DNA of 64,000 bases from Providencia rettgeri (lineage in GTDB: Bacteria > Pseudomonadota > Gammaproteobacteria > Enterobacterales > Enterobacteriaceae), in NCBI RefSeq assembly GCF_013702265.1, contig NZ_CP059348.1:1860001-1924000 (forward strand), written 5' to 3'. Below, one piece after another: positions 1-64,000 of the stretch (positions are counted from its first letter, which is position 1; the number at the start of each line of letters is the position of its first letter). The notes under the pieces are model-generated. The model saw only the letters and a list, made by a program, of their open reading frames with translations. It did no database searches and was not told where the DNA came from. The translations under genes were made by a program, and so were the position numbers.

Positions 1-813
1 TTCTGATGATGCCGTTGGTATATCATGTAGCTCTGCGAGCTTCTCACCGAAAGGATCTAAAATAATCGTATCCACTGGTAAGTCACTGTCACCATGTCGA
101 TAAACTGAACGCTCGACAACATTTTTCAGTTCGCGAATATTACCTGGCCAAGAATAGCGCATCAGTGTTTGCTGGGCGTTGTCAGAAAACCCAGTGAAGT
201 AAGCTCGTTTAAGCTCACGTACCATGCCAATGGCAAAGTGCTCAGCCAATAACAGGATGTCAGGAACACGTTCACGTAATGGCGGCATACGGAGTACTTC
301 AAAGGCAATCCTGTCGAGTAGGTCAGCGCGAAACAGACCTTGGCGAGCCAATTCTGGAAGATTGGCGTTAGTGGCACAGACCAAACGAACGTCTACTTTC
401 AATGACTGACTTCCGCCCACACGCTCTAATTCGCCATATTCAATCACACGTAACAGTTTTTCTTGGACAGACATCGGCGCGGTTGCCAGTTCATCAAGGA
501 ATAACGTACCTTTATCAGCACGTTCAAAGCGGCCTTGATGACGTTTCTGCGCTCCCGTAAACGATCCTGCTTCATGTCCAAATAATTCAGAATCCAGCAA
601 GTTCTCATTGAGTCCGCTGCAATTTAAGGAGATAAAAGGCTCTTGCCAGCGGGGAGATAGATAGTGAAGACGATCCGCGATTAACTCTTTACCGGTTCCT
701 CGCTCGCCAATAACAAGGACAGGTTTATTTAGCTTGGCAAGTTCAGAAGCACGTTCTAGGACATCGAGGAAATTACTCGATACACCAAGAATAGTATTGT
801 TAGTCTCTTTCAT
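1..813 (-). CDS. pspF: PspF, sigma-54 activator of the phage-shock operon (3' end off the window)
   Basis: This is the AAA+ enhancer-binding protein that drives sigma-54 transcription of pspA and is held inactive by PspA. About 271 residues are visible from the ATG at 811-813. They carry a Walker A motif (GERGTGKE), the sigma-54 contact loop reading GSFTGA, a Walker B region (LFLDE) and the arginine-finger segment. The E. coli protein has about 325 residues, so the C-terminal helix-turn-helix lies outside the window. It has no N-terminal receiver domain, as expected for PspF. It is transcribed away from pspA, the standard psp arrangement. The loop has Ser where E. coli has Ala. Confidence 0.95.
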   Translation of the reverse strand, partial: MKETNNTILGVSSNFLDVLERASELAKLNKPVLVIGERGTGKELIADRLHYLSPRWQEPFISLNCSGLNENLLDSELFGHEAGSFTGAQKRHQGRFERADKGTLFLDELATAPMSVQEKLLRVIEYGELERVGGSQSLKVDVRLVCATNANLPELARQGLFRADLLDRIAFEVLRMPPLRERVPDILLLAEHFAIGMVRELKRAYFTGFSDNAQQTLMRYSWPGNIRELKNVVERSVYRHGDSDLPVDTIILDPFGEKLAELHDIPTASSE

Positions 814-934
814 GGTTATTTTTACCAAATTTTGGTTAATTTTACCTGTGATTAACTATAGTACAAATAACCATCGATAGATATCGAAATAATATTTTTG
901 TTATTTATTAGTTGGTTATGTCATTCTGAAAAAG

Positions 935-951
935 TTGGCACGCCAATTGCT
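935..951 (+). promoter_or_regulatory. sigma-54 promoter of pspA
   Basis: TTGGCACGCCAATTGCT fits the -24/-12 consensus TGGCAC-N5-TTGCW, with GG at 937-938 and GC at 949-950 exactly ten bases apart. It lies in the pspF-pspA divergent region, predicting a start near 962 and a leader of about 137 bases. PspF binding sites are expected in 814-920 but were not resolved. Confidence 0.9.
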
Positions 952-1098
952 ATCTTAAAGTTGTAAAAGATTTTGATTGAAATAATTATCGATTTAATAA
1001 TTTCAATTTTATATTCATGGAGCATCACGTATTGGTTGGACGCCAACATCGGGTTGAGGCTCTACAGAAAGATAACATCCATCAAGAGGATATAAATT

Positions 1099-1764
1099 AT
1101 GGGTATTTTTTCACGTTTTGCCGACATCATTAATGCCAACATCGCTTCACTGCTTGATAAAGCTGAAGATCCGCAGAAAATGATCCGCCTGATGATTCAG
1201 GAAATGGAAGACATGTTAGTGGAAATCCGCTCCACCTCAGCACGTACTCTAGCTGAGAAAAAAAGTTTAGAGCGCCGCGTCGAAATGGGCGAAAAACAAA
1301 TTGCAGAATGGCAAGAAAAAGCGGAACTGGCATTAATCAAAGATAAAGAAGATTTAGCTCGCGCAGCATTGATTGAAAAGCAAAAAGTCAGTGCCATGGT
1401 CGATACGCTAAAGCATGAACTGATTATTGTTGATGAAACACTGACTCGCTTAAAAGGCGAAATCACGGAATTAGAAAATAAACTGCAAGAAACGCGTGCA
1501 AAACAGCAATCAATGACCGTACGTTTAGAAGCTGCACAATCAAGCCGTAATGTTCGTCGCCAGTTAGACAGTGGTAAACTGGATGAAGCAATGGCGCGTT
1601 TTGAACAGTTCGAACGTCGCATTGACCATATGGAAGGCGAAGCGCAAAGCTACGGTATTGGTAAACAACGCTCTTTAGAACAGCAATTTGCTGAGTTAAA
1701 AGCAGATGACGAAATTAGTGCACAGTTAGCCGCGCTTAAAGCTAAAATCAATAAAGACGAATAA
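1099..1764 (+). CDS. pspA: Phage shock protein A
   Basis: PspA/IM30 (ESCRT-III-like) protein of 221 residues, near the usual 222. It binds PspF to silence the regulon, and under envelope stress it assembles on the inner membrane and limits proton leakage. The N-terminus [15 protein letters not shown] is the amphipathic membrane helix, and residues about 25-190 are a long charged coiled coil. It is the first gene of the sigma-54 operon, with AAGAGGAT upstream of the ATG. No irregularity was seen. Confidence 0.97.
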
Positions 1765-1778
1765 TATTCAACACGCAA

Positions 1779-1800
1779 GGCGCAGTGATTTCATTGCGCC
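1779..1800 (+). other. stem-loop between pspA and pspB
   Basis: GGCGCA (1779-1784) pairs with TGCGCC (1795-1800), with further partial pairing in the loop. No T-run follows, so it is more likely an mRNA-processing or stabilising hairpin setting PspA above PspB/PspC than a terminator. Inference only. Confidence 0.5.
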
Positions 1801-1838
1801 AGTGCGCTAGGCTAAATAACCATAAATAAGGAAATGTG

Positions 1839-2069
1839 ATGGGCTACGTTTTACTGTCTCTCGTATTAATCATCTTTGTCATTTTTGTTCTGCCGATTTG
1901 GTTGTGGCTCCATTATGGTAAGAAGAACAATGGGCAGGGAAGTCAGCTTACTGAAAATGAAGTACAACGTTTGATGCAATTGGCAGAGCAGTCATCGCGT
2001 ATGCAGCAACGTATCAAAACACTGGAAGATATTTTAGATGCCGAGCACCCAAATTGGAGGCAAAAATAA
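1839..2069 (+). CDS. pspB: Phage shock protein B
   Basis: Small inner-membrane protein of 76 residues that, with PspC, senses envelope stress and draws PspA away from PspF. An N-terminal membrane helix (residues 2-25) is followed by a charged cytoplasmic tail with a predicted coiled coil. The ATG at 1839 is preferred over the GTG just upstream because AAGGA at 1828-1832 is then spaced six bases away. Its stop overlaps the pspC start (TAATG). Confidence 0.95.
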   Translation: MGYVLLSLVLIIFVIFVLPIWLWLHYGKKNNGQGSQLTENEVQRLMQLAEQSSRMQQRIKTLEDILDAEHPNWRQK

Positions 2070-2425
2070 TGACTAATTTTCGCAACCGCAAGTTATATCG
2101 CTTAACGGATAAACGTGTTTTTGGTGGTGTTTGTTCCGGTCTCGCTGAATATTTAGAGTTACCGGTTGCTTTGGTCAGAGCATTGGCTGTACTTGCCCTG
2201 TTTATGAGTTTTGGATTGACCTTGATTGTCTATGTGGTGATGTGTTTCTTTGTGGAAGCTGCGCCAAGCGGTTACCGAAGCGAGCAGGATATCGGACCAG
2301 AAGTGACGACACTATTAAACCAAATTGATGCTCAGCTACAAGCTGGGGAAATGAAACTGCGCCAAATGGAGCGCTATGTCACCTCGGACACTTATACCGT
2401 TAACAGCAAGTTTCGTCATCTATAA
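2069..2425 (+). CDS. pspC: Phage shock protein C
   Basis: 118-residue PspC-domain membrane protein and stress-sensing partner of PspB. The N-terminal cytoplasmic segment has the family signature (VFGGVCSGLAEYL), followed by a membrane region at about residues 38-65 and a helical tail. The ATG at 2069 overlaps the pspB stop by one base, with GGAGG at 2056-2060 as ribosome site; an upstream in-frame TTG is less likely. No pspD follows. Confidence 0.95.
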   Translation: MTNFRNRKLYRLTDKRVFGGVCSGLAEYLELPVALVRALAVLALFMSFGLTLIVYVVMCFFVEAAPSGYRSEQDIGPEVTTLLNQIDAQLQAGEMKLRQMERYVTSDTYTVNSKFRHL

Positions 2426-2451
2426 CAACTGATTTGCACCATCACATAAAT

Positions 2452-2491
2452 GGGAATAGAGTTTAATGACTGTATTCCCTTTATATTTTTA
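2452..2491 (+). terminator. Rho-independent terminator after pspABC
   Basis: GGGAATA (2452-2458) pairs with TATTCCC (2473-2479) and is followed by a T-rich run. It separates pspABC from ycjX, which may therefore be expressed by readthrough or from its own promoter. Confidence 0.65.
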
Positions 2492-2517
2492 TTGGGAGAG
2501 CGAGAACTAGGAGCATT

Positions 2518-3915
2518 ATGAAACGGCTACAAAATGAATTAACTGACTTAATGAACCGTAGCGTTGACCGCCATGTAAGGCTTGCTGTCACTGGATTAAG
2601 TCGCAGTGGAAAAACCGCATTCATCACTTCTCTCGTTAACCAACTTCTTAACACCACCACGGGGGCGCGTCTTCCGCTATTTTCAGCAGCGAGAGATAAA
2701 CGAATTTTAGGGGTAAAACGTATTCCACAGCGCGATATGTCAATCCCACGCTTTGCTTATGACGAGGGAATTGCATCGCTTTATGGCGATCCGCCGCAAT
2801 GGCCGACGCCTACCCGTGGAGTGAGCGAAATTCGCTTGAAAATTCATTACCGTTCAAATGATTCGTTTGTTCGCCATTTTGTCGATAACTCCTCCCTGTA
2901 CTTAGAAATTGTCGATTACCCGGGGGAGTGGCTACTGGATTTACCGATGCTAGATCTGAACTATTTAACCTGGTCTAGCCAAATGAAAGTGCTACTTAAA
3001 GGTAAGCGTGGGGAGCTCGCTAATGAATGGCTACAGCTTTGCCAAAAATGTGACCCATTAGCCCCCGTTGATGAAAATCTATTGGCTGAAATTTCCAATG
3101 CTTACACCGCATATCTGCATGAATGTAAGCAACAAGGACAGCACTTTATTCAACCTGGTAGATTTGTTTTACCCGGAGAGTTAGCGGGAGCGCCTGCATT
3201 ACAATTCTTTCCATGGCCAAACATCGAAAAACAGGGTGAAAAACAGTTAACGCAAGCGGATAAAAACACCAATATCGGCGCATTACAGCGTCGCTATCAA
3301 TACTATTGTGACCATGTGGTGAAAGGGTTTTATAAGGATCATTTCCAGCGTTTTGATCGACAAATTGTGCTGGTGGACTGTTTACAGCCTTTAAATAGCG
3401 GCGCAGATGCCTTCAACGATATGCGAATGGCGCTCACTCAGTTAATGCGAAGCTTTCATTATGGAAAACGCACATTGCTCAGACGCATGTTTTCACCATG
3501 CATTGATAAGCTACTCTTTGCCGCCAGTAAATCGGATCATGTAACGCCAGACCAACATGCAAATTTGGTCTCGTTATTGCAGCAATTAGTCCAAGATGCT
3601 TGGCAAAATGCGGCATTTGAAGGGATCAGCATGGACTGTGTGGGGCTGGCTTCTATTCAAGCAACCGAAAGCGGCATTGTGGACTACAAGGGGGAAAAAT
3701 TACCGGCTTTAAAAGGTGAACGACTCAGCGATGGGCAACCCTTAACGTTCTATCCCGGTGATGTCCCAAAACGCTTGCCTAATGAACAGTTTTGGCAGCA
3801 GCAAGGCTTTCAATTTGAAAATTTTCGCCCTCGGCCAACGCCGTTAGATCAACCGTTGCCACATATTCGCATGGACAGTGCTCTGGAATTTTTGTTAGGA
3901 GATAAACTGAAATGA
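2518..3915 (+). CDS. ycjX: YcjX, P-loop GTPase-like protein of the psp neighbourhood
   Basis: 465-residue protein of the YcjX/DUF463 family, with a GTPase-like nucleotide-binding fold. The P-loop GLSRSGKT sits at about residues 25-32, followed by a DxPGEW-type segment ([12 protein letters not shown]) where the switch region is expected. It belongs to the psp regulon in several enterobacteria; its biochemical role is not established. AGGAG precedes the ATG. Its end overlaps ycjF by four bases (ATGA), suggesting translational coupling. Confidence 0.93.
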
Positions 3916-4967
3916 GTGAACCTCTAAAACAGCGCGTGGACTTTGCCGATAAAGCCGATAAGCCGGCCATGGAGCCATTAAAACAAGCGCAAACTTTTGA
4001 TGAAAAAGCGTTTGAAAAATTTGTACCGGTCGATATACAAGAAGAACAAGATAGCCAAGATGGCGAAGTTGAAAGTCTCATCAATGAAGCCTTAAAACCT
4101 AAACGCAGTTTCTGGCGCAAGCTAGTCGGTGCGGCGGCAGGTATTTTTGGGGTGAGTGTAGTCGCTCAATTAGGACTTTGGATCCATCAATCATGGATAA
4201 CTCAAGACTGGACCGCGTTAGGCACCGCAGCGGCGGGGGGCTTAATTGTGGTCGCTGGTGTGGGTTCAGTCATCGGCGAATGGCGTCGTTTGTATCGGCT
4301 CAGAGAACGTGCAGAGGAGCGTGATTTTGCACGTGAATTACTTCATAGCCACGGCATGGGGCAGGGTAAAGCATTCTGTGAAAAGCTCGCCAAACAGTCT
4401 GCATTACCGATGCAACACCCTGCAATTCAAAGCTGGCAAGCCACGGTTCACGATTCACATAATGACCGCGAGGTTATTGAACTTTATAGCAAATTAGTGC
4501 AACCGATTTTGGATGAGCAAGCACGTAAAGAGATCAGCCGTTCGTCGGCAGAGTCGGCCTTGATGATAGCGGTTAGTCCATTGGCAATTGTCGATATGGC
4601 ATTTATTGCGTGGCGAAACATTCGTTTAATCAACCGTATTGCCGCCATTTATGGTATTGAGCTGGGCTACTATAGTCGGATCCGCTTATTCCGTATGGTA
4701 CTGATTAATATTGCATTTGCAGGGGCTTCTGAGCTTATTCGCGAGGTCGGAATGGATTGGCTATCGCAGGATATTACCGCACGGTTATCGACACGTGCTG
4801 CGCAAGGAATTGGTGCAGGTCTTCTGACCGCTCGATTAGGTATTAAGGCGATGGAGTTATGCCGTCCATTACCTTGGATCGAAGACAAACCGAAATTAGG
4901 TGATTTTCGCCGTCAATTAATTGGCCAACTGAAAAATGCCATTCCCTCAAAAAAAGAGAATCCATAA
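3912..4967 (+). CDS. ycjF: YcjF, DUF697 inner-membrane protein
   Basis: 351-residue inner-membrane protein of the YcjF family. A hydrophilic N-terminus precedes two hydrophobic segments (about residues 68-92 and 98-120) and a C-terminal DUF697 domain with further hydrophobic helices. It is translationally coupled to ycjX and co-occurs with it as part of the psp response. The molecular function is unknown. Length agrees with E. coli (353). Confidence 0.92.
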
Positions 4968-4980
4968 GCTGTAAATTTTG

Positions 4981-5022
4981 CTGGCAGGATGAGTTGACAG
5001 TTTTAATTATCCTGCCAGTTAT
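4981..5022 (+). terminator. terminator hairpin after ycjF
   Basis: Perfect ten-base inverted repeat CTGGCAGGAT / ATCCTGCCAG (4981-4990 and 5009-5018) just after the ycjF stop. The T-run is poor, so it could also be an mRNA-end hairpin. Confidence 0.5.
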
Positions 5023-5198
5023 GCCTAAAAGGGCAATTCCCTGTCGAATTAATCCACAATCCTCGAGTTAAAGAAAGAAATGCTGCTGATATTTATTAGA
5101 AACTAGACGAGTGTCAACAATATGTGACACGGCTCTGTATTACTGGCCTGTTTAACGCTAAAATATTAGCAATTATGTTCTCTACAAAAGGTTTCATC

Positions 5199-6764
5199 AT
5201 GCGCCTCGAAGTGACCTGCCAAGACCGAATCGGTTTAACGCGTGAATTACTTGATCTTTTAGTCCTACAAAACATTGACTTAAAAGGCATTGAAATTTCA
5301 GCTCAACGTCGAATTTACCTGAATTTTGCACCGGTAGATTTTCAGGTTTTCAGTACGTTAATGGCAGAGATCCGCCGTATAAACGGGGTAATTGATGTTC
5401 GCCGCATCTATTTTATGCCTTCCGAACGTGAGCATAAAGCGGTGTGGGCTTTACTGAATTCGTTCCCTGAGCCAGTTTTATCCATTGATAATAAACTGAA
5501 TATTGAGCTGGTTAACCCAATGAGTTTGCAACTTTTTGGGGTTGATGAAACGAAAATCAAACAAAAATCCTTCTCCCAGTTAATCCCTAACCATGGTTTA
5601 CATCGTTGGTTTGAACGTGAGTCTCCAGAACCATACACTGAACGAATTTCGGTCAAAGGCAGTGACTATTTAATGCAGGTTACGCCAATTATTCTCGCCG
5701 ATGAAGATGGAAAATCTCACTGCACAGGGGCGGTGATCTTACTCAAATCCGTGGCAATTCTTGAAAATCAACGTAAGCAAGTAGCTGAAGTTGATATTGA
5801 AAATCGTGGATTTAGCCAGATTGTGGCGGTCAGTCCTGCGATGATCCAAGTCGTTGAACGTGCTAAACGTGTTGCTATGCTGGATGAGCCGTTATTGCTT
5901 GTCGGGGAAACCGGAACGGGTAAAGATATTCTGGCAAAAGCCTGCCATTTACACAGTGCTCGTGGTAATGCGCCATTTTTAGGATTGAACTGTGCTTCTA
6001 TGCCTGATGATGTCGTTGAAAGTGAATTATTTGGTTATGCAGCAGGGGCTTATCCAAATGCGATTGAAGGGAAAAAAGGCTTTTTTGAGCAAGCGAATGG
6101 CGGTACTGTCTTACTGGATGAAATTGCTGAAATGTCCCCTCAAATGCAAATTAAACTATTACGTTTTCTGAATGATGGAACTTTCAGACGTGTTGGCGAA
6201 GAACATGAAGTCAAAGTCAATGTACGGGTGATTTGTGCGACACAGAAGAACCTACCTGAGCTAGTGGAACAGAAAAAATTCCGTGAAGATCTCTATTACC
6301 GCTTGAATGTTATAACGCTCACGATCCCTCCATTAAGAGAGCGTAGCGAAGACATTAAACCGCTCACGAAAGTCTTTGTGTCTAATTTTGCCAAAGAATT
6401 GAACATTGATGAGCCAAAAATCTCACCAGCATTAATTGAATCACTCAGCTCTTATTATTGGCCGGGTAATGTTAGACAATTACGCAATGCGTTATATCAG
6501 GGACTATCTCAATTTAATGGCAATATTTTGGATGTTGATGATATCCAACTTCCTGATGCAGTTAACGCGCCTGCGATTGCTTTAGATACATTAAATGGGT
6601 CACTGGATGAAATAACCAAACGCTATGAAGCCTCGGTGTTGGCGAGGTTATATCGTGATTATCCGAGTACGCGTAAATTGGCTAAACGTTTAGATATTTC
6701 TCATACCGCTATTGCGAACAAATTGCGAGAATACGGGCTCAGTACCAAGAAAGAGCAAGATTAA
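5199..6764 (+). CDS. tyrR: TyrR, aromatic amino-acid regulator
   Basis: 521-residue regulator of aromatic amino-acid biosynthesis and transport. It has an N-terminal ACT domain (residues 1-75), a PAS domain (about 80-190), an AAA+ domain with GETGTGKD as Walker A, and a C-terminal helix-turn-helix (SHTAIANKLREYGL). The ATG at 5199 gives MRLEVTCQDRIG, matching the E. coli start MRLEVFCEDRLG; in-frame upstream starts are rejected. Unlike E. coli TyrR as I recall it, the segment between ELFG and EGKKGFFEQ keeps an extra AAGAYPNAI, resembling a degenerate GAFTGA loop. Confidence 0.96.
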   Translation: MRLEVTCQDRIGLTRELLDLLVLQNIDLKGIEISAQRRIYLNFAPVDFQVFSTLMAEIRRINGVIDVRRIYFMPSEREHKAVWALLNSFPEPVLSIDNKLNIELVNPMSLQLFGVDETKIKQKSFSQLIPNHGLHRWFERESPEPYTERISVKGSDYLMQVTPIILADEDGKSHCTGAVILLKSVAILENQRKQVAEVDIENRGFSQIVAVSPAMIQVVERAKRVAMLDEPLLLVGETGTGKDILAKACHLHSARGNAPFLGLNCASMPDDVVESELFGYAAGAYPNAIEGKKGFFEQANGGTVLLDEIAEMSPQMQIKLLRFLNDGTFRRVGEEHEVKVNVRVICATQKNLPELVEQKKFREDLYYRLNVITLTIPPLRERSEDIKPLTKVFVSNFAKELNIDEPKISPALIESLSSYYWPGNVRQLRNALYQGLSQFNGNILDVDDIQLPDAVNAPAIALDTLNGSLDEITKRYEASVLARLYRDYPSTRKLAKRLDISHTAIANKLREYGLSTKKEQD

Positions 6765-6765
6765 C

Positions 6766-7197
6766 ATGATAAAAAAGCTGTTTAAATTGTGTCTACTTAG
6801 CGTATTAATGAGTGTGAGTATTAGCGCTGTTGCACAAGAAAAACCAAATAATAAGTTGATTGATAAACTCTGTAAAAATGCAGAGCAATCCATGGAAGAC
6901 GTGTATGAAAATGGCGCGCTGACTCAGTGTCATTTCCCTAATAGTTCGCTACTAAGCGCTTATCAAGAATATCGTAATCTGCTTGGTGATGATAAAAAGT
7001 TTTTAGAGGCTAAGTTAGAACCTAACAAAAACAAAGAAGTGATTTGCTCGGATGATAACTGTCAGTCGATTATTTATCGATGGAGTGGCGACAAAAAATT
7101 AGAAATTGAGCAAAGTTTTCCGGGGGGAGAAACTTACCTCCAATTTATTCAAGATAATAAAGAGACTTCGCTCGAAATAAGATATTTCCCTGACTAA
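6766..7197 (+). CDS. small secreted protein, function unknown
   Basis: 143 residues from the ATG at 6766, one base after the tyrR stop. MIKKLFKLCLLSVLMSVSISAVAQE is a clear Sec signal peptide, cut after AVA or AQ. The mature part is hydrophilic with four Cys (contexts LCKN, TQCHF, VICS and DNCQS), suggesting two disulphides in the periplasm. The family was not recognised. It may be cotranscribed with tyrR. The signal peptide and consistent frame make it a likely real gene. Confidence 0.75.
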   Translation: MIKKLFKLCLLSVLMSVSISAVAQEKPNNKLIDKLCKNAEQSMEDVYENGALTQCHFPNSSLLSAYQEYRNLLGDDKKFLEAKLEPNKNKEVICSDDNCQSIIYRWSGDKKLEIEQSFPGGETYLQFIQDNKETSLEIRYFPD

Positions 7198-7236
7198 CGC
7201 CCATTCAGTCACTATCAATAAAACAAGCCACATAAA

Positions 7237-7281
7237 TAAGCTCACTTATTCCAAATCAGTTAAAAGAATGGAGTGAGCTTA
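7237..7281. repeat. ten-base inverted repeat
   Basis: TAAGCTCACT (7237-7246) and AGTGAGCTTA (7272-7281) are perfect inverted copies separated by 25 bases, downstream of the secreted-protein gene. There is no T-run, so it is a weak terminator or a regulatory palindrome. Confidence 0.4.
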
Positions 7282-7470
7282 CTCGATTAAACTAAATTTA
7301 CATATTTTTCATCGTAAAACGACGTCCTGATCATTGCGGGTTGGTTGTTTTTTCTGCTATAAAAATGGTGAGCAAAGCTTTAATTTTTAAATTAACGATA
7401 AAAAAATGCTTAAGTCGTGCATTGATTATTAATATTAGCAACGCGGGTTTTATACCTTTAAGGAGTTGCA

Positions 7471-7845
7471 ATGGAACAATTTACGATTAATTTTATTGTC
7501 AATTTCAAGCTACGTGAATATATGTCTAAATGTCACTATCAAGGTGATATGTTTGAATCCGCGAATACCGCCGCAGAACTTTATTTAATGAATAAGGCAG
7601 CGGCCAATTATTTAGCGAAAAAAAATCGTTTTACGTGGGATGCGTTAGTCAAAAATGGCGTTAAACCACGGGATTTGATTATTGATATTCTTACGTCTTG
7701 TTGCCCTGTGACCCAAGAGCAGGCTCAACGGGTATTAAGTACGTTGTCGCACTCGTTAGTGAGTATGATGAAGGAAAATATAATTTTTACGAATGTGGTC
7801 AACGCGAAAAATCACAAACCACTATTTTGGGCTTATGTTGATTAA
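7471..7845 (+). CDS. hypothetical protein, 124 aa
   Basis: A 124-residue soluble protein with no signal peptide or membrane segment, preceded by AAGGAG six bases upstream. It is rich in predicted helix, with the segment VKPRDLIIDILTSCCPVTQEQ central. The family was not recognised. It stands alone between tyrR and tpx; a hairpin shared with tpx closes it. Strong ribosome site and ordinary codon use argue for a real gene. Confidence 0.7.
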   Translation: MEQFTINFIVNFKLREYMSKCHYQGDMFESANTAAELYLMNKAAANYLAKKNRFTWDALVKNGVKPRDLIIDILTSCCPVTQEQAQRVLSTLSHSLVSMMKENIIFTNVVNAKNHKPLFWAYVD

Positions 7846-7878
7846 AAACATGATTGATAACCCCTCAACCCCTATCAA

Positions 7879-7920
7879 ATGAAGCCACAATCACCGAAAG
7901 CATCGGCGATTGTGGTTCAT
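7879..7920. terminator. bidirectional terminator hairpin
   Basis: Long inverted repeat with arms GCCACAATC (7883-7891) and GATTGTGGT (7908-7916), extended by an inner CCGA/TCGG stem. It lies between the convergent 124-aa gene and tpx and probably ends both transcripts. Confidence 0.6.
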
Positions 7921-7932
7921 CATAATTTAAGA

Positions 7933-8433
7933 TTATTTCAGGCTATTTAGCGCATTATCATAATCAGGTTCTTCAGTAATTTCAGGCACTAATTGGCTGT
8001 AAATCACTTTGTCGTTCTCATCTAATACAACGACAGAACGAGCCGTTAAACCTTTTAATGGACCAGTGGTCATTTCAACGCCGTAATCTTGGGCAAAATC
8101 ACTACGGAATGAAGATAATGTCACCACATTGTCTAAGCCTTCTGCACCACAAAAACGTGCTTGAGCAAAAGGTAAGTCAGCAGAGATACATAACACAACA
8201 GTGTTGTCTAAACCGTTGGCTAATTGATTGAATTTACGCACAGAAGCGGCGCAAACACCGGTATCTACACTTGGGAAAATATTCAGAACTTTGCGCTTAC
8301 CTTGGTAAGTTTCTAAGGTTGCTTCACTTAAATCTTTAGCGACTAAAGTGAAAGGTTTAGCTTGTGAGCCCGCCTGTAAAAAAGTACCTGCAAGTGAAAT
8401 GCTATTGCCTTTGAGTTTTACTGTCTGTGACAT
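7933..8433 (-). CDS. tpx: Thiol peroxidase
   Basis: 166-residue atypical 2-Cys peroxiredoxin that reduces lipid and hydrogen peroxides using thioredoxin. The peroxidatic Cys61 sits in [17 protein letters not shown] and the resolving Cys95 in ARFCGAEGL, the same positions as in E. coli Tpx. Length matches the family. It is monocistronic and has kept its position near tyrR and mppA, as in E. coli. Confidence 0.97.
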
Positions 8434-8895
8434 TCGTTTTTCTCCCGTTTTATAGATTGAGTTACAGAAGATGAAAATATCAAATAATTTTTAAAATCAA
8501 ATTATTACGTAATTTCACATTCCTAACTTTCTGTTTTTAAATCCTATTATTGACCGAATTGCATTGTTGCCTTCTCGGCGTGATAAGTAAGAAGGTTACG
8601 CTGCATTATACAAGTAATAAGCCCTATTAAGAGTTTATGTTTTTTATTATGTATCATCCTAAAATACCATATTCAACGCGATAAAAAGAGCGCTTTGTGC
8701 CGTGTTTTACTTGTTATATGATGAAGCGAAAGCTAATTTTAAACTGACAATCAAGTCAATGAGTTATTCGCCTATCACGGCTAATACCTTGGCATGTCAA
8801 ATATCAATTTAGCAGTTTGTAATGGGTTAATTCATCAAAGCTTAGCGAATAACGCTGAGTAATCCTCTTTTTGATTAATAGATAGAAATAATAAT
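8434..8895. other. 462-bp intergenic region
   Basis: This AT-rich stretch holds the divergent promoters of tpx and mppA. No convincing reading frame, RNA or repeat was seen; only very short frames occur. Confidence 0.5.
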
Positions 8896-10518
8896 ATGCA
8901 TAAACGTTCATTGACCTCTTTAGCTGTATTCATTTCATCACTTTTCCTTTCTACACCGGTTATCAGTGCTACGGTTCCTGCTGGTACTGTTTTATCCGAA
9001 AATCAAGAAGTTGTGCGCCATCTGAAAGATGAGCCAGCATCGTTAGACCCAATTAAATCTGTTGGACTGACTGAAGCTCAAGTGATGCGTGATTTGTTTG
9101 AAGGCTTAGTTAATCAAGATAATCATGGGAAGCCGATACCGGGTGTTGCACTAAATTGGCACACCGATGACAACCGCACTTGGATTTTTCAGTTACGCCC
9201 TGAAGCGTCATGGTCGAATGGCGAGCCTGTTACCGCTGATGATTTCGTTTACAGCTGGCGTCGTTTAGTCACGCCAACCAATACATCGCCATTTGCTTGG
9301 TTTGCAGCATTAGCAGGAATTAATAATGCGCAGGATATTATTGATGGTAAGTTGCCGCCAGAACAGTTAGGGGTGGAAGCTGTCGATAAACACACATTGA
9401 AAATTGTGTTAAATAAGCCAGTTCCTTATTTCCCGTCATTAACCGCAAATTTTAGCTTATTTCCGGTTCATCGCGGAACTATTGAACAATATGGAGCAGA
9501 TTGGATTAAAGTCGGTAATTTGGTTGGAAACGGGGCATTTGAGCTGAATGACCGCGTTGTTAACGAGAAAATCGTATTAACACCAAATCCGCACTATTGG
9601 GATCATAAAAATACAGTGATCACTAAAGTGACTTTTGTTCCCATCAACCAAGAATCTCATGCGACTAACCGCTATTTAGCGGGGGATTTAGATATCACGG
9701 AATCCTTTCCAAAGCAGCGCTATCAAAAATTATTACAAGATATTCCTAACGAAGTTTTTACTCCGGACCAACTAGGTACCTATTACTACGCATTTAATAC
9801 CCAGCGCGCGCCGACCAATGATGTCAGGGTTCGTCAGGCATTATCAATGGCAATTGACCGCCAATTGATTGCTAGCAAAGTCTTAGGGACAGGGGAAAAA
9901 CCCGCGAATTATTTTACACCCGATGTGACAGCAGGTTTTAAGCCACAAAAAGGGCTGTATCAGACTCATAAACAAAAAGAGTTAGACCAACAAGCTAAAG
10001 CATTATTGAAACAAGCAGGGTACAGTGAAGCGCATCCTTTGGAATTGACGTTGCTGTATAACAGCTCAGAAAACCATCAAAAAATTGCCATTGCGATTGC
10101 TTCTATGTGGAAGAAAAAACTCGGGGTACAAGTTAAATTAGTTAACCAAGAGTGGAAAACCTATATTGATAGCCGTAACACCGGAAATTTTGATGTGATC
10201 CGTGCTTCTTGGATTGGTGATTTTAATGAGCCATCGACATTCTTATCACTGCTAACTTCTCAACATAGTGGCAATATTCCTAAGTTTAATAGTCCGCAAT
10301 ATGACGCATTAATGACTTCAGCCAGTATTGAAACGAATGATGCGCAGCGTAATGTGTATTACAACCAAGCAGAAGCCATTATTGCAAAAGAAGCGCCAAT
10401 TGCGCCAATTTATCAATATACGAATGCGCGCTTGATTAAACCGTGGTTAAAAGGTTATCCGATTGAAAATCCAGAGGATGTGGCATATAGCCATAGCTTC
10501 TATATGATTAAGCATTAG
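8896..10518 (+). CDS. mppA: Periplasmic murein-peptide binding protein MppA
   Basis: 540-residue solute-binding protein (SBP_bac_5). It captures murein tripeptide (L-Ala-gamma-D-Glu-meso-Dap) for uptake through the Opp permease during cell-wall recycling. The Sec signal peptide is MHKRSLTSLAVFISSLFLSTPVISA. VRHLKDEPASLDPIKSVGL and the C-terminal KPWLKGYPIENPEDVAYS match E. coli MppA closely, and the position near tpx supports MppA over OppA. No permease genes are adjacent, consistent with an orphan binding protein. Confidence 0.93.
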   Translation: MHKRSLTSLAVFISSLFLSTPVISATVPAGTVLSENQEVVRHLKDEPASLDPIKSVGLTEAQVMRDLFEGLVNQDNHGKPIPGVALNWHTDDNRTWIFQLRPEASWSNGEPVTADDFVYSWRRLVTPTNTSPFAWFAALAGINNAQDIIDGKLPPEQLGVEAVDKHTLKIVLNKPVPYFPSLTANFSLFPVHRGTIEQYGADWIKVGNLVGNGAFELNDRVVNEKIVLTPNPHYWDHKNTVITKVTFVPINQESHATNRYLAGDLDITESFPKQRYQKLLQDIPNEVFTPDQLGTYYYAFNTQRAPTNDVRVRQALSMAIDRQLIASKVLGTGEKPANYFTPDVTAGFKPQKGLYQTHKQKELDQQAKALLKQAGYSEAHPLELTLLYNSSENHQKIAIAIASMWKKKLGVQVKLVNQEWKTYIDSRNTGNFDVIRASWIGDFNEPSTFLSLLTSQHSGNIPKFNSPQYDALMTSASIETNDAQRNVYYNQAEAIIAKEAPIAPIYQYTNARLIKPWLKGYPIENPEDVAYSHSFYMIKH

Positions 10519-10571
10519 AATGATATTTAGCCAGTGCAGATGTGCTGGTTAAATTTTGGGAGCCCCAAAAT

Positions 10572-10660
10572 AAAAAAAACTCCTTCCACTGGAGAGTCGG
10601 AAGGAGGACCAAAAAGGAATAAACACTACAGAGCTAATAATAGGAAAAAACTTTGCTGTT
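10572..10660 (-). ncRNA. candidate minus-strand small RNA (orphan terminator)
   Basis: On the minus strand, CTCCTTCC (10599-10606) pairs with GGAAGGAG (10580-10587) and is followed by eight T (10572-10579), a textbook Rho-independent terminator. No minus-strand gene lies upstream; flanking mppA and zntB both run plus. A minus-strand TTGACA sits at 10675-10680, but no good -10 follows at the right distance, so the 5' end is a guess. The RNA would contain CCUCCUU, complementary to a Shine-Dalgarno sequence. Confidence 0.35.
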
Positions 10661-10878
10661 TTATTGCTAATTTGTGTCAATCAAATGGGATCTCTCTAGC
10701 AAAAAGTGAGAAATTTCATTGGGCTATAAATTTTACATAACATCTTATTTTACTGTTTTTATTTTCCTTTGCTTAACACCTACTTAAACTTTGTATTTTG
10801 ATTTTGTTATTGAAATCATTGCAATATTCCCTTTAATCAACTAAAAATACCTTACTTTTCAATTTAAGGAGATATTGC

Positions 10879-11862
10879 ATGGCGTCGACCTATGGATCGC
10901 AATTTCAACACTCTAACCCCGTTCATGCCTTTCAGTTAGATGGAGACGGTGGTGTTCTTCCAATCGATTTAAATGCCACTGCAACACAGCAATCTCCATT
11001 TTGGCTGCATTACGATTATAAAAATAAAGAGACGTCTAGCTGGATCCAACAGACTGATTTGTTTAATGACCAAGTGAAATCGTCACTGACGGGTAAAATG
11101 AATCGTATGCGGATGGTGCGTATTGGTGATGGCGTTCTACTGACATTACAAACTCTGAATAACACGGCAGGACAACGCCCTGAACAATTGGTGGCCTTTC
11201 GTATTTTTATGAATAGCCGTTTGATTGTTTCATGTCGTCACCGACGTGTTCACTCATTGGATTCTGTTATTGATGATCTTAAAGAAGGCGTCGGTGCTCA
11301 GAGTACCGGTGAATGGCTTGCCGATGTCACCGATGCGATGACCGATGAAATTAGTGATTTCACCGATTCTCTTCACGAGCGTCTTATTGAAATGGAAGAC
11401 TTGATATTACATGGTGAAATTCCTGAGCGTGGGGAATTAGCGTTATTGCGTAAACAGATTATTGTCGTACGCCGTTATATGGCGCCGCAGCGGGATATGT
11501 TCTCTCGATTAACCGCTGAAAAATTATTATGGTTAGATGATAACGACAGACGTCGTTTACAAGAAATTTCAGACAGATTAGGGCGCTGTATTGAAGATTT
11601 AGATGGTTTTATTGCTCGTACTGCCATTATGTCTGATGAAATTACGAATATGATGACGGAAATGATGAATCGCCGAATTTATACCATGTCATTAATGGCG
11701 ATGATATTTTTACCAACCACATTTTTAACCGGTTTATTTGGTGTGAACTTAGGGGGGATCCCCGGTAATGAATTTAAGTTTGCTTTTAGTGCGTTCTGTT
11801 TATTACTCGCCTGCTTAATCGCTACAGTATTTTGGTGGTTAAAAAGAAGTCGATGGCTATAA
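10879..11862 (+). CDS. zntB: Zinc transporter ZntB
   Basis: 327-residue member of the CorA metal-transporter family, which moves zinc across the inner membrane. A large cytoplasmic N-terminal domain (about 1-265) is followed by two C-terminal membrane helices. The family GxN signature appears as FGVNLGGIPG at about residues 292-301, between the helices. AAGGAG precedes the ATG. Length equals E. coli ZntB (327). The order zntB-fnrS-ttcA is conserved with E. coli apart from dbpA, missing here. Confidence 0.96.
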   Translation: MASTYGSQFQHSNPVHAFQLDGDGGVLPIDLNATATQQSPFWLHYDYKNKETSSWIQQTDLFNDQVKSSLTGKMNRMRMVRIGDGVLLTLQTLNNTAGQRPEQLVAFRIFMNSRLIVSCRHRRVHSLDSVIDDLKEGVGAQSTGEWLADVTDAMTDEISDFTDSLHERLIEMEDLILHGEIPERGELALLRKQIIVVRRYMAPQRDMFSRLTAEKLLWLDDNDRRRLQEISDRLGRCIEDLDGFIARTAIMSDEITNMMTEMMNRRIYTMSLMAMIFLPTTFLTGLFGVNLGGIPGNEFKFAFSAFCLLLACLIATVFWWLKRSRWL

Positions 11863-11896
11863 GAAAGGTGAATTGTTCTGGATAATGGGCGCTAGT

Positions 11897-11910
11897 TTGA
11901 GATAAATCAA
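11897..11910 (+). promoter_or_regulatory. FNR box of fnrS
   Basis: TTGAGATAAATCAA matches TTGAT-N4-ATCAA with one mismatch. Its centre is about 42 bases before the predicted FnrS start, the class II activator position. An AATATT -10-like hexamer lies at 11934-11939. Confidence 0.85.
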
Positions 11911-11945
11911 TAAAGGGTATAGGGTTTTAAGGCAATATTACTCCC

Positions 11946-12070
11946 GCAGGTGAATGCAACGTTGAGCGATGAACGTTGTGCTCCATAATTGTAGTTTTTC
12001 TCATATTGAGTTCTTATACAGAATAATTGACCACTGTAATGCCGATGTATTTTACATCGGCTTTTTTTTT
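11946..12070 (+). ncRNA. fnrS: FnrS, FNR-activated small RNA
   Basis: The 5' end GCAGGTGAATGCAACG and the following GCGATG...CGTTG...GCTCCAT segments match E. coli FnrS, an Hfq-dependent sRNA that represses aerobic-metabolism mRNAs under anoxia. It ends in the terminator GCCGATG-TATTTTA-CATCGGC followed by ten T. Length is about 125 bases (about 122 in E. coli). Position just after zntB, as in E. coli, and the correctly spaced FNR box support the call. Confidence 0.93.
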
Positions 12071-12130
12071 GCATAAAATCTGACGCCACCCCTGAATTTC
12101 TCCAGAGATAGCGGATCAATTTTTATTATC

Positions 12131-13045
12131 TTACTTAACTTCAATCACATCTAAGCGCTCAGCACTGTAGTCTGGCTGATCATCTTCATCAATCATTGGC
12201 TGAGCAGGCAATTCTTCGCGGTCAAAAGCCATATCACCACCATTGATCACTGCATCACCATGTGAAATATTTTTGAAATCAAATAGTTCAGTATCACATA
12301 AGTGAGATGATACAACGTTTTGAGTTGCTCTAAACATGGTTTCAATACGTCCAGGGTAACGTTTATCCCAATCGCGCAGCATCTCTTTAATGACTTGGCG
12401 CTGTAAATTAGGCTGGGATCCACACAAGTTACAAGGAATGATAGGGAATCCTTTAGCTTCAGCAAAACGCTCAATATCTTTTTCGCGGCAATAGGCCAGA
12501 GGGCGAATAACAATGTGTTTGCCATCGTCACTCATCAATTTTGGTGGCATACCTTTTAATTTACCGCCGTAGAACATGTTTAAAAACAGGGTCTGCAAAA
12601 TATCGTCGCGGTGATGGCCGAGTGCAATCTTGGTCGCGCCTAACTCTGTCGCGGTGCGATATAAGATACCGCGACGTAAACGAGAGCACAGGGAACAAGT
12701 GGTTTTCCCTTCAGGAATTTTTTCTTTTACGATGCCATAGGTGTTTTCTTCGACAATTTTATACTCAACACCGAGTTCGTCTAAGTAAGCTGGCAAAATG
12801 TGTTCAGGGAAGCCCGGTTGTTTTTGGTCTAAGTTAACAGCGACCAAAGAGAATGAAATTGGGGCACTTTTTTGCAGGCTTTGCAAAATAGACAGCAGGG
12901 TATAGCTATCTTTTCCCCCAGACAGGCAGACCATGATACGGTCGCCTTCTTCGATCATATTAAAATCGGCGATGGCTTGCCCAACATCACGACGAATTCT
13001 TTTTTGGAGTTTGTTTAAGTTGTATTGTTCTTTCTGTGTATTCAT
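12131..13045 (-). CDS. ttcA: tRNA 2-thiocytidine synthetase TtcA
   Basis: 304-residue ATP-dependent enzyme that makes 2-thiocytidine at position 32 of certain tRNAs. It has the PP-loop SGGKDS (residues 42-47), a CxxC at Cys117/Cys120 and a second Cys pair at Cys205/Cys208, consistent with the iron-sulphur cluster and sulphur-transfer residues of the family. Length is close to E. coli (311). Single gene, reading toward fnrS. Confidence 0.96.
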
Positions 13046-13449
13046 TCTGTACTATTCTGTGTTGTCGCTGAGTATTTAACTTTATAAAAAATAAAAGAAA
13101 TTTTGTTTTTTCTGTTATCGCTTTGCAGGCTAAAGTCGCTAGAGACAAAAGCTACGATGCATAAAGGCATTTACGAAACAGATAAAAAACAGAAGCTCAT
13201 TTATGGAGGTGAAGTTTTCAGGGGCACATGATAGCAGATGGATGAGGATTTTTGATACAGGTTAGTGAAAAAGGTTCTATTCCATGGTCATACTCTTATA
13301 GATTTGAAGGTAAGTTAAGTAGGATAATATCCTGATTTATCGCTAAAATAGGCGCGAGACAAGCTTAGAGTGATTTTGGTTTAAGGGCATGACCCAAATA
13401 CCAAAAGCGGTAAGTGTTCTGTCAGTGCTATACAAGGTGTGAATCTAAC
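13046..13449. other. 404-bp intergenic region
   Basis: Contains the ttcA promoter and the first copy of the dispersed repeat described at 13260-13310. No supported gene was found; the longest frames are under 30 codons and lack good ribosome sites. Confidence 0.5.
13260..13310 (+). repeat. dispersed repeat, copy 1
   Basis: Shares an exact 21-base block starting GGTTAGTGAAAAAGG, then after a variable spacer a TCTTAT-N-G-N-TTTGAAGG block, with 20834-20878. Both copies are intergenic. It is not an IS end or a known enterobacterial repeat I recognise. Confidence 0.6.
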
Positions 13450-14100
13450 TTAATCTGCGTTATTCTTTTTTTCATATCCATATAAATTAATCCTACCAGA
13501 CAAATACTCACCTAAATACACTTCACTGATTTTACTGAAACCTTGTTTCGAGATATTGTTTTCTAACCACTCAATGTCTTTGTTGATGATTTCGAGTAAG
13601 TCATAGTTAGCTAAGCCGTCAACTATAATTGGATAACGTATATTTTCATCGCCACTTTGGATAATGGTCAATTGCCCATTTTGTTCGAGAACAACGCGTT
13701 TTAGTTGCTCTATTTCGTATATGCCATTTGATCTTAGTTTGAACATCAAATCATTAGCGGAAACACCATTTTTTAGACATTCTTTAACGTTAACGCTGCC
13801 ATTATGTACCAAGGTTATAGGCTTGCCGTCAATAATTCGTTTAATGAACGGATTATTTTCTTTTAAAAATTTAAGGGCAAAAACAAGCAAAGTCCAGATG
13901 ATTAACACGAGTATAAATTGCAGTACTGTTATTGATTCATTGTAAATGACGCCACCGATAATACCGCCTAGAACATAGTTTTGGACTTGATCCATTGCGG
14001 ATGAGGGGGCTAAATTCCCTTTGCCCATAAGGTTTATTTGAACAATCAGACATAGAATCCCCAATCCAAGTTTTATAATAATAGGTGTATAAATAATCAT
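13450..14100 (-). CDS. DUF421 (YetF-type) membrane protein
   Basis: 216 residues with hydrophobic helices at about 5-25, 42-58 and 62-80, then a soluble C-terminal domain carrying the DUF421 signature (LVHNGSVNVKECLKNGVSANDLM). DUF421 proteins commonly sit in pairs with DUF3290 proteins; the function of the pair is unclear. AAGG precedes the ATG, eight bases after the DUF3290 stop. The reading frame looks intact, but its partner and upstream promoter were removed by the IS5 insertion. Confidence 0.85.
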   Translation of the reverse strand: MIIYTPIIIKLGLGILCLIVQINLMGKGNLAPSSAMDQVQNYVLGGIIGGVIYNESITVLQFILVLIIWTLLVFALKFLKENNPFIKRIIDGKPITLVHNGSVNVKECLKNGVSANDLMFKLRSNGIYEIEQLKRVVLEQNGQLTIIQSGDENIRYPIIVDGLANYDLLEIINKDIEWLENNISKQGFSKISEVYLGEYLSGRINLYGYEKKNNAD

Positions 14101-14108
14101 TTCATGCC

Positions 14109-14422
14109 TTATTTTTTTATGATTTTAATTTCGGGATTTGTTAACCAAACTTTTTCTAAGCTGTAAGTTTGTTGATCTAAGCTTAAATGAATGCGGTAAT
14201 ACCGGTCATCAATTTTAATGATGATGCCATCGGATAATTGTACAGAGTTAGAAAATATAGAATTTATATCTACACCTTTTTCTTTTGATAATAACCTTAC
14301 GAAATTAACCATTTGGGATGATTTTGAGTGTATATTTTGACTATCGGTATAATCTTGATACTGAATACCTGAAATGAAAAGTAAAAATAGGAAGGCGATA
14401 ATCGTTAAATCCCGATATTTAG
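14109..14422 (-). pseudogene. DUF3290 gene, 5' end removed by IS5-type element
   Basis: From PKYRDLTIIAFLFLLF onward this is a DUF3290 protein: a membrane helix, then the conserved SSQMVNFVRLL and LSDGIIIKIDDRYYRI segments. Family members are usually about 150 residues with one more N-terminal helix. Here the frame runs straight into the IS end at 14423, and the apparent N-terminus of the 129-residue frame (MSHRTSIKDGLG...) is translated IS DNA. The missing N-terminal part is not present on the other side of the IS. Confidence 0.8.
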
Positions 14423-15620
14423 GGAAGCTGCGATTAAGTGGTCCGCAGCTCCCGATATGACGCCCCAAACCGTCCTTTATCGACGTCCTGTGGCTCAATT
14501 TTCCAATTTTCAGCCCAAAATCGTCTCTTCGTGGCTGATTTTGGCCCTGTTTCAGGCCAATTTCCTCATTTCAGGTAGATCTCGCCTGTGCCCGTATCAA
14601 TTGGTCAACTCGAACCAGGTTCGCCAGGGTGAATAACATCGCCAGTTGACTGTCATTTTTAGCCAGCCCCTTGTACCTGGCTTTGACGAAACCAAACTGA
14701 CATTTTACTATCCGAAATGGATGCTCAACCTTCGCTCGGATACTCGCTTTCAGGTATTCGTAACGGATGGCCAGCTTGTTCTTGCGCGGGTGTTGCTTCA
14801 ATGCATTCACTTTGCCGGGACGCTTGGCGATAAGCCAGTCTGCGCTGACATCGCTGAGCTCATCGCGCTTTTCGGCCCCCTGATAACCAGCATCGGCTGA
14901 GATAAACTCTTCATCGCCATGCAGTAACTTGCCAACCTGATTGAGGTCGTGCTCGTTAGCCGCCGTGGTCACCAGACTGTGGGTCAGGCCACTTTTGGCG
15001 TCCACGCCAATGTGCGCTTTCATGCCGAAGTACCACTGGTTACCTTTCTTGGTCTGGTGCATGTCTTCATCACGGCTGTTGTGTTTGTTTTTTGGTAGAG
15101 CTGGGGGCTTGAATGATGGTGGCATCCACCAAGGTGCCCTGGGTCATTAGAACGCCACACTCTGCTAGCCAGTGATTAACGGTACTGAAGATTTTGCGGG
15201 CCAGTTCATGCTGCTCCAGCAAATGCCGGAAATTCATGATGGTAGTGCGGTCTGGAATGGCTTTATCCAGTGACAGGCGAGCAAATTGGCGCATGGAGGC
15301 GATTTCATAGAGGGCATCTTCCATGGCCTCATCGCTCAGGTTGTACCATTGCTGCATGCAGTGAATACGCAGCATGGTTTCCAGCGGATAGGGCCTGCGA
15401 CCATTACCGGCCTTGGGATACACAGGCTCGATAACGCCAAGTAATTTGTCCCAGGGAAGCAAGTCATCCATTCTGCCAAGGAAAACTTCTTTGCGGGTCT
15501 GGCGGCGTTTACTGGAAAACTCACTATCGGCAAAAGTCAGTTGCTGGCTCATCCGGTTACTCATTCTGGGTTCAGGTTACAATACGATGATCTCACATCT
15601 CGGACTTATTCGCACCTTCC
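14423..15620 (-). mobile_element. IS5-group insertion sequence, about 1198 bp
   Basis: The transposase is strongly like that of E. coli IS5. The right terminal repeat (15601-15620, reading ...TTCGCACCTTCC on plus) and the left end (from 14423, GGAAGCTGCGATTAAG) are imperfect inverted copies of the IS5 end GGAAGGTGCGAATAAG. Length is close to IS5 (1195 bp). The four flanking bases are TTAG on the left, fitting the YTAR target, but CAAG on the right, so no target duplication remains. Confidence 0.9.
14571..15564 (-). pseudogene. IS5-type DDE transposase, frameshifted
   Basis: Two overlapping frames (15070-15564 and 14571-15125) join into one IS5 transposase of about 326 residues. The first holds the N-terminal part through [16 protein letters not shown], and the second continues with [21 protein letters not shown] and the C-terminal half. 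The break is at a run of six A on the coding strand (15088-15093), where five would keep the frame. The run is out of phase for the usual -1 slippery heptamer, so it is an inactivating or artefactual extra base rather than programmed frameshifting. A second ATG at 15552 could be the start. Confidence 0.88.
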
Positions 15621-16009
15621 CAAGAACGAGTAAAGAGATTTAGACAAGAAAGTGAATAATACTGCTGGGGTCATCTTAATCTGACAGTATTGAATAAAAT
15701 AACTGAGTTTTATTAGAATGTAATTTATTTAAATGATAGCAATTATTATTAATGAATAATTAAATCAATATGCATTGTATTATATAAAGCAGATAATTAT
15801 GCTGAGATCGTGACAAGAGTGACTACAACATCAGAAGCTTAAGAGTCTCACTTCAGTCGGGCTTTTGGGGATTTGTATACATGATGCGCTTAAGTAAGTC
15901 GAAGGCTATTCTGAACAACTGATTTTAATTGTCAAAATGAATGGTGTTTTTATTGATTAATGAGATTAATTATCATATTGTTTTCGGCTTAACTTATGAA
16001 GGAAAAGGC
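15621..16009. other. 389-bp AT-rich region right of the IS
   Basis: No gene is supported. The part next to the IS does not encode the missing N-terminus of the DUF3290 protein in any minus-strand frame, pointing to a deletion. The remainder is AT-rich and presumably carries the promoter for the small protein at 16010. Confidence 0.45.
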
Positions 16010-16126
16010 ATGAAAAAGATAATTGATTCATTTTTTGTTGTAGCTTCATTTGTAATTGTTGCACTGTCATTTGTCTTTGCAGGTGGAATGCCTTTTGACC
16101 CAACAGAAGATGATAGTATCAAATAA
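16010..16126 (+). CDS. 38-aa single-pass membrane peptide
   Basis: The ATG at 16010 has GAAGGAAAAGGC just upstream and starts MKKIIDSFFVVASFVIVALS, followed by VFAGG and an acidic tail (FDPTEDDSIK). It could be a one-helix membrane protein or a secreted peptide cut after VFA. A clear terminator follows 24 bases after the stop, supporting a genuine short transcript. No family was recognised. Confidence 0.6.
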   Translation: MKKIIDSFFVVASFVIVALSFVFAGGMPFDPTEDDSIK

Positions 16127-16150
16127 TTAATGGATAGAGTTTTGTCCGAG

Positions 16151-16175
16151 AGGTCGTCTAGTGCGACCTTTTTTA
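16151..16175 (+). terminator. Rho-independent terminator
   Basis: AGGTCG (16151-16156) pairs with CGACCT (16164-16169), loop TCTAGTG, followed by T5-ATT. Ends the 38-aa gene transcript. Confidence 0.8.
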
Positions 16176-16349
16176 TTAAATTGTATTTTATGTATGGATT
16201 GATGGGATTTAAAATTATTATTTATCATTGAGTTATCTATATATTCTGGCATTGAATATATTGTTAAATCCATATTGATTATTAAAATAATCGTAGTATC
16301 TATGAAAAAAACCTTGCTATACGTAAGGATGTATGAGTAAATGCACTCA

Positions 16350-16524
16350 TCGGTTTGGAAGTACAGACCTATTTATGAAAGCAAGTTTTGAAAAGTTCCC
16401 CCGTCTAGCGTTATCCTATAGATACCCATTCGTAGTGAATTCCTTCTAATTAGTTCCATAAGTATCAAGAAAAATCAAACCTATATGCCATGTGGCAACA
16501 ATTAAAAATTCAAAGGAATTCAAT
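16350..16524 (+). promoter_or_regulatory. cspA-type cold-shock thermosensor 5' UTR
   Basis: The leader begins with CGGTTTGGAAGTACAGACC, nearly identical to the E. coli cspA cold box, and later carries GATACCCATTCGTAGTG and a CGCCATATCGCC-like CATATGCCATGTGGC element in the same order as the cspA leader. In E. coli this about 160-base leader refolds at low temperature to expose the ribosome site. Length here, from about 16350 to the ATG, is about 175 bases. Confidence 0.85.
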
Positions 16525-16737
16525 ATGTCTAATACAATGACTGGTTTAGTAAAATGGTTTAACGAATCTAAAGGCTTTGGCTTTATTTCTCCTGAAGATG
16601 GAAGCAAAGATGTGTTTGTTCACTTTTCTGCAATCCAAAGTGATAGCTTCAAAACCCTTAATGAAGGGCAAAAAGTCAGCTTCTCAGTAGAAAATGGCGC
16701 AAAAGGTCCAGCTGCTGTAAATGTAGTGGCACTTTAA
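16525..16737 (+). CDS. cspA: CspA-family cold-shock protein
   Basis: 70-residue single cold-shock domain that binds single-stranded RNA and DNA as an RNA chaperone. RNP1 (KGFGFI) and RNP2 (VFVHFSAI) are present, with aromatic residues in [15 protein letters not shown]. The ATG at 16525 (MSNTMTG), not an upstream in-frame ATG, fits the AAAGGAATT ribosome site and family length. The cspA-like leader supports a cold-inducible CspA role; the exact paralogue cannot be settled from this window. Confidence 0.93.
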
Positions 16738-16883
16738 GATCGATATCTTTATGAGATGTCCTTGAGATAAAGACACTCTATCATTTTGAAGCAACCTAAA
16801 GTAACCATTCCGGTGTTAAATGTACTTTTGCAAAAGTACTATGAAAACTTAGACGTGTTAGTTACTTGATTGGTTATTATTAA

Positions 16884-16909
16884 AAACCTCGCTATGGCGG
16901 GGTTTTTTT
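16884..16909 (+). terminator. Rho-independent terminator after csp
   Basis: AAACCTCGC (16884-16892) pairs with GCGGGGTTT (one G-T pair), loop TATG, then a run of T. It lies about 150 bases past the csp stop; nothing else was recognised between 16738 and 17071 except the promoter noted below. Confidence 0.8.
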
Positions 16910-16950
16910 ATGCTTGCTTATATTTAATGTAAAGAATTGTAAGTGCTAGA

Positions 16951-16978
16951 TTGAAATTTTCACTAGCGACACTATATA
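16951..16978 (+). promoter_or_regulatory. candidate promoter of the Hsp20 gene
   Basis: TTGAAA (16951-16956) and TATATA (16973-16978) are 16 bases apart, about 95 bases before the Hsp20 start. The -35 also resembles the sigma-32 core CTTGAA, but no CCCCAT-type -10 is present. The leader contains a GCACCA/TGGTGC stem (16985-16990, 17026-17031) that might be part of an RNA thermometer. Confidence 0.4.
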
Positions 16979-17071
16979 AGTGATGCACCAAGATAAAGAG
17001 TTAATCCATACGGGCAAATGGCTAATGGTGCTTATGTAATAGGTAGTTAGTTTTATATTGAAGGAGAAATT

Positions 17072-17527
17072 ATGTCTAACATTAGATCTTTTTCATTATT
17101 TCCAGCATTATCTGATAACCTGCTTTCTAGCAGATTTGACCAAATGGATCGTTTATTCAGCCAATTAACTGGTAATCGACCATTAACCTCAGAACATCCA
17201 TATAATTTAAAACAAATAAATGAATCAAATTATCAATTAACAGTCAGTGTTCCTGGTTATAAAGAGGATGACTTAAGCGTATCCTTAAAAGGTGGGAAAC
17301 TCTATGTACAAGGTGAGCAATCAACTGAATTAGTTAATGATTCAGAGAAATGGATCCATAAAGGGATAACACAAAATAAATTTTCTCTTGAATTTAATCT
17401 CGGTAAGAATGTAAAAATTGAAAGCGCAGAGTTATCAAGCGGTTTGTTAACATTAAATATTGAATATGAAATTCCGGAAGAAGAGAAACCTCAGATCATA
17501 GCTATTGAAAATAAAGATACAAAATAA
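17072..17527 (+). CDS. Small heat-shock protein, Hsp20/IbpA-like
   Basis: 151-residue alpha-crystallin-domain chaperone that holds unfolding proteins for DnaK/ClpB. The alpha-crystallin domain spans about residues 38-135, with the IbpA-like entry NLKQINESNYQLTVSVPGY and the ending GLLTLNIEYEIPEEEKPQIIAI. It is more diverged from E. coli IbpA than its core-gene neighbours and lies outside an ibpAB operon, so it is probably an additional copy. GAAGGAG precedes the ATG. Confidence 0.88.
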   Translation: MSNIRSFSLFPALSDNLLSSRFDQMDRLFSQLTGNRPLTSEHPYNLKQINESNYQLTVSVPGYKEDDLSVSLKGGKLYVQGEQSTELVNDSEKWIHKGITQNKFSLEFNLGKNVKIESAELSSGLLTLNIEYEIPEEEKPQIIAIENKDTK

Positions 17528-17543
17528 TTTTTCTGTATTTTCT

Positions 17544-17571
17544 AACCCGTCAGCAATGGCGGGTTTTTTTT
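17544..17571 (+). terminator. Rho-independent terminator after Hsp20 gene
   Basis: AACCCGTC pairs with GGCGGGTT (one G-T pair) across a short loop, followed by eight T. Seventeen bases after the stop. Confidence 0.85.
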
Positions 17572-17773
17572 CGCCTAATATTTGTTAGTGCAGGGAACAT
17601 CAAAGCCAGCTGTAAAAAATCGTAATTGTTGCTGCCACCAGCTTGGATGGTGCAATCACTGCCCGACCTACTGACTCCGTTATCCGAAATTATTGGCTAC
17701 TCAGACAACGAATCGCGAAGTTCAAGCAAATGATACTTGGTTTGCAAGATAACACTAGAACGGAGCGCTTACG

Positions 17774-17965
17774 TTAATACCAATCAGTGAACGCTCTTGC
17801 GAAAAAAATTAAATTTATGAAAGCCAGAGTGCTTAACAAGTAGATAGAGAACTTTAAAAAGAGTGTCACTGTATCTGGTTGTTTTTTATCTTGAGCAATA
17901 ATGAATAGGATGCAGGCAAGGGCAGGGATAAATATGAGTAAGAGAGTAATGGGGTTAGTATACAT
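17774..17965 (-). CDS. 63-aa two-helix membrane protein, hypothetical
   Basis: MYTNPITLLLIFIPALACILFIIAQ and LFLKFSIYLLSTLAFINLIFFA look like two membrane helices joined by a short polar loop (DKKQPDTV). No good ribosome site was found before the ATG, and the family was not recognised. It could be a chance AT-rich frame, but the clean two-helix pattern favours a gene. Confidence 0.45.
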   Translation of the reverse strand: MYTNPITLLLIFIPALACILFIIAQDKKQPDTVTLFLKFSIYLLSTLAFINLIFFARAFTDWY

Positions 17966-18316
17966 ATATATTTATTAATACAGCTCTCTTATGTAATGAA
18001 AATTTTATCTTATAGTAAAGTATATTTTTAACAGGAAAGCAATATGGGAAACTGAGCAACAACGATTTGACAATAAAGTGGTCAACAAATCCAACTAGTT
18101 AAGCTATTAATATGTTAACGATTAATATAAAAATCTCACCAATGCACAGATATCACCCCATAGCGGGTTGGATAATTTAACTTAAATTGGATAACCATGA
18201 CTACAATCACAATAGTGGTAGCGAACTTTACAAATGCCATTAACACAAATCAATTTGTGGTTGGTGAGCATTTGCTGGAAGATGATTGCGTCTTATTGCG
18301 TTGGCAATGAGAAATG
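17966..18316. other. 351-bp region without a supported gene
   Basis: AT-rich DNA with many stops in all frames. Nothing beyond the terminator that follows at 18317 was recognised. Confidence 0.4.
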
Positions 18317-18342
18317 AAAGGGCTTTGAAACAAGCCCTTTTT
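18317..18342. terminator. terminator hairpin
   Basis: AAAGGGCTT (18317-18325) and AAGCCCTTT (18332-18340) form a perfect stem just past the stop of the minus-strand DUF1161 gene. Confidence 0.65.
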
Positions 18343-18349
18343 GGGGGAA

Positions 18350-18583
18350 TTATTTTTTTGTATAAATAATTTTTTGTGTTTCATTAGAACAGTTACCTAC
18401 AACAGTACCTTGTTGTGAGGCTGCTTCTTCATTTGAAACGACGGTAATGGTAAAGCTCTCTTCAGGCACGCCATTGTTAATAATTTTTTGCATAATTTCT
18501 TCAACAACGCTTTCACATGACGCACTCGCAATGGTTGGAATAAATAATGTTATTAATGTAGCAATAATTATTCTTCTTTTCAT
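18350..18583 (-). CDS. DUF1161-family periplasmic protein
   Basis: 77 residues with a Sec signal peptide (MKRRIIIATLITLFIPTIASA) and a short mature domain beginning SCESVVEEIMQKIINNGVPEESF and ending VVGNCSNETQKIIY, the pattern of DUF1161 proteins such as E. coli YnfD. Two Cys (SCES, GNCS) could form a disulphide. AAGGAATAT precedes the ATG. Function unknown. Confidence 0.82.
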   Translation of the reverse strand: MKRRIIIATLITLFIPTIASASCESVVEEIMQKIINNGVPEESFTITVVSNEEAASQQGTVVGNCSNETQKIIYTKK

Positions 18584-18687
18584 ATGTAATATTCCTTATA
18601 AGCTGGAGTCAGTTAATAGAAATTCTTTTAAAAAAGCTTAATAAGTATACTTAAATGAAATATTTAAAGCTATCCATTGATAGTCGT

Positions 18688-18730
18688 AAAACACTAGAAG
18701 ATATCTTTATCTCTAACCCGCTAGTGTTTT
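18688..18730. terminator. stem-loop, probable terminator
   Basis: AAAACACTAG (18688-18697) and CTAGTGTTTT (18721-18730) are perfect inverted copies. On the minus strand this lies 23 bases after the entericidin stop. T-rich flanks make it plausible in either direction. Confidence 0.5.
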
Positions 18731-18753
18731 ATTAATCTGTTAAATGTAGGCTT

Positions 18754-18885
18754 TTACTGGGCTACTCTCTGTATTGCCTTACCTCCAGCCTCTATGTCTT
18801 CGCCAACACCTTTAGTGGTATTACAGGCAGTTAATGTGAAAACAACAGCTAATGAGCAAATGAGGAAACTGATTTTTTTCAACAT
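18754..18885 (-). CDS. Entericidin A/B family lipoprotein
   Basis: A 43-residue gene. MLKKISFLICSLAVVFTLTAC ends in a lipobox (LTAC), and the mature part NTTKGVGEDIEAGGKAIQ matches the entericidin signature (NTTRGVGEDI.GGNAI). In E. coli, EcnA and EcnB are small cell-envelope lipoproteins proposed as an antidote/toxin pair. Only one is seen here. AAGGAAG lies before the ATG. EcnB-like rather than EcnA-like on the GGKAIQ end. Confidence 0.85.
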   Translation of the reverse strand: MLKKISFLICSLAVVFTLTACNTTKGVGEDIEAGGKAIQRVAQ

Positions 18886-19128
18886 ATTTTCTTCCTTTTA
18901 GGTGTGAAGTTATAAGTTACAAAAGATCATTTTTAATTATAGCAGAACAACTTGATTGATATTTTCATTTGAATAGAGCTGTAATATTAGCTTCTATCAT
19001 TGATGTTGAATCATAAGGTCAGTGATATCTGACAAATGAAAATGAGTTGCTATATTTTTAGTATTAATACTTTAAGTGTTAACACTTATTTCGCTATCAA
19101 TCAATATTAGCAATGAAGGGTACATTCT

Positions 19129-19335
19129 ATGATATTAGAAGAGATATTTATCCGTATGCTTAATGTTTCTCAATGCTTATTAATCGGTCTTCTTTTAATA
19201 TTATCATCCATCACTTTACCACTCTGGTTGGGGTTTTCTGTGAAAGGAAGAGATAGTGGATATCAGATGAAGAGTGAAATGATGTCACTAGCATACACGA
19301 CAAATTTTGATGAATTGCCAGTGGCGAGAGCTTGA
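19129..19335 (+). CDS. 68-aa membrane protein, hypothetical
   Basis: One strong hydrophobic helix at residues 12-37 (VSQCLLIGLLLILSSITLPL...), then a polar tail with several Met and acidic residues. GAAGGG lies nine bases before the ATG. No family was recognised. It lies convergent to the channel-like gene that follows. Confidence 0.45.
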   Translation: MILEEIFIRMLNVSQCLLIGLLLILSSITLPLWLGFSVKGRDSGYQMKSEMMSLAYTTNFDELPVARA

Positions 19336-19380
19336 AAAGATCATGCTTTAGGTCATGGCGTTTAACCAGACGAGGTTTTT

Positions 19381-19725
19381 TTACTCATCATCTAAATGGA
19401 ATTTGTGTAACATTCGATGCGCAATAGGCGCAAATATCAATCCTAGAGTGGTCATAAAAACCAGACTGGTGAATACACCATAAAAAGCGAAAAAAATCTT
19501 TCCTGAAATGTTTTGCGGAACAATGTATGGACCAATTCCATTAGCGATAAAGGCACTGTTGAATGTAGCATCATGCCAACTTATGCTTGAATCAAAAGCT
19601 ATATGCCCGACAATGCCAATGAATAAAGTGGTAACGATAAGTGCAAAAGCGTAGCCAAAATGTAATAGCATTCGTTTTAAAAAAGAGCGGAAAGAAATTA
19701 ATGGCATATTTTTAGATTCAAACAT
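19381..19725 (-). CDS. Small channel-like membrane protein, copy 1
   Basis: 114 residues from the ATG at 19725, chosen because AGGAAAAATT precedes it. Two membrane helices flank a segment that aligns with the pore region of two-helix potassium channels but lacks a TVGYG filter (NGIGP instead). The C-terminus GLIFAPIAHRMLHKFHLDDE closely resembles that of the gene at 25889 (GLIVTPFIHRILHKWHLEED), so the two are paralogues. This short two-helix family is widespread and uncharacterised; ion conduction is inference. Confidence 0.7.
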   Translation of the reverse strand: MFESKNMPLISFRSFLKRMLLHFGYAFALIVTTLFIGIVGHIAFDSSISWHDATFNSAFIANGIGPYIVPQNISGKIFFAFYGVFTSLVFMTTLGLIFAPIAHRMLHKFHLDDE

Positions 19726-19905
19726 AATTTTTCCTAAAAAATAATTTAATGAAGTAATTACATAATAAACTGATGTAAGATTACCTAAAATTTTTATTTT
19801 GACAATAGTGTCATAAGTTAGGCGAAATTCGGGCATTTTTTCGTTTGTTGCAATTTATATTCTCGCCAAGTTAGCAGAATTGAAACTTATTAGTAGGATG
19901 GTGAG

Positions 19906-20265
19906 ATGAAAAAAAATGAACTTATGGAGTATATCCAGAGTAATTATGGTGCAGTTGCTGAGTACCCATGGGCTAAATTTCCTAGTTACATCATTTATAG
20001 GCATAAAAATAACGCAAAGTGGTTTGCTGCCATTCTGACGATTTCATCAAAGAAATTATATGAAAGCGAGCGTGATGAGATGGTAAATATTGTAAACCTC
20101 AAATCTCCTCCTGAATTAGTGGGTTCGTTGAGGTTAAAGGAAGGGGTATATCCAGCATATCATATGAATAAAGAGCACTGGATTACTATAAAGTTGGACA
20201 GTGGATTTCCAGAAGATGAGCTTAAAGCGTTGGTTGATGAGAGTTACAAATTGACTGCAAAGTAA
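19906..20265 (+). CDS. MmcQ/YjbR-family protein
   Basis: 119-residue protein of the MmcQ/YjbR double-wing family. It shows the typical opening (YIQSNYGAVAEYPWAKFPSYIIYRHKNNAKWFAAIL) and the C-terminal GVYPAYHMNKEHWITIKLDSGFPEDELKALVDESY. Members are suspected DNA-binding or regulatory proteins; no function is firmly assigned. Monocistronic. Confidence 0.88.
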   Translation: MKKNELMEYIQSNYGAVAEYPWAKFPSYIIYRHKNNAKWFAAILTISSKKLYESERDEMVNIVNLKSPPELVGSLRLKEGVYPAYHMNKEHWITIKLDSGFPEDELKALVDESYKLTAK

Positions 20266-20353
20266 TTAATCTAGCCCGTCCTTGGGCTTCTACTTTAATG
20301 CCATTCGATTGGCATCGGTGGGCTAATTTTGCAAGTAACCTCTTTAATTTTAA

Positions 20354-20800
20354 TTACTTATAGTTGAAGTCATTAGGGTGATTATCGAGGCTACCCGTAA
20401 GAGCCGCAAATAAAACTGTTTTCCCATCGATTGATAAGTCATCGGTGATATTAAACCAGAGTAAATCCTCAGTATTGTTCTTTTCATCATTTGAAGAGAA
20501 TACACCTGCCATCACATTCTTTTCTTTAGAGTACATAATCGCAATTCGCTCTGCTGGGCAATTGTGAGGTTTGCACGCTGTTGCTACTTGGTATTCATTA
20601 CCGTTTAAAGTCACAGTATTTGATGGGGATTCAGTGCCACCAGTTAAGATCCATGACGGGAGGTCGTTGTTTTTTACAACTTGTTGGAGTGCTGTTTTAG
20701 TATTTGCATCACTAGCTAACTTACTGATAGTTAAATCGTTGCCAGCATGAGCATTGGCTGCGATGAAAAGAGCTGCGATGAGTGTCAATTTTCTAAGCAT
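20354..20800 (-). CDS. ivy: Ivy, periplasmic inhibitor of vertebrate lysozyme
   Basis: 148 residues with signal peptide MLRKLTLIAALFIAANAHA. The inhibitory loop CKPHNC (Cys76-Cys81) corresponds to CKPHDC of E. coli Ivy, whose His enters the lysozyme active site. The C-terminus GKTVLFAALTGSLDNHP is almost identical to E. coli. It protects the cell wall from C-type lysozyme and may restrain endogenous lytic enzymes. Asn replaces Asp in the loop. Confidence 0.95.
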   Translation of the reverse strand: MLRKLTLIAALFIAANAHAGNDLTISKLASDANTKTALQQVVKNNDLPSWILTGGTESPSNTVTLNGNEYQVATACKPHNCPAERIAIMYSKEKNVMAGVFSSNDEKNNTEDLLWFNITDDLSIDGKTVLFAALTGSLDNHPNDFNYK

Positions 20801-20833
20801 GTTAATAATCCTTTGTGTGTTTAAAGGTTATCT

Positions 20834-20878
20834 GGTTAGTGAAAAAGGTTCTATCTCGTGTTCTTATCGGTTTGAAGG
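20834..20878 (+). repeat. dispersed repeat, copy 2
   Basis: Matches 13260-13310 over an exact 21-base block and a downstream TTTGAAGG block; the spacer between blocks is about six bases shorter. It lies just upstream of ivy, in the opposite orientation to that gene. Confidence 0.6.
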
Positions 20879-20978
20879 GAGGTGTAGCTTCACCGGCGAT
20901 TGTGCAACACTAAATCGATAGATGAGTTTTATTGAAGCTGGTTATATATATTTCATTTCAATGTAACTTGGAGTGTAT

Positions 20979-21428
20979 ATGAACAGAGCATCATTATCTA
21001 AAAGTTCTCCTGATGCGTATAACAAGCTGATTGAGATTAGCAATCATATTGATCAGCAAGCAGTATCATTAGGAATGGAAAAAGGGTTTATTCATCTACT
21101 TAAATTGAGAATATCTCAGATTAATGGGTGTGCTTTTTGTGTGAGGCTTCATACGCAAGATGCTCAAAAATGCCATGTTAATATTGATAAAATCGCATTG
21201 GTCGCAGTATGGGAAGAGGCGGATTATTTTTCTGAAAAAGAAAAGGCCGCATTCTTATTGGCTGAATCAGTCAATATGGTTCATTCCGGTCATATTCCTA
21301 GTGATATTTATAAAAAAGCTGCGGAATACTGGAACGATGAACAACTAGCATTAATTGAATGGATATCTATCATCATTGGTTCTTTTAATCGCATCGCTAT
21401 CGCGAGCCGCTATAAAGTGAAGCCGTAA
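20979..21428 (+). CDS. AhpD-like carboxymuconolactone decarboxylase family protein
   Basis: 149 residues. The family core includes GCAFCVRLHTQDA: a CxxC (Cys51, Cys54) followed by His58, the redox centre of AhpD-type alkylhydroperoxidases. It opens with SSPDAYNKLIEISNHIDQQA, typical of this group. The ATG at 20979 follows GGAG by five bases; an earlier GTG is less likely. A peroxidase or disulphide-exchange role is inferred from the motif; the substrate is unknown. Confidence 0.88.
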   Translation: MNRASLSKSSPDAYNKLIEISNHIDQQAVSLGMEKGFIHLLKLRISQINGCAFCVRLHTQDAQKCHVNIDKIALVAVWEEADYFSEKEKAAFLLAESVNMVHSGHIPSDIYKKAAEYWNDEQLALIEWISIIIGSFNRIAIASRYKVKP

Positions 21429-21556
21429 GTCTCTAGTCGAATCACAGGTTAATATTAGTGATACTTGTCCTATATTTACAATAAGTAAAGTGACTTCATT
21501 TTCAATCTACGTGACACTGGATCGTGCGTATTAATCAGCTAATGGAGTAATGACTT

Positions 21557-21779
21557 ATGTTCCCAGAGTATCGTGATTTAATCTCGCAGCTTCGTCAGTC
21601 AGATCCGGATTTTAGAGCCTTATTTAATCGGCATAATCAACTCGATCATGAAATAGCCAGACTGGAGCATCCAGACAGAAGTGGGTATGGCACTGATGTT
21701 ATAGAGTTAAAAAAAAGAAAAACTGCGCCTTAAAGAAGAGATTCATCAAATATTGAAAAACCCACCAGAACTAAGCTAA
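21557..21779 (+). pseudogene. YdcH/DUF465 protein, frameshifted in a run of eight A
   Basis: MFPEYRDLISQLRQSDPDF...LFNRHNQLDHEIARLE matches E. coli YdcH. The frame then reads ELKKRKTAP and stops, whereas the next frame continues with the expected KEKLRLKEEIHQILKNPPELS to a stop at 21777. The switch is at eight A (21709-21716); seven would restore the 74-residue protein. Either a real +1 mutation, a homopolymer sequencing error, or slippage. GGAG precedes the ATG. Confidence 0.85.
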
Positions 21780-21802
21780 CTCGATAGATTACTACAATTC
21801 AT

Positions 21803-21830
21803 AGCCTCGCCAAGTGTGGGGCTTTTTATT
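21803..21830 (+). terminator. Rho-independent terminator after ydcH
   Basis: AGCCTC pairs with GGGGCT (one mismatch) across CAAGTG-containing loop, followed by T5. Confidence 0.65.
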
Positions 21831-21912
21831 GATTTTATTGGAAGCAATTTGCACTTAATCCTATAGGCGAAACTACCTAGCTAAGATAGTGTGTCTAAAA
21901 AGGAGAATAAAC

Positions 21913-22056
21913 ATGCCTGCATTTAACCCAGTAGAAATGATCGCTGAAGCGATGTTAAACACAATTAGTATGATTGCAACACCTGTGGAATACCTACTTT
22001 ATAGTGGAAAAATAGCGGAAATATTTATGATGAGTGTATTTTATATTCAACACTAA
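21913..22056 (+). CDS. 47-aa hypothetical small protein
   Basis: The ATG at 21913 has an excellent ribosome site (AAGGAGAATAAAC). The 47-residue product MPAFNPVEMIAEAMLNTISM... is amphipathic to hydrophobic, with seven Met, and may be membrane-associated at residues 15-45. No family was recognised. Support is the ribosome site and the position between two terminated genes. Confidence 0.55.
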   Translation: MPAFNPVEMIAEAMLNTISMIATPVEYLLYSGKIAEIFMMSVFYIQH

Positions 22057-22133
22057 GAAGTAAATTCATCAAAAAACGATACTTAGCATAAAGTGAAAGC
22101 TAGGAGCTTTATGCTAAGAGGATGACATAAATA

Positions 22134-22370
22134 TTATTGTTCTGGTTTTAAATAAGCGTCGAGCAGTATTCGAAGCTCAACATCTAATACTGAGCTCAGT
22201 GCAATAAGATGCCCAACATATATCGAGGAGGAACCATCTTCATATCGGGAATATGCGCGCTCTGAAACTGAAATGGCTTCAGCTATCTCGGTGACCGTTA
22301 TTTGACGAGCGAGACGCTGTTCTTTGATGAATTGTCCTAAAGAGAGGTTGTTAAGTTTTCTTTCGTTCAT
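22134..22370 (-). CDS. XRE-family helix-turn-helix regulator
   Basis: 78 residues from MNERKLNNLSLGQF. One HTH_3 domain covers about residues 9-65, with the recognition region ITVTEIAEAISVSERAYSRYEDG. The ATG at 22370 is chosen over an upstream TTG because AGGG lies eight bases before it. There is no effector domain. The target is unknown; a palindrome just upstream (22458-22482) may be its operator. Confidence 0.85.
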   Translation of the reverse strand: MNERKLNNLSLGQFIKEQRLARQITVTEIAEAISVSERAYSRYEDGSSSIYVGHLIALSSVLDVELRILLDAYLKPEQ

Positions 22371-22457
22371 CGGTACAGCCCTAAAATTAGTGGTGGACAA
22401 TAAATAACATAGATATGTTAAACGTTAATAGGGAAGTATCTGTATTTTGGTAATGAT

Positions 22458-22482
22458 AGGATAATTTTATGATAATTATCCT
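22458..22482. promoter_or_regulatory. palindrome upstream of the XRE gene
   Basis: AGGATAAT (22458-22465) and ATTATCCT (22475-22482) are perfect inverted copies, and GATAATTATC at 22471-22480 is itself palindromic. Candidate operator for the XRE regulator, or a terminator of the racemase gene. Confidence 0.35.
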
Positions 22483-22501
22483 AATGTATGGAAACTCACT
22501 A

Positions 22502-23200
22502 TTACTGGTTTTTTAGTGCGTATTTAACCGCACTCTGCGCATGAATTGCTGTGGTATCAAAAACGGGAACGGAAGTATCATCGTCATTTACCAGCAACGT
22601 GATTTCAGTACATCCAAGAATAATACCTTCAGCGCCTTGTTCAACGAGTGATTTCATGATGCGTCGATACTCGGTTCGTGAAGTCTCAGAGATAACCCCT
22701 AAACACAACTCATTATAGATAATATCGTGAACGATTTTTCTGTCTGCCTCATTTGGTGTGACCACCCTTAAGTTAAATTTATCAATCAGACGATCTTTAT
22801 AAAAAGCTTGCTCCATGGTAAATGCAGTACCTAACAACCCAATAGTTGTAATGCCTGATTGTATTATTTGTTCACCTGTTGTATCTGCAATGTGAAGGAG
22901 AGGAAGGTTGGATTTTTCTTCGATTTGTGGGGCGACTTTGTGCATGGTATTTGTACACAAAACCAAAAAATCAGCGCCGGCCGCTTGTAATCTCATTCCT
23001 GCTTTTGCTAAATGGTCGGCAGCAAGATCCCATTGACCGTGAGATTGAAAATATTCAACTTCAGCAAAATCAACGCTGTATAAAACAATCTTAGCGGAAT
23101 GTAACCCTCCAAGTTTCTGCTTAATACCTTCATTTATTTGCTGATAATAGAGTTGGGTTGATTCCCAGCTCATTCCCCCGATAAGTCCAATCGTCTTCAT
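22502..23200 (-). CDS. Aspartate/glutamate racemase-family protein
   Basis: 232 residues of the cofactor-independent Asp/Glu/hydantoin racemase superfamily. The two catalytic Cys are in LVLCTNTMH (Cys82) and ILGCTEI (Cys197). The start MKTIGLIGGMSWEST is characteristic of the YgeA/RacD group, broad amino-acid racemases. The ATG at 23200 follows GAGG; upstream in-frame ATGs would add an unrelated tail. The preferred substrate cannot be told from sequence. Confidence 0.92.
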   Translation of the reverse strand: MKTIGLIGGMSWESTQLYYQQINEGIKQKLGGLHSAKIVLYSVDFAEVEYFQSHGQWDLAADHLAKAGMRLQAAGADFLVLCTNTMHKVAPQIEEKSNLPLLHIADTTGEQIIQSGITTIGLLGTAFTMEQAFYKDRLIDKFNLRVVTPNEADRKIVHDIIYNELCLGVISETSRTEYRRIMKSLVEQGAEGIILGCTEITLLVNDDDTSVPVFDTTAIHAQSAVKYALKNQ

Positions 23201-23594
23201 TGATAAGTACCTCATATGTGTTGTTTTCTTACTATACTGAGCGTATTTATGGGGAGTCAATCCGGTAATATCAGTTTTTATCGATAATATAAATAAAGCC
23301 GAGATTATTTTTAACTGATATCTATCTTATCAGTTTTAATATTGGAATTATCTTTCTGTAATTAATCACATATTAGAGATTTATTTTATTATTACTCTTC
23401 GAGAAATTGATTAGTAACGCCATGAGACTGTTCAGTAAATCTTCATTAAATAATATTTTATTGCTGCTATACTACTAAAGTTACTTATTTTATTTTTTAG
23501 ATAATGCGGGAATAAAATAAACCTAGTGACCTACACTGACTATTTTTTTGATGTTCAGTTTATGAATTTAAATTTTTTAGTTAAGGAGTTTATG
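23201..23594. other. 394-bp AT-rich intergenic region
   Basis: Contains divergent promoter DNA for the racemase and the 71-aa gene. Several poly-T/poly-A tracts, no supported gene. Confidence 0.4.
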
Positions 23595-23810
23595 ATGGTA
23601 AGTAATAACCAAGCTCGTCGCTTATTAGGGATGCCGTTCAAGTTAAGTCGTTCTAAGCGTAATATTCAAGTTTCTGTGATTGCAAAGGAAAATGCTACGG
23701 CTTTACCTGAAGAGCTAAAAGATAAGCCGTTCGTTGCGGTACAGAAAAATAAAGCTACAGAAAAGAAAACCTATCACTCTATCAGCGTATTTTATCCGGA
23801 ATATATCTAA
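23595..23810 (+). CDS. 71-aa basic hypothetical protein
   Basis: MVSNNQARRLLGMPFKLSRSKRNIQVSVIAK... is a small basic soluble protein. AAGGAG lies six bases before the ATG at 23595; the adjacent ATG at 23592 would leave only three. Its N-terminus is Arg/Lys rich and could bind nucleic acid, but no domain was recognised. A terminator follows shortly after the stop. Confidence 0.6.
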   Translation: MVSNNQARRLLGMPFKLSRSKRNIQVSVIAKENATALPEELKDKPFVAVQKNKATEKKTYHSISVFYPEYI

Positions 23811-23832
23811 GTTAATTTCAGGGTAAGATGTG

Positions 23833-23857
23833 ACCCTCTAGATTGGCTAGAGGGTTT
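23833..23857 (+). terminator. Rho-independent terminator
   Basis: CCCTCTAG (23834-23841) pairs with CTAGAGGG (23847-23854), loop ATTGG, followed by TTT. Confidence 0.75.
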
Positions 23858-24077
23858 AAGTAATGCAATAATAAATCCCTTTCATATATCCATATCTTTT
23901 TTTGAATTATCTGATGGTGTTTTAGCATTGGAATGGTTCATGATCATTCAGCGATTTTTTGTGATCGCCACTCAGTTTCTATCTATTAAAGAAAATAAAA
24001 TAGTGTGATAGTCATATTCTCTCGATAAAATCGAGATCGAGGATAATGATAAATACAACTAAAATGGATATGTGTAG

Positions 24078-24857
24078 ATGAAATTATGCCAATGGATGCT
24101 ATTTTTTTGTTTTCTATTTATAAATGGTTGTTCAACACAATTTAAAACTGACGATGAGTCAAATAAGCTGAAATTTAGTATTCAGCATGCAAACACGATC
24201 CCGATTAAGGATTCAGTTGAAACATTGACGGTGGCAGATATGTTGCCTGGAGATATCCTTTTATCTTCAGCTACGGGGATGAACTCGTGGGGGATCCGCT
24301 TATTTAGCGTGAGCGGGGTGAGTCACGCTTCTATTTATTTAGGGTTTGGTCAGGTGGCAGAATCGGTTGGGAGTGGGGTCAGAATTATTCCTCTCGACCA
24401 AGCAATCACAGATTCTAATAATATGGTTGTATTACGGCATAACTTATTGACGTCATTTCATGCAGAAAAACTGCGTGAGTTTTCTACTGCTAATGATGGA
24501 GGCAAATACAACATGAAAGGGATTATCATGATTGCGCCATGGATGCTGACAAAGCGCGTTTGTGAATTACCGCTGATTGGCCAGACTATCCGTAATTTTT
24601 GTCTTAAAACATTAGCTACAGTGCAATTAGGGGATGATATTGAACAAGCCAACGGTTTCTTTTGTTCGCAGTTTGTCCTAGATGCGTATAAATATGCCGG
24701 TGTGCCGCTATTTGAGGGGAACTCATCATGGATTACACCTGCCGATATTTTGCATATGCGTTCAGGGGACGTACCTACCTTTATGCCAACAGAGCGTTTA
24801 ACTTATGTCGGACATTTAAAAAACTGGAGCTTTGGAGGCGCTATCCTCAATAAATGA
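24078..24857 (+). CDS. YaeF-like lipoprotein, permuted papain/NlpC fold
   Basis: 259-residue lipoprotein with lipobox INGC (Cys18). It matches E. coli YaeF of the YaeF/YiiX family: MLPGDILLSSATGMNSWGIRLFS, then VSHASIYLG with the catalytic His (His83), and NGFFCSQFVLDAY with the catalytic Cys (Cys196). The His-before-Cys order marks a circularly permuted papain-like hydrolase. Substrate unknown; cleavage of a lipid or peptide amide in the envelope is the family expectation. Confidence 0.88.
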   Translation: MKLCQWMLFFCFLFINGCSTQFKTDDESNKLKFSIQHANTIPIKDSVETLTVADMLPGDILLSSATGMNSWGIRLFSVSGVSHASIYLGFGQVAESVGSGVRIIPLDQAITDSNNMVVLRHNLLTSFHAEKLREFSTANDGGKYNMKGIIMIAPWMLTKRVCELPLIGQTIRNFCLKTLATVQLGDDIEQANGFFCSQFVLDAYKYAGVPLFEGNSSWITPADILHMRSGDVPTFMPTERLTYVGHLKNWSFGGAILNK

Positions 24858-24905
24858 CGGATATTGCAGGTTAAGTTTTGATGAAATATTGCTAGCCAAT
24901 AAAAT

Positions 24906-25003
24906 AAAAAAAAGGCCAACTCAAATGAGTTGGCCAGCTAAACTGGAAGCAATGTGAGCAATGTCGTTGTGAAAAGACCGAGTAATTTACTCAACTATTC
25001 ACG
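24906..25003 (-). ncRNA. candidate minus-strand small RNA of about 98 nt
   Basis: On the minus strand GGCCAACTC (24927-24935) pairs with GAGTTGGCC (24914-24922) and is followed by eight T (24906-24913). Upstream on the same strand, TTGATT (25033-25038) and TATCTT (25010-25015) are 17 bases apart, predicting a start near 25003. The 5' part can form a GTGAA/TTCAC hairpin. Both neighbours run on the plus strand, so the terminator has no protein-gene owner. It did not match an enterobacterial sRNA I recall. Confidence 0.45.
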
Positions 25004-25343
25004 AGATAAAAGATAACTATTCTCATTTAAGAAATCAACCCCTTTTTTCATATAACTATTAAAATTTTTTATCTCATCGAAAATCCAAAAAGTGCTTAAA
25101 AAACAAATTGATTAATGGTTTTATTGGTTCATTTTGCTACAATCTCATTTAATTCTGGCGAAAAATATTTAGTATTTTTCGCTTTTTCTCCGAGTGCTGA
25201 AGTGAATTTAGATGCTGATAAAGGAATAATGTTGTGAATTTGTAGCCGGAGATCTCATTTATCTTTTGAGATAAGAGACATTTACGTACAGTTGATTATA
25301 ATTTTACTGTTAATGTTTATTCGATAATTTATCAGGAGGGCTT

Positions 25344-25772
25344 ATGTACAAAACGATTTTGGTCCCTATCGATCTCACTGAAGAAGAGTTGACCAGTAAA
25401 GCGGTTCGTCATGCGGTAAATTTAGCGAAACAATCTGGCGCAAAAATTCATCTGATCCACGTATTGCCTATCTCTTCGGCGATTATTAATGCGTATGCGT
25501 TGGGTTATATGGAAATTAAAGACCGAGCGACAGTGAAAGCAGAAGAAGACATGAAAATGTTGATGGATTCGATTGATCTTCCTCATGATGATGTCAGTTA
25601 CACTATCACGTTTGGTTCACCTCGTGATGAAGTGATTAACACCGCAAAGGATATTAATGCTGATATTATTGTGATTGGTTCTCGCCGTCCAAATATTACG
25701 ACCCACTTGTTAGGTTCTACAGCGGCAGGAATTGTTCGCTACGCAGAAACATCCGTACTGGTTGTTCGTTAA
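25344..25772 (+). CDS. uspF: UspF-like universal stress protein, copy 1
   Basis: 142-residue single Usp domain. It starts KTILVPIDLTEEELTSKAV and ends GSRRPNITTHLLGSTAAGIVRYAETSVLVVR, matching the ATP-binding end of UspF ([29 protein letters not shown]). UspF proteins aid fimbriation and stress survival in E. coli; the exact activity is unclear. AGGAGG precedes the ATG. A related copy lies at 26417, with a channel-like gene between. Confidence 0.9.
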   Translation: MYKTILVPIDLTEEELTSKAVRHAVNLAKQSGAKIHLIHVLPISSAIINAYALGYMEIKDRATVKAEEDMKMLMDSIDLPHDDVSYTITFGSPRDEVINTAKDINADIIVIGSRRPNITTHLLGSTAAGIVRYAETSVLVVR

Positions 25773-25784
25773 TTTATTTTTTTT

Positions 25785-25829
25785 AAAACCTATGCAATGA
25801 AGTTTCCATAATGTTGCATAGGTTTTTTT
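25785..25829 (+). terminator. Rho-independent terminator after uspF
   Basis: AAAACCTATGCAA (25785-25797) and TTGCATAGGTTTT pair perfectly and are followed by T. This hairpin shows that an apparent earlier start of the next gene (25811) is wrong. Confidence 0.85.
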
Positions 25830-25888
25830 ATGTCGTTTACAAGATTATTGTTGAATTGGCATATCGGTATGGATTGAGTAGGATTTTT

Positions 25889-26227
25889 ATGGAGAAATTC
25901 ACTAAAGAATTAATGCGCATGGAACATTTTGTTTTGCGAGTTCTGCGTTTTTATTTTTTAGCGTTATTAGTGTTTTTTATTGGCTTACTACCTGGGATTA
26001 TTGGTTTTTATTTTATTGAAGGGCATTCGATAATGGAATCTATGCTAAACGCATTATCAATGCTGAGTGGCCAAGCGATTGAGCCTGCACCAATCACCCA
26101 AACAGGCCGTTTCTTTATTGCTATTTATGGTTTATTTTTACAAAGTGTATTCATTATTAGTATTGGCTTAATCGTCACGCCATTTATTCATCGAATATTA
26201 CATAAATGGCATCTAGAAGAGGATTAG
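25889..26227 (+). CDS. Small channel-like membrane protein, copy 2
   Basis: 112 residues from MEKFTKELMRMEHF, with AGG before the ATG at 25889. Two membrane helices (about 20-48 and 75-98) flank a pore-like segment (MLNALSMLSGQAIEP) without a potassium filter. The C-terminus GLIVTPFIHRILHKWHLEED is paralogous to 19381-19725. Its place between two usp genes suggests a stress-related membrane role; Usp domains regulate some transporters, but that link is inference here. Confidence 0.75.
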   Translation: MEKFTKELMRMEHFVLRVLRFYFLALLVFFIGLLPGIIGFYFIEGHSIMESMLNALSMLSGQAIEPAPITQTGRFFIAIYGLFLQSVFIISIGLIVTPFIHRILHKWHLEED

Positions 26228-26416
26228 ATTGAATAAGTTGCCAAATGTTGTGATTATTTTACTGAATTGATTGTCAGATTAGTAAACCAGTTCACGACAT
26301 TTTCATTTTATTCAGACTATACTTTTCTTGGCAAAACAATAACCATTAAACCGCTATCTCATCTATTCAAAAAACGAATAAATTGAATGAGAGATACATC
26401 CTTGAGAGGGGCTTAT

Positions 26417-26866
26417 ATGAATAAAACTATTTTGGTTCCCGTTGATATTTCTGAAGATGCATTGACCGATAAAGCGTTAAAGCAAGCCATTCATTTAGCA
26501 AAAATGGATAACGCTAACATTCATCTATTTCACTCAGTGCCGGATGTTTCAAGATTTTCGATGAGTTATAGCTATCATTATGATTTGCTCGCCTCATTTA
26601 CGAAAAAGGCCATTGAACGCTCGGAAGAACAGCTGGTTGAACTGGTTAATCACATTGTGAAAGATATGGATTTCCCCGCGGATAGGATCTCTTATAAAGT
26701 GGAGTTCGGTTCGCCAAGAGAAAAAGTATTAGACGAAGCTGAGAAAGTTCATGCCGACCTTATTGTGGTTGGCTCACGTAACCCAAGTATCTCAACCCAC
26801 TTATTGGGTTCGAATGCTTCAGGGATCGTCTCTTATGCAAAAATATCCGTTTTAGTCGTAAGATAG
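26417..26866 (+). CDS. UspF-like universal stress protein, copy 2
   Basis: 149 residues from MNKTILVPVDISEDALTDKAL, ending GSRNPSISTHLLGSNASGIVSYAKISVLVVR. It shares the UspF-type ATP-binding end with the gene at 25344 but has a longer middle (PDVSRFSMSYSYHYDLLASF). GAGAGGGG precedes the ATG. In-frame codons further upstream are not credible. Role as for copy 1. Confidence 0.88.
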   Translation: MNKTILVPVDISEDALTDKALKQAIHLAKMDNANIHLFHSVPDVSRFSMSYSYHYDLLASFTKKAIERSEEQLVELVNHIVKDMDFPADRISYKVEFGSPREKVLDEAEKVHADLIVVGSRNPSISTHLLGSNASGIVSYAKISVLVVR

Positions 26867-26897
26867 TTTTATTATTTAATCCACAGACTGGATTCAT

Positions 26898-26926
26898 AAA
26901 AAAGACCTGGGCTATCAGGTCTTTTT
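26898..26926. terminator. bidirectional terminator
   Basis: AAAAAGACCTG and CAGGTCTTTTT pair with loop GGCTAT, with A-run and T-run on both sides. It separates the convergent usp and DUF5339-like genes. Confidence 0.85.
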
Positions 26927-26937
26927 CTTTGGAGCAA

Positions 26938-27231
26938 TTAGGGTTTATTGACAGTTTCTTTTGCCTGTTCAATAGCTGTTAATGCCTGGCCGCATGCTTG
27001 CTCTTGCGTATCTTCAGGATAACTTGCGAGGGTTTTCCTCGCGTCTTCTAATTGCGACTTCATTAATGCGATTTGTTCACTCGCATTAGGCTCATTTTTA
27101 TATTGTTCTTCCGCTTGTTGAACTAGCGCATTCATTTCTTTGAAATATTTGTCACAAACTTGTCCTGCATTTGCATTCAATGCAGTCAGCGAAACAAATA
27201 GGCCCAATGCAATTGGCAGAATATTCTTCAT
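26938..27231 (-). CDS. DUF5339-like small periplasmic protein
   Basis: 97 residues from MKNILPIALGLFVSLTALNANA, a clean signal peptide. The mature part QVCDKYFKEMNALVQQAEEQ... is helical and holds two Cys (QVCDKYF, EQACGQAL) likely to pair, the pattern of DUF5339 proteins. Upstream in-frame starts add an implausible tail. Function unknown. Confidence 0.75.
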   Translation of the reverse strand: MKNILPIALGLFVSLTALNANAGQVCDKYFKEMNALVQQAEEQYKNEPNASEQIALMKSQLEDARKTLASYPEDTQEQACGQALTAIEQAKETVNKP

Positions 27232-27421
27232 TATATTTTCACTTTCAAAAGTCATATTTCGGCCAGCATAGCATCCCATTTTTTAAAAAGACATCGGCCA
27301 ATGATGAATATTTCAATGAGTTTTAATTTTTATCAAATTAATCATACCAATATTAAAGGAAGTGGCTATAGCATAAATTGCAAACTATAAATGAGAATCA
27401 TTCTTGACTGCCTGTAATGAT

Positions 27422-27445
27422 AAAGTGTACATTTCAGTACACTTT
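27422..27445. promoter_or_regulatory. palindromic operator candidate
   Basis: AAAGTGTAC (27422-27430) and GTACACTTT (27437-27445) are perfect inverted copies six bases apart, upstream of the gene at 27478. Size and symmetry suit a TetR-family dimer, and a TetR gene lies convergent just downstream. The pairing of the two is inference. Confidence 0.5.
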
Positions 27446-27477
27446 ATTGAGATAACAAACCAACGTAAGGAATGATA

Positions 27478-27885
27478 ATGAATAACAGTATTATGATTAA
27501 TACTCAGAACTGGCCTGTCTGCGCGATGAATACGTTTCCAACGTCAATGGTGGAAACTCAGTCATGGTTATCGGAACTTGAGCAATTATTAGCGAAAAAG
27601 ACCCCGTTTGTTTTAATTTATCCACCTATGGAACAGAAAGGGAAACCAACAGCAGAAGATATGGAATGTATGAAATTCGTGCGTCGTTGGTTGAAAGATG
27701 GAAGAGAGGCGATGGCAGAATATTGTCGAGCGATGGTGATCACGTTACAGCCAGATGGGGGGGATAAAGATGAAATGGAGCGCACTGCACCTGTTATTTC
27801 ATCTCTGTATGGGCCTGAAGTTTTTTTAGTGGAAAGCTCTCTAGTTGCGCAACAGCGAGCCACTGAAATTTTAAATGGGCTATGA
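27478..27885 (+). CDS. 135-aa hypothetical soluble protein
   Basis: Starts MNNSIMINTQNWPV, with TAAGG seven bases before the ATG at 27478 (the ATG at 27472 is too close). It has a mixed alpha/beta look, with LAKKTPFVLIYPP as a buried strand followed by a charged helix (MKFVRRWLKDGREAMAEYCRAMVITLQ). No signal or membrane segment; family not recognised. Its last six bases overlap the end of the convergent TetR gene, and a perfect palindrome sits in its promoter. Confidence 0.7.
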   Translation: MNNSIMINTQNWPVCAMNTFPTSMVETQSWLSELEQLLAKKTPFVLIYPPMEQKGKPTAEDMECMKFVRRWLKDGREAMAEYCRAMVITLQPDGGDKDEMERTAPVISSLYGPEVFLVESSLVAQQRATEILNGL

Positions 27886-28518
27886 TTTACTAGCACTAAT
27901 TTTACGAATATAGCTAGCGATGATATCCACGGAAAGCCCGATTTGTTGATGGATAAATTCATCGCTAGGTTTAAAGTTTTCGACACAGAAGGTTTTGATA
28001 AAAACATCCGCTTTTAGCATCTCTAGATAACGGGATGAAATACTTAACAGTGTGGCTTTATCGACTTTGACAGTCGGAATTTGTGCAAGCTTTTCGGCAA
28101 GGCGCTGATAGCTTTGCACGGGGCCTTGTTCGAAAAAGAGTTGGCTAATATCAGGGAAGCGGTTGTATTCACCCAATATTAGGCGATATAGCCCGATAGA
28201 TTGGGGTTTAATCACATTGATTAAAAAACGCGAACCATAAAACGATAATACCGCTTCTATGTTGTTTAAAGGCGGCTCTTTATGGTCTGGTTCGGTAAAA
28301 ATATCGTCTATCATATGTGCCACGACTGCGGCAAATAAGCCTTCTTTATCTCCAAAGTTTTTATATAACGTCGACCGGGAACCGCCCGCGCGTTCGATGA
28401 TCATATCTAATGTCGTGCCTTCAAAACCGTATTGCAGAAAAATATCCGCCGCAGCCATAATAAGTGCTTGATGGCGGCGCTGTCCTTTTGGTGTTTTGGC
28501 TGAACTTGTCTGGTTCAT
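27880..28518 (-). CDS. TetR/AcrR-family transcription regulator
   Basis: 212 residues with an N-terminal TetR helix-turn-helix (about residues 16-61: IMAAADIFLQYGFEGTTLDMIIERAGGSRSTLYKNFGDKEGL) and a C-terminal ligand domain resembling the AcrR C-terminal group. It is divergent from yjjPB, with 148 bases between starts, and convergent with the gene at 27478, so either could be its target. Ligand unknown. Confidence 0.9.
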   Translation of the reverse strand: MNQTSSAKTPKGQRRHQALIMAAADIFLQYGFEGTTLDMIIERAGGSRSTLYKNFGDKEGLFAAVVAHMIDDIFTEPDHKEPPLNNIEAVLSFYGSRFLINVIKPQSIGLYRLILGEYNRFPDISQLFFEQGPVQSYQRLAEKLAQIPTVKVDKATLLSISSRYLEMLKADVFIKTFCVENFKPSDEFIHQQIGLSVDIIASYIRKISASKS

Positions 28519-28666
28519 GAAATCAATTTCCTAACAAAATGGCGACACGGGACTAAATTATCTGAAAGAAGTCATAATTCAGTTTGTTATTTTCCTCTAT
28601 GATGTATATGAATATTATCATGTTTAAATCAATATCTGAATTTTTGTCAAATCCTTGGGGGAGAGA

Positions 28667-29479
28667 ATGAAGGATTGCATAGCGGATGAAAAAACGCAGG
28701 GAAAAGAAGTGCTTGTTGATACACAGAGAGAAATTACAAAGCTGTGTATTGAATGCGGTTTGCTGCTATTACAGCATGGTGCTGAGAGTATGTTGGTTGA
28801 GCAGTTAACAACACGTTTAGGCATCGCTTTGGGCGCTAGTCAGGTAGATAGTGCAATTTCATCTAACTCACTTGTATTAACCACAATCATCGATGGGCGT
28901 TGTTTAACATCGACTCGGCGGATTATTGACCGTGGTATTAATATGCATGTGGTGACTGAAGTTCAGCATGCAGTGATCCTCGTTGAACACCATTTACTTG
29001 ACCGTAAACAACTACAAAAAAAATTAGCGGGCATCAAACCACTACGTTATCCCCGCTGGCTAATGGTGGTGATGGTGGCGCTTTCTTGTGCTTGCTTCAG
29101 TTCCCTTAACGGAGGTGGTTGGGAAAGTGCGTTGATCACCTTTATGGCGAGTGGCTGTGCGATGTATATCCGGCAAGTGTTAACATCTCGCCAGATTAAC
29201 CCATTGATTAACTTCTGCATTACAGCATTTGTCGCGACATCCGTTTCGGGTTTATTACTCAAAGTGCCCTATTTAAATGTGACTGAAACCATTGCGATGG
29301 CGGCAAGCGTGCTGCTGTTAGTTCCCGGATTTCCATTAATTAATGCGGTGGCGGATATGTTCAAAGGCCACGTGAATACAGGAATTGCTCGTTGGATGAT
29401 GGCCAGCTTATTAACGCTGGCAACCTGTATCGGCGTTGTATTGGCGATGATCATTTGGAATCTGAGGGAGTGGGCCTAA
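28667..29479 (+). CDS. yjjP: YjjP, ThrE-family exporter subunit
   Basis: 270-residue large half of the YjjP-YjjB exporter, which removes succinate or amino acids in E. coli. A soluble ThrE-type N-terminus ([15 protein letters not shown]...[14 protein letters not shown]) precedes five predicted membrane helices from about residue 130. The ATG at 28667 follows GGGGGAGA. Its stop overlaps the yjjB start (TAATG). It diverges from the TetR gene, a likely regulator. Confidence 0.92.
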
Positions 29480-29940
29480 TGTTTTTCATTGAGCTAATTG
29501 AGAAAATGGTCTTAGCGGCTGTCCCTGCTGTTGGTTTTGCAATGGTGTTTAATGTGCCAGTGAGGGCATTGAAATATTGCGGGTTATTAGGCGCGATTGG
29601 TTATGGTTCACGAATGATTTTAATGTCGCTGGGGTTGCAAATTGAATGGGCGAGTTTTCTTGCCGCGATTTTAATTGGCATGATAGGGATTCAGTGGTCG
29701 CGTTGGTGGTTGGCTCATCCGAAAGTTTTTACCGTTGCAGCGGTTATTCCTATGTTTCCGGGGATCAGCGCCTATATCGCAATGATTTCTGTGGTGAAAA
29801 TTTCTCAATATGGCTATACCCCAGAGTTAATGGAAACGCTGGTTACTTACTTTTTAAGGGCATCTTTTATTGTCGGTGCGCTCTCTATCGGCATTTCGTT
29901 ACCTGGATTGTGGTTATATCGAAAAAAGCCAAGTGTTTGA
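29479..29940 (+). CDS. yjjB: YjjB, ThrE-family exporter subunit
   Basis: 153-residue small half of the exporter, with four to five membrane helices and the DUF3815/ThrE signature [13 protein letters not shown]. The start [11 protein letters not shown] at 29479 overlaps the yjjP stop by one base, so the two are translationally coupled. Length is close to E. coli YjjB (157). Confidence 0.92.
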
Positions 29941-29994
29941 TACTCACAAATGTTTTACTGTTAGAGCCCTTTAAGCAATAAATCACGCAATAGT

Positions 29995-30027
29995 AAAAGC
30001 GTTAGTTGATAGCAATTAGCGCTTTTT
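29995..30027 (+). terminator. Rho-independent terminator after yjjPB
   Basis: AAAAGCG (29995-30001) pairs with CGCTTTT, with partial pairing in the loop, and a T-run follows. The rest of 29941-30236 is AT-rich with no gene seen. Confidence 0.65.
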
Positions 30028-30236
30028 GTTAGCCAAGCTCGTTATCTATTCTTTGTATATTATTGCACAAATTCCGATATTGCTTTTGATGTAATAAAAT
30101 TGAGTACCAATTGATATCAAAAAGACTTATATTTCATCCAACTAGCGAGTATACATAGTGCATTCGGCAATTTTTGCATGAATAACTTACGTGTTGTATT
30201 TAATAAATTGCTTTTTTTCCTATCAATGGTGTTATT

Positions 30237-31229
30237 TTGAAACAGATTTTTTATTTTTCGCGCATGATCATTGCGTTAGTATGTTTTTCCTCGTTATTTA
30301 TCTCTTCCGTTTATGCTGCACCGAACAATTTCACTGAAGCGAAAACGTCCAGTAAAAGCCTCGTTTATGGTGATCAAAATCATCAGGGACAAGGAACGCT
30401 ATATTGTGGCTGTGAGTGGGAATGGACAGGTAAAAGTGGTGGGCAAGTTGATTTAGCTTCATGCGGCTACCAAGTGCGTAAGCAACAGAGCCGTGCTGAG
30501 CGTATTGAATGGGAACATATTGTTCCTGCTTGGGTGTTTGGTCATCAAAGACAGTGCTGGCAGAATGGCGGTCGTAAAAATTGCGTCTCAACTGACCCTG
30601 TGTTTTCTCGAATGGAGGCAGATATGCATAACCTCGCGCCTTCAATTGGGGAGGTGAACGGTGACCGCAGTAATTGGAGCTATGGCCAGTTACCGGTTAA
30701 TGCGCCTTATTCTTACGGTGCATGTCGTAGCCGCATTGATTTTAAACAGAAAATCTTTGAGCCACGCGACGAGGTGAAAGGGCAGGTTGCTCGGGTCTAT
30801 TTCTATATGCATGACCGCTATAATTTATCCATGTCACGCCAACAGCAGCAGTTATTTATGGCGTGGGATAAACAGCATCCGGTGAATGAATGGGAACAAA
30901 AACGTGATCAGCGCATTGCTAAAGTGATGGGGCACCATAACCCATTTGTGACGGGCGAAAGAGCGTGGAGTTTAGGGCACAAGAATAGCGGTGATGGCTT
31001 AAATATGAGTGATAAGCCCAGCGAAAGAGTCCCTCAGCCTGTAACTCAATCTTCCCCAAACAAGGACGGTGTGATGCAGGTAAAAGGTAACCGTAATTCA
31101 AAGAAATATCATTTATCCCACTGTTCAGGGTTTAAAACCTTATCGGATAAAAATGCGGAATTATTTGCGAATGAAGCAGATGCTCAGGCAAAAGGTTATC
31201 AATTAGCGGGTAACTGTAAGCCTCGTTAA
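30237..31229 (+). CDS. endA: Endonuclease I (EndA/Dns) with extra C-terminal domain
   Basis: 330 residues. The signal peptide ends SVYA; residues about 35-235 are the endonuclease I domain with the HNH-like active site RIEWEHIVPAW (His94) and MHNLAPSIGEVNGDRSN, plus many Cys expected in disulphides. It cuts double-stranded DNA in the periplasm. Residues 280-330 (GNRNSKKYHLSHCSGFKTL...GYQLAGNC) add an Ada-like/nuclease-associated domain absent from E. coli EndA (235 aa). The start is a TTG; the first ATG (30264) would remove the basic signal-peptide N-region. Confidence 0.9.
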   Translation: MKQIFYFSRMIIALVCFSSLFISSVYAAPNNFTEAKTSSKSLVYGDQNHQGQGTLYCGCEWEWTGKSGGQVDLASCGYQVRKQQSRAERIEWEHIVPAWVFGHQRQCWQNGGRKNCVSTDPVFSRMEADMHNLAPSIGEVNGDRSNWSYGQLPVNAPYSYGACRSRIDFKQKIFEPRDEVKGQVARVYFYMHDRYNLSMSRQQQQLFMAWDKQHPVNEWEQKRDQRIAKVMGHHNPFVTGERAWSLGHKNSGDGLNMSDKPSERVPQPVTQSSPNKDGVMQVKGNRNSKKYHLSHCSGFKTLSDKNAELFANEADAQAKGYQLAGNCKPR

Positions 31230-31453
31230 TAGTATTGGACTGTAATAATTCAGTAAATTTAGCGAGTTATTACAGTTTTCTATATGCAATTTTTCACAGA
31301 TTATCTGATAGATACGTGTATTTACACATTTTTTGTTAATTTAAAGTTGTCATTCAAAAAAAACTCGCGCTATATTTATTGTATGGAAACGTTGTAGGTT
31401 GATGATATTCGGGCCAATGCAATATTTTGTCGTGAGTTCGAGTATTTTTTATA

Positions 31454-31471
31454 TTGTCATAATATTGTCAC
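31454..31471 (+). promoter_or_regulatory. Pho box upstream of phoH
   Basis: TTGTCATAATATTGTCAC consists of two seven-base repeats separated by AATA, the PhoB half-site layout (CTGTCAT-N4-CTGTCAT). A TAGTTT -10-like hexamer follows ten bases later (31482-31487), predicting a start near 31494. phoH is a PhoB-regulated gene in E. coli. Confidence 0.8.
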
Positions 31472-31515
31472 GCAGATTCTTTAGTTTACGAGTATCGCCT
31501 TTATAGGAGAAACTA

Positions 31516-31626
31516 ATGAGAACTAGGTGTTTGTTAATCAATATGCGAAACCGGTTACCACTCCATCATGAAACTGACATGATGAGATTGCTAACCGGTT
31601 TTTTTATACCTGAATTATCAACCTAG
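31516..31626 (+). CDS. 36-aa leader peptide of phoH (candidate)
   Basis: ATG at 31516 behind ATAGGAGAAACTA, an excellent ribosome site about 22 bases from the predicted start of transcription. The product MRTRCLLINMRNRLPLHHET... is basic, with six Arg and a His pair. The frame runs through both arms of the terminator at 31548-31605 and stops at 31624, so its translation must affect that hairpin. It is either a regulatory leader or a real small protein. Confidence 0.6.
   Translation: MRTRCLLINMRNRLPLHHETDMMRLLTGFFIPELST
31548..31605 (+). terminator. terminator/attenuator inside the phoH leader
   Basis: AAACCGGTTA (31548-31557) pairs with TAACCGGTTT (31592-31601) followed by T4, and the loop holds a second stem (CATCATG/CATGATG). 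It sits within the leader frame and about 110 bases before the phoH start. Transcription of phoH from the Pho box promoter must pass it. Confidence 0.75.
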
Positions 31627-31716
31627 GCAACACAAGAGCTTGAAGGGAGCTCCTCTCTGTTTTGAATAGTTCGTCATCTGAAATTGACATCATCGATACC
31701 TGGAAGGGTTAATACT

Positions 31717-32502
31717 ATGAGTAGACAGAAAGCTGCAACAAAAGCACGTCGTGAAATGAAACGTACATCACGCAAAGACCGTTCAGGGAGGTATGATATG
31801 AACAACGTTACCTCCTTCGCTGAGTTTACAGGCATTGAGCCGATAGGCATGGCGAAAGAACGTCGCGATGAAACTCCAATAGCACCACGTAATGAAGCCC
31901 AGAAGCTCTATATTAATTCCATCAAGCACAAGCAGTTGATTTTCGCTAACGGTGAGGCAGGGTGTGGGAAAACTTATATCAGTACTGCATTGGCTGCGGA
32001 TGCCTTGATTAACAAGGAAATTAGCAAAATCATTGTCACGAGACCCGTGTTGCAAGCGGAGGAAGATCTTGGTTTCTTACCGGGAGATATGTCTGAAAAG
32101 TTCGCGCCTTATTTCCGACCTGTTTATGACGTATTAATGAAGCGATTAGGCGCTTCGTTCCTACAGTATTGTTTACGCCCTGAGATTGCTAAAGTTGAAA
32201 TAGCGCCATTTGCTTATATGCGTGGTCGCACATTCGAAAATGCGATTGTGATCCTCGATGAAGCACAGAACGTCACAGTCACTCAAATGAAAATGTTTTT
32301 AACTCGTTTGGGTGAGAACGTAACGGTAATTGTAAACGGTGACGTGACCCAATGTGATTTACCAAGCGGTGTTCAGTCAGGTTTAGGGGATGCGTTACAG
32401 CGCTTTAGTAGCGATGAAATGGTCTCGATGGTCAATTTCACGATTGATGATTGTGTGAGATCTCAGCTATGTCACAAGGCCCTGCTGGCTTACAATGACT
32501 AA
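31717..32502 (+). CDS. phoH: PhoH, phosphate-starvation-inducible ATPase
   Basis: 261-residue cytoplasmic P-loop ATPase related to the N-terminal half of superfamily I helicases. Walker A is GEAGCGKT (residues 79-86) and Walker B VILDEAQN (178-185); DVTQCDLPSG follows. It aligns throughout with the E. coli PhoH start GRQKA.IKARRE. The ATG at 31717 (MSRQKAATKARR) follows GGAAGGG. RNA-directed roles are suspected for the family. Regulation: Pho box, then leader peptide and terminator. Confidence 0.95.
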   Translation: MSRQKAATKARREMKRTSRKDRSGRYDMNNVTSFAEFTGIEPIGMAKERRDETPIAPRNEAQKLYINSIKHKQLIFANGEAGCGKTYISTALAADALINKEISKIIVTRPVLQAEEDLGFLPGDMSEKFAPYFRPVYDVLMKRLGASFLQYCLRPEIAKVEIAPFAYMRGRTFENAIVILDEAQNVTVTQMKMFLTRLGENVTVIVNGDVTQCDLPSGVQSGLGDALQRFSSDEMVSMVNFTIDDCVRSQLCHKALLAYND

Positions 32503-32540
32503 CAACTAGTTTAACTAGCTACACAGGCTAATTAATGCAT

Positions 32541-32570
32541 GAAACTGCCCCATATAGGGGCAGTTTTTTA
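32541..32570. terminator. bidirectional terminator
   Basis: AAACTGCCCC (32542-32551) pairs with GGGGCAGTTT (32557-32566), followed by T. It serves phoH and the convergent siderophore gene. Confidence 0.9.
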
Positions 32571-33410
32571 TTAGTCGTCAGGGTTGTCCATGACGGCGTG
32601 ACGTTCATGATGATAACCTTCTTCATCATAGCCATATCGCCAGTAAGGAATTGCGTAGATATCATCGCGACCAAAACCTTTCTCACGTCTAATAAAACGG
32701 CGTAATTCACGGATAATTTGATCTTCACCGGCAATCCAAAAGCCCACATCGGATTCTGGAATATCCCACGATTTGAATGTATTAATCAGATTGGTAGTTT
32801 GGCTAATGTCTCCGCAGATCCAATCAATTTCGATGCCTGCTGGCTTGGCTAACTCGCGAATATCCGCTTGGTGGTCAAGGCGTAGAACGACGCGTCCCGT
32901 CGCGGTAGCAGGCATTTTTTCCAGTAACGCCGCAATCGCAGGCAAAGAGCTTGAATCACCCGCCATAAAGTAATGTGCGCGGATAGGCAATAGTGGATCT
33001 GGGCCACCAGGGTTGGTGATCCCCAGCCAATAACCCGGTTTTGCATCACGAGCAAACAGATAAGCAGGACCTGTTACCCCTTCGTGCATGGCAAATTCAA
33101 TATCGATTTCATTGAGTTCAGGGCGAATAGCGCGAACGGTGTAAGTGCGCACAAAAGGGCGCGGCTTATCTTCTGGCCAGCTACGTCCTTTTTCAGTGAG
33201 GAAAGGAAGCGCGGGTTGGCTTTGATGGTCAGGGGCAATAAAAATTTTGAGATGACCACCTTCACACTCCGTTGGGTAATTGGCTAACTTTTCACCCGTA
33301 AATGTGATGCTGCGAATAGAAGGGCTGATATCGACAATGGATTTAACTTGAATAAGCTGTGGGGGCGCTGGGCGGTAGATATTTTTTTCAACAGTCTGTT
33401 CACTAGCCAC
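32571..33410 (-). CDS. Siderophore-interacting protein (ViuB/YqjH family)
   Basis: 279-residue FAD-dependent ferric-siderophore reductase. The FAD-binding motif RTYTVR is at residues 88-93, GDSSSLPAIAALL marks the NAD(P)H-type half, and FWIAGE is the C-terminal family signature. It releases iron from imported siderophores in the cytoplasm. A strong Fur box lies just upstream, so it should be iron-repressed. No siderophore transport genes are adjacent. Confidence 0.93.
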   Translation of the reverse strand: MASEQTVEKNIYRPAPPQLIQVKSIVDISPSIRSITFTGEKLANYPTECEGGHLKIFIAPDHQSQPALPFLTEKGRSWPEDKPRPFVRTYTVRAIRPELNEIDIEFAMHEGVTGPAYLFARDAKPGYWLGITNPGGPDPLLPIRAHYFMAGDSSSLPAIAALLEKMPATATGRVVLRLDHQADIRELAKPAGIEIDWICGDISQTTNLINTFKSWDIPESDVGFWIAGEDQIIRELRRFIRREKGFGRDDIYAIPYWRYGYDEEGYHHERHAVMDNPDD

Positions 33411-33446
33411 TAACCGTCTCCTTTCTTAATGATAATATTATTATAT

Positions 33447-33465
33447 GTTAATTATTATCATTATC
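33447..33465 (-). promoter_or_regulatory. Fur box
   Basis: On the minus strand GATAATGATAATAATTAAC matches the 19-base Fur consensus GATAATGATAATCATTATC at 17 positions. It lies about 35 bases before the siderophore-interacting protein start, over its expected promoter. Overlapping GATAAT repeats extend toward the gene. Confidence 0.88.
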
Positions 33466-33532
33466 ATATCATGAATGTTTATAGGAAAACTATTCAAAAG
33501 ATGCAGGATTATTGAGCGTCTAATTATAAACA

Positions 33533-33558
33533 TGCCGCAGCATTTTAATGCTGCGGCA
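33533..33558 (-). terminator. terminator of the cioAB operon
   Basis: TGCCGCAGCAT (33533-33543) and ATGCTGCGGCA (33548-33558) form a perfect stem just past the DUF2474 stop; a T-rich tail follows on the minus strand. Confidence 0.75.
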
Positions 33559-33564
33559 AAGGGC

Positions 33565-33744
33565 TTACTTCACTTTCATGCCAGCGGCGGTCATCAACAA
33601 TCTAAATAAGGAAGAGAATGCGAATAGTGCCAATACACTTCCTAACCAAATTGCTGCCATCCAACCGAGTTTCTTCCACCAAGGTGAGCGGAGAGTTGTA
33701 TCAGTGATAGCCTTGGTCTGGGGTAATTTTTCCTCTGAAGACAT
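33565..33744 (-). CDS. DUF2474 small subunit of cyanide-insensitive oxidase
   Basis: 59 residues. A polar N-terminus is followed by SPWWKKLGWMAAIWLGSVLALFAFSSLFRLLMTAAGMK, the DUF2474 pattern: one membrane helix after WWKKLGW. These proteins follow cioAB and are regarded as CydX-like small subunits. The ATG at 33744 has GGAG six bases upstream and overlaps the end of cioB by 44 bases. Confidence 0.88.
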   Translation of the reverse strand: MSSEEKLPQTKAITDTTLRSPWWKKLGWMAAIWLGSVLALFAFSSLFRLLMTAAGMKVK

Positions 33745-34711
33745 AGTAACTCCAATAGGTATAAACCAAAATAACAGGGATAATGAATAGGGCGCCAACT
33801 AGCATAAAGCCTAAGCTTTCTGAAGGACCTGCCGCATCGCGGAAGGTAATTGCTGGCGGAATTAAATTTGGCCAAACGCTGATGCCTAATCCTGTAAACC
33901 CTAAGAAAATCAGCATGAGTGCAGCGAGAAATGGCACGCTATCGTGACGTTGACGTTTGGCGCTTTTTAAAATGATCCACACACAGCCGAGCACTAATAA
34001 AGGAACAGGTAAGAAGAAAAACAGGTTTGGTAAGCTAAACCAACGCGTATAAACCGCCTCATTTAACATTGGCGTCCATAAACTGATCACGCCAATCACT
34101 GCTAACATGACCAGTGTTAATGGAGTTAGCACGCGATACATGGTTTTACGCAGGTGTCCTTCCGTTTTCATGATCAACCAGCCACATGCCAGTAAGGCGT
34201 AAGCGATGACTAATCCAAATCCACAGAACAGAGGGAAAGGTGCGAACCAGTCAAAATAGCCACCCATATACACACGGTTTTCAACATGGAAGCCTTGAAT
34301 AAACGCACCAATCACAATCCCTTGGGAGAATGTGGTTAGGATTGAGCCCCAAATAAAGGCGTGATCCCAGCGGCGGCGATGAGATTCATCGGCGCGGAAG
34401 CGGAACTCAAAGGCGACCCCACGAAAAATCAGTGCTAGCAACATAAAGGTAAGGGGGATGGATAGCGCATCTAAAACAATGGCATAGGCTAATGGGAATG
34501 CCCCAAATAGCGCCGCACCACCAAGCACTAACCAGGTTTCGTTACCATCCCAAACCGGTGCCACACTGTTCATCATTAAATCTCGGTCTTGGCTCTCTTT
34601 TAAGGCTGGGTACAAAATACCAATACCTAAGTCAAAACCGTCCATCACGATATACATCAACATACTGAAGACGATGATGACAAACCAAATTAGTGGTAAA
34701 TCAATGCCCAT
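33701..34711 (-). CDS. cioB: Cyanide-insensitive terminal oxidase subunit II (CydB-like)
   Basis: 336-residue membrane protein with about eight to nine helices, starting MGIDLPLIWFVIIVFSMLMYIVMDGFDLGIGIL, the CydB family opening, with WDGNETWLVLGG. Shorter than E. coli CydB (379) and in the CioB range. With CioA it forms a quinol oxidase of the bd family. It overlaps the cioA end by 11 bases, and DUF2474 follows. Confidence 0.92.
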   Translation of the reverse strand: MGIDLPLIWFVIIVFSMLMYIVMDGFDLGIGILYPALKESQDRDLMMNSVAPVWDGNETWLVLGGAALFGAFPLAYAIVLDALSIPLTFMLLALIFRGVAFEFRFRADESHRRRWDHAFIWGSILTTFSQGIVIGAFIQGFHVENRVYMGGYFDWFAPFPLFCGFGLVIAYALLACGWLIMKTEGHLRKTMYRVLTPLTLVMLAVIGVISLWTPMLNEAVYTRWFSLPNLFFFLPVPLLVLGCVWIILKSAKRQRHDSVPFLAALMLIFLGFTGLGISVWPNLIPPAITFRDAAGPSESLGFMLVGALFIIPVILVYTYWSYYVFRGKITPDQGYH

Positions 34712-36038
34712 GAGTTGCCTCCTCGGAGATACCTTTACGAATTAATTTCATCATGTACATGTAGCCGATGCCAAATACGCCGCCGTACACCACAAAGAAG
34801 GCTAGCAAGCTCACGCTCATGTGCATTTCACCATGGGCGCTCACGGCATCTGCTGTACGCTGTAAACCGTAGACAACCCAAGGCTGGCGACCAATTTCGG
34901 TGGTAAACCAACCGGCTAAGATGGCGATTAAACCTGATGGCGCCATGACGAACATAAAACGGAGGAACAATTTGGAGTCATACAGTTTTTTACGTGAACG
35001 TAGCCATAGCCCCCAAACACCGGCGGCAATCATCAACATGCCTAAGCCCACCATCACGCGGAATGACCAGAACACCATAAACACATTTGGCCTATCTTCC
35101 GGCGGGAACTCTTTCAGTGCAGGAACCTGTTTGGTGGTGCTGTGCGTCAAAATCAGGCTCGCCATATAAGGAATTTCAATGGCATATTCGGTTTTTTCTT
35201 TTTCCATATTTGGAATGCCGAAGAGGATCAGTGGGGTGGCTTCGCCAGGTTTATTTTCCCAGTGTCCTTCCATTGCTGCGACTTTAACAGGTTGATATTT
35301 TAAAGTATTTAATCCGTGAGCATCGCCGATGAAAGCTTGAACAGGCGCTAAAATCAGGATCAACCACAAGGACATGGAGAACATTTTCTTCATGGCAGAG
35401 GATTTATTGCCTTTGAGTAAATGCCATGCGCCGGATGCACCAATAAAAAACGCCGCAGCCAAGAATGCCGCAGTGGTCATGTGGAGTAAACGGTATGGGA
35501 ATGATGGGTTAAAGATAACCGCTAACCAATCGACAGGGACAATTCGCCCATCGATAATTTCAAAACCTTGTGGTGTTTGCATAAAACTATTGGATGCAAG
35601 GATCCAGAAGGTTGAAATGATGGTACCGAGTGCAACCATGCACGTCGCAAAGTAGTGAAGCTTTTCGCCCACGCGGTTCATACCAAATAGCATGACACCG
35701 AGGAAGCCAGCCTCTAAGAAAAAGGCGGTGAGCACTTCATAGGTTAAGAGTGGGCCGGTGATGCCACCTGCAAAATCCGAGAAGAAACTCCAGTTAGTCC
35801 CAAATTGGTATGCCATCACCAATCCAGAAACGACCCCCATACCGAAATTGACGGCAAACACTTTTGACCAAAAATGGAACAATTTTATATAGTCAGTATC
35901 GCGGGTTTTGAGCCATAAACCTTCGAGAACTGCCAAAAAACTGGCAAGCCCGATGGTGATGGCAGGGAAGATAATATGGAACGATACCGTAAACGCGAAT
36001 TGAATACGGGCAAGCTCCAGCGCAGTTAGTCCAAACAT
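34701..36038 (-). CDS. cioA: Cyanide-insensitive terminal oxidase subunit I (CydA-like)
   Basis: 445-residue haem-bearing subunit of a bd-type quinol oxidase. His in FTVSFHIIFPA and in LHMTTAAF, and GRQPW near the C-terminus, are the family landmarks. It is about 75 residues shorter than E. coli CydA because the quinol-binding loop is short, the CioA type, linked to low cyanide sensitivity. The ATG at 36038 (MFGLTALELARIQF) follows AGGGG; an upstream frame extension is rejected. Confidence 0.93.
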   Translation of the reverse strand: MFGLTALELARIQFAFTVSFHIIFPAITIGLASFLAVLEGLWLKTRDTDYIKLFHFWSKVFAVNFGMGVVSGLVMAYQFGTNWSFFSDFAGGITGPLLTYEVLTAFFLEAGFLGVMLFGMNRVGEKLHYFATCMVALGTIISTFWILASNSFMQTPQGFEIIDGRIVPVDWLAVIFNPSFPYRLLHMTTAAFLAAAFFIGASGAWHLLKGNKSSAMKKMFSMSLWLILILAPVQAFIGDAHGLNTLKYQPVKVAAMEGHWENKPGEATPLILFGIPNMEKEKTEYAIEIPYMASLILTHSTTKQVPALKEFPPEDRPNVFMVFWSFRVMVGLGMLMIAAGVWGLWLRSRKKLYDSKLFLRFMFVMAPSGLIAILAGWFTTEIGRQPWVVYGLQRTADAVSAHGEMHMSVSLLAFFVVYGGVFGIGYMYMMKLIRKGISEEATHGH

Positions 36039-36282
36039 ATTGACCCCTGAATGGAATTGATTTCGACACGCCACATTTCCAGCCATTGCGAAGCAATTGT
36101 GGGCTGTTCCTTAGCAATAAATAATTGATTTCGCTGGATTGTTAACACTCATAAATCCAACTAAAAATGTTTTGTGGTTATAGTTAAAAAAAGTCAGGTG
36201 AATGTGTGGATAAGTAGAACATGAGACGATAAACTATAATAGTAACAATTTTTAGCAAATCACCTATAACAGTGAGGCGGGA

Positions 36283-37701
36283 ATGACGAGATACGAACAG
36301 TTAGCGGCACAAATTCGTCAACAGATTGAAGATAATATTTGGCAAGTAGGTGACAGGCTACCTTCACTAAGAGAGAGCGTTAAACAATCGGGTTTAAGCT
36401 TAATGACAGTGGTGCAAGCTTATCAATTACTGGAAAGTCAGGGGTGGGTCGCTGCGCGCCCGCAATCTGGCTATTATGTTGCAAATCGCAATAATGCATT
36501 TGCCGCCGCAAAAGGGGGGAAAGGGCTCCATTTAAATGAAAATGTGGAGATCAACGCCTCGATTTTCGGTGTTCTACAAGCTTGCAAAGACCCAGATATT
36601 ATCCCATTTGGCTCTGCTTTCCCAGAACCCGCTTTACTGGATGATCCAAAATTAGCCAAGTCTCTCGCGTCGGTGGCGCGCCGTTTATCGAAAACCAATA
36701 CCACCACCAACTTACCACCAGGAAATGAACAGCTGCGCCGCAATATTGCCCAGCGTTATGCAACTCAAGGGATCCACGTCGCCCCTGATGAAATAGTGAT
36801 TACGGCCGGGGCGATGGAATCATTAGTGCTGAGCTTACAAGCGGTTACTCAACCGGGTGATTGGGTAGTGATTGAATCCCCTGCATTTTATGGTTCTTTG
36901 CAGGCAATAGAGCGCTTAAAACTTAAAGCGATTGCCATCAAAACTGACCCATTATTTGGGATTGACCTAGATGCATTAGAGGACATTGCGGATAAATACC
37001 CGATCAAAGCTTGCTGGCTGATGACACACTACCAAAACCCGTTAGGCGGCACGATGCCTCCTGCCAATAAAAAGCGGTTAGTGAATATTTTGAACAGTCA
37101 CAAAATTGTGTTGATCGAAGATGATGTGTATGGCGAGCTTTACTTTGGTAATCAGCAACCTATTCCTGCAAAATCACTCGATTCACAAGGAAACTTTTTC
37201 CACTGTTCATCATTTTCGAAATGTTTAGCGCCGGGATACCGTGTCGGGTGGGTGGCAGCAGGTCATCATGCGAGCAAAATTCAGCATCTACAAATGATGA
37301 GCACCGTTTCTGCCAGCGTACCAACCCAATTGGCGATCGCGGAATACTTATCTCAAGGGGGATATGATAACCATCTGCGCAAACTGCGCCAAACCATGGA
37401 GCAGCGGCAACATATCATGCTGAGTGCAATCGCGAAATACATGCCGTCCACGGTTAAAGTGAATACCCCAAAAGGGGGCTATTTTTTATGGCTAGAATTT
37501 GAACCGCCATTTAACGCCATCCAACTGTATCAATTGGCGTTGAAGGAAGGCATTAGCATCGCGCCGGGGAGCATGTTCTCTACCAGCGATCAATTCAATC
37601 ATGCATTTCGACTAAATGCGTCATTTGCATGGAATGACCGGCTTGAACAGGCGATGCAAGTTCTAGGTCGTTTATGCCATCGATTAACGGGGCTTAAATA
37701 G
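36283..37701 (+). CDS. ydcR: MocR-type regulator, YdcR orthologue
   Basis: 472 residues: an N-terminal GntR winged helix (1-70, DRLPSLRESVKQSGLSLMTVVQAYQLLESQGW) fused to a fold-type I aminotransferase domain. The PLP-binding Lys is in CSSFSKCLAPGYRVGW (Lys313). It aligns along its length with E. coli YdcR. MocR proteins sense PLP or amino compounds; the target here is unknown. It is divergent from cioAB. Confidence 0.9.
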   Translation: MTRYEQLAAQIRQQIEDNIWQVGDRLPSLRESVKQSGLSLMTVVQAYQLLESQGWVAARPQSGYYVANRNNAFAAAKGGKGLHLNENVEINASIFGVLQACKDPDIIPFGSAFPEPALLDDPKLAKSLASVARRLSKTNTTTNLPPGNEQLRRNIAQRYATQGIHVAPDEIVITAGAMESLVLSLQAVTQPGDWVVIESPAFYGSLQAIERLKLKAIAIKTDPLFGIDLDALEDIADKYPIKACWLMTHYQNPLGGTMPPANKKRLVNILNSHKIVLIEDDVYGELYFGNQQPIPAKSLDSQGNFFHCSSFSKCLAPGYRVGWVAAGHHASKIQHLQMMSTVSASVPTQLAIAEYLSQGGYDNHLRKLRQTMEQRQHIMLSAIAKYMPSTVKVNTPKGGYFLWLEFEPPFNAIQLYQLALKEGISIAPGSMFSTSDQFNHAFRLNASFAWNDRLEQAMQVLGRLCHRLTGLK

Positions 37702-37747
37702 GGAAAATAGGGTGAGGGCGAAAGTCGCGTTCACCCTTGAAAGTTGA

Positions 37748-38359
37748 TTAGCTGCTTGCAAGTCCGATGGCAGCAAAGGTTAACATTCCTCCTGCAACAC
37801 CTTCTGTAATGCGACGTTTTTTATCGCTATATTGTTGGCGATTATGCATCGATGCGAATATCATGCCGATAGCACCGTAAATAATGATGCATGATGTGAT
37901 GAAAGTCGCTGATAAGATTAAAGATTGTATTGCAACGCTTTCGGAAACATGGATAAAATTAGGCAGAATTGCGAAATAAACCAGTAACCCTTTAGGATTA
38001 AGGAAGCTAGTGAGAAACGCTTTGCCAATCACAGCTTGCGTGGAAACGACGTTAATCTGGAACTTTCTCGATTTCATGGCCGATAACAGCATACGAACAG
38101 CTAAGTAAGCGACGTAGGCGACTCCCACCCATTTGATGGTTTGGAAGATAATCGGTGAAGTTGCAACAATAGCTGCGAGGCCAAGTGCCGCTAAAATGGC
38201 ATGGGTCACATAGCCGAGGATAATACCCAAATTGGCTTTCCATGCAGCAGCGATACCGCCTGATAGCCCTTGCGATGAGATAAATAAAATATCGGGACCT
38301 GGTGTGCAAATCAAAGGAATGACCGTTGCACTAAACAGCAATAACGTTTGTAGATCCAT
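37748..38359 (-). CDS. LysE/RhtB-family amino-acid exporter
   Basis: 203-residue membrane protein with about six helices and the family signature FSATVIPLICTPGPDILFISSQGLSGG at the N-terminus, plus FLTSFLNPKGLLVYFAILPNF. It exports an amino acid or derivative. The ATG at 38359 (MDLQTLLLF) follows GAGGTG; the longer upstream frame is rejected. Divergent from an Lrp-type regulator, which probably controls it. Confidence 0.93.
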   Translation of the reverse strand: MDLQTLLLFSATVIPLICTPGPDILFISSQGLSGGIAAAWKANLGIILGYVTHAILAALGLAAIVATSPIIFQTIKWVGVAYVAYLAVRMLLSAMKSRKFQINVVSTQAVIGKAFLTSFLNPKGLLVYFAILPNFIHVSESVAIQSLILSATFITSCIIIYGAIGMIFASMHNRQQYSDKKRRITEGVAGGMLTFAAIGLASS

Positions 38360-38509
38360 CCAAACACCTCTATTTATTATTATTTTCTTATGAAGAGAAA
38401 AAAGTTTGGTTATTATAGCTATTTCCCGTTGAAATTTGGTTGTTTTGTTGCTTTTCATGGATGTTTATTTGACATTTAATATCAAAAAATAAAAGCAAAA
38501 GAGGTTCGC

Positions 38510-39034
38510 ATGCCAAAGAATACTGGCTCGCATTATGCAGAAAAACATGAGCTGGAACACAGTAGCTCATCCGCAATCAAATTAGATGCGATTGATAAAC
38601 ATATTTTGCAGGTGCTGCAACGTGATGGAAAAATTCAAAACGTTGAACTGGCAAAAGAGGTCGGCTTATCCCCCTCACCTTGCTTAAGACGCGTTAAGTT
38701 GCTGGAAGATGCTGGCGTAATTAAACGTTATGTTGCGGTGTTGGATGGTGCAAAGATTGGCGCAGGTTTGTCCCTGTTCGCACGTATTTGGTTTAAAACT
38801 CAAGATGCGCAAACCATTAATCAATTTGTTGCCGATATTCAGCAAATGCCAGAAGTGGTAGAGTGCCATTTAATGGCAGGTGAGTGTGATGCACTGATCC
38901 GTATTGTGACGGAAGATATGGCTTCCTATCGCCGTTTTCATGCCGATTATTTGACGCAAATAAGCAGTGTGCAGAGCATCAAAACGGAAGTGCCGATGGA
39001 GACAGTCAAAGTGACGTATGCACTTCCTTTATAA
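38510..39034 (+). CDS. Lrp/AsnC-family regulator
   Basis: 174 residues: an AsnC helix-turn-helix (about 24-83, LDAIDKHILQVLQRDGKIQNVELAKEVGLSPSPCLRRVKLLEDAGVI) followed by an effector-binding RAM domain with VECHLMAGECDALIRIV. The first 23 residues are an extra polar tail, but AGAGG before the ATG supports the long start. Divergent partner of the LysE exporter, so an amino acid is the likely ligand. A CTGCTCAATAAT hairpin (39077-39109) ends it. Confidence 0.92.
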   Translation: MPKNTGSHYAEKHELEHSSSSAIKLDAIDKHILQVLQRDGKIQNVELAKEVGLSPSPCLRRVKLLEDAGVIKRYVAVLDGAKIGAGLSLFARIWFKTQDAQTINQFVADIQQMPEVVECHLMAGECDALIRIVTEDMASYRRFHADYLTQISSVQSIKTEVPMETVKVTYALPL

Positions 39035-39162
39035 GTTTTATAAGCTTATGAAATCCACTTATTTACCCTTCTAGACTGCTCAATAATCATAATGGATATT
39101 ATTGAGCAGCTTGCCAATTTGTATTGACTACTTATTCATGAGCGGATATAGCGCCAGAGATA

Positions 39163-39621
39163 TTATTCTGGACGCTCAGGAATTTCAGCAAGGTGCTCAT
39201 AAATATTGTCAACAACGGTATTTGGCACACAGACAATCTTTGTCAGTTTCTTATCTTTGTTATAAACCTCAACCCCTGATTCTATTTTAGAGCCTGAATG
39301 AGTTGTAAAAATGGTATAGGTATAAGTGCCGTTTTTAAAATCGATTTCTTGGGAAGCTGCATAACCAGTATCTGTATCCGCATAGCGGGTTTGGAAAAAG
39401 CCCTGCGTAAGTTGTTTAGGACTACGGGTAATTTCAATATCAGGCTGTTGATTTAATTTTCCAAACTGGTACTGATACTGACCATTAATCAACGTCACTT
39501 TGACCTGACGGTCATTTTTGTTAACGCATTGAAATACAGTCACTGTGTGTGAATCAGCCAGTGCTGGGGTAGACATGAGTACAGGTAATGCTAGAGCAAG
39601 TAGTGTACGGCGAAGTTTCAT
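39163..39621 (-). CDS. 152-aa secreted hypothetical protein
   Basis: The signal peptide MKLRRTLLALALPVLMSTPALA is followed by a beta-rich mature domain (HTVTVFQCVNKNDRQVKVTLINGQYQYQFG...). Two Cys (FQCVN and IVCVP) bracket the domain and probably form a disulphide. AGGG precedes the ATG. The family was not recognised with certainty; short periplasmic proteins of this type occur across Providencia. Confidence 0.7.
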   Translation of the reverse strand: MKLRRTLLALALPVLMSTPALADSHTVTVFQCVNKNDRQVKVTLINGQYQYQFGKLNQQPDIEITRSPKQLTQGFFQTRYADTDTGYAASQEIDFKNGTYTYTIFTTHSGSKIESGVEVYNKDKKLTKIVCVPNTVVDNIYEHLAEIPERPE

Positions 39622-39758
39622 GGGATCCCTACCAATAAAAGAGTTATCAATATTTATGTTATCGGCATCGTATTCGGATGCTCAAGAGAGAGTTTAGCAT
39701 TTAAAATAAATCCGATAGAATAAAATGAATTTAGGAAATGAATGAGTTTTGGGGATGC

Positions 39759-40973
39759 ATGAATATATCGGAATTTTATGATAACTATCAGAAATATAAA
39801 GAGATCAGAGAACAAGTTTATTATGGGGTGTGTAATAAGCATAAATCTATAAAAAAATTAGCTGCTGATGTCAGAAAAATGAAGGCACAGCTCAGTTATT
39901 TACAGCCTTATAATGCAAATTTACTGGATATTTTAGGTGTTAGTGAAAATGGGCATAGTGCAATTATTGGGAAGATTTTGCAGTTTAAACATGATGGTGT
40001 TAATGAGTTTATTCCGTCATTTATTTACCGTCTCCTACAGCAGCCGTTAGATTTTAATGATAAGAAAATTAAAATTACAGTAGAAAAACATCGTATCGAT
40101 ATCATGATAAGAGATGATAAAAAGGTATTGATTATTGAAAATAAAATACACGGTGCCTGTGACCAACATGAGCAACTGAGGCGTTATATTGATATTGCAA
40201 AGCATTATAGGTATAAAGACGAAAATATTTATCTTATCTATATTCAGGGAAGCAAGTCAGACTATTATCCTAAAGAAAGCCTTTCCCATTATTATGAATC
40301 TTTTAAAGACCGTCTACGAGTTGCATCATTTCATACTGATATACTTTCGTGGATAGAAAACGATGTTGCACCTAATATTCAGGAAAAGGATGAACAGTTA
40401 TATTACTTTATCAACCAATATATTGACCATTTAAAAGGCATTTATTCCATAAGAATAAAGGATGAAAGTATCAATATGAAATTAAATGATTATATTTTTG
40501 AATCTATGCAGTTGGATATCAATAACAAAGAACAGAATATCATTAAGTTACAATAGGATATTAATGTTATCTCGGATCTACAAAATAGATTGAATCGCTT
40601 GCTTCAAGAACAAAAAGAATCAATTTTTGATGACTGGTTTGATAGTTTGAAAAATAATTATCCCGAACTAGATGTTAGGAAAAATGTGGGGGATCAGTTA
40701 ACAAAAGTTGGGGTTATCTTTAATTTTAAAGGTAATAAAATATCTGCATTGATTGAGAAAAATAATAGTTCTATTTATTTTGGATTAGGGAAACATTTCA
40801 CAGAAGATAACAATCTAAATGCTGAAATGAAAAAGATAAGTACAATTATTTTAGATGGTGGATTTAAATTATCAGAATGGTGGTATGGGTGGAAGTATAC
40901 TAGCTATGAGAATGCATTTTCGGATCTTTGTCATGTAATTGATGAAACATTAAATATGATTAAAGAAAATTAG
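39759..40973 (+). pseudogene. PD-(D/E)XK nuclease superfamily protein, split by an in-frame TAG
   Basis: Two frames in the same phase (ending 40556 and starting by 40590) join into one protein of about 404 residues, interrupted only by TAG at 40554-40556. The N-terminal part has the PDDEXK core: NGHSAIIGKILQF, RIDIMIRDDKKVLIIENKI with the D and ExK-type ENK residues, then DQHEQLRRYID. The C-terminal part (FDDWFDSLKNNYPELD...) completes the usual length. Start uncertain: 39738 or 39759. Family members occur in phage-defence and orphan nuclease settings. Confidence 0.82.
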
Positions 40974-40999
40974 AATTTTGGCTTTTACATAAAAGTCTA

Positions 41000-41024
41000 T
41001 AAGCGCTCAAATTATGAGCGCTTA
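41000..41024 (+). terminator. stem-loop after the PD-(D/E)XK gene
   Basis: TAAGCGCTCA (41000-41009) and TGAGCGCTTA (41015-41024) form a perfect ten-base stem, 27 bases after the stop. No clear T-run. Confidence 0.5.
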
Positions 41025-41178
41025 TAGTGATGCCAACTATTCAAAGAGAATATCTTGGGAATTTTATGCACGTAAATCACGCTATCAAAAATGCGAAAAA
41101 GCAGGGATATGGGGCTACTCAAGCTTGTTGCTTCTGTAACCCTACAATTACGTTAATTTAAACGCCAATTGAGCGTTT

Positions 41179-41610
41179 CTATTCCACATCTCTCAGCTTG
41201 ATATGGCCTGTTCTCGGGTTAACCAAAGCTACATTTTCCAGTGCGCGGATTTGCCATGCATCATTTTGCTTGGTTAGAACCGCCATAATGACTGTATCAA
41301 CTTTATGCGGACCAATAGGGTGCGCGTCTCCAGCCGATAATCGACTCCAAAAATGAACAATTACACTCTCTTCGCTTAAGGAAATAATATCGATAAGCTC
41401 ATTCTTCATGGTTGAGTTACGATAGATAGTTTTGTGAAGGGGGATATGCATTTCGATAATTTCATTGATACCTTTTACATAATGTCCAAATCGATTTACA
41501 AACGTGGCATTAGCATGAAACAGCTCACCAAAGGCGTCCATATCATGGTGATTCCATGCAAATTCAAAGGATAAGGGTATATCTTCGGGATTTTTTACAA
41601 CATGATTCAC
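41179..41610 (-). CDS. NTF2-like SgcJ/EcaC-type protein
   Basis: 143 residues in the SnoaL/NTF2-like cone fold, recognised from the pattern FEFAWNHHDMDAFGELFHANATFVNRFGHYVKGINEI...H and the C-terminal AVLTKQNDAWQIRALENVAL. Proteins of this type are annotated SgcJ/EcaC oxidoreductases, but most have no proven activity. Monocistronic. Confidence 0.82.
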   Translation of the reverse strand: MNHVVKNPEDIPLSFEFAWNHHDMDAFGELFHANATFVNRFGHYVKGINEIIEMHIPLHKTIYRNSTMKNELIDIISLSEESVIVHFWSRLSAGDAHPIGPHKVDTVIMAVLTKQNDAWQIRALENVALVNPRTGHIKLRDVE

Positions 41611-41801
41611 AGGAAAATCCTATCTTGGTTAGTTTGATATGTTATCAATACTAGACGAAATGCACGAATGTGGCAGATAGATGGAAAAATTTGCTAGGAC
41701 TTTCCGCAAGGATTAGATTATTACTATGACGTTTGTTAAATTAGGGGAGTAGTTTTAAAGCACGAGGGTGCTAATCGAATAATGATAATACAGGGTGAAA
41801 T

Positions 41802-42794
41802 ATGCGTGATGGAACTCTTGCTATTCAGGTAAAAAATCGGCCTTTACCGAACTGGCAAACATTAAAATTAATATTGAGTTCTTTAATTGTCTTTAATTTT
41901 TATTTAAATGTTAATCCAGCTGTGAAATCCGATTATTCAATATTGATTGAAGTCTTTGATTGGGTATTAATCCCGATGTTTGTCTTTATCGCGGCATATT
42001 TAAGCAAAGGAATTTTATGGCAAGGTTTGCGAGCCCATTTAATCCCACCTTTAATTATCTATTTCACATTTCAAACGATAGATGCGATCCCGCTTTATTT
42101 TACAAATCGATTAACTATCGAAGAATATTTACTGTTCCCTCAAAATGGTGTTTGGTTTTTCTTAGCGGTACCGATATGGCAAGCCGTTTTTTTATTACTG
42201 CCCTCATTTATAAAGAATAATGTCGGGGGAGTGACTGTCACCTTGCTGTTATCCATCATTATTGCGTTTTTTTCTAAGATATACTTGTCGGATGTTACTG
42301 GTTTTTTAGCGATTTCCCAGTATTTTCCATTCTTTGTTATGGCTTACTTTTGTGATGATAGAAAAATAGCTTGGCTCAGACAAAATGTATTTTTTATCGT
42401 ATCTGCAGTAATCGCCTTGGTTGTGATATATATTTACATCCCCGCAGGGATTGAGTCTGAGTTAATAAAGATTTTAGGTGAAAATCAACTTGCTTATCAT
42501 TTCTTTGAACATGTTTTTGTATTTCTAATGGGCGTGTTAATTTCTATTGCGGTGATTTGTATTGCATTATCGACTGAGCGATTTGTGAAAATAGCCAATA
42601 ACGCATTAGGGGTGTATTTAATTCATCCAATTATCTGTTTCTTACTATTGACTGGGTTAAACTCATTTCACATTGAAGCGGGTTTTCCACTTTTAATTTT
42701 ACTGACTCTTTTTACTATTACATTAGCATTGTTTCTTGCCAAGAATTCGACCATTCATTGGTTTTTAAATCCTGAAATAAGGGCAAGGAAATAA
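41802..42794 (+). CDS. Acyltransferase-3-like membrane protein
   Basis: 330 residues with about ten membrane helices. The C-terminal helix ALGVYLIHPIICFLL and the order of helices resemble acyltransferase-3 (fucose-4-O-acetylase-like) proteins. The usual N-terminal catalytic His (in a RGIAxxxVVxxH-type segment) is not evident: the matching helix reads LKLILSSLIVFNFYLNV. It may be a diverged or non-catalytic member. Substrate unknown. Confidence 0.65.
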   Translation: MRDGTLAIQVKNRPLPNWQTLKLILSSLIVFNFYLNVNPAVKSDYSILIEVFDWVLIPMFVFIAAYLSKGILWQGLRAHLIPPLIIYFTFQTIDAIPLYFTNRLTIEEYLLFPQNGVWFFLAVPIWQAVFLLLPSFIKNNVGGVTVTLLLSIIIAFFSKIYLSDVTGFLAISQYFPFFVMAYFCDDRKIAWLRQNVFFIVSAVIALVVIYIYIPAGIESELIKILGENQLAYHFFEHVFVFLMGVLISIAVICIALSTERFVKIANNALGVYLIHPIICFLLLTGLNSFHIEAGFPLLILLTLFTITLALFLAKNSTIHWFLNPEIRARK

Positions 42795-42835
42795 TAGAGA
42801 ATGGTAAGATTAGGAGAGAACAAGTTTTATAAAAT

Positions 42836-42868
42836 AAGGCTTACCGAATAATCTCGGTAAGCCTTTAT
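42836..42868. terminator. bidirectional terminator
   Basis: AAGGCTTACCGA and TCGGTAAGCCTT form a 12-base stem with a short loop between convergent genes; T- and A-rich flanks. Confidence 0.85.
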
Positions 42869-42886
42869 TAAGAAGAGCAAAATGGT

Positions 42887-44122
42887 TTATTTACGCAGGG
42901 CTTTAACTTGTTCTGGAGTCACATCACCAGCTTGTCCGCCCCATTGAACGCGCAGGAAGTTGACCAAATCCGCGATTTGTTGGTCATTAAGCTTGTCGGC
43001 GAAACCTGGCATACTTTGCATGTTTTGGTTATTTGGGAACGCTTGCTCCGGCAAACCATCTAATACGGCATTAATGAGATTGGTACTGTCCACATCACGC
43101 AGGGTCGAATTACCTTTCATCGCCACTGCCACATTAGGTTTACCGCTGCCATCATAGGAGTGGCAACCTGAGCAACTTTCCAGATAAACCTGTTTACCTG
43201 CTGCGTTACCATCACCCATTTTGAGCGGTAATGTAGCTGGTGGATTATCACCCATTAGGTAGGTCGCAATGGCCTTATTATCTTCCGGGGTTAAATGTTG
43301 CGTGCTGAGGTAAATAACAGGGTGCATATCGCTGTAGGCTGAACCTTGCGGTGCTAATCCAGTCATAAAGAATTGCTGGAGATCTTCTTTTGTCCAACCA
43401 CGGGCAGCCAGTGCTTCAGGGGTAATGTCAGGAGCAGTGAAACGGCCTAATGCGCCGCCTTTCATATACTTATCTAGCTCCATTTCGCCGAGTGCGCCTC
43501 TTGGAGTGTGGCATTCAGAGCAGTGTTCAAGCACATTGACTAAATACTTTCCGCGTTCCCATTCTGGAGAACTGCCTTGGGAGCTATTCGGCAATGGTTT
43601 ATCATTGAAAAATAATAGGTTCCAGCCAATCATCGCCATGCGTTGGTTTAATGGGAAAGGCAGTGAGTTTTCTGGTGGTGCGACATCAACCGCTGGGCGA
43701 CTCATTAAATAGCTGTAGATAGCGTCAGAATCACTGCGAGTTATCCCTTTATAGGAGGTATATGGCATCGCAGGGTAGAGGTTTTTGCTTGGTGGCGAAA
43801 CACCCTCAGTTAATGCTTTATGGAACTCTTCTTTTGTCCAACGGCCAATCCCATAGTCAGCAGAAGGCGTTAAGTTACTACTATAAATAGTGCCAAAAGG
43901 CGTATCGAGAGGAAAACCGCCCGCTAAAGGTGCGTCGTTTGCGCTGGTGTGACATGCTGCACAGTCACCGGCAAGCGTTAAGTAACGACCACGCTCAATT
44001 TGCTCGGCACTCGCGGTGACTTTTTGTACAGGGCCGTCTGGTTTGCGACTCTCATACCAATACAGAATCGCCCAGACGACGATAGCTATCGCTATCAACC
44101 ATAAAATAATACGTTTGATCAT
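42887..44122 (-). CDS. Triheme cytochrome c of the aldehyde-oxidase complex
   Basis: 411 residues with an uncleaved N-terminal membrane anchor (IILWLIAIAIVVWAILYWY) and three CxxCH haem sites: CAACH (54-58), CSECH (201-205) and CSGCH (317-321). It resembles the cytochrome subunit of membrane-bound alcohol and aldehyde dehydrogenases and should pass electrons from the molybdenum subunit to quinone or an oxidase in the periplasm. Its start overlaps the end of the 2Fe-2S gene by four bases. Confidence 0.92.
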   Translation of the reverse strand: MIKRIILWLIAIAIVVWAILYWYESRKPDGPVQKVTASAEQIERGRYLTLAGDCAACHTSANDAPLAGGFPLDTPFGTIYSSNLTPSADYGIGRWTKEEFHKALTEGVSPPSKNLYPAMPYTSYKGITRSDSDAIYSYLMSRPAVDVAPPENSLPFPLNQRMAMIGWNLLFFNDKPLPNSSQGSSPEWERGKYLVNVLEHCSECHTPRGALGEMELDKYMKGGALGRFTAPDITPEALAARGWTKEDLQQFFMTGLAPQGSAYSDMHPVIYLSTQHLTPEDNKAIATYLMGDNPPATLPLKMGDGNAAGKQVYLESCSGCHSYDGSGKPNVAVAMKGNSTLRDVDSTNLINAVLDGLPEQAFPNNQNMQSMPGFADKLNDQQIADLVNFLRVQWGGQAGDVTPEQVKALRK

Positions 44123-44670
44123 TTTATCGTCTCCTTGATTAGTCCCGGAGTACTCATCACCACATCACGCACTGCTTCATAATAACGAACATAACCCGTA
44201 CAGCGGCAAATGTGATTATTTAAAGCCGTTTTGATGGCTTCTTCTAGCTCTTCCTCGGCAATCGGGTTGCGTTGCAATTCTTCAACGAAAATTGTCGCCG
44301 CATTGACAAAGCCTGGGGTGCAGTAACCACATTGGAAACTAAAGTGGTCGATAAACGCTTCTTGTACAGGGGATAATTTAACGTCACCATTTTCTTCTTT
44401 GGTGGCAGCCCCTTCGATGGTACGAATGCTTTTGTTGTTGAAAAAGTGTGCGCCTGTAATGCAGGTCCGAACTTCTTCACTAGTGCCTGATGGGTTATCC
44501 AAAATCACCACACAAGCGTGGCAAATACCTTGACCGCAGCCAAGTCGTGATCCCGTGAGGTCAACATACTCATGAAGAAAATCAATCATCATGAGACCTT
44601 CAGGAACATCCATCGGTCCATATTGTTGACCGTTAATGTTGATGGTGAGTGGTAGAAAATTTAGGCTCAT
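44119..44670 (-). CDS. 2Fe-2S subunit of the molybdenum aldehyde oxidase
   Basis: 183 residues. An N-terminal plant-type ferredoxin domain has Cys45, Cys50, Cys53 and Cys70, and a C-terminal helical domain has Cys114, Cys117, Cys155 and Cys157 (CGYC, CRC), the two-cluster layout of the xanthine oxidase family small subunit. It has no signal peptide, so it is probably exported with the Tat large subunit. Four-base overlaps on both sides show tight coupling. Confidence 0.94.
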   Translation of the reverse strand: MSLNFLPLTININGQQYGPMDVPEGLMMIDFLHEYVDLTGSRLGCGQGICHACVVILDNPSGTSEEVRTCITGAHFFNNKSIRTIEGAATKEENGDVKLSPVQEAFIDHFSFQCGYCTPGFVNAATIFVEELQRNPIAEEELEEAIKTALNNHICRCTGYVRYYEAVRDVVMSTPGLIKETIK

Positions 44671-47462
44671 GATAATACCTCTAGAATATCGTTAGGACGA
44701 ACAGGCAGACTCAAGAAATGGTGCCCCGTTGCATCAGCAATCGCATTGACGATGGAAGAAACGACAGGGATCATAACAACTTCAGCGACCCCTTTTGGTG
44801 GGTCGGTATCGGATAACCCCGGCAGGATTTCGCTAGTTTGTTTCCAAACCGCAACATCATTTGCGAGGGGTAAGTGGTAACGGTTAAAGTTCCACGTTCC
44901 ATTTCCGGGTCCATCTTCGTAGAGAGGTAAATATTCATGGAGCGCGTGACCAATGCCCATCGCTAATCCACCTTGAATTTGCCCTGAAACCAGTTGAGGA
45001 ACAATTAAGTTTCCGCATTCAACCACGGTATGGTGGTCGAGTAATTCGACATGACCGGTGGCCTTATCAATGGCAAGTTCAGATAAGGTAGCGACGGCGC
45101 TGTAATAGGTAACGCCAGCATTGTTTCGTTGAGTATCAGGGTAATACGCTTTTTGGCGATGCCACACTTGATAATCTTTATTTGCAAAACGTAGGGAAAG
45201 ACCATCAACAGGAAGGCGGCGGGTTTCATCATTAATTTTGAAATCAGCTTCAGCCCATTCCCAGCGGTTAAAGACATGGCAAACTGCGCCAGTTAAACCA
45301 CCCATCTCAAATGTACGGTCGATTAAGCGTTGTAAGCTAAGCACTTCTAGCCCATCAGCGGTGAGACCATTGGCAACCCAACGGGCATCTTCACGACGAA
45401 CCACGAGCGGCGCTGCTTGCCCACCACCAATGCCTTCTTGCCAAATTGACATTGCCGCTGGCCACAAACCATATTCAAAGACTAATCGAGCGGCTTCTTC
45501 CGTACTGTGGGTGAAATAATAAGCGGAGTTACTGGCACTGGCTGGAGAGCAGTAATTTGGTGTCCAGAGCGGGTTAGTGGCGAGGCGCTCTTGTTCATCT
45601 TGCGCCATCGCAAATGGGTTTCCTGTCGAAATCATCGGCAGAACTGACCAATCTACAACTGAGAAATGGGCTTCTTCCGCAGGTTTACCTAACCACTTGG
45701 CACAAACTACGGCTTGGGATGTGGACATCCCCGTACCAATCTCTGCACCACTATGATAAATGGCTATTTTTCCTTCAGGCGTGAGTTCAACGCGCGCAAA
45801 GGAGGATTCAGCACCTGTACCGAAGTCTTTTTGAACGCAAGAAATGCCGGTACCAAATAGTTTGCCTGCATTTTTAGCTTCAAAGTCGGCTTTACGTTTC
45901 GCTCTTTCTTTCCACATTGGATGCTCAGCGCAACGGCTTAGCACTTCATCTGCGCGAATTGCACCACCGGGGATCGCCCCTTGGGTATTCTTCATTCCTG
46001 ACTTGATGATGTTATTCAGGCGAAACTCAATAGGGTCGGCCTTGAGTAATTTTGCAGCTTCTTCCATGATCATGTCAGTGGCAGCCATAGCCTGTAACGT
46101 ACCATAACCACGGGCAGATCCCGCATCAACCGCACGAGAAGCGATACCCACCGCAGATAAATCACTGCGAGGAATATAGTAGATGGCTTGGGCGCCGGTG
46201 GCCGCAACCATTACAACGGAAGGTGTAAAGTTACATCGACCACCGCCATCCCCAATAAATGAGGCGGAAAGTGCTTCAATTTTATGGGTTTTCTTATTGA
46301 CTGCGAGGGTGTAGTCCATGTCAAACGCATGGCGTTTGATGGTGGATTGGAACTGTTCATAACGGTCGTTGGCTAAACGGATCGGAACGCCATCACCATA
46401 CAGAGTTGCCATCGCACCATAATAAGGGAATGGGGTGTGATCTTTCGAGCCATAACCCACCGTAAAGCATGGATGTAAGAATATTTGCTTTATCGGGAAT
46501 TTGGATTTTGCGAGCATTTCAGGCAGTGATGCGGCCACTTCTTGCGGGGATTGGGTTGGGATCACTAAATGAAAAGATTGTGTTTTTGCATCATACCAGC
46601 CATTGGCGTTATCGGGTTCGAGCGCTGAGGTATCAATAGATTGCGAGAAGTATTTACGCTTGATAACCAGCCAATCTTCTGGCGGATTTTCTAACTGTTT
46701 TGCGAGTTCATCCGCATAATACATGCCTTCTTGATCAAGCTTTCCACCTTCACGACCTTCAGGCCAGATTGGGAGATGCTTTTTCATACCAATCGGGGAG
46801 ATAGGCATATCTTTCATGCTGGAGTATGTATCAGGTGAGAATGGTGTTTCTCCGCCGATACGAACCCCACGATAAGTTCCCCAAGGATCTCGCAGTAATG
46901 GTCCCGTATAAGCACCATATTGGATGACATCATCGTGGAATTTGAGTGTCTCTTTAGCGAAGTTAAATTTGGCAAAATCATGATAAATCAGTAACGCGAC
47001 GGCTTGCCCTAAGTAAGCAGGGGTTTTTCCTGTCGGTAATAGTAAATCTTCACCATAGAACTCCGGGAAGGCGACGCCATCTTTTTCTAAATCACTGGCG
47101 GTAACAATACGGTCAGGCATTAAGCCATCATTAAGTCGTTCGAGATTAAAACCTTCGTAGATTTTATCGGCTTGGGTGACACGTAGAAGAAAGGCGTGCC
47201 CTTGTTGTTTGGGCCAGTGAGGGATATCGCGGGCTCGAATATCTCTTGCAAAGACTTTTTCACCTTGCACTTTGGCATAGCCATCAATTCGGAATTTGAT
47301 TTTTTTATCGACAGGGTTCCAGTCGGGAGCCTGAAGAATTTTTTCCTCGAATAGCACATCAAAAGCTCGGCTATACAAAGGGGCGATATAACAAGAGATC
47401 CCCGCAACAACAGCACATTTGATAAAGTGTCTGCGGGATAGTCCGACATGGTTATTGCTCAT
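44667..47462 (-). CDS. Molybdopterin-binding aldehyde oxidase large subunit (Tat-exported)
   Basis: 931 residues with a twin-arginine signal (LSRRHFIKCAVVAGISCYIAPL). Xanthine-oxidase-family cofactor motifs follow: GDGGGRCNF, AGSARGYGTLQAMAATD and, near the C-terminus, KGVAEVVMIPVVSSIVNA, with the catalytic Glu where GVGE is usual. It resembles the IorB/AldH group of periplasmic aldehyde dehydrogenases that use molybdenum-cytosine dinucleotide. The substrate is probably an aldehyde or N-heterocycle. First gene of the operon, divergent from the maturation genes. Confidence 0.92.
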   Translation of the reverse strand: MSNNHVGLSRRHFIKCAVVAGISCYIAPLYSRAFDVLFEEKILQAPDWNPVDKKIKFRIDGYAKVQGEKVFARDIRARDIPHWPKQQGHAFLLRVTQADKIYEGFNLERLNDGLMPDRIVTASDLEKDGVAFPEFYGEDLLLPTGKTPAYLGQAVALLIYHDFAKFNFAKETLKFHDDVIQYGAYTGPLLRDPWGTYRGVRIGGETPFSPDTYSSMKDMPISPIGMKKHLPIWPEGREGGKLDQEGMYYADELAKQLENPPEDWLVIKRKYFSQSIDTSALEPDNANGWYDAKTQSFHLVIPTQSPQEVAASLPEMLAKSKFPIKQIFLHPCFTVGYGSKDHTPFPYYGAMATLYGDGVPIRLANDRYEQFQSTIKRHAFDMDYTLAVNKKTHKIEALSASFIGDGGGRCNFTPSVVMVAATGAQAIYYIPRSDLSAVGIASRAVDAGSARGYGTLQAMAATDMIMEEAAKLLKADPIEFRLNNIIKSGMKNTQGAIPGGAIRADEVLSRCAEHPMWKERAKRKADFEAKNAGKLFGTGISCVQKDFGTGAESSFARVELTPEGKIAIYHSGAEIGTGMSTSQAVVCAKWLGKPAEEAHFSVVDWSVLPMISTGNPFAMAQDEQERLATNPLWTPNYCSPASASNSAYYFTHSTEEAARLVFEYGLWPAAMSIWQEGIGGGQAAPLVVRREDARWVANGLTADGLEVLSLQRLIDRTFEMGGLTGAVCHVFNRWEWAEADFKINDETRRLPVDGLSLRFANKDYQVWHRQKAYYPDTQRNNAGVTYYSAVATLSELAIDKATGHVELLDHHTVVECGNLIVPQLVSGQIQGGLAMGIGHALHEYLPLYEDGPGNGTWNFNRYHLPLANDVAVWKQTSEILPGLSDTDPPKGVAEVVMIPVVSSIVNAIADATGHHFLSLPVRPNDILEVLS

Positions 47463-47669
47463 AATATACCCTTACACTTATTTTCATTGCTTCAATTATT
47501 ATTTTTTATTTCATTGCTAGTTTCGTAATATAAATATTTATATATCCAATAATTTTCTATCGAAATATGAGTAGAATTGGATGGATAATAAAAATGATGA
47601 CGATTAGCATAATCTGCATATTATTATTTATAATATAAACAATAAAATTAATTATGTATAATGTAAACC

Positions 47670-48230
47670 ATGAATATAGGTATATTAATATTGGCAGCAG
47701 GAAAAAGTGAGCGTTTTCAACGTGCTGGTGGTGAAGGAAGTAAATTAAATTATCGAATTGACCAACAAACTGTGTTCGAAAAAACGCTTGTAAATTCAAT
47801 GAATAGTGAACTGCCTATTCATGTGGTCACTCGCGCTGATAATGTGAGTGTCATTAACAATTGTTTACATTTTAATATTCCATTTTCCGTATTAAATAGC
47901 CATGGGCTAGGGGAATCGATTGCGTTAGGCGTAAAAAATACCTCTAATTGGAGTGGTTGGTTAATTCAGTTGGGGGATATGCCATATATTTCTCACGAAA
48001 TATTTATTCGAGTTGCGAACGAATTAAAAAATTATTCATTAGTACGACCTGTATATAAAAACATACCGGGGCATCCTGTCGGAATATCAGAAAAATATCG
48101 ACAAAACTTGCTTAATTTATCGGGCGATGATGGCGCAAAATCAATATTACATCATCAATTGGTTTACGAAATGCAGATAAATGATGAGAATGTCATTAAA
48201 GATATTGATTATCTTCCGAATAAAAACTAA
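47670..48230 (+). CDS. MocA-like molybdenum cofactor cytidylyltransferase
   Basis: 186-residue nucleotidyltransferase starting IGILILAAGKSERFQ (the LAAGxSxRF signature), with QLGDMPYIS as the metal-binding Asp segment and GHPVGIS. MocA attaches CMP to the molybdenum cofactor for xanthine-oxidase-family enzymes. Its place opposite the oxidase genes supports that role. The start lacks a strong ribosome site in very AT-rich DNA. Confidence 0.88.
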   Translation: MNIGILILAAGKSERFQRAGGEGSKLNYRIDQQTVFEKTLVNSMNSELPIHVVTRADNVSVINNCLHFNIPFSVLNSHGLGESIALGVKNTSNWSGWLIQLGDMPYISHEIFIRVANELKNYSLVRPVYKNIPGHPVGISEKYRQNLLNLSGDDGAKSILHHQLVYEMQINDENVIKDIDYLPNKN

Positions 48231-48255
48231 GAATAAAAATCAATAGGGACTGAAT

Positions 48256-49221
48256 ATGCTACGTGAAGATGTTTTCGTGATTTCTCAAGCAATTAAGTGG
48301 GCAACGGATGAGCCAGTCTGGTTATGCACTGTGCTGAATACGTATGGTTCATCGCCGCGAAGCCCCGGCTCTTTATTGGTCGCTAAAGGAGATGGGATGT
48401 ATGTAGGTTCTCTGTCTGGCGGCTGTATTGAAGAGGATTTTTTGCAACGAATTCAGCAAGGTCATTATTTAAAAGATAGCCAAGTTGTTCGCTATGGTCA
48501 GGGCGGGGTGGAAGCCAAAGTCAATTTACCTTGTGAAGGGAGTTTAGATGTTCTGATCGAATATTTACCCTGTAACCCGCATTCTCATCAATACCTCTCA
48601 CAGATTCAAACAGCACTGCTCGGTTATACCGCCATCATCAAAAAACTGACACTCCCCCTGCGAAGTGAAATCACGACGGTGCCAAACTCACAACATCCCA
48701 CCCATATTGAGCGCAATGGCGATGAGATCCAGTTTTATATCATGGCGCCACCCAAACTGATTATTGCGGGTATCTCTAATGTCGGCGTTTACTGTGCTAA
48801 TTTCGCAGTCACATTAGGTTTTGAAGTTATTCTTTGTGAGCATCGCGATGACGAATTGTTACGTTTTGCTGGGCAAATTGCTGAACAAGTTGAGATTAAA
48901 AAAATATTCCCTGCCCGATTTTTAGAAGAGAATCCAAGCGCATCTAATACCGCTATTGTGTCTTTGACTCACGACCCTCGTATTGATGATTTAACATTAA
49001 TGGAAGCAGTAAACACATCTGCATTTTATATTGGCGCAATGGGATCAACCCGAACCAGTGCCAAGCGGCGAGAGCGTTTATTAAACTCAGGGGGATTAAC
49101 GCTTGAAATGCTAGACCAGATCCATGCGCCTATCGGTATTCCAATTGGCAGTAAAACTCCACCAGAGATTGCGTTAGCGATTATGGCAGACATAGTGGCG
49201 CATAAGAATGGGCGGGGTTAG
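48256..49221 (+). CDS. XdhC/CoxI-family maturation protein
   Basis: 321 residues: an N-terminal XdhC_CoxI domain (NTYGSSPRSPGSLL...GSLSGGCIEEDF) and a C-terminal Rossmann-type XdhC domain (LIIAGISNVGVYCANFAVTLGFEV...SLTHDPRIDD...YIGAMGSTRT). XdhC proteins bind the cofactor and insert the sulphurated form into the large subunit. It follows the MocA-like gene by 25 bases, completing a maturation pair for the oxidase. Confidence 0.92.
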   Translation: MLREDVFVISQAIKWATDEPVWLCTVLNTYGSSPRSPGSLLVAKGDGMYVGSLSGGCIEEDFLQRIQQGHYLKDSQVVRYGQGGVEAKVNLPCEGSLDVLIEYLPCNPHSHQYLSQIQTALLGYTAIIKKLTLPLRSEITTVPNSQHPTHIERNGDEIQFYIMAPPKLIIAGISNVGVYCANFAVTLGFEVILCEHRDDELLRFAGQIAEQVEIKKIFPARFLEENPSASNTAIVSLTHDPRIDDLTLMEAVNTSAFYIGAMGSTRTSAKRRERLLNSGGLTLEMLDQIHAPIGIPIGSKTPPEIALAIMADIVAHKNGRG

Positions 49222-49358
49222 TACTATAGTGAATCATTAGTCCTATTATGATGGGATCATATTTTGAATGAACAATTTAGGATAAGACTTGTTCATCGAT
49301 TCTGATAAATCGATTATTCTAGACTATTCGCTAAAATCGATCCTGCAGGGAGGTTGTA

Positions 49359-49757
49359 ATGTGGTATATCCATCCGACTCGGGCTCAATACATATTACTG
49401 TCACAGTACCTTTCTCCTCTAGAAGCAAGAATAGATGCGGGTTTGCTCAACTCTGAAGGAATTGATTCTCTATTATTAGACGAAAACATAGTCTGGAATA
49501 ACCAAATGTATGCCCAAGCTATTGGTGGCGTTAAATTATTGGTACCAAAATGCGAGTTAGAGAATGCATTAAATGTCTTGGATAAACTGTACCAAGGTAA
49601 ATTTGCGATCACAGATGAATATGAGGATGGAGAAGCTAAACCTAAAATCACGCAAAAAAATGGCGTTACCGACTATATGAATATGTTACTGGTCTTTTTG
49701 CTTTTTTTTGTTACTGGATTGGCATTACCAATTCAAAGAGATGAGAGTAAAAACTAA
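49359..49757 (+). CDS. DUF2007 domain membrane protein
   Basis: 132 residues. The N-terminal domain YILLSQYLSPLEARIDAGLLNSEGIDSLLLDENIVWNN...GGVKLLVPKCELENALNVL is DUF2007, a PII-like/ferredoxin-like fold called a putative signal-transducing protein. One membrane helix (MNMLLVFLLFFVTGLAL) sits near the C-terminus. GGGAGG precedes the ATG. Function unknown. Confidence 0.82.
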   Translation: MWYIHPTRAQYILLSQYLSPLEARIDAGLLNSEGIDSLLLDENIVWNNQMYAQAIGGVKLLVPKCELENALNVLDKLYQGKFAITDEYEDGEAKPKITQKNGVTDYMNMLLVFLLFFVTGLALPIQRDESKN

Positions 49758-49794
49758 GAAAATCAGTATTTTTTAACATGTGAAGGGATTTACC

Positions 49795-50256
49795 ATGCAA
49801 TCAAAACTAATTTATCAATGGAAATATAAAAGACGAGCAAGATTATCTTTCTTAGGCGCGGAAATTTTTTGGATAATCGTTCTGAGTATCATTCAGGTAT
49901 TAGTCTATCAATGGTATTTGGATTCACATCCCGAAGATGCTGAATTAGTGTTTAAAAGTAATTTTTATTACCAATTTTCTTTTAGCTTGTTTGGACTAAT
50001 GGAATTAGTATCAGCGGCTGTTCAAATATATATTTTCTCACTTATTCTTACGCAACGAATTCGGGATATTGGCATTAAATATCCATTGGTCATTGCGCTT
50101 ATCTTTACGTGTTCATCATTGTTTATCACGCCACTAACGTTTATCAATCAGTCTAGTTTCTTGATGATTTTTATGGCTATTCAGCTCATTTTTTCGCTGA
50201 TTGTTTTATTTACGCCATCTGCGCGAGAAACAAAGGTTAGTGTAAAAATGATGTGA
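49795..50256 (+). CDS. DUF805-like membrane protein
   Basis: 153 residues from MQSKLIYQWKYKRRARLSFLG, with four predicted membrane helices and the segment ILTQRIRDIGIKYP, resembling the RRLxDxG loop of DUF805 proteins. GAAGGG precedes the ATG at 49795. It follows the DUF2007 gene by 37 bases and may be cotranscribed with it. Function unknown. Confidence 0.7.
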   Translation: MQSKLIYQWKYKRRARLSFLGAEIFWIIVLSIIQVLVYQWYLDSHPEDAELVFKSNFYYQFSFSLFGLMELVSAAVQIYIFSLILTQRIRDIGIKYPLVIALIFTCSSLFITPLTFINQSSFLMIFMAIQLIFSLIVLFTPSARETKVSVKMM

Positions 50257-50673
50257 TGAATTGAATAATAGAGAGGTTATTTGAAATTAGAAATATTTTA
50301 ACTTTCATGCATATAGACTGTAAATAATATAAAAATCATGGTGATAATATTCACAATAAAATCTTGATAAGACTAAGGTAAATAGGTCTTATTCTTTAAG
50401 TAACAAGTAAATTATTTTTTTGATGTTATACTTATTTATTAAGTATAACAAAATTGGTACAGAATACACTATCATCAACTTTTGGTCTCGTCACTCTACG
50501 AATATTTCAAATGTCTATTTATTTGAAATAGTGAGATAAAATTAAGTGCTAGTGTATTTTTTCGTGCGGTAATAATCAAAGTTAGGCACCTAAGCGCTTA
50601 AACTGACTATTTTGTTAGACCTATTAAAAATAGTTGAAATTTTTAGTGGTGTATTAATTAATAATCAATAAGT

Positions 50674-50736
50674 TAAAATATAAAAATATAAAAATATAAA
50701 AATATAAAAATATAAAAATATAAAAATATAAAAATA
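50674..50736. repeat. 8-bp tandem repeat (TAAAAATA)n
   Basis: Seven perfect copies of TAAAAATA (50681-50736) preceded by a seven-base partial copy (50674-50680). Non-coding. It is downstream of both flanking genes, so it does not sit in an obvious promoter. Copy number should be variable between strains. Confidence 0.92.
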
Positions 50737-50774
50737 TATTATTTTTGCTAAAATAAAAATTTTCTTCTAGTTAT

Positions 50775-50810
50775 AGTTGTCAACTTTTTAAAAAAATTAA
50801 GCTGACAACT
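50775..50810. terminator. stem-loop downstream of the 503-aa gene
   Basis: AGTTGTCA (50775-50782) and TGACAACT (50803-50810) form a perfect stem with an A/T-rich loop. Candidate terminator for the minus-strand gene or for the plus-strand DUF805 gene. Confidence 0.45.
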
Positions 50811-50865
50811 AATAATGGTGAAATAAGATACTTTAATATAAAAATATCATCTGATATGAAGAATG

Positions 50866-52377
50866 CTATAATAACATCGATTTAATATCTCGAGGTATAT
50901 TGCTACCGACACGCTTATCACTAGGTGTTTTTGCAAAAGTAACTTGGTATCTTGTATCATCAATAAATCTTAAATGATTGTGATTTCCATCTTCAATGAT
51001 TTCCATCCCCATTTTTCTTAGTTCACTTTTAATTCTCGGGGTGATGCCATCGTAATTATTGAATATAGCTTTGCATTTTTCTAAATATGCTTTATTTAAG
51101 CCATCAATTTTATTGTTTTTAATCACATCTTGCAATAAATGCTGTTTTCGCGTATTTGCTTTGACACTATCTAAATGTGTTTTTAATATATCAAGGATAT
51201 GATCTGATATCTCACCTCTGTAATGCTCTTTTTCATCACCATGAGCTAGTAGTAATTTACCTCGTTTATTATTACTTTGTTTTTGTTCTTTGAAACGTTG
51301 ATCTAGGATATTATGACGCATAGTTAAATCGTCAAACTCATCTTGTAACATAATATTTTTATGCAGAGCATCGTATAGTTCTTTCTCATGCTTCTCTTTT
51401 AGTTGTTCAATAATATTTTCTTGTTCTTCTAATTGATCAAATGCTTGCTCAGCAAGATCTTGAAAATCATTGTCTTTTGTTAATTTATCAAAACGTTCTT
51501 TAAGCAACACTCGTTGGTCTTTTTGACGTTTTGCCCTAACATCTCTAGGGCTAAAGTGTTGTTTTTTATTGAAACCATTAGTTATATGAGTTATGTGTGA
51601 AAGGATTAAATGCATCACATTTATTCCTGATTCATTCTCATTATTAATAAAGGCTTTCGATAAAAGTTTGTTATAACATGTATCATTACCAAAGCAGGGG
51701 TAAATAATATTAATAGCACCATCCCATGCTGAATATCTTGGAGTTAAGACGGAAGACATGCTCCTACTATTAATTTTCTCTTCAGAATAGATGACTTGGG
51801 CTAAACCAAGAAGCTGTTCTTGTAATTTATGGGGATTAATAAGTGGTTTATTACTATCATTTAAATTACTGATAATTACTAGAGGGTAATCTCTATTCTC
51901 CCTATAAATTTCATGTTTTAATGCATTAAATGATACTGAAGAGTTTTCAAAGCTAAAAACTTTTAAACCAGGAGTGTCATGATGTAACTGAGCGTTTTTC
52001 TGTAAAAAATTTACTAACCTTGGTTTTGTAGATGAAGGGATTTCTTTTACTAATGTGCTCATATCTCTAGTTTCTAGCAATATAGAAATAGTAGTAGAAT
52101 CATCAGACGTTCTAATTCCAATTTCAGTATCCCAATATCTTCCATTTACAGTATGGTCTGGATGAGTAAGTAATATTGAATATAGAAAAGGCTGTTTATC
52201 TACTGCAACGTAACTTCTTACCATTGCTTGGTCAACTTTAAATTCTTCACCGCTCTTTAAGTTATCAACTGTAAAGTGTCTTTTAGTTACACTTTTTAAC
52301 CAACCAGATATTGTTTTAAAAGCAGTTTCTGAGCTGTTTTTCCCTATAAGCTCTAATTGATTCACATAGATTAACAT
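50866..52377 (-). CDS. 503-aa multidomain protein with coiled coil and HicA-like C-terminus
   Basis: No named family was recognised. Residues 1-270 look like an alpha/beta domain with buried strands (YPLVIISNL at 164-172, AINIIYP at 221-227) and the helix LQEQLLGLAQVI. Residues about 285-370 are a charged coiled coil. Residues 385-440 are helical (YRGEISDHILDILK). Residues 448-503 (LRKMGMEIIEDGNHNHLRF...TPSDKRVGSNIPRDI) resemble a HicA-type double-stranded-RNA-binding fold, with His466/His468 where HicA has its catalytic His. It stands alone in AT-rich DNA between DUF805 and ychF. Defence or RNA-targeting function is inference. Confidence 0.6.
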   Translation of the reverse strand: MLIYVNQLELIGKNSSETAFKTISGWLKSVTKRHFTVDNLKSGEEFKVDQAMVRSYVAVDKQPFLYSILLTHPDHTVNGRYWDTEIGIRTSDDSTTISILLETRDMSTLVKEIPSSTKPRLVNFLQKNAQLHHDTPGLKVFSFENSSVSFNALKHEIYRENRDYPLVIISNLNDSNKPLINPHKLQEQLLGLAQVIYSEEKINSRSMSSVLTPRYSAWDGAINIIYPCFGNDTCYNKLLSKAFINNENESGINVMHLILSHITHITNGFNKKQHFSPRDVRAKRQKDQRVLLKERFDKLTKDNDFQDLAEQAFDQLEEQENIIEQLKEKHEKELYDALHKNIMLQDEFDDLTMRHNILDQRFKEQKQSNNKRGKLLLAHGDEKEHYRGEISDHILDILKTHLDSVKANTRKQHLLQDVIKNNKIDGLNKAYLEKCKAIFNNYDGITPRIKSELRKMGMEIIEDGNHNHLRFIDDTRYQVTFAKTPSDKRVGSNIPRDIKSMLL

Positions 52378-52657
52378 TTAGGTGCCTTTTTAACATCGTA
52401 TTAAATTTTATTGATGATGTTTATTATAAGTTCATTAATTATTAATTGCATTAATAACTATATGTAATCTATTTTTTAAGCTGAATATGCTATTTATTGA
52501 AAGAAGAGAAAAGACTAAATACGTTAAATTAAAGAAATCAAGACAAAAACTCGAGATAGAATGTAGATATATTTACAATACGAATTTCAAATTAATTGGT
52601 TTAAAACATAAGAGAATCGTACTATTTAAATTCAGTTAGGTATGTAGTTGGTGAGAT
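52378..52657. other. AT-rich spacer between the 503-aa gene and ychF
   Basis: Holds the likely promoter of the 503-residue gene; no gene or repeat recognised. Confidence 0.4.
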
Positions 52658-52690
52658 TAAAATTAACCACCCATGAGACGGGTGGTTAAA
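52658..52690 (-). terminator. terminator of ychF
   Basis: On the minus strand AACCACCC pairs with GGGTGGTT, followed by AATTTTAAT. It lies about 25 bases past the ychF stop and marks the edge between core and AT-rich DNA. Confidence 0.8.
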
Positions 52691-52713
52691 GGTATACAAA
52701 AAATGTTAATTAT

Positions 52714-53805
52714 TTACACGTTAAACAAGAAGTTCAACACATCACCATCTTTAACGATGTAATCTTTACCTTCTGCACGCATTTTACCGGCTTCTTTCGC
52801 GCCTTGTTCACCACGGAATTTGATGAAATCTTCGAATGCGATAGTTTGTGCGCGGATAAAGCCTTTTTCGAAGTCAGTGTGGATTTTACCGGCTGCTTGT
52901 GGAGCAGTTGCGCCAACAGGGATAGTCCATGCACGCACTTCTTTCACACCAGCGGTGAAATAAGTTTGCAGGTTTAATAATTCGTAACCTGCGCGGATCA
53001 CACGGTTCAGACCTGGCTCTTCAATACCTAAATCAGCCATAAACTCATCGCGCTCTTCATCATCCAGCTCAGCGATATCAGACTCGATAGCCGCACAAAC
53101 AGGCACAACAACAGAACCTTCGGCTTTAGCGATTTCGTAGACTTTGTCTAAATATGGGTTATTTTCAAAACCATCTTCATTGACGTTAGCAATGTACATG
53201 GTTGGCTTCAGGGTTAAGAAGCTTAAATAACGGATTGCGGCTTTATCTTCAGCGGTTAAATCTAGTGAACGCAGCATGCCAGCTTGTTCTAAGTGTGGCA
53301 GGCATTTTTCCAGCGCTTCTAATTCCGCTTTTGCGTCTTTATCGCCGCCTTTTGCACGTTTTTGTACGCGGTGAATAGCGCGTTCACAAGTATCTAAGTC
53401 AGACAGTGCTAATTCAGTGTTGATCACTTCGATATCAGCGGCTGGGTCAACTTGGCCAGCAACGTGGATGATATTGTCATTTTCAAAACAACGAACAACG
53501 TGACCAATCGCTTCCGTTTCACGGATGTTAGTCAGGAATTGGTTACCAAGACCTTCACCTTTTGATGCGCCTTTTACCAGACCCGCGATATCAACGAATT
53601 CCATCGTGGTTGGCAGGATGCGCTGAGGCTTCACAATTTCAGCTAATTGATCAAGACGTGGGTCTGGCATTGGCACAACACCCGTGTTTGGTTCAATTGT
53701 ACAGAAAGGGAAGTTGGCTGCTTCGATGCCGGCTTTGGTCAATGCATTAAACAGAGTGGATTTACCCACGTTAGGCAGACCAACGATACCGCATTTAAAA
53801 CCCAT
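52714..53805 (-). CDS. ychF: YchF/Ola1 ribosome-associated ATPase
   Basis: 363-residue Obg-family P-loop protein that prefers ATP. G1 is GLPNVGKS near the N-terminus, G3 is [14 protein letters not shown] stands in place of NKxD, and a C-terminal TGS domain carries the ending [17 protein letters not shown]. It acts in translation and oxidative-stress control. Length equals E. coli (363). Just downstream of pth, as in other enterobacteria. Confidence 0.98.
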
Positions 53806-53907
53806 ATGTTTCTCACCTTAATAGCGGGGGCAGGCGAGTGCTGCCCCTAATGTTTAGAAAATTGGCGCTGATTATACACAAAAACTCGTGTTTGATGAAA
53901 TCAACTC

Positions 53908-54498
53908 TTAGGCTGTGGCTTTAAAACCATGTAAGCGATTGATAGCTTTGTCCATTCCGTCGGATAACAGAATGTCCGTGCAGCGCACAGATTCATCAAT
54001 CGCATCATCAATAAGCTTCTGTTCTGACAGCGGTGGCTTGCCTAACACGAAACCAACAACTTTATTTTTATCGCCTGGGTGCCCAATACCAATACGTAAG
54101 CGGTAAAAGTTCGGGTTATTGGCAAATTTACTTTGAATATCTTTTAAGCCGTTATGTCCGCCGTTACTGCCACCGAGTTTCATTTTGGCAACACCCGGTG
54201 GTAAATCGAGTTCATCATGGGCGACTAAAATTTCATCCGGATTAATGCGATAAAAATTGGCCACTGCTGCGACGGATTTACCGCTCAAGTTCATAAAGGT
54301 GGTTGGAACCAGCAAGCGAATATCATTGCCATTAAGATTGATGCGAGCCGTATAACCAAAAAATTTAGGCTCTTCCTTTAACGATTGGTTATGGCGTTGT
54401 GCCAATAAATCAACATACCACGCACCAGCGTTATGGCGGGTTTGCGCATATTCAGCGCCCGGATTGGCTAATCCAACAATTAATTTTATTTTACTCAC
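53908..54498 (-). CDS. pth: Peptidyl-tRNA hydrolase
   Basis: 196-residue enzyme that frees tRNA from dropped-off peptidyl-tRNA. Catalytic and binding motifs are visible: [19 protein letters not shown] (catalytic His), [16 protein letters not shown] and NGHNGLKDI. Length matches E. coli (194). Upstream of ychF with a 102-base gap. The 309-base gap to ychH shows no further feature. Confidence 0.98.
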
Positions 54499-54807
54499 GG
54501 GGACTTTTTCACTGTCAATGTATAGAAATTGGCGACTAGTTTACCTCGTGTCGGGGTGGATGTACAAAATTGTCATTGATAAGATTGCGCTAGTGATAAT
54601 TAGTTTATGAATTATTCGTCAATACTATCATCAGTTGTTAAATTGATAAAAAGCACTTTTTGAGTAGATATCCTTAAACTCTTCTATACATGTGAAGCTT
54701 ATCGCAAATAATTTTACTTAAAGAGCTATACTCTTTACATAAATATAAAGTTTTATCGAACTTTTCTTCAATGCTTGCGTATCAGTTTACTGATATTGGA
54801 GGTAGAT

Positions 54808-55080
54808 ATGAAACGGAAAATGGTTACTCTCATTGGTAATGGCTTGATGGGTTTGGGTATGGTGGTGATGGGAGGAAGCATCGGTTTAAACCTGTTTTCT
54901 CATATTGTTGATTTAGGGTTGTCCGATGACATCATCAATGGCTCACTGTTTGGGATCTTTATCGGTGCGTTGGTTTGGTTAGTGGGCGCAAGAATGGGCG
55001 GTAAAGAGAAAGTGGAAGACCGTTACTGTTTGGTGAAACGTCAATTTCATTCCCGTAACGATAACCACCGCTACCCATAA
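54808..55080 (+). CDS. ychH: YchH, DUF2583 stress-related membrane protein
   Basis: 90 residues from MKRKMVTLIGNGLMGLGMVVMGG, matching E. coli YchH (MKRKNASLLGNVLMGLGLVVM). Two membrane helices surround a short loop, then GARMGGKEKVEDRYCLVKR. GGAGG precedes the ATG at 54808. In E. coli it aids survival of several stresses. The position between pth and prs is conserved. Confidence 0.92.
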   Translation: MKRKMVTLIGNGLMGLGMVVMGGSIGLNLFSHIVDLGLSDDIINGSLFGIFIGALVWLVGARMGGKEKVEDRYCLVKRQFHSRNDNHRYP

Positions 55081-55230
55081 CGGGTTAGGCTGAAGTTCAT
55101 TTGAAGTTTATCAATAGAGATGAACAGAAGTGTATTATTGAAAATAGATAAAATCTAAATAAGAGTGAAATTCGATATCAATGATTTCACTCTTATTTTT
55201 TGTCTAAAACCATGTAAAGCGAAGCGGCTC

Positions 55231-55374
55231 AAAAAATAAAGCCCCTACGGTTGATGAACAACAGTAGGGGCGCTACTTATAAATTTTTGTATCGTGACCA
55301 CAATGCATGTGGTGCGATAAAGCACATTTCCCGTCTCAATAATTTCATGAAAAACGACTGAAACTAGGATGTTA
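55231..55374 (-). ncRNA. structured prs 3' UTR / candidate small RNA
   Basis: Minus-strand RNA continuing past the first prs hairpin would hold two more stems (GTGCTTTATCGCAC; CCAC-ATGCATT-GTGG) and end in GCCCCTAC/GTAGGGGC followed by TTTATTTTTT (to 55231), a strong terminator. Two terminators bracket a structured 120-base segment, the layout of 3'-UTR-derived sRNAs. No promoter was identified. Confidence 0.35.
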
Positions 55375-55400
55375 AAACGGGGTCATTAAGACCCCGCTTT
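55375..55400 (-). terminator. first terminator after prs
   Basis: On the minus strand CGGGGTC pairs with GACCCCG (loop TTAAT) and is followed by TTTT, eight bases past the prs stop. Confidence 0.75.
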
Positions 55401-55404
55401 AGAA

Positions 55405-56412
<1,008 letters not shown>

Positions 56413-56418
56413 TCATTA

Positions 56419-57294
56419 CTATCGGTGCAATACACGGGTTATCCCAGCGCGGAATTTGTGCACAGGAGAAACATTCGCTCCTTGAGCGACGAATCCTTGC
56501 ACCCACGATGGGGATTTATTTAACACCTTCAGGGCATCCGCTTGGGTTTCAAATTCAGAAAACACACAAGCGCCTGTTCCTGTTAGGCGAGACGGAGCAT
56601 ATTCTAACAGCCAAGAAACGAGCTGTTCAACCTCACGAAAACGTTTTCTTGCGATCGGTTCACAGTCATTTGCATACGGAGCCAGTAATAATGCGGCTAA
56701 AGAGCGTTTTGGAGAATTTCTATTTAATTCTGGATCTGTGAAGATCATCGGGGTTGAGATTTCAATTCCGGGGTGTGCGACTAAATACCAACGCTCTTTT
56801 GGTTCTGCGGGTGTTAAAATTTCGCCAATGCCTTCGGCAAAGGCAGCATGACCGCGAACAAAAACGGGGACATCGGCACCGAGGTGTTTACCTAATTCGG
56901 CTAAGACCTCATCAGAAACGTGAGTTCCCCAATGCTCGTTAAGCGCAATCAGCGTTGTCGCCGCATTTGATGATCCGCCGCCAATTCCACCGCCCATCGG
57001 CAGCACTTTGTTGATGCGAATATCCGCACCTAACGCCCCTTGATGATTGAAGGTTTCGCGACAATAGGTTTGCAAGCTTTTGGCGGCACGAATAATTAAG
57101 TTTTTTTCAACATCTACACCCGGCATCGGGGTGAGCAAATTAATCTGATCATCCGAACGCGTGGTAAAGGTGATTTCATCACCATAATCTAAAAATTGAA
57201 ACAGAGTCTGTAGCTCATGATAACCATCAGCTCGCTGCCCAGTAATGTACAAAAAAAGATTCAATTTTGCCGGTGATGGCCACGTTAACGTCAT
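56419..57294 (-). CDS. ispE: 4-diphosphocytidyl-2-C-methyl-D-erythritol kinase
   Basis: 291-residue GHMP kinase of the MEP isoprenoid pathway. [35 protein letters not shown] and the glycine-rich [18 protein letters not shown] loop match the E. coli protein closely. The ATG at 57294 overlaps the lolB stop (ATGA), so the two are coupled; the upstream TTG is rejected. Confidence 0.97.
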
Positions 57295-57962
57295 TTTTTC
57301 AGTGTCCAACTATCCATTTTTAACTTGATGACTTTATCCCCTTGCTTCAGCTCCATGTGGTTCGGCAGCATTGGCGAGGTTTTGGTATCGTAAGAGAGAT
57401 AATCCAATTTCCATGTTTCGCCATTGATTTTAAACGTCACGGATTTGAGCAGGTGGTTGCTATCGAGAGTGTATTCAGTGGCGCGTCCCGGTGAGCCGAC
57501 CAACCAAGCGGTGAGATCGTCAATAGGAATATCCATGCCTGTTAACTGATAAATTAACTCACTCGGCACATCACTCATGTGAGTTTGCCCATCTTTAGTC
57601 GTTAATTTGGTTAAATCAGGCTCTACACTGAGTTCCAGTTCACGCGTGCCTAATGGGTTAGTCAGTAATAAACGGTATTTTTCTGGGGTATATTGCTGCC
57701 AGAAAAACTTCGCGTAAGTTTTGGTTTCTGTTCCGGTACCTTGACCGCCAATGTACACAAAGGAGCCACGAGTTTGATAGTCACGCAGTTCAACCACTTG
57801 CGATTGATGGGCTGTCCACTGCGCATCCGTTGAGGATGAAGTGCCTTTCGTGGTGTCTTGAGAGGTAGTCACACAGGCAGTCAGCAGCAAGCAGGAAAGG
57901 GGCATTAATCGCCAAAAATTTCTGGCTGGGCGCATAAACGACAGAGCTGAAGAAAGTTGCAT
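57291..57962 (-). CDS. lolB: Outer-membrane lipoprotein receptor LolB
   Basis: 223 residues with lipobox LLTAC. LolB takes lipoproteins from LolA and inserts them in the outer membrane. [38 protein letters not shown] and [15 protein letters not shown] match E. coli LolB. The signal region is longer than in E. coli: start [12 protein letters not shown] at 57962, with the ATG at MRP also possible. It carries extra polar residues ([13 protein letters not shown]) after the lipobox. Confidence 0.94.
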
Positions 57963-58291
57963 ATCGGTTCTCAAAAGGTAATTTTCAGGAATATTGCGCT
58001 AATCTGTAGTGGTTATCAATGAAAACCTACTCAAAAGTAGGGAATTTGCTTTCTGTGCCAAATAGCGGCATCCTTGATGCATCTTATTGATATTGATATC
58101 AGACAGTCCGATAATCAACGTAAATTTTGGTGTGCATCATCTTTCTGATTGTTGATGATAGGCTACCCGTAGAAACAGACGCGTTAATCATCTACAATAT
58201 ACGAATATAAATCGCAGTAATGAGCTAAATACTAGCATCATTCTGACAAATAAATTAGCAATGTGAGCAATGTGAGTAAGTCGTAAGCACA
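57963..58291. other. lolB-hemA divergent intergenic region
   Basis: 329 bases holding the two outward promoters. No further gene, RNA or strong repeat recognised. Confidence 0.5.
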
Positions 58292-59554
58292 ATGACCCTA
58301 TTAGCCTTAGGCATTAATCATAAAACAGCACCAGTGGCTTTGCGTGAGCAAGTCGCTTTTGGTCCTGAAAAAATCGACCACGCACTTGAGGAGTTACTGA
58401 AACAACCTCAAGTGAGTGGCGGCGTTGTGCTGTCTACCTGTAACCGAACTGAACTGTATCTCAGCCTTGAGTCTCAAGAAAAAGCGCAGGAACAGTTAAC
58501 TAAATGGTTATGTGATTTTCACGGGATCACCGCCAAAGATCTGCAACCTAGTCTCTATTGGCACCAAGATGCGCGCGCAGTCAGCCATCTTATGCGCGTA
58601 GCAAGTGGGTTAGATTCGCTGGTTCTTGGTGAGCCTCAAATTCTCGGTCAAGTGAAAAAGGCGTTTGCGCTTTCACAAGATAATCATTCTCTATCTAGCG
58701 AATTAGAGCGCTTATTCCAAAAATCGTTTTCTGTGGCTAAACGTGTGCGAACCGAAACTGATATCGGTGCGAATGCGGTCTCTGTCGCTTTTGCGGCTTG
58801 TACACTGGCGAGACAGATTTTCGAATCACTCAAACATTTGAATATCTTGTTAGTCGGGGCAGGGGAAACCATCGAATTAGTCGCACGTCATTTGCGTGAG
58901 CATGGCGTGCAAAAAATGATGATAGCTAACCGAACGCTAGAACGTGCTGAACTTCTCGCCAAAGAAGTGAACGCGCAAGTTATCTCATTAGCCGATATTG
59001 ATAACCGTTTAGCTGAAGCGGATATTGTGATTAGTTCAACGGCTAGCCCGCTGCCAATTATTGGTAAAGGGATGGTCGAACGTGCGATGAAAGCACGCCG
59101 TAGTAAACCTATGTTATTGATTGATATCGCAGTTCCTCGTGATATCGAGCAGGATGTAGAAAAACTCAGAGATGTTTATCTCTACACTGTTGATGATCTG
59201 GAATCCATCATTGCCCAAAACTTGGCGCAACGTAAAGCTGCCGCGGTTGAAGCGGAATTTATTGTTGAGCAAGAAAGCGGTCATTTTATGGATTGGTTGC
59301 GCTCACAAGCCGGAGTCTCTACAATTCGCGAATACAGAGAGCAGGCGGAAGCAATTCGGGCAAGCATGACCGAAAAAGCACTTGCAGCCATTGCCCAAGG
59401 TGCCAACCCTGAGCAAGTGATTATGCAGCTATCACAACAGTTAACCAACCGCCTGATCCACGCTCCGACTAAATCTTTGCAGCAAGCTGCGGGAAATGGG
59501 GATGTTGAGCGTCTAAATCTACTTAGGGACAGCCTAGGGCTGGACCATCAATAA
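58292..59554 (+). CDS. hemA: Glutamyl-tRNA reductase
   Basis: 420-residue first enzyme of C5-pathway haem synthesis, turning glutamyl-tRNA into glutamate-1-semialdehyde. The catalytic Cys lies in [14 protein letters not shown] (Cys50), NADPH-binding [15 protein letters not shown] is near residue 190, and a C-terminal dimerisation helix follows. Length is near E. coli (418). It heads hemA-prfA-prmC-sirB1-kdsA, the conserved enterobacterial order. Confidence 0.98.
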
Positions 59555-59585
59555 CCACTTTTTAATCATAGGTCTGATATAACGA

Positions 59586-60668
59586 ATGAAGCCTTCTATT
59601 GTCGCAAAACTAGAAGCATTACAAGAACGCTACGAAGAAATTGAAGCGCACCTTGCTGATGCGGGTGTGATTGCTGATCAAGACCGTTTTCGTGCTTTAT
59701 CAAAAGAATATGCTCAATTAACGGATGTCGCGAAGTGTTTTACTGCGTGGCGCACCGTTCAGGATGATATCGAAACAGCCCAAATGCTGTTAGATGATCC
59801 TGAAATGAAAGAGATGGCTCAAGAAGAGCTAAAAGAAGCTAAAGAGCGCAATGAAGAGCTAGAGCAACAATTGCAATTGTTGTTACTTCCAAAAGATCCT
59901 GATGATGAATATAACTGCTTTGTGGAAATCCGCGCGGGCGCGGGTGGCGATGAAGCGGCAATTTTTGCGGGTGATTTATTCCGTATGTACAGCCGTTATG
60001 CGGAAAGCAACCGCTGGCGCGTTGAACTGATGAGCACCAGCGATGGTGAGCACGGCGGATACAAAGAAGTTATCGCAAAAATTTCGGGTGATAGCGTGTA
60101 TGGCCGCTTGAAGTTTGAATCCGGCGGTCACCGCGTACAGCGTGTTCCTGAAACGGAATCACAAGGTCGTATTCATACCTCTGCTTGTACTATCGCTATT
60201 TTGCCTGAACTGCCAGAAGCGGAATTACCGGAAATTAGTCCAGCGGATTTACGTATCGATACGTTCCGTTCATCGGGTGCGGGTGGTCAGCACGTTAACA
60301 CCACCGACTCTGCAATTCGTATTACCCATTTACCAACGGGGATTGTGGTTGAGTGCCAGGATGAACGTTCACAACACAAAAACAAAGCGAAAGCGATGTC
60401 TGTGTTGGGTGCGCGTATTCGCCAAGCTGAAATGGATAAACGCCATGCAGCAGAAGCTTCAGAACGCCGTAACTTATTAGGTTCCGGTGACCGTTCTGAC
60501 CGCATTCGTACATATAATTTCCCACAAGGCCGAGTCACTGATCACCGTATTAACCTAACGCTGTACCGTTTGGATGAAGTGATGGAAGGAAAACTGGATA
60601 CATTAATTCAGCCTATCATCAACGAATACCAAGCTGATCAGCTTTCTGCTTTATCTGAGCAGGACTAA
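59586..60668 (+). CDS. prfA: Peptide chain release factor 1
   Basis: 360-residue class I release factor reading UAA and UAG. The peptidyl-hydrolysis GGQ is in [15 protein letters not shown], and the PXT-type tripeptide appears as VPETESQGR. Length equals E. coli. It overlaps prmC by one base (TAATG); PrmC methylates the GGQ glutamine, so the pair is functionally linked. Confidence 0.98.
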
Positions 60669-61501
60669 TGCGTTATAGCGAATGGTTACAGCAGGCAGTC
60701 GTCAGACTGTCTGCCAGTGATAGCGCTAAACGAGATGCGCAGATCCTGTTGCAACACACAACAGGGCGCAGCCGTACCTACATCCTCGCTTTTGATGAAA
60801 CCGAACTCACTTCCTATGAACAACAGCAATTAGAGGCGCTATTAGCTCGCCGTGAACAAGGAGAGCCGATTGCCTACATTGTGGGTGAACGAGAATTCTG
60901 GTCACTACCGCTGTATGTTTCCCCCGCAACCTTGATCCCACGTCCAGATACCGAATGCCTTGTCGAGCAAGCGTTAGCGCGCCTTCCTCAAGACGCCTGT
61001 CGTATTTTGGATCTTGGCACAGGAACGGGGGCTATTGGGTTAGCCTTGGCGTCAGAGTTACCTAATAGTCGTGTAACGGGCGTGGATTTTAATCCCGATG
61101 CGGTGGCGTTAGCGCAACGAAATCAACAACGTTTAGCCATTTCAAATATTCAGTTCTCACAAAGTGATTGGTTTACTTCACTCCCCAATGAACTATTTGA
61201 TATGATTGTGAGTAATCCACCTTATATTGATGAGAGTGATATTCACTTGAGCCAAGGTGATGTGCGTTTTGAGCCATCAACCGCGCTGATTGCTGATGAG
61301 CATGGTTTTTCAGATTTAGCACACATTATTGCCACATCAAAACAATACCTAAAACAACAAGGGTGGCTGCTGCTTGAGCATGGTTGGCAGCAAGGTTTAA
61401 CAGTGCGAGAGCTGTTTAATGAAAATGGGTACACCAATGTCGAGACCTGTCTGGATTATGGTGGTAAAGAGCGAATTTCCCTTGGCCAATGGAATGGTTA
61501 A
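60668..61501 (+). CDS. prmC: Release-factor glutamine methyltransferase
   Basis: 277-residue S-adenosylmethionine-dependent enzyme that N5-methylates the GGQ glutamine of RF1 and RF2. The SAM site ILDLGTGTGAIGLALA and the catalytic NPPYIDE are present, with an N-terminal helical release-factor-binding domain. Length equals E. coli (277). Coupled to prfA. Confidence 0.98.
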   Translation: MRYSEWLQQAVVRLSASDSAKRDAQILLQHTTGRSRTYILAFDETELTSYEQQQLEALLARREQGEPIAYIVGEREFWSLPLYVSPATLIPRPDTECLVEQALARLPQDACRILDLGTGTGAIGLALASELPNSRVTGVDFNPDAVALAQRNQQRLAISNIQFSQSDWFTSLPNELFDMIVSNPPYIDESDIHLSQGDVRFEPSTALIADEHGFSDLAHIIATSKQYLKQQGWLLLEHGWQQGLTVRELFNENGYTNVETCLDYGGKERISLGQWNG

Positions 61502-61525
61502 GCGGGCAATTGCAGTGGAATTGTA

Positions 61526-62335
61526 ATGAAAACAATAGCAAATATTGAGTTTAATCAGTTACCGTTAAGCGAAGGCATTATGATGGTTTCACAAATCATT
61601 CGTGCCGATTTCCCCTTTATGCAGGTACAAACGCAATTAGATGATTTAGTCGCTAAAGCGCGTGAAGCAATTGATTTGACTGCTGATAATCAGTCAAAGA
61701 TAGAGCAACTGATTGCACTGTTTTATGGTGAGTGGAAATTTGGTGCGGCGCACGGTGTTTATGCGCTATCTGATATGCTGTGGTTAGATAAAGTTTTAGT
61801 TTCTAAGCAAGGTACTCCGGTCTCTCTTGGCTCAATTTTCTTATTTATTGCTGAGCAGCTTGATTTAGAGATTGAAGCTGCAATTTTCCCGACTCAATTA
61901 CTCTTTGTCTCGACAAAACGCGATGGTTCCCAGTGGTTTATTAACCCTGTTAGCGGTGAAACCTTGTCACAGCACACATTAACGATGTGGCTAAAAGGCA
62001 CGGTTGATCCATACTCCGAATTTATTTTTGATGAATTGGATGTAGCTGAACATAGTATTATTGTTCGCAAAATTTTCGACACATTAAAAGCGGCGCTGAT
62101 GGAAGAGAAAAAAATGGAGATGGCATTAAAAGTCTGTGAGACATTGCTGATCCTCGATCCTGAAGACCCTTATGAAATTCGCGACCGAGGGCTTATCCTC
62201 GCGCACTTGGATTGTAACCATGTGGCGCTGAGTGACCTTAACTATTTTGTTGAGCACTGCCCAGAAGACCCCGTGTCGGAAATGATTAAGATCCAAATTT
62301 ATTCGCTGGATAACCTTCCAGTTGTACTGCATTGA
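61526..62335 (+). CDS. sirB1: SirB1/YchA transglutaminase-like/TPR protein
   Basis: 269-residue SirB1 family protein (YchA in E. coli). It has a transglutaminase-like core (GTPVSLGSIFLFIAEQLDLEIEAAIFP) and a C-terminal TPR-like helical part (LKVCETLLILDPEDPYEIRDRGLILAHLDC). The role is unclear; the position between prmC and kdsA is conserved. The sirB2 gene found between them in E. coli is absent. Confidence 0.92.
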   Translation: MKTIANIEFNQLPLSEGIMMVSQIIRADFPFMQVQTQLDDLVAKAREAIDLTADNQSKIEQLIALFYGEWKFGAAHGVYALSDMLWLDKVLVSKQGTPVSLGSIFLFIAEQLDLEIEAAIFPTQLLFVSTKRDGSQWFINPVSGETLSQHTLTMWLKGTVDPYSEFIFDELDVAEHSIIVRKIFDTLKAALMEEKKMEMALKVCETLLILDPEDPYEIRDRGLILAHLDCNHVALSDLNYFVEHCPEDPVSEMIKIQIYSLDNLPVVLH

Positions 62336-62339
62336 TTAA

Positions 62340-63233
<894 letters not shown>

Positions 63234-63245
63234 TCATCGTTTCAA

Positions 63246-64000
63246 ATGCAATTAAATGATGTCGTTTCCATGTTCGGCGCTGATCTCCAGCGCCGATATG
63301 GTGAAAAAATCCATAAAGTCACCTTACATGGTGGCTTTAGCTGCCCAAACCGTGATGGTACGTTGGGGCGAGGTGGCTGCACATTTTGTAATGTGTCATC
63401 CTTCAGTGATGAGAAACAGTCCGAACAACCCATCACCCTTCAAATCCAGCAACAAGTCTCTCGAATTTCCCGCGCAAATCGCTATTTAGCGTATTTTCAA
63501 GCTTATACCAGTACTTACGACGAAGTACATCGTTTAAAACAGTTGTATGAAGAAGCGCTACAACAGGCGGATATGGTTGGCTTATGCGTAGGAACTCGCC
63601 CTGACTGTGTGCCTGAAGCGGTGTTATCGTTACTGTCGGATTATCGCCAACAAGGCTATGAAATTTGGTTAGAACTTGGCTTACAAACTGCTCACGACAA
63701 AACATTACACCGTATTAATCGCGGTCATGATTTTGCTGCTTATCAAGCGACCACCCAAAAAGCCCGAGCACTGGGGCTCAAGGTTTGTACTCATTTAATT
63801 TGCGGTCTGCCAAATGAAAATGCTGTCATGAATATGCAGACGTTAGAGGCGGTTTTGGCGTGTGGCACAGATGGCATAAAACTGCATCCGTTGCATATCG
63901 TTGAGGGTAGTAATATGGCAAAAAGCTGGCGAGCAGGTCGCTTAGAAACCCTATCTCTAGATGAATATACCGCAACCGCAGGGGAGATGATCCGCCATAC
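63246..64000 (+). CDS. yhcC: YhcC-type radical SAM protein (3' end off the window)
   Basis: About 251 residues visible from MQLNDVVSMFGADLQRRYGEKIHK. The iron-sulphur motif is in FSCPNRDGTLGRGGCTFCNV, with three Cys in the spacing of this family (TIGR01212), and VGLCVGTRPDCVPEAV, LELGLQTAHDKTLHRINRGHD and GIKLHPLHIV match E. coli YhcC. Substrate unknown. In E. coli yhcC lies near gltBD, so its position right after kdsA is a local rearrangement. The start follows kdsA by 12 bases. Confidence 0.93.
   Translation, partial: MQLNDVVSMFGADLQRRYGEKIHKVTLHGGFSCPNRDGTLGRGGCTFCNVSSFSDEKQSEQPITLQIQQQVSRISRANRYLAYFQAYTSTYDEVHRLKQLYEEALQQADMVGLCVGTRPDCVPEAVLSLLSDYRQQGYEIWLELGLQTAHDKTLHRINRGHDFAAYQATTQKARALGLKVCTHLICGLPNENAVMNMQTLEAVLACGTDGIKLHPLHIVEGSNMAKSWRAGRLETLSLDEYTATAGEMIRH

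Follow-up and report, generated by a model that had tools for sequence, protein, structure and literature searches.

phoH is a classic gene of the Pho regulon. In E. coli it is bound and activated by PhoB, and the accessible sections of that study mention no leader control (PMC10294691). Among described leader systems, the pyrBI operon of E. coli has a leader ORF (pyrL) lying over an intrinsic terminator, which is repressed by a closely following ribosome (PMC4824070; PMC3641672; accessible sections of both). According to the accessible sections of PMC4824070, the Rho-independent terminator tR2, near a stop codon in E. coli, is repressed by a translating ribosome that covers its hairpin, and this repression is abolished when translation is uncoupled. 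When placed less than 100 bp into a coding region tR2 is efficient, the ribosome being unlikely to have caught up, and early terminators are described there as efficient unless polymerase pausing couples ribosome and polymerase, as in pyrBI. Attenuators of the trp/his type also combine a translated leader with an intrinsic terminator; they use stalling codons and an antiterminator. In these systems the terminator follows the leader gene at a distance of more than 20 bp (PMC4824070, accessible sections). The mgtCBR leader, with its ORFs mgtM and mgtP, combines the promoter of a starvation regulator with translated leader ORFs and an mgtM peptide that is not conserved (PMC3641672, accessible sections), and employs alternative stem-loops, conserved adenines, and proline codons.

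The phoH locus of Providencia was analyzed within a stretch of 64,000 nucleotides (the window; positions 1,860,001–1,924,000 of a 4.02-Mb single-contig genome), and its leader has elements in common with each of these systems. The phoH-leader unit is present as one copy in the genome, and phoH is flanked by an endonuclease I gene on one side and a siderophore-interacting protein gene on the other. The features of the locus, in order along the + strand, are:

31454..31471, + strand: Pho box TTGTCAT-AATA-TTGTCAC, read from the sequence; presumed PhoB site and −35 substitute
31482..31487, + strand: −10-like hexamer TAGTTT, read from the sequence; weak consensus match
31505..31509, + strand: leader Shine-Dalgarno AGGAG, read from the sequence
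31516..31626, + strand: 36-codon leader ORF (ATG 31516, stop TAG 31624–31626), overlapping the terminator
31547..31605, + strand: predicted intrinsic terminator (stem 31547–31602 with an inner hairpin; run of seven T at 31599–31605)
31636..31652, + strand: hairpin H1, GAGCUU-GAAGG-GAGCUC with AAGG in the loop, between terminator and phoH
31702..31708, + strand: phoH Shine-Dalgarno GGAAGGG, read from the sequence; near-identical across the genus alignment
31717..32502, + strand: phoH, 261 aa, PhoH family (Pfam PhoH PF02562, E 3.2e-76)

The original prediction, made from the letters of this window, had claimed a 7-4-7 Pho box, a −10-like hexamer, a 36-codon ORF with a strong ribosome site, a Rho-independent terminator with both arms inside that ORF, and phoH about 110 bases further on. 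All are found at the positions listed, with the phoH ATG 111 nt past the terminator T run, though the hexamer agrees with TATAAT at only 3 of 6 letters; similar letters occur at that place in most of 24 aligned genomes of the genus. An exact match to TGTCATNNNNNTGTCA occurs in the 64-kb window at the Pho box site only, with one mismatch allowed there are two matches versus 1.54 expected, and exact TGTCATN5TGTCA is likewise found once, at the Pho box. Scored over 11 fixed letters, the best Pho box match in the 66 terminator-bearing leaders described below has no mismatch in 46, one in 17, and two in 3, so that 63 of the 66 carry the 7-4-7 box of the Pho regulon with at most one mismatch; in a control coding stretch of all 68 loci the best match has 3–6 mismatches. 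From these matches we infer that phoH of Providencia is driven by PhoB at the predicted Pho box. A scan covering sigma-70 type promoters alone gave no promoter-like site on the + strand from the terminator to phoH.

The terminator has a calculated energy of −25.7 kcal/mol; its shuffles average −7.7 (z −7.2), and none of 200 is as good. When the 263-nt leader was dinucleotide-shuffled 300 times, hairpins tailed by TTTTT appeared at or below −10 in 21 cases, at or below −15 in 5, and never at or below −18. Both the minimum-energy and the centroid fold of the window leader, the one sequence folded, retain it. A simple terminator scan does not list it, probably because that scan is limited to uninterrupted stems with loops no longer than 8 nt. 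The terminator presumably functions in the cell.

Relatives were compared at the same locus, with the genus names Providencia, Morganella, Xenorhabdus, and Proteus assigned via leaders identical to those of named records (within the genus of the window, Providencia alcalifaciens, P. rustigianii, P. vermicola, and P. stuartii). phoH is present in 24/24 Providencia, 6/6 Morganella, 18/30 Xenorhabdus, and 20/20 Proteus genomes; the other 12 Xenorhabdus genomes have only a paralogue of 45–46% identity. By a rule requiring a TTTTT-tailed hairpin with an energy limit of −10, a terminator lies in 66 of the 68 phoH leaders (−18.2 to −37.4 kcal/mol), a count that spans related species with shared ancestry uncorrected. 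The stems vary by genus, with a CCGG-like base common to most. The compensatory stem changes that the original prediction had proposed looking for are seen in Providencia and Xenorhabdus: both-side changes occur in 3/23 pairs of the Providencia terminator (19 closer sequences, 96.8% of cells pairing) and in 12/23 pairs of the Xenorhabdus terminator (16 sequences, 92.6%), these percentages not being independent evidence, as the aligned hairpins were preselected as stable, whereas the variety of pair types is. The alignments comprise 19/24 Providencia and 16/17 Xenorhabdus terminators, identical or near-identical ones being omitted. The covariation score was reached by none of 500 shuffles for either genus, and sliding the partner by 1–3 columns brought pairing down to 25–55%.

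Both exceptions are atypical loci. The leader of L069 is identical to that of Morganella psychrotolerans L190 and retains both terminator arms, with a long palindromic stretch in the middle that makes it about 90 nt longer than the L071 hairpin; its leader frame is open through the 5′ arm. In L089 (Xenorhabdus) leader, Pho box, and terminator are replaced, by a sequence that appears transposase-like by eye. Further afield, the phoH leader of Arsenophonus nasoniae has a hairpin of −23.2 inside a 44-codon ORF running through it, with no recognizable Pho box, and that of Photorhabdus namnaonensis has a hairpin of −12.7, a mismatch-free Pho box, and a 31-codon ORF through the hairpin. As far as sequences can tell, the predicted feature is real, conserved, and of wider spread than the original prediction could tell.

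Rfam 15 gave no match in the phoH leaders scanned (the whole window at gathering thresholds; six loci at E up to 1). Elsewhere in the window it matched the cspA thermoregulator (16349–16781), frnS (Fumarate/nitrate reductase regulator sRNA; 11946–12065), and RyhB (24907–24973). In the E. coli locus L067 there is a naRNA4 match further upstream than the phoH leader, and Ysr251, which we take to be a Yersinia antisense sRNA family, matches the phoH coding region of L067 (1914–2107) and of five other loci; in genera other than Yersinia these matches may reflect only conserved coding sequence.

A ribosome site with an ATG, assigned by rule, is found in 64 of the 66 terminator-bearing leaders of the four genera, the two without a recognizable ribosome site being L080 and L087 (Xenorhabdus). 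The hairpin begins 28–39 nt past the leader ATG and not downstream of the ORF, unlike the terminators of amino-acid leader attenuators. Within genera this distance is nearly fixed, at 31 nt in 23 Providencia leaders and 32 nt in one, 28 nt in four Morganella leaders and 30 nt in one, 31, 32, or 39 nt in Xenorhabdus, and 35 or 36 nt in Proteus. The leader frame, again counted over related species with shared ancestry uncorrected, is open into the hairpin in all 64 leaders, its stop lying past the hairpin in 49, within it in 15, and ahead of it in none, whereas the alternative frames have a stop ahead of the hairpin in 51/64 (+1) and 37/64 (+2). In two of the 15, L021 and L091, the ORF ends in the 5′ half of the hairpin, where a ribosome at the stop should still cover some of the 5′ arm.

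What is encoded is far less constant. The ORFs range from 13 to 67 codons, and peptide, length, and stop position are not conserved across the four genera, between which the peptides have nothing obvious in common; the window peptide has no Pfam match. Codon variants ahead of the hairpin are 6 synonymous to 22 nonsynonymous in Providencia and 2 to 12 in Proteus, with no excess of synonymous change over the approximately 25% expected. The original prediction had made its case depend on conservation of leader frame and stem in related genomes: open frame and terminator are kept (64/64 and 66/68), and peptide and codons are not, so the codon conservation it had proposed looking for was not found. 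The conserved ribosome site and ATG, with an open frame but no peptide conservation, suggest that the leader is translated, and selection appears to maintain ribosome movement into the hairpin and not a peptide product. Since peptide, length, and stop vary and most variants are nonsynonymous, stalling at specific codons is unlikely, and the preferred signal is the proximity of the ribosome; sensing by peptide or codons was dropped as the main reading on the difference of the peptides between genera and the lack of a synonymous excess.

We propose that phoH is controlled by a transcription attenuator that works by ribosome occlusion of the leader terminator, a reading to which we assign a probability of roughly 0.6. 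The PhoB promoter would give rise to a leader RNA equipped with a start codon and a good ribosome site, and about 10 codons past the ATG its frame would run into the intrinsic terminator, a strong one, at the 5′ arm. A lead ribosome close behind RNA polymerase would cover the 5′ arm during synthesis of the 3′ arm; with the 5′ arm covered, the hairpin would be blocked and transcription would continue into phoH. Where translation is absent or lagging, the hairpin would form and transcription would stop approximately 110 nt into the message, counted from a start placed by the promoter letters. Neither an antiterminator nor special codons would be needed, as in pyrBI. Because the predicted folds of the window leader (one sequence) keep the terminator and show no competing antiterminator, direct occlusion is the simplest mechanism by which leader translation might relieve it.

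The trigger may be a polymerase slowed by low NTP or high ppGpp in phosphate starvation, which would then supply both PhoB activation and, presumably, the slower polymerase, giving a dual response to PhoB and to coupling. The terminator hairpin ends 75–104 nt past the leader ATG in the four genera, and given the efficiency of early terminators in the tR2 study, transcription probably terminates by default even when the leader is well translated, with read-through probably needing a slowed or paused RNA polymerase. The original prediction had the terminator melted by translation and transcription ending when translation fails; it relies on the same physics but sets the default the other way round.

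The efficiency of early terminators also bears on a simpler reading, that the terminator is a fixed brake that only lowers the output of the Pho promoter, with leader translation incidental. Early terminators escape ribosomes in the published system (PMC4824070, accessible sections), and neither a common base run nor special codons were found as a basis for regulation. A brake, however, needs neither a ribosome site and ATG nor a near-fixed ATG-hairpin distance, all of which are kept in four genera amid peptide drift, nor a frame that is closed ahead of the hairpin in none of 64 leaders, and we consider it unlikely. Less probable still is that the terminated transcript acts in trans as a PhoB-induced small RNA, the ORF making it a dual-function small mRNA or being a by-product. 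With a length of about 110 nt, a strong 3′ hairpin, and a tail of seven U, this transcript is shaped like an Hfq-type small RNA. Upstream of the hairpin, though, only the Shine-Dalgarno, the spacing, and the ATG are common between genera, with no seed seen by eye; the scanned leaders have no Rfam match; and the unit stands in front of phoH in 66/68 loci.

Between terminator and phoH lies the second conserved element, hairpin H1, which a strict rule finds in 118 of 128 phoH leaders, roughly 75–180 nt before phoH, versus 2/128 and 4/128 in two control stretches. These counts were taken over 75 nt of start positions in the test (130 in Xenorhabdus) and over 55 nt (coding, slightly narrower) and 75 nt (upstream) in the controls; among the hits, the one in L089 belongs to the replacing sequence and the one in L150 is doubtful. 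In a gap-free alignment of 12 H1 hairpins with five-base loops, both-side changes occur in 4/6 pairs and the covariation score was reached by 0/500 shuffles; the 100% pairing in this alignment is by selection, the rule itself requiring pairing. H1 is possibly a protein or ribosome contact. Two other interpretations of this block were set aside. A second small peptide, SLKGAPLCFE, does not hold, as the leader ORF reads through in some Providencia, the frame differs in others, and Morganella has ATG-GCT-TGA there; with its frames inconsistent, this stretch makes better sense as an RNA element, H1. Pseudoknot pairing of the H1 loop AAGG with a CCU was rejected by eye, the partner not being kept.

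In a sample of 148 genomes of the order, phoH at E 1e-60 was found in 7, all in one family (f1). Besides the four genera, the comparison took in a further 60 genomes of the same family that carry phoH; 56 of them have a leader ATG by rule and four have none; the choice is rule-based, with that of L165 (8 codons) spurious and about ten marked "other" less certain. L165 excepted, the leader ORFs have 53–118 codons, and the remaining two frames mostly close early. At the terminator's place, a hairpin ending near −112 has a mean z of −1.6 over the 60 genomes (20 shuffles per genome) and falls below −1.5 in 33; at least five T in the nine bases after it are found in 19/60. A TTTTT-tailed hairpin at or below −10 lies within 420 nt upstream in 12/60, in 10 of them at the terminator's place. 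Outside the Morganellaceae, a terminator is an option and not a finding. C minus G is +0.085 in the 56 leaders versus −0.070 in 25 coding stretches and −0.026 in 56 upstream stretches, which is no more than suggestive of Rho control of these leaders.

E. coli phoH, although PhoB-bound and PhoB-activated like its Providencia counterpart is predicted to be, differs in having a fused leader ORF, a weaker hairpin, and a competing fold. In L067 the leader ORF (positions 1048–1323) is in frame with phoH and lies upstream of the annotated gene, for which RefSeq gives a 262-aa PhoH; its hairpin alone has −15.1 and a UUUUC tail, and is absent from the best fold of a 65-nt piece. In E. coli-type leaders, among them L067 and L037, the ORF has a ribosome site, GGAGAUCGCGAAUGGUA, that lies by eye between two small hairpins, GUGA..UCAC before it and GUCC..GGAC after it, an arrangement that, by eye, looks conserved and regulatory.

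A tentative extension, which we consider less likely than not, is that the phoH attenuator is ancient across the Enterobacterales, E. coli included. Leader translation would prevent premature termination everywhere, at an intrinsic terminator in the Morganellaceae and at a weaker hairpin and/or a C-rich, Rho-prone stretch elsewhere; H1 would be a second control point, and PhoB together with polymerase slowing would form a two-input gate.

The E. coli locus also raises the possibility that PhoH was ancestrally a longer protein with its N-terminus in the leader ORF, a state we take to be represented by an E. coli long form of about 354 aa, and that this was broken in the Morganellaceae. Among the 56 leaders outside the four genera, 16 do have a leader ORF that runs in frame into phoH, as does E. 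coli L067, but in the remaining 40 it either stops short of phoH or runs over the phoH start in a different frame, it is fused in 0/64 Morganellaceae leaders, and ribosome site and H1 are kept amid peptide variation. We regard this origin as very improbable. The long PhoH is presumably an older annotation of the E. coli gene, which fits the fused leader ORF; its N-terminus may instead be a regulatory leader annotated as protein.

The comparison returns to pyrBI. Like it, the phoH leaders have an intrinsic terminator over which an ORF with a ribosome site extends. They differ in their Pho box promoter, in the gene controlled, in the presence of H1 downstream, and in having no U-rich run ahead of the hairpin. 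No homopolymer run between Shine-Dalgarno and hairpin is common to the genera: of the 24 Providencia leaders, 20 have three T as their longest run and two have four or five T, and T makes up the longest run in only 1 of 40 Morganella, Xenorhabdus, and Proteus leaders. Sensing of UTP or ATP via a base run was rejected on this ground. The alternative stem-loops, conserved adenines, and proline codons of mgtCBR are not seen in the phoH leaders, nor was a regulatory codon run of the kind kept by trp/his-type leaders found in the four genera; with no regulatory codons and its terminator inside the ORF, the phoH leader is not a trp/his leader. That it senses a specific nucleotide or amino acid in the pyrBI/UTP or trp/his style is the most improbable reading of all, since the pyrBI-like anatomy and an ATG-to-hairpin stretch of 34–42% A, which could recall the mgtM adenines, stand against the lack of any U or A run or repeated codon common across genera, the 9% T of that stretch in Morganella, and the frequency of A-rich early codons for other reasons.

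The original prediction had known of no attenuator described for phoH, and the literature search, which had the accessible sections of PMC10294691 and PMC5464674 in its scope and older subscription work mostly outside it, likewise found no attenuator or other leader control of this gene. Nothing in the literature searched connects a phoH leader with Rho-dependent termination or term-seq, and for CsrA, considered as a possible binder of H1, titles and abstract openings gave no link with phoH. The design preferred here, occlusion of an early terminator by a coupled ribosome, is known from pyrBI; the phoH example, which has no U run of the UTP-sensing kind, is so far undescribed in that literature. 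The mgtCBR case demonstrates that translated leader ORFs, one of them with a non-conserved peptide, can be part of a starvation operon (PMC3641672, accessible sections). If ribosome occlusion operates at phoH, the leader would be a clean natural case of such attenuation in which the peptide is irrelevant, and this additional, conserved level of control, responsive to the coupling of ribosome and polymerase, would tell when the cell wants PhoH.
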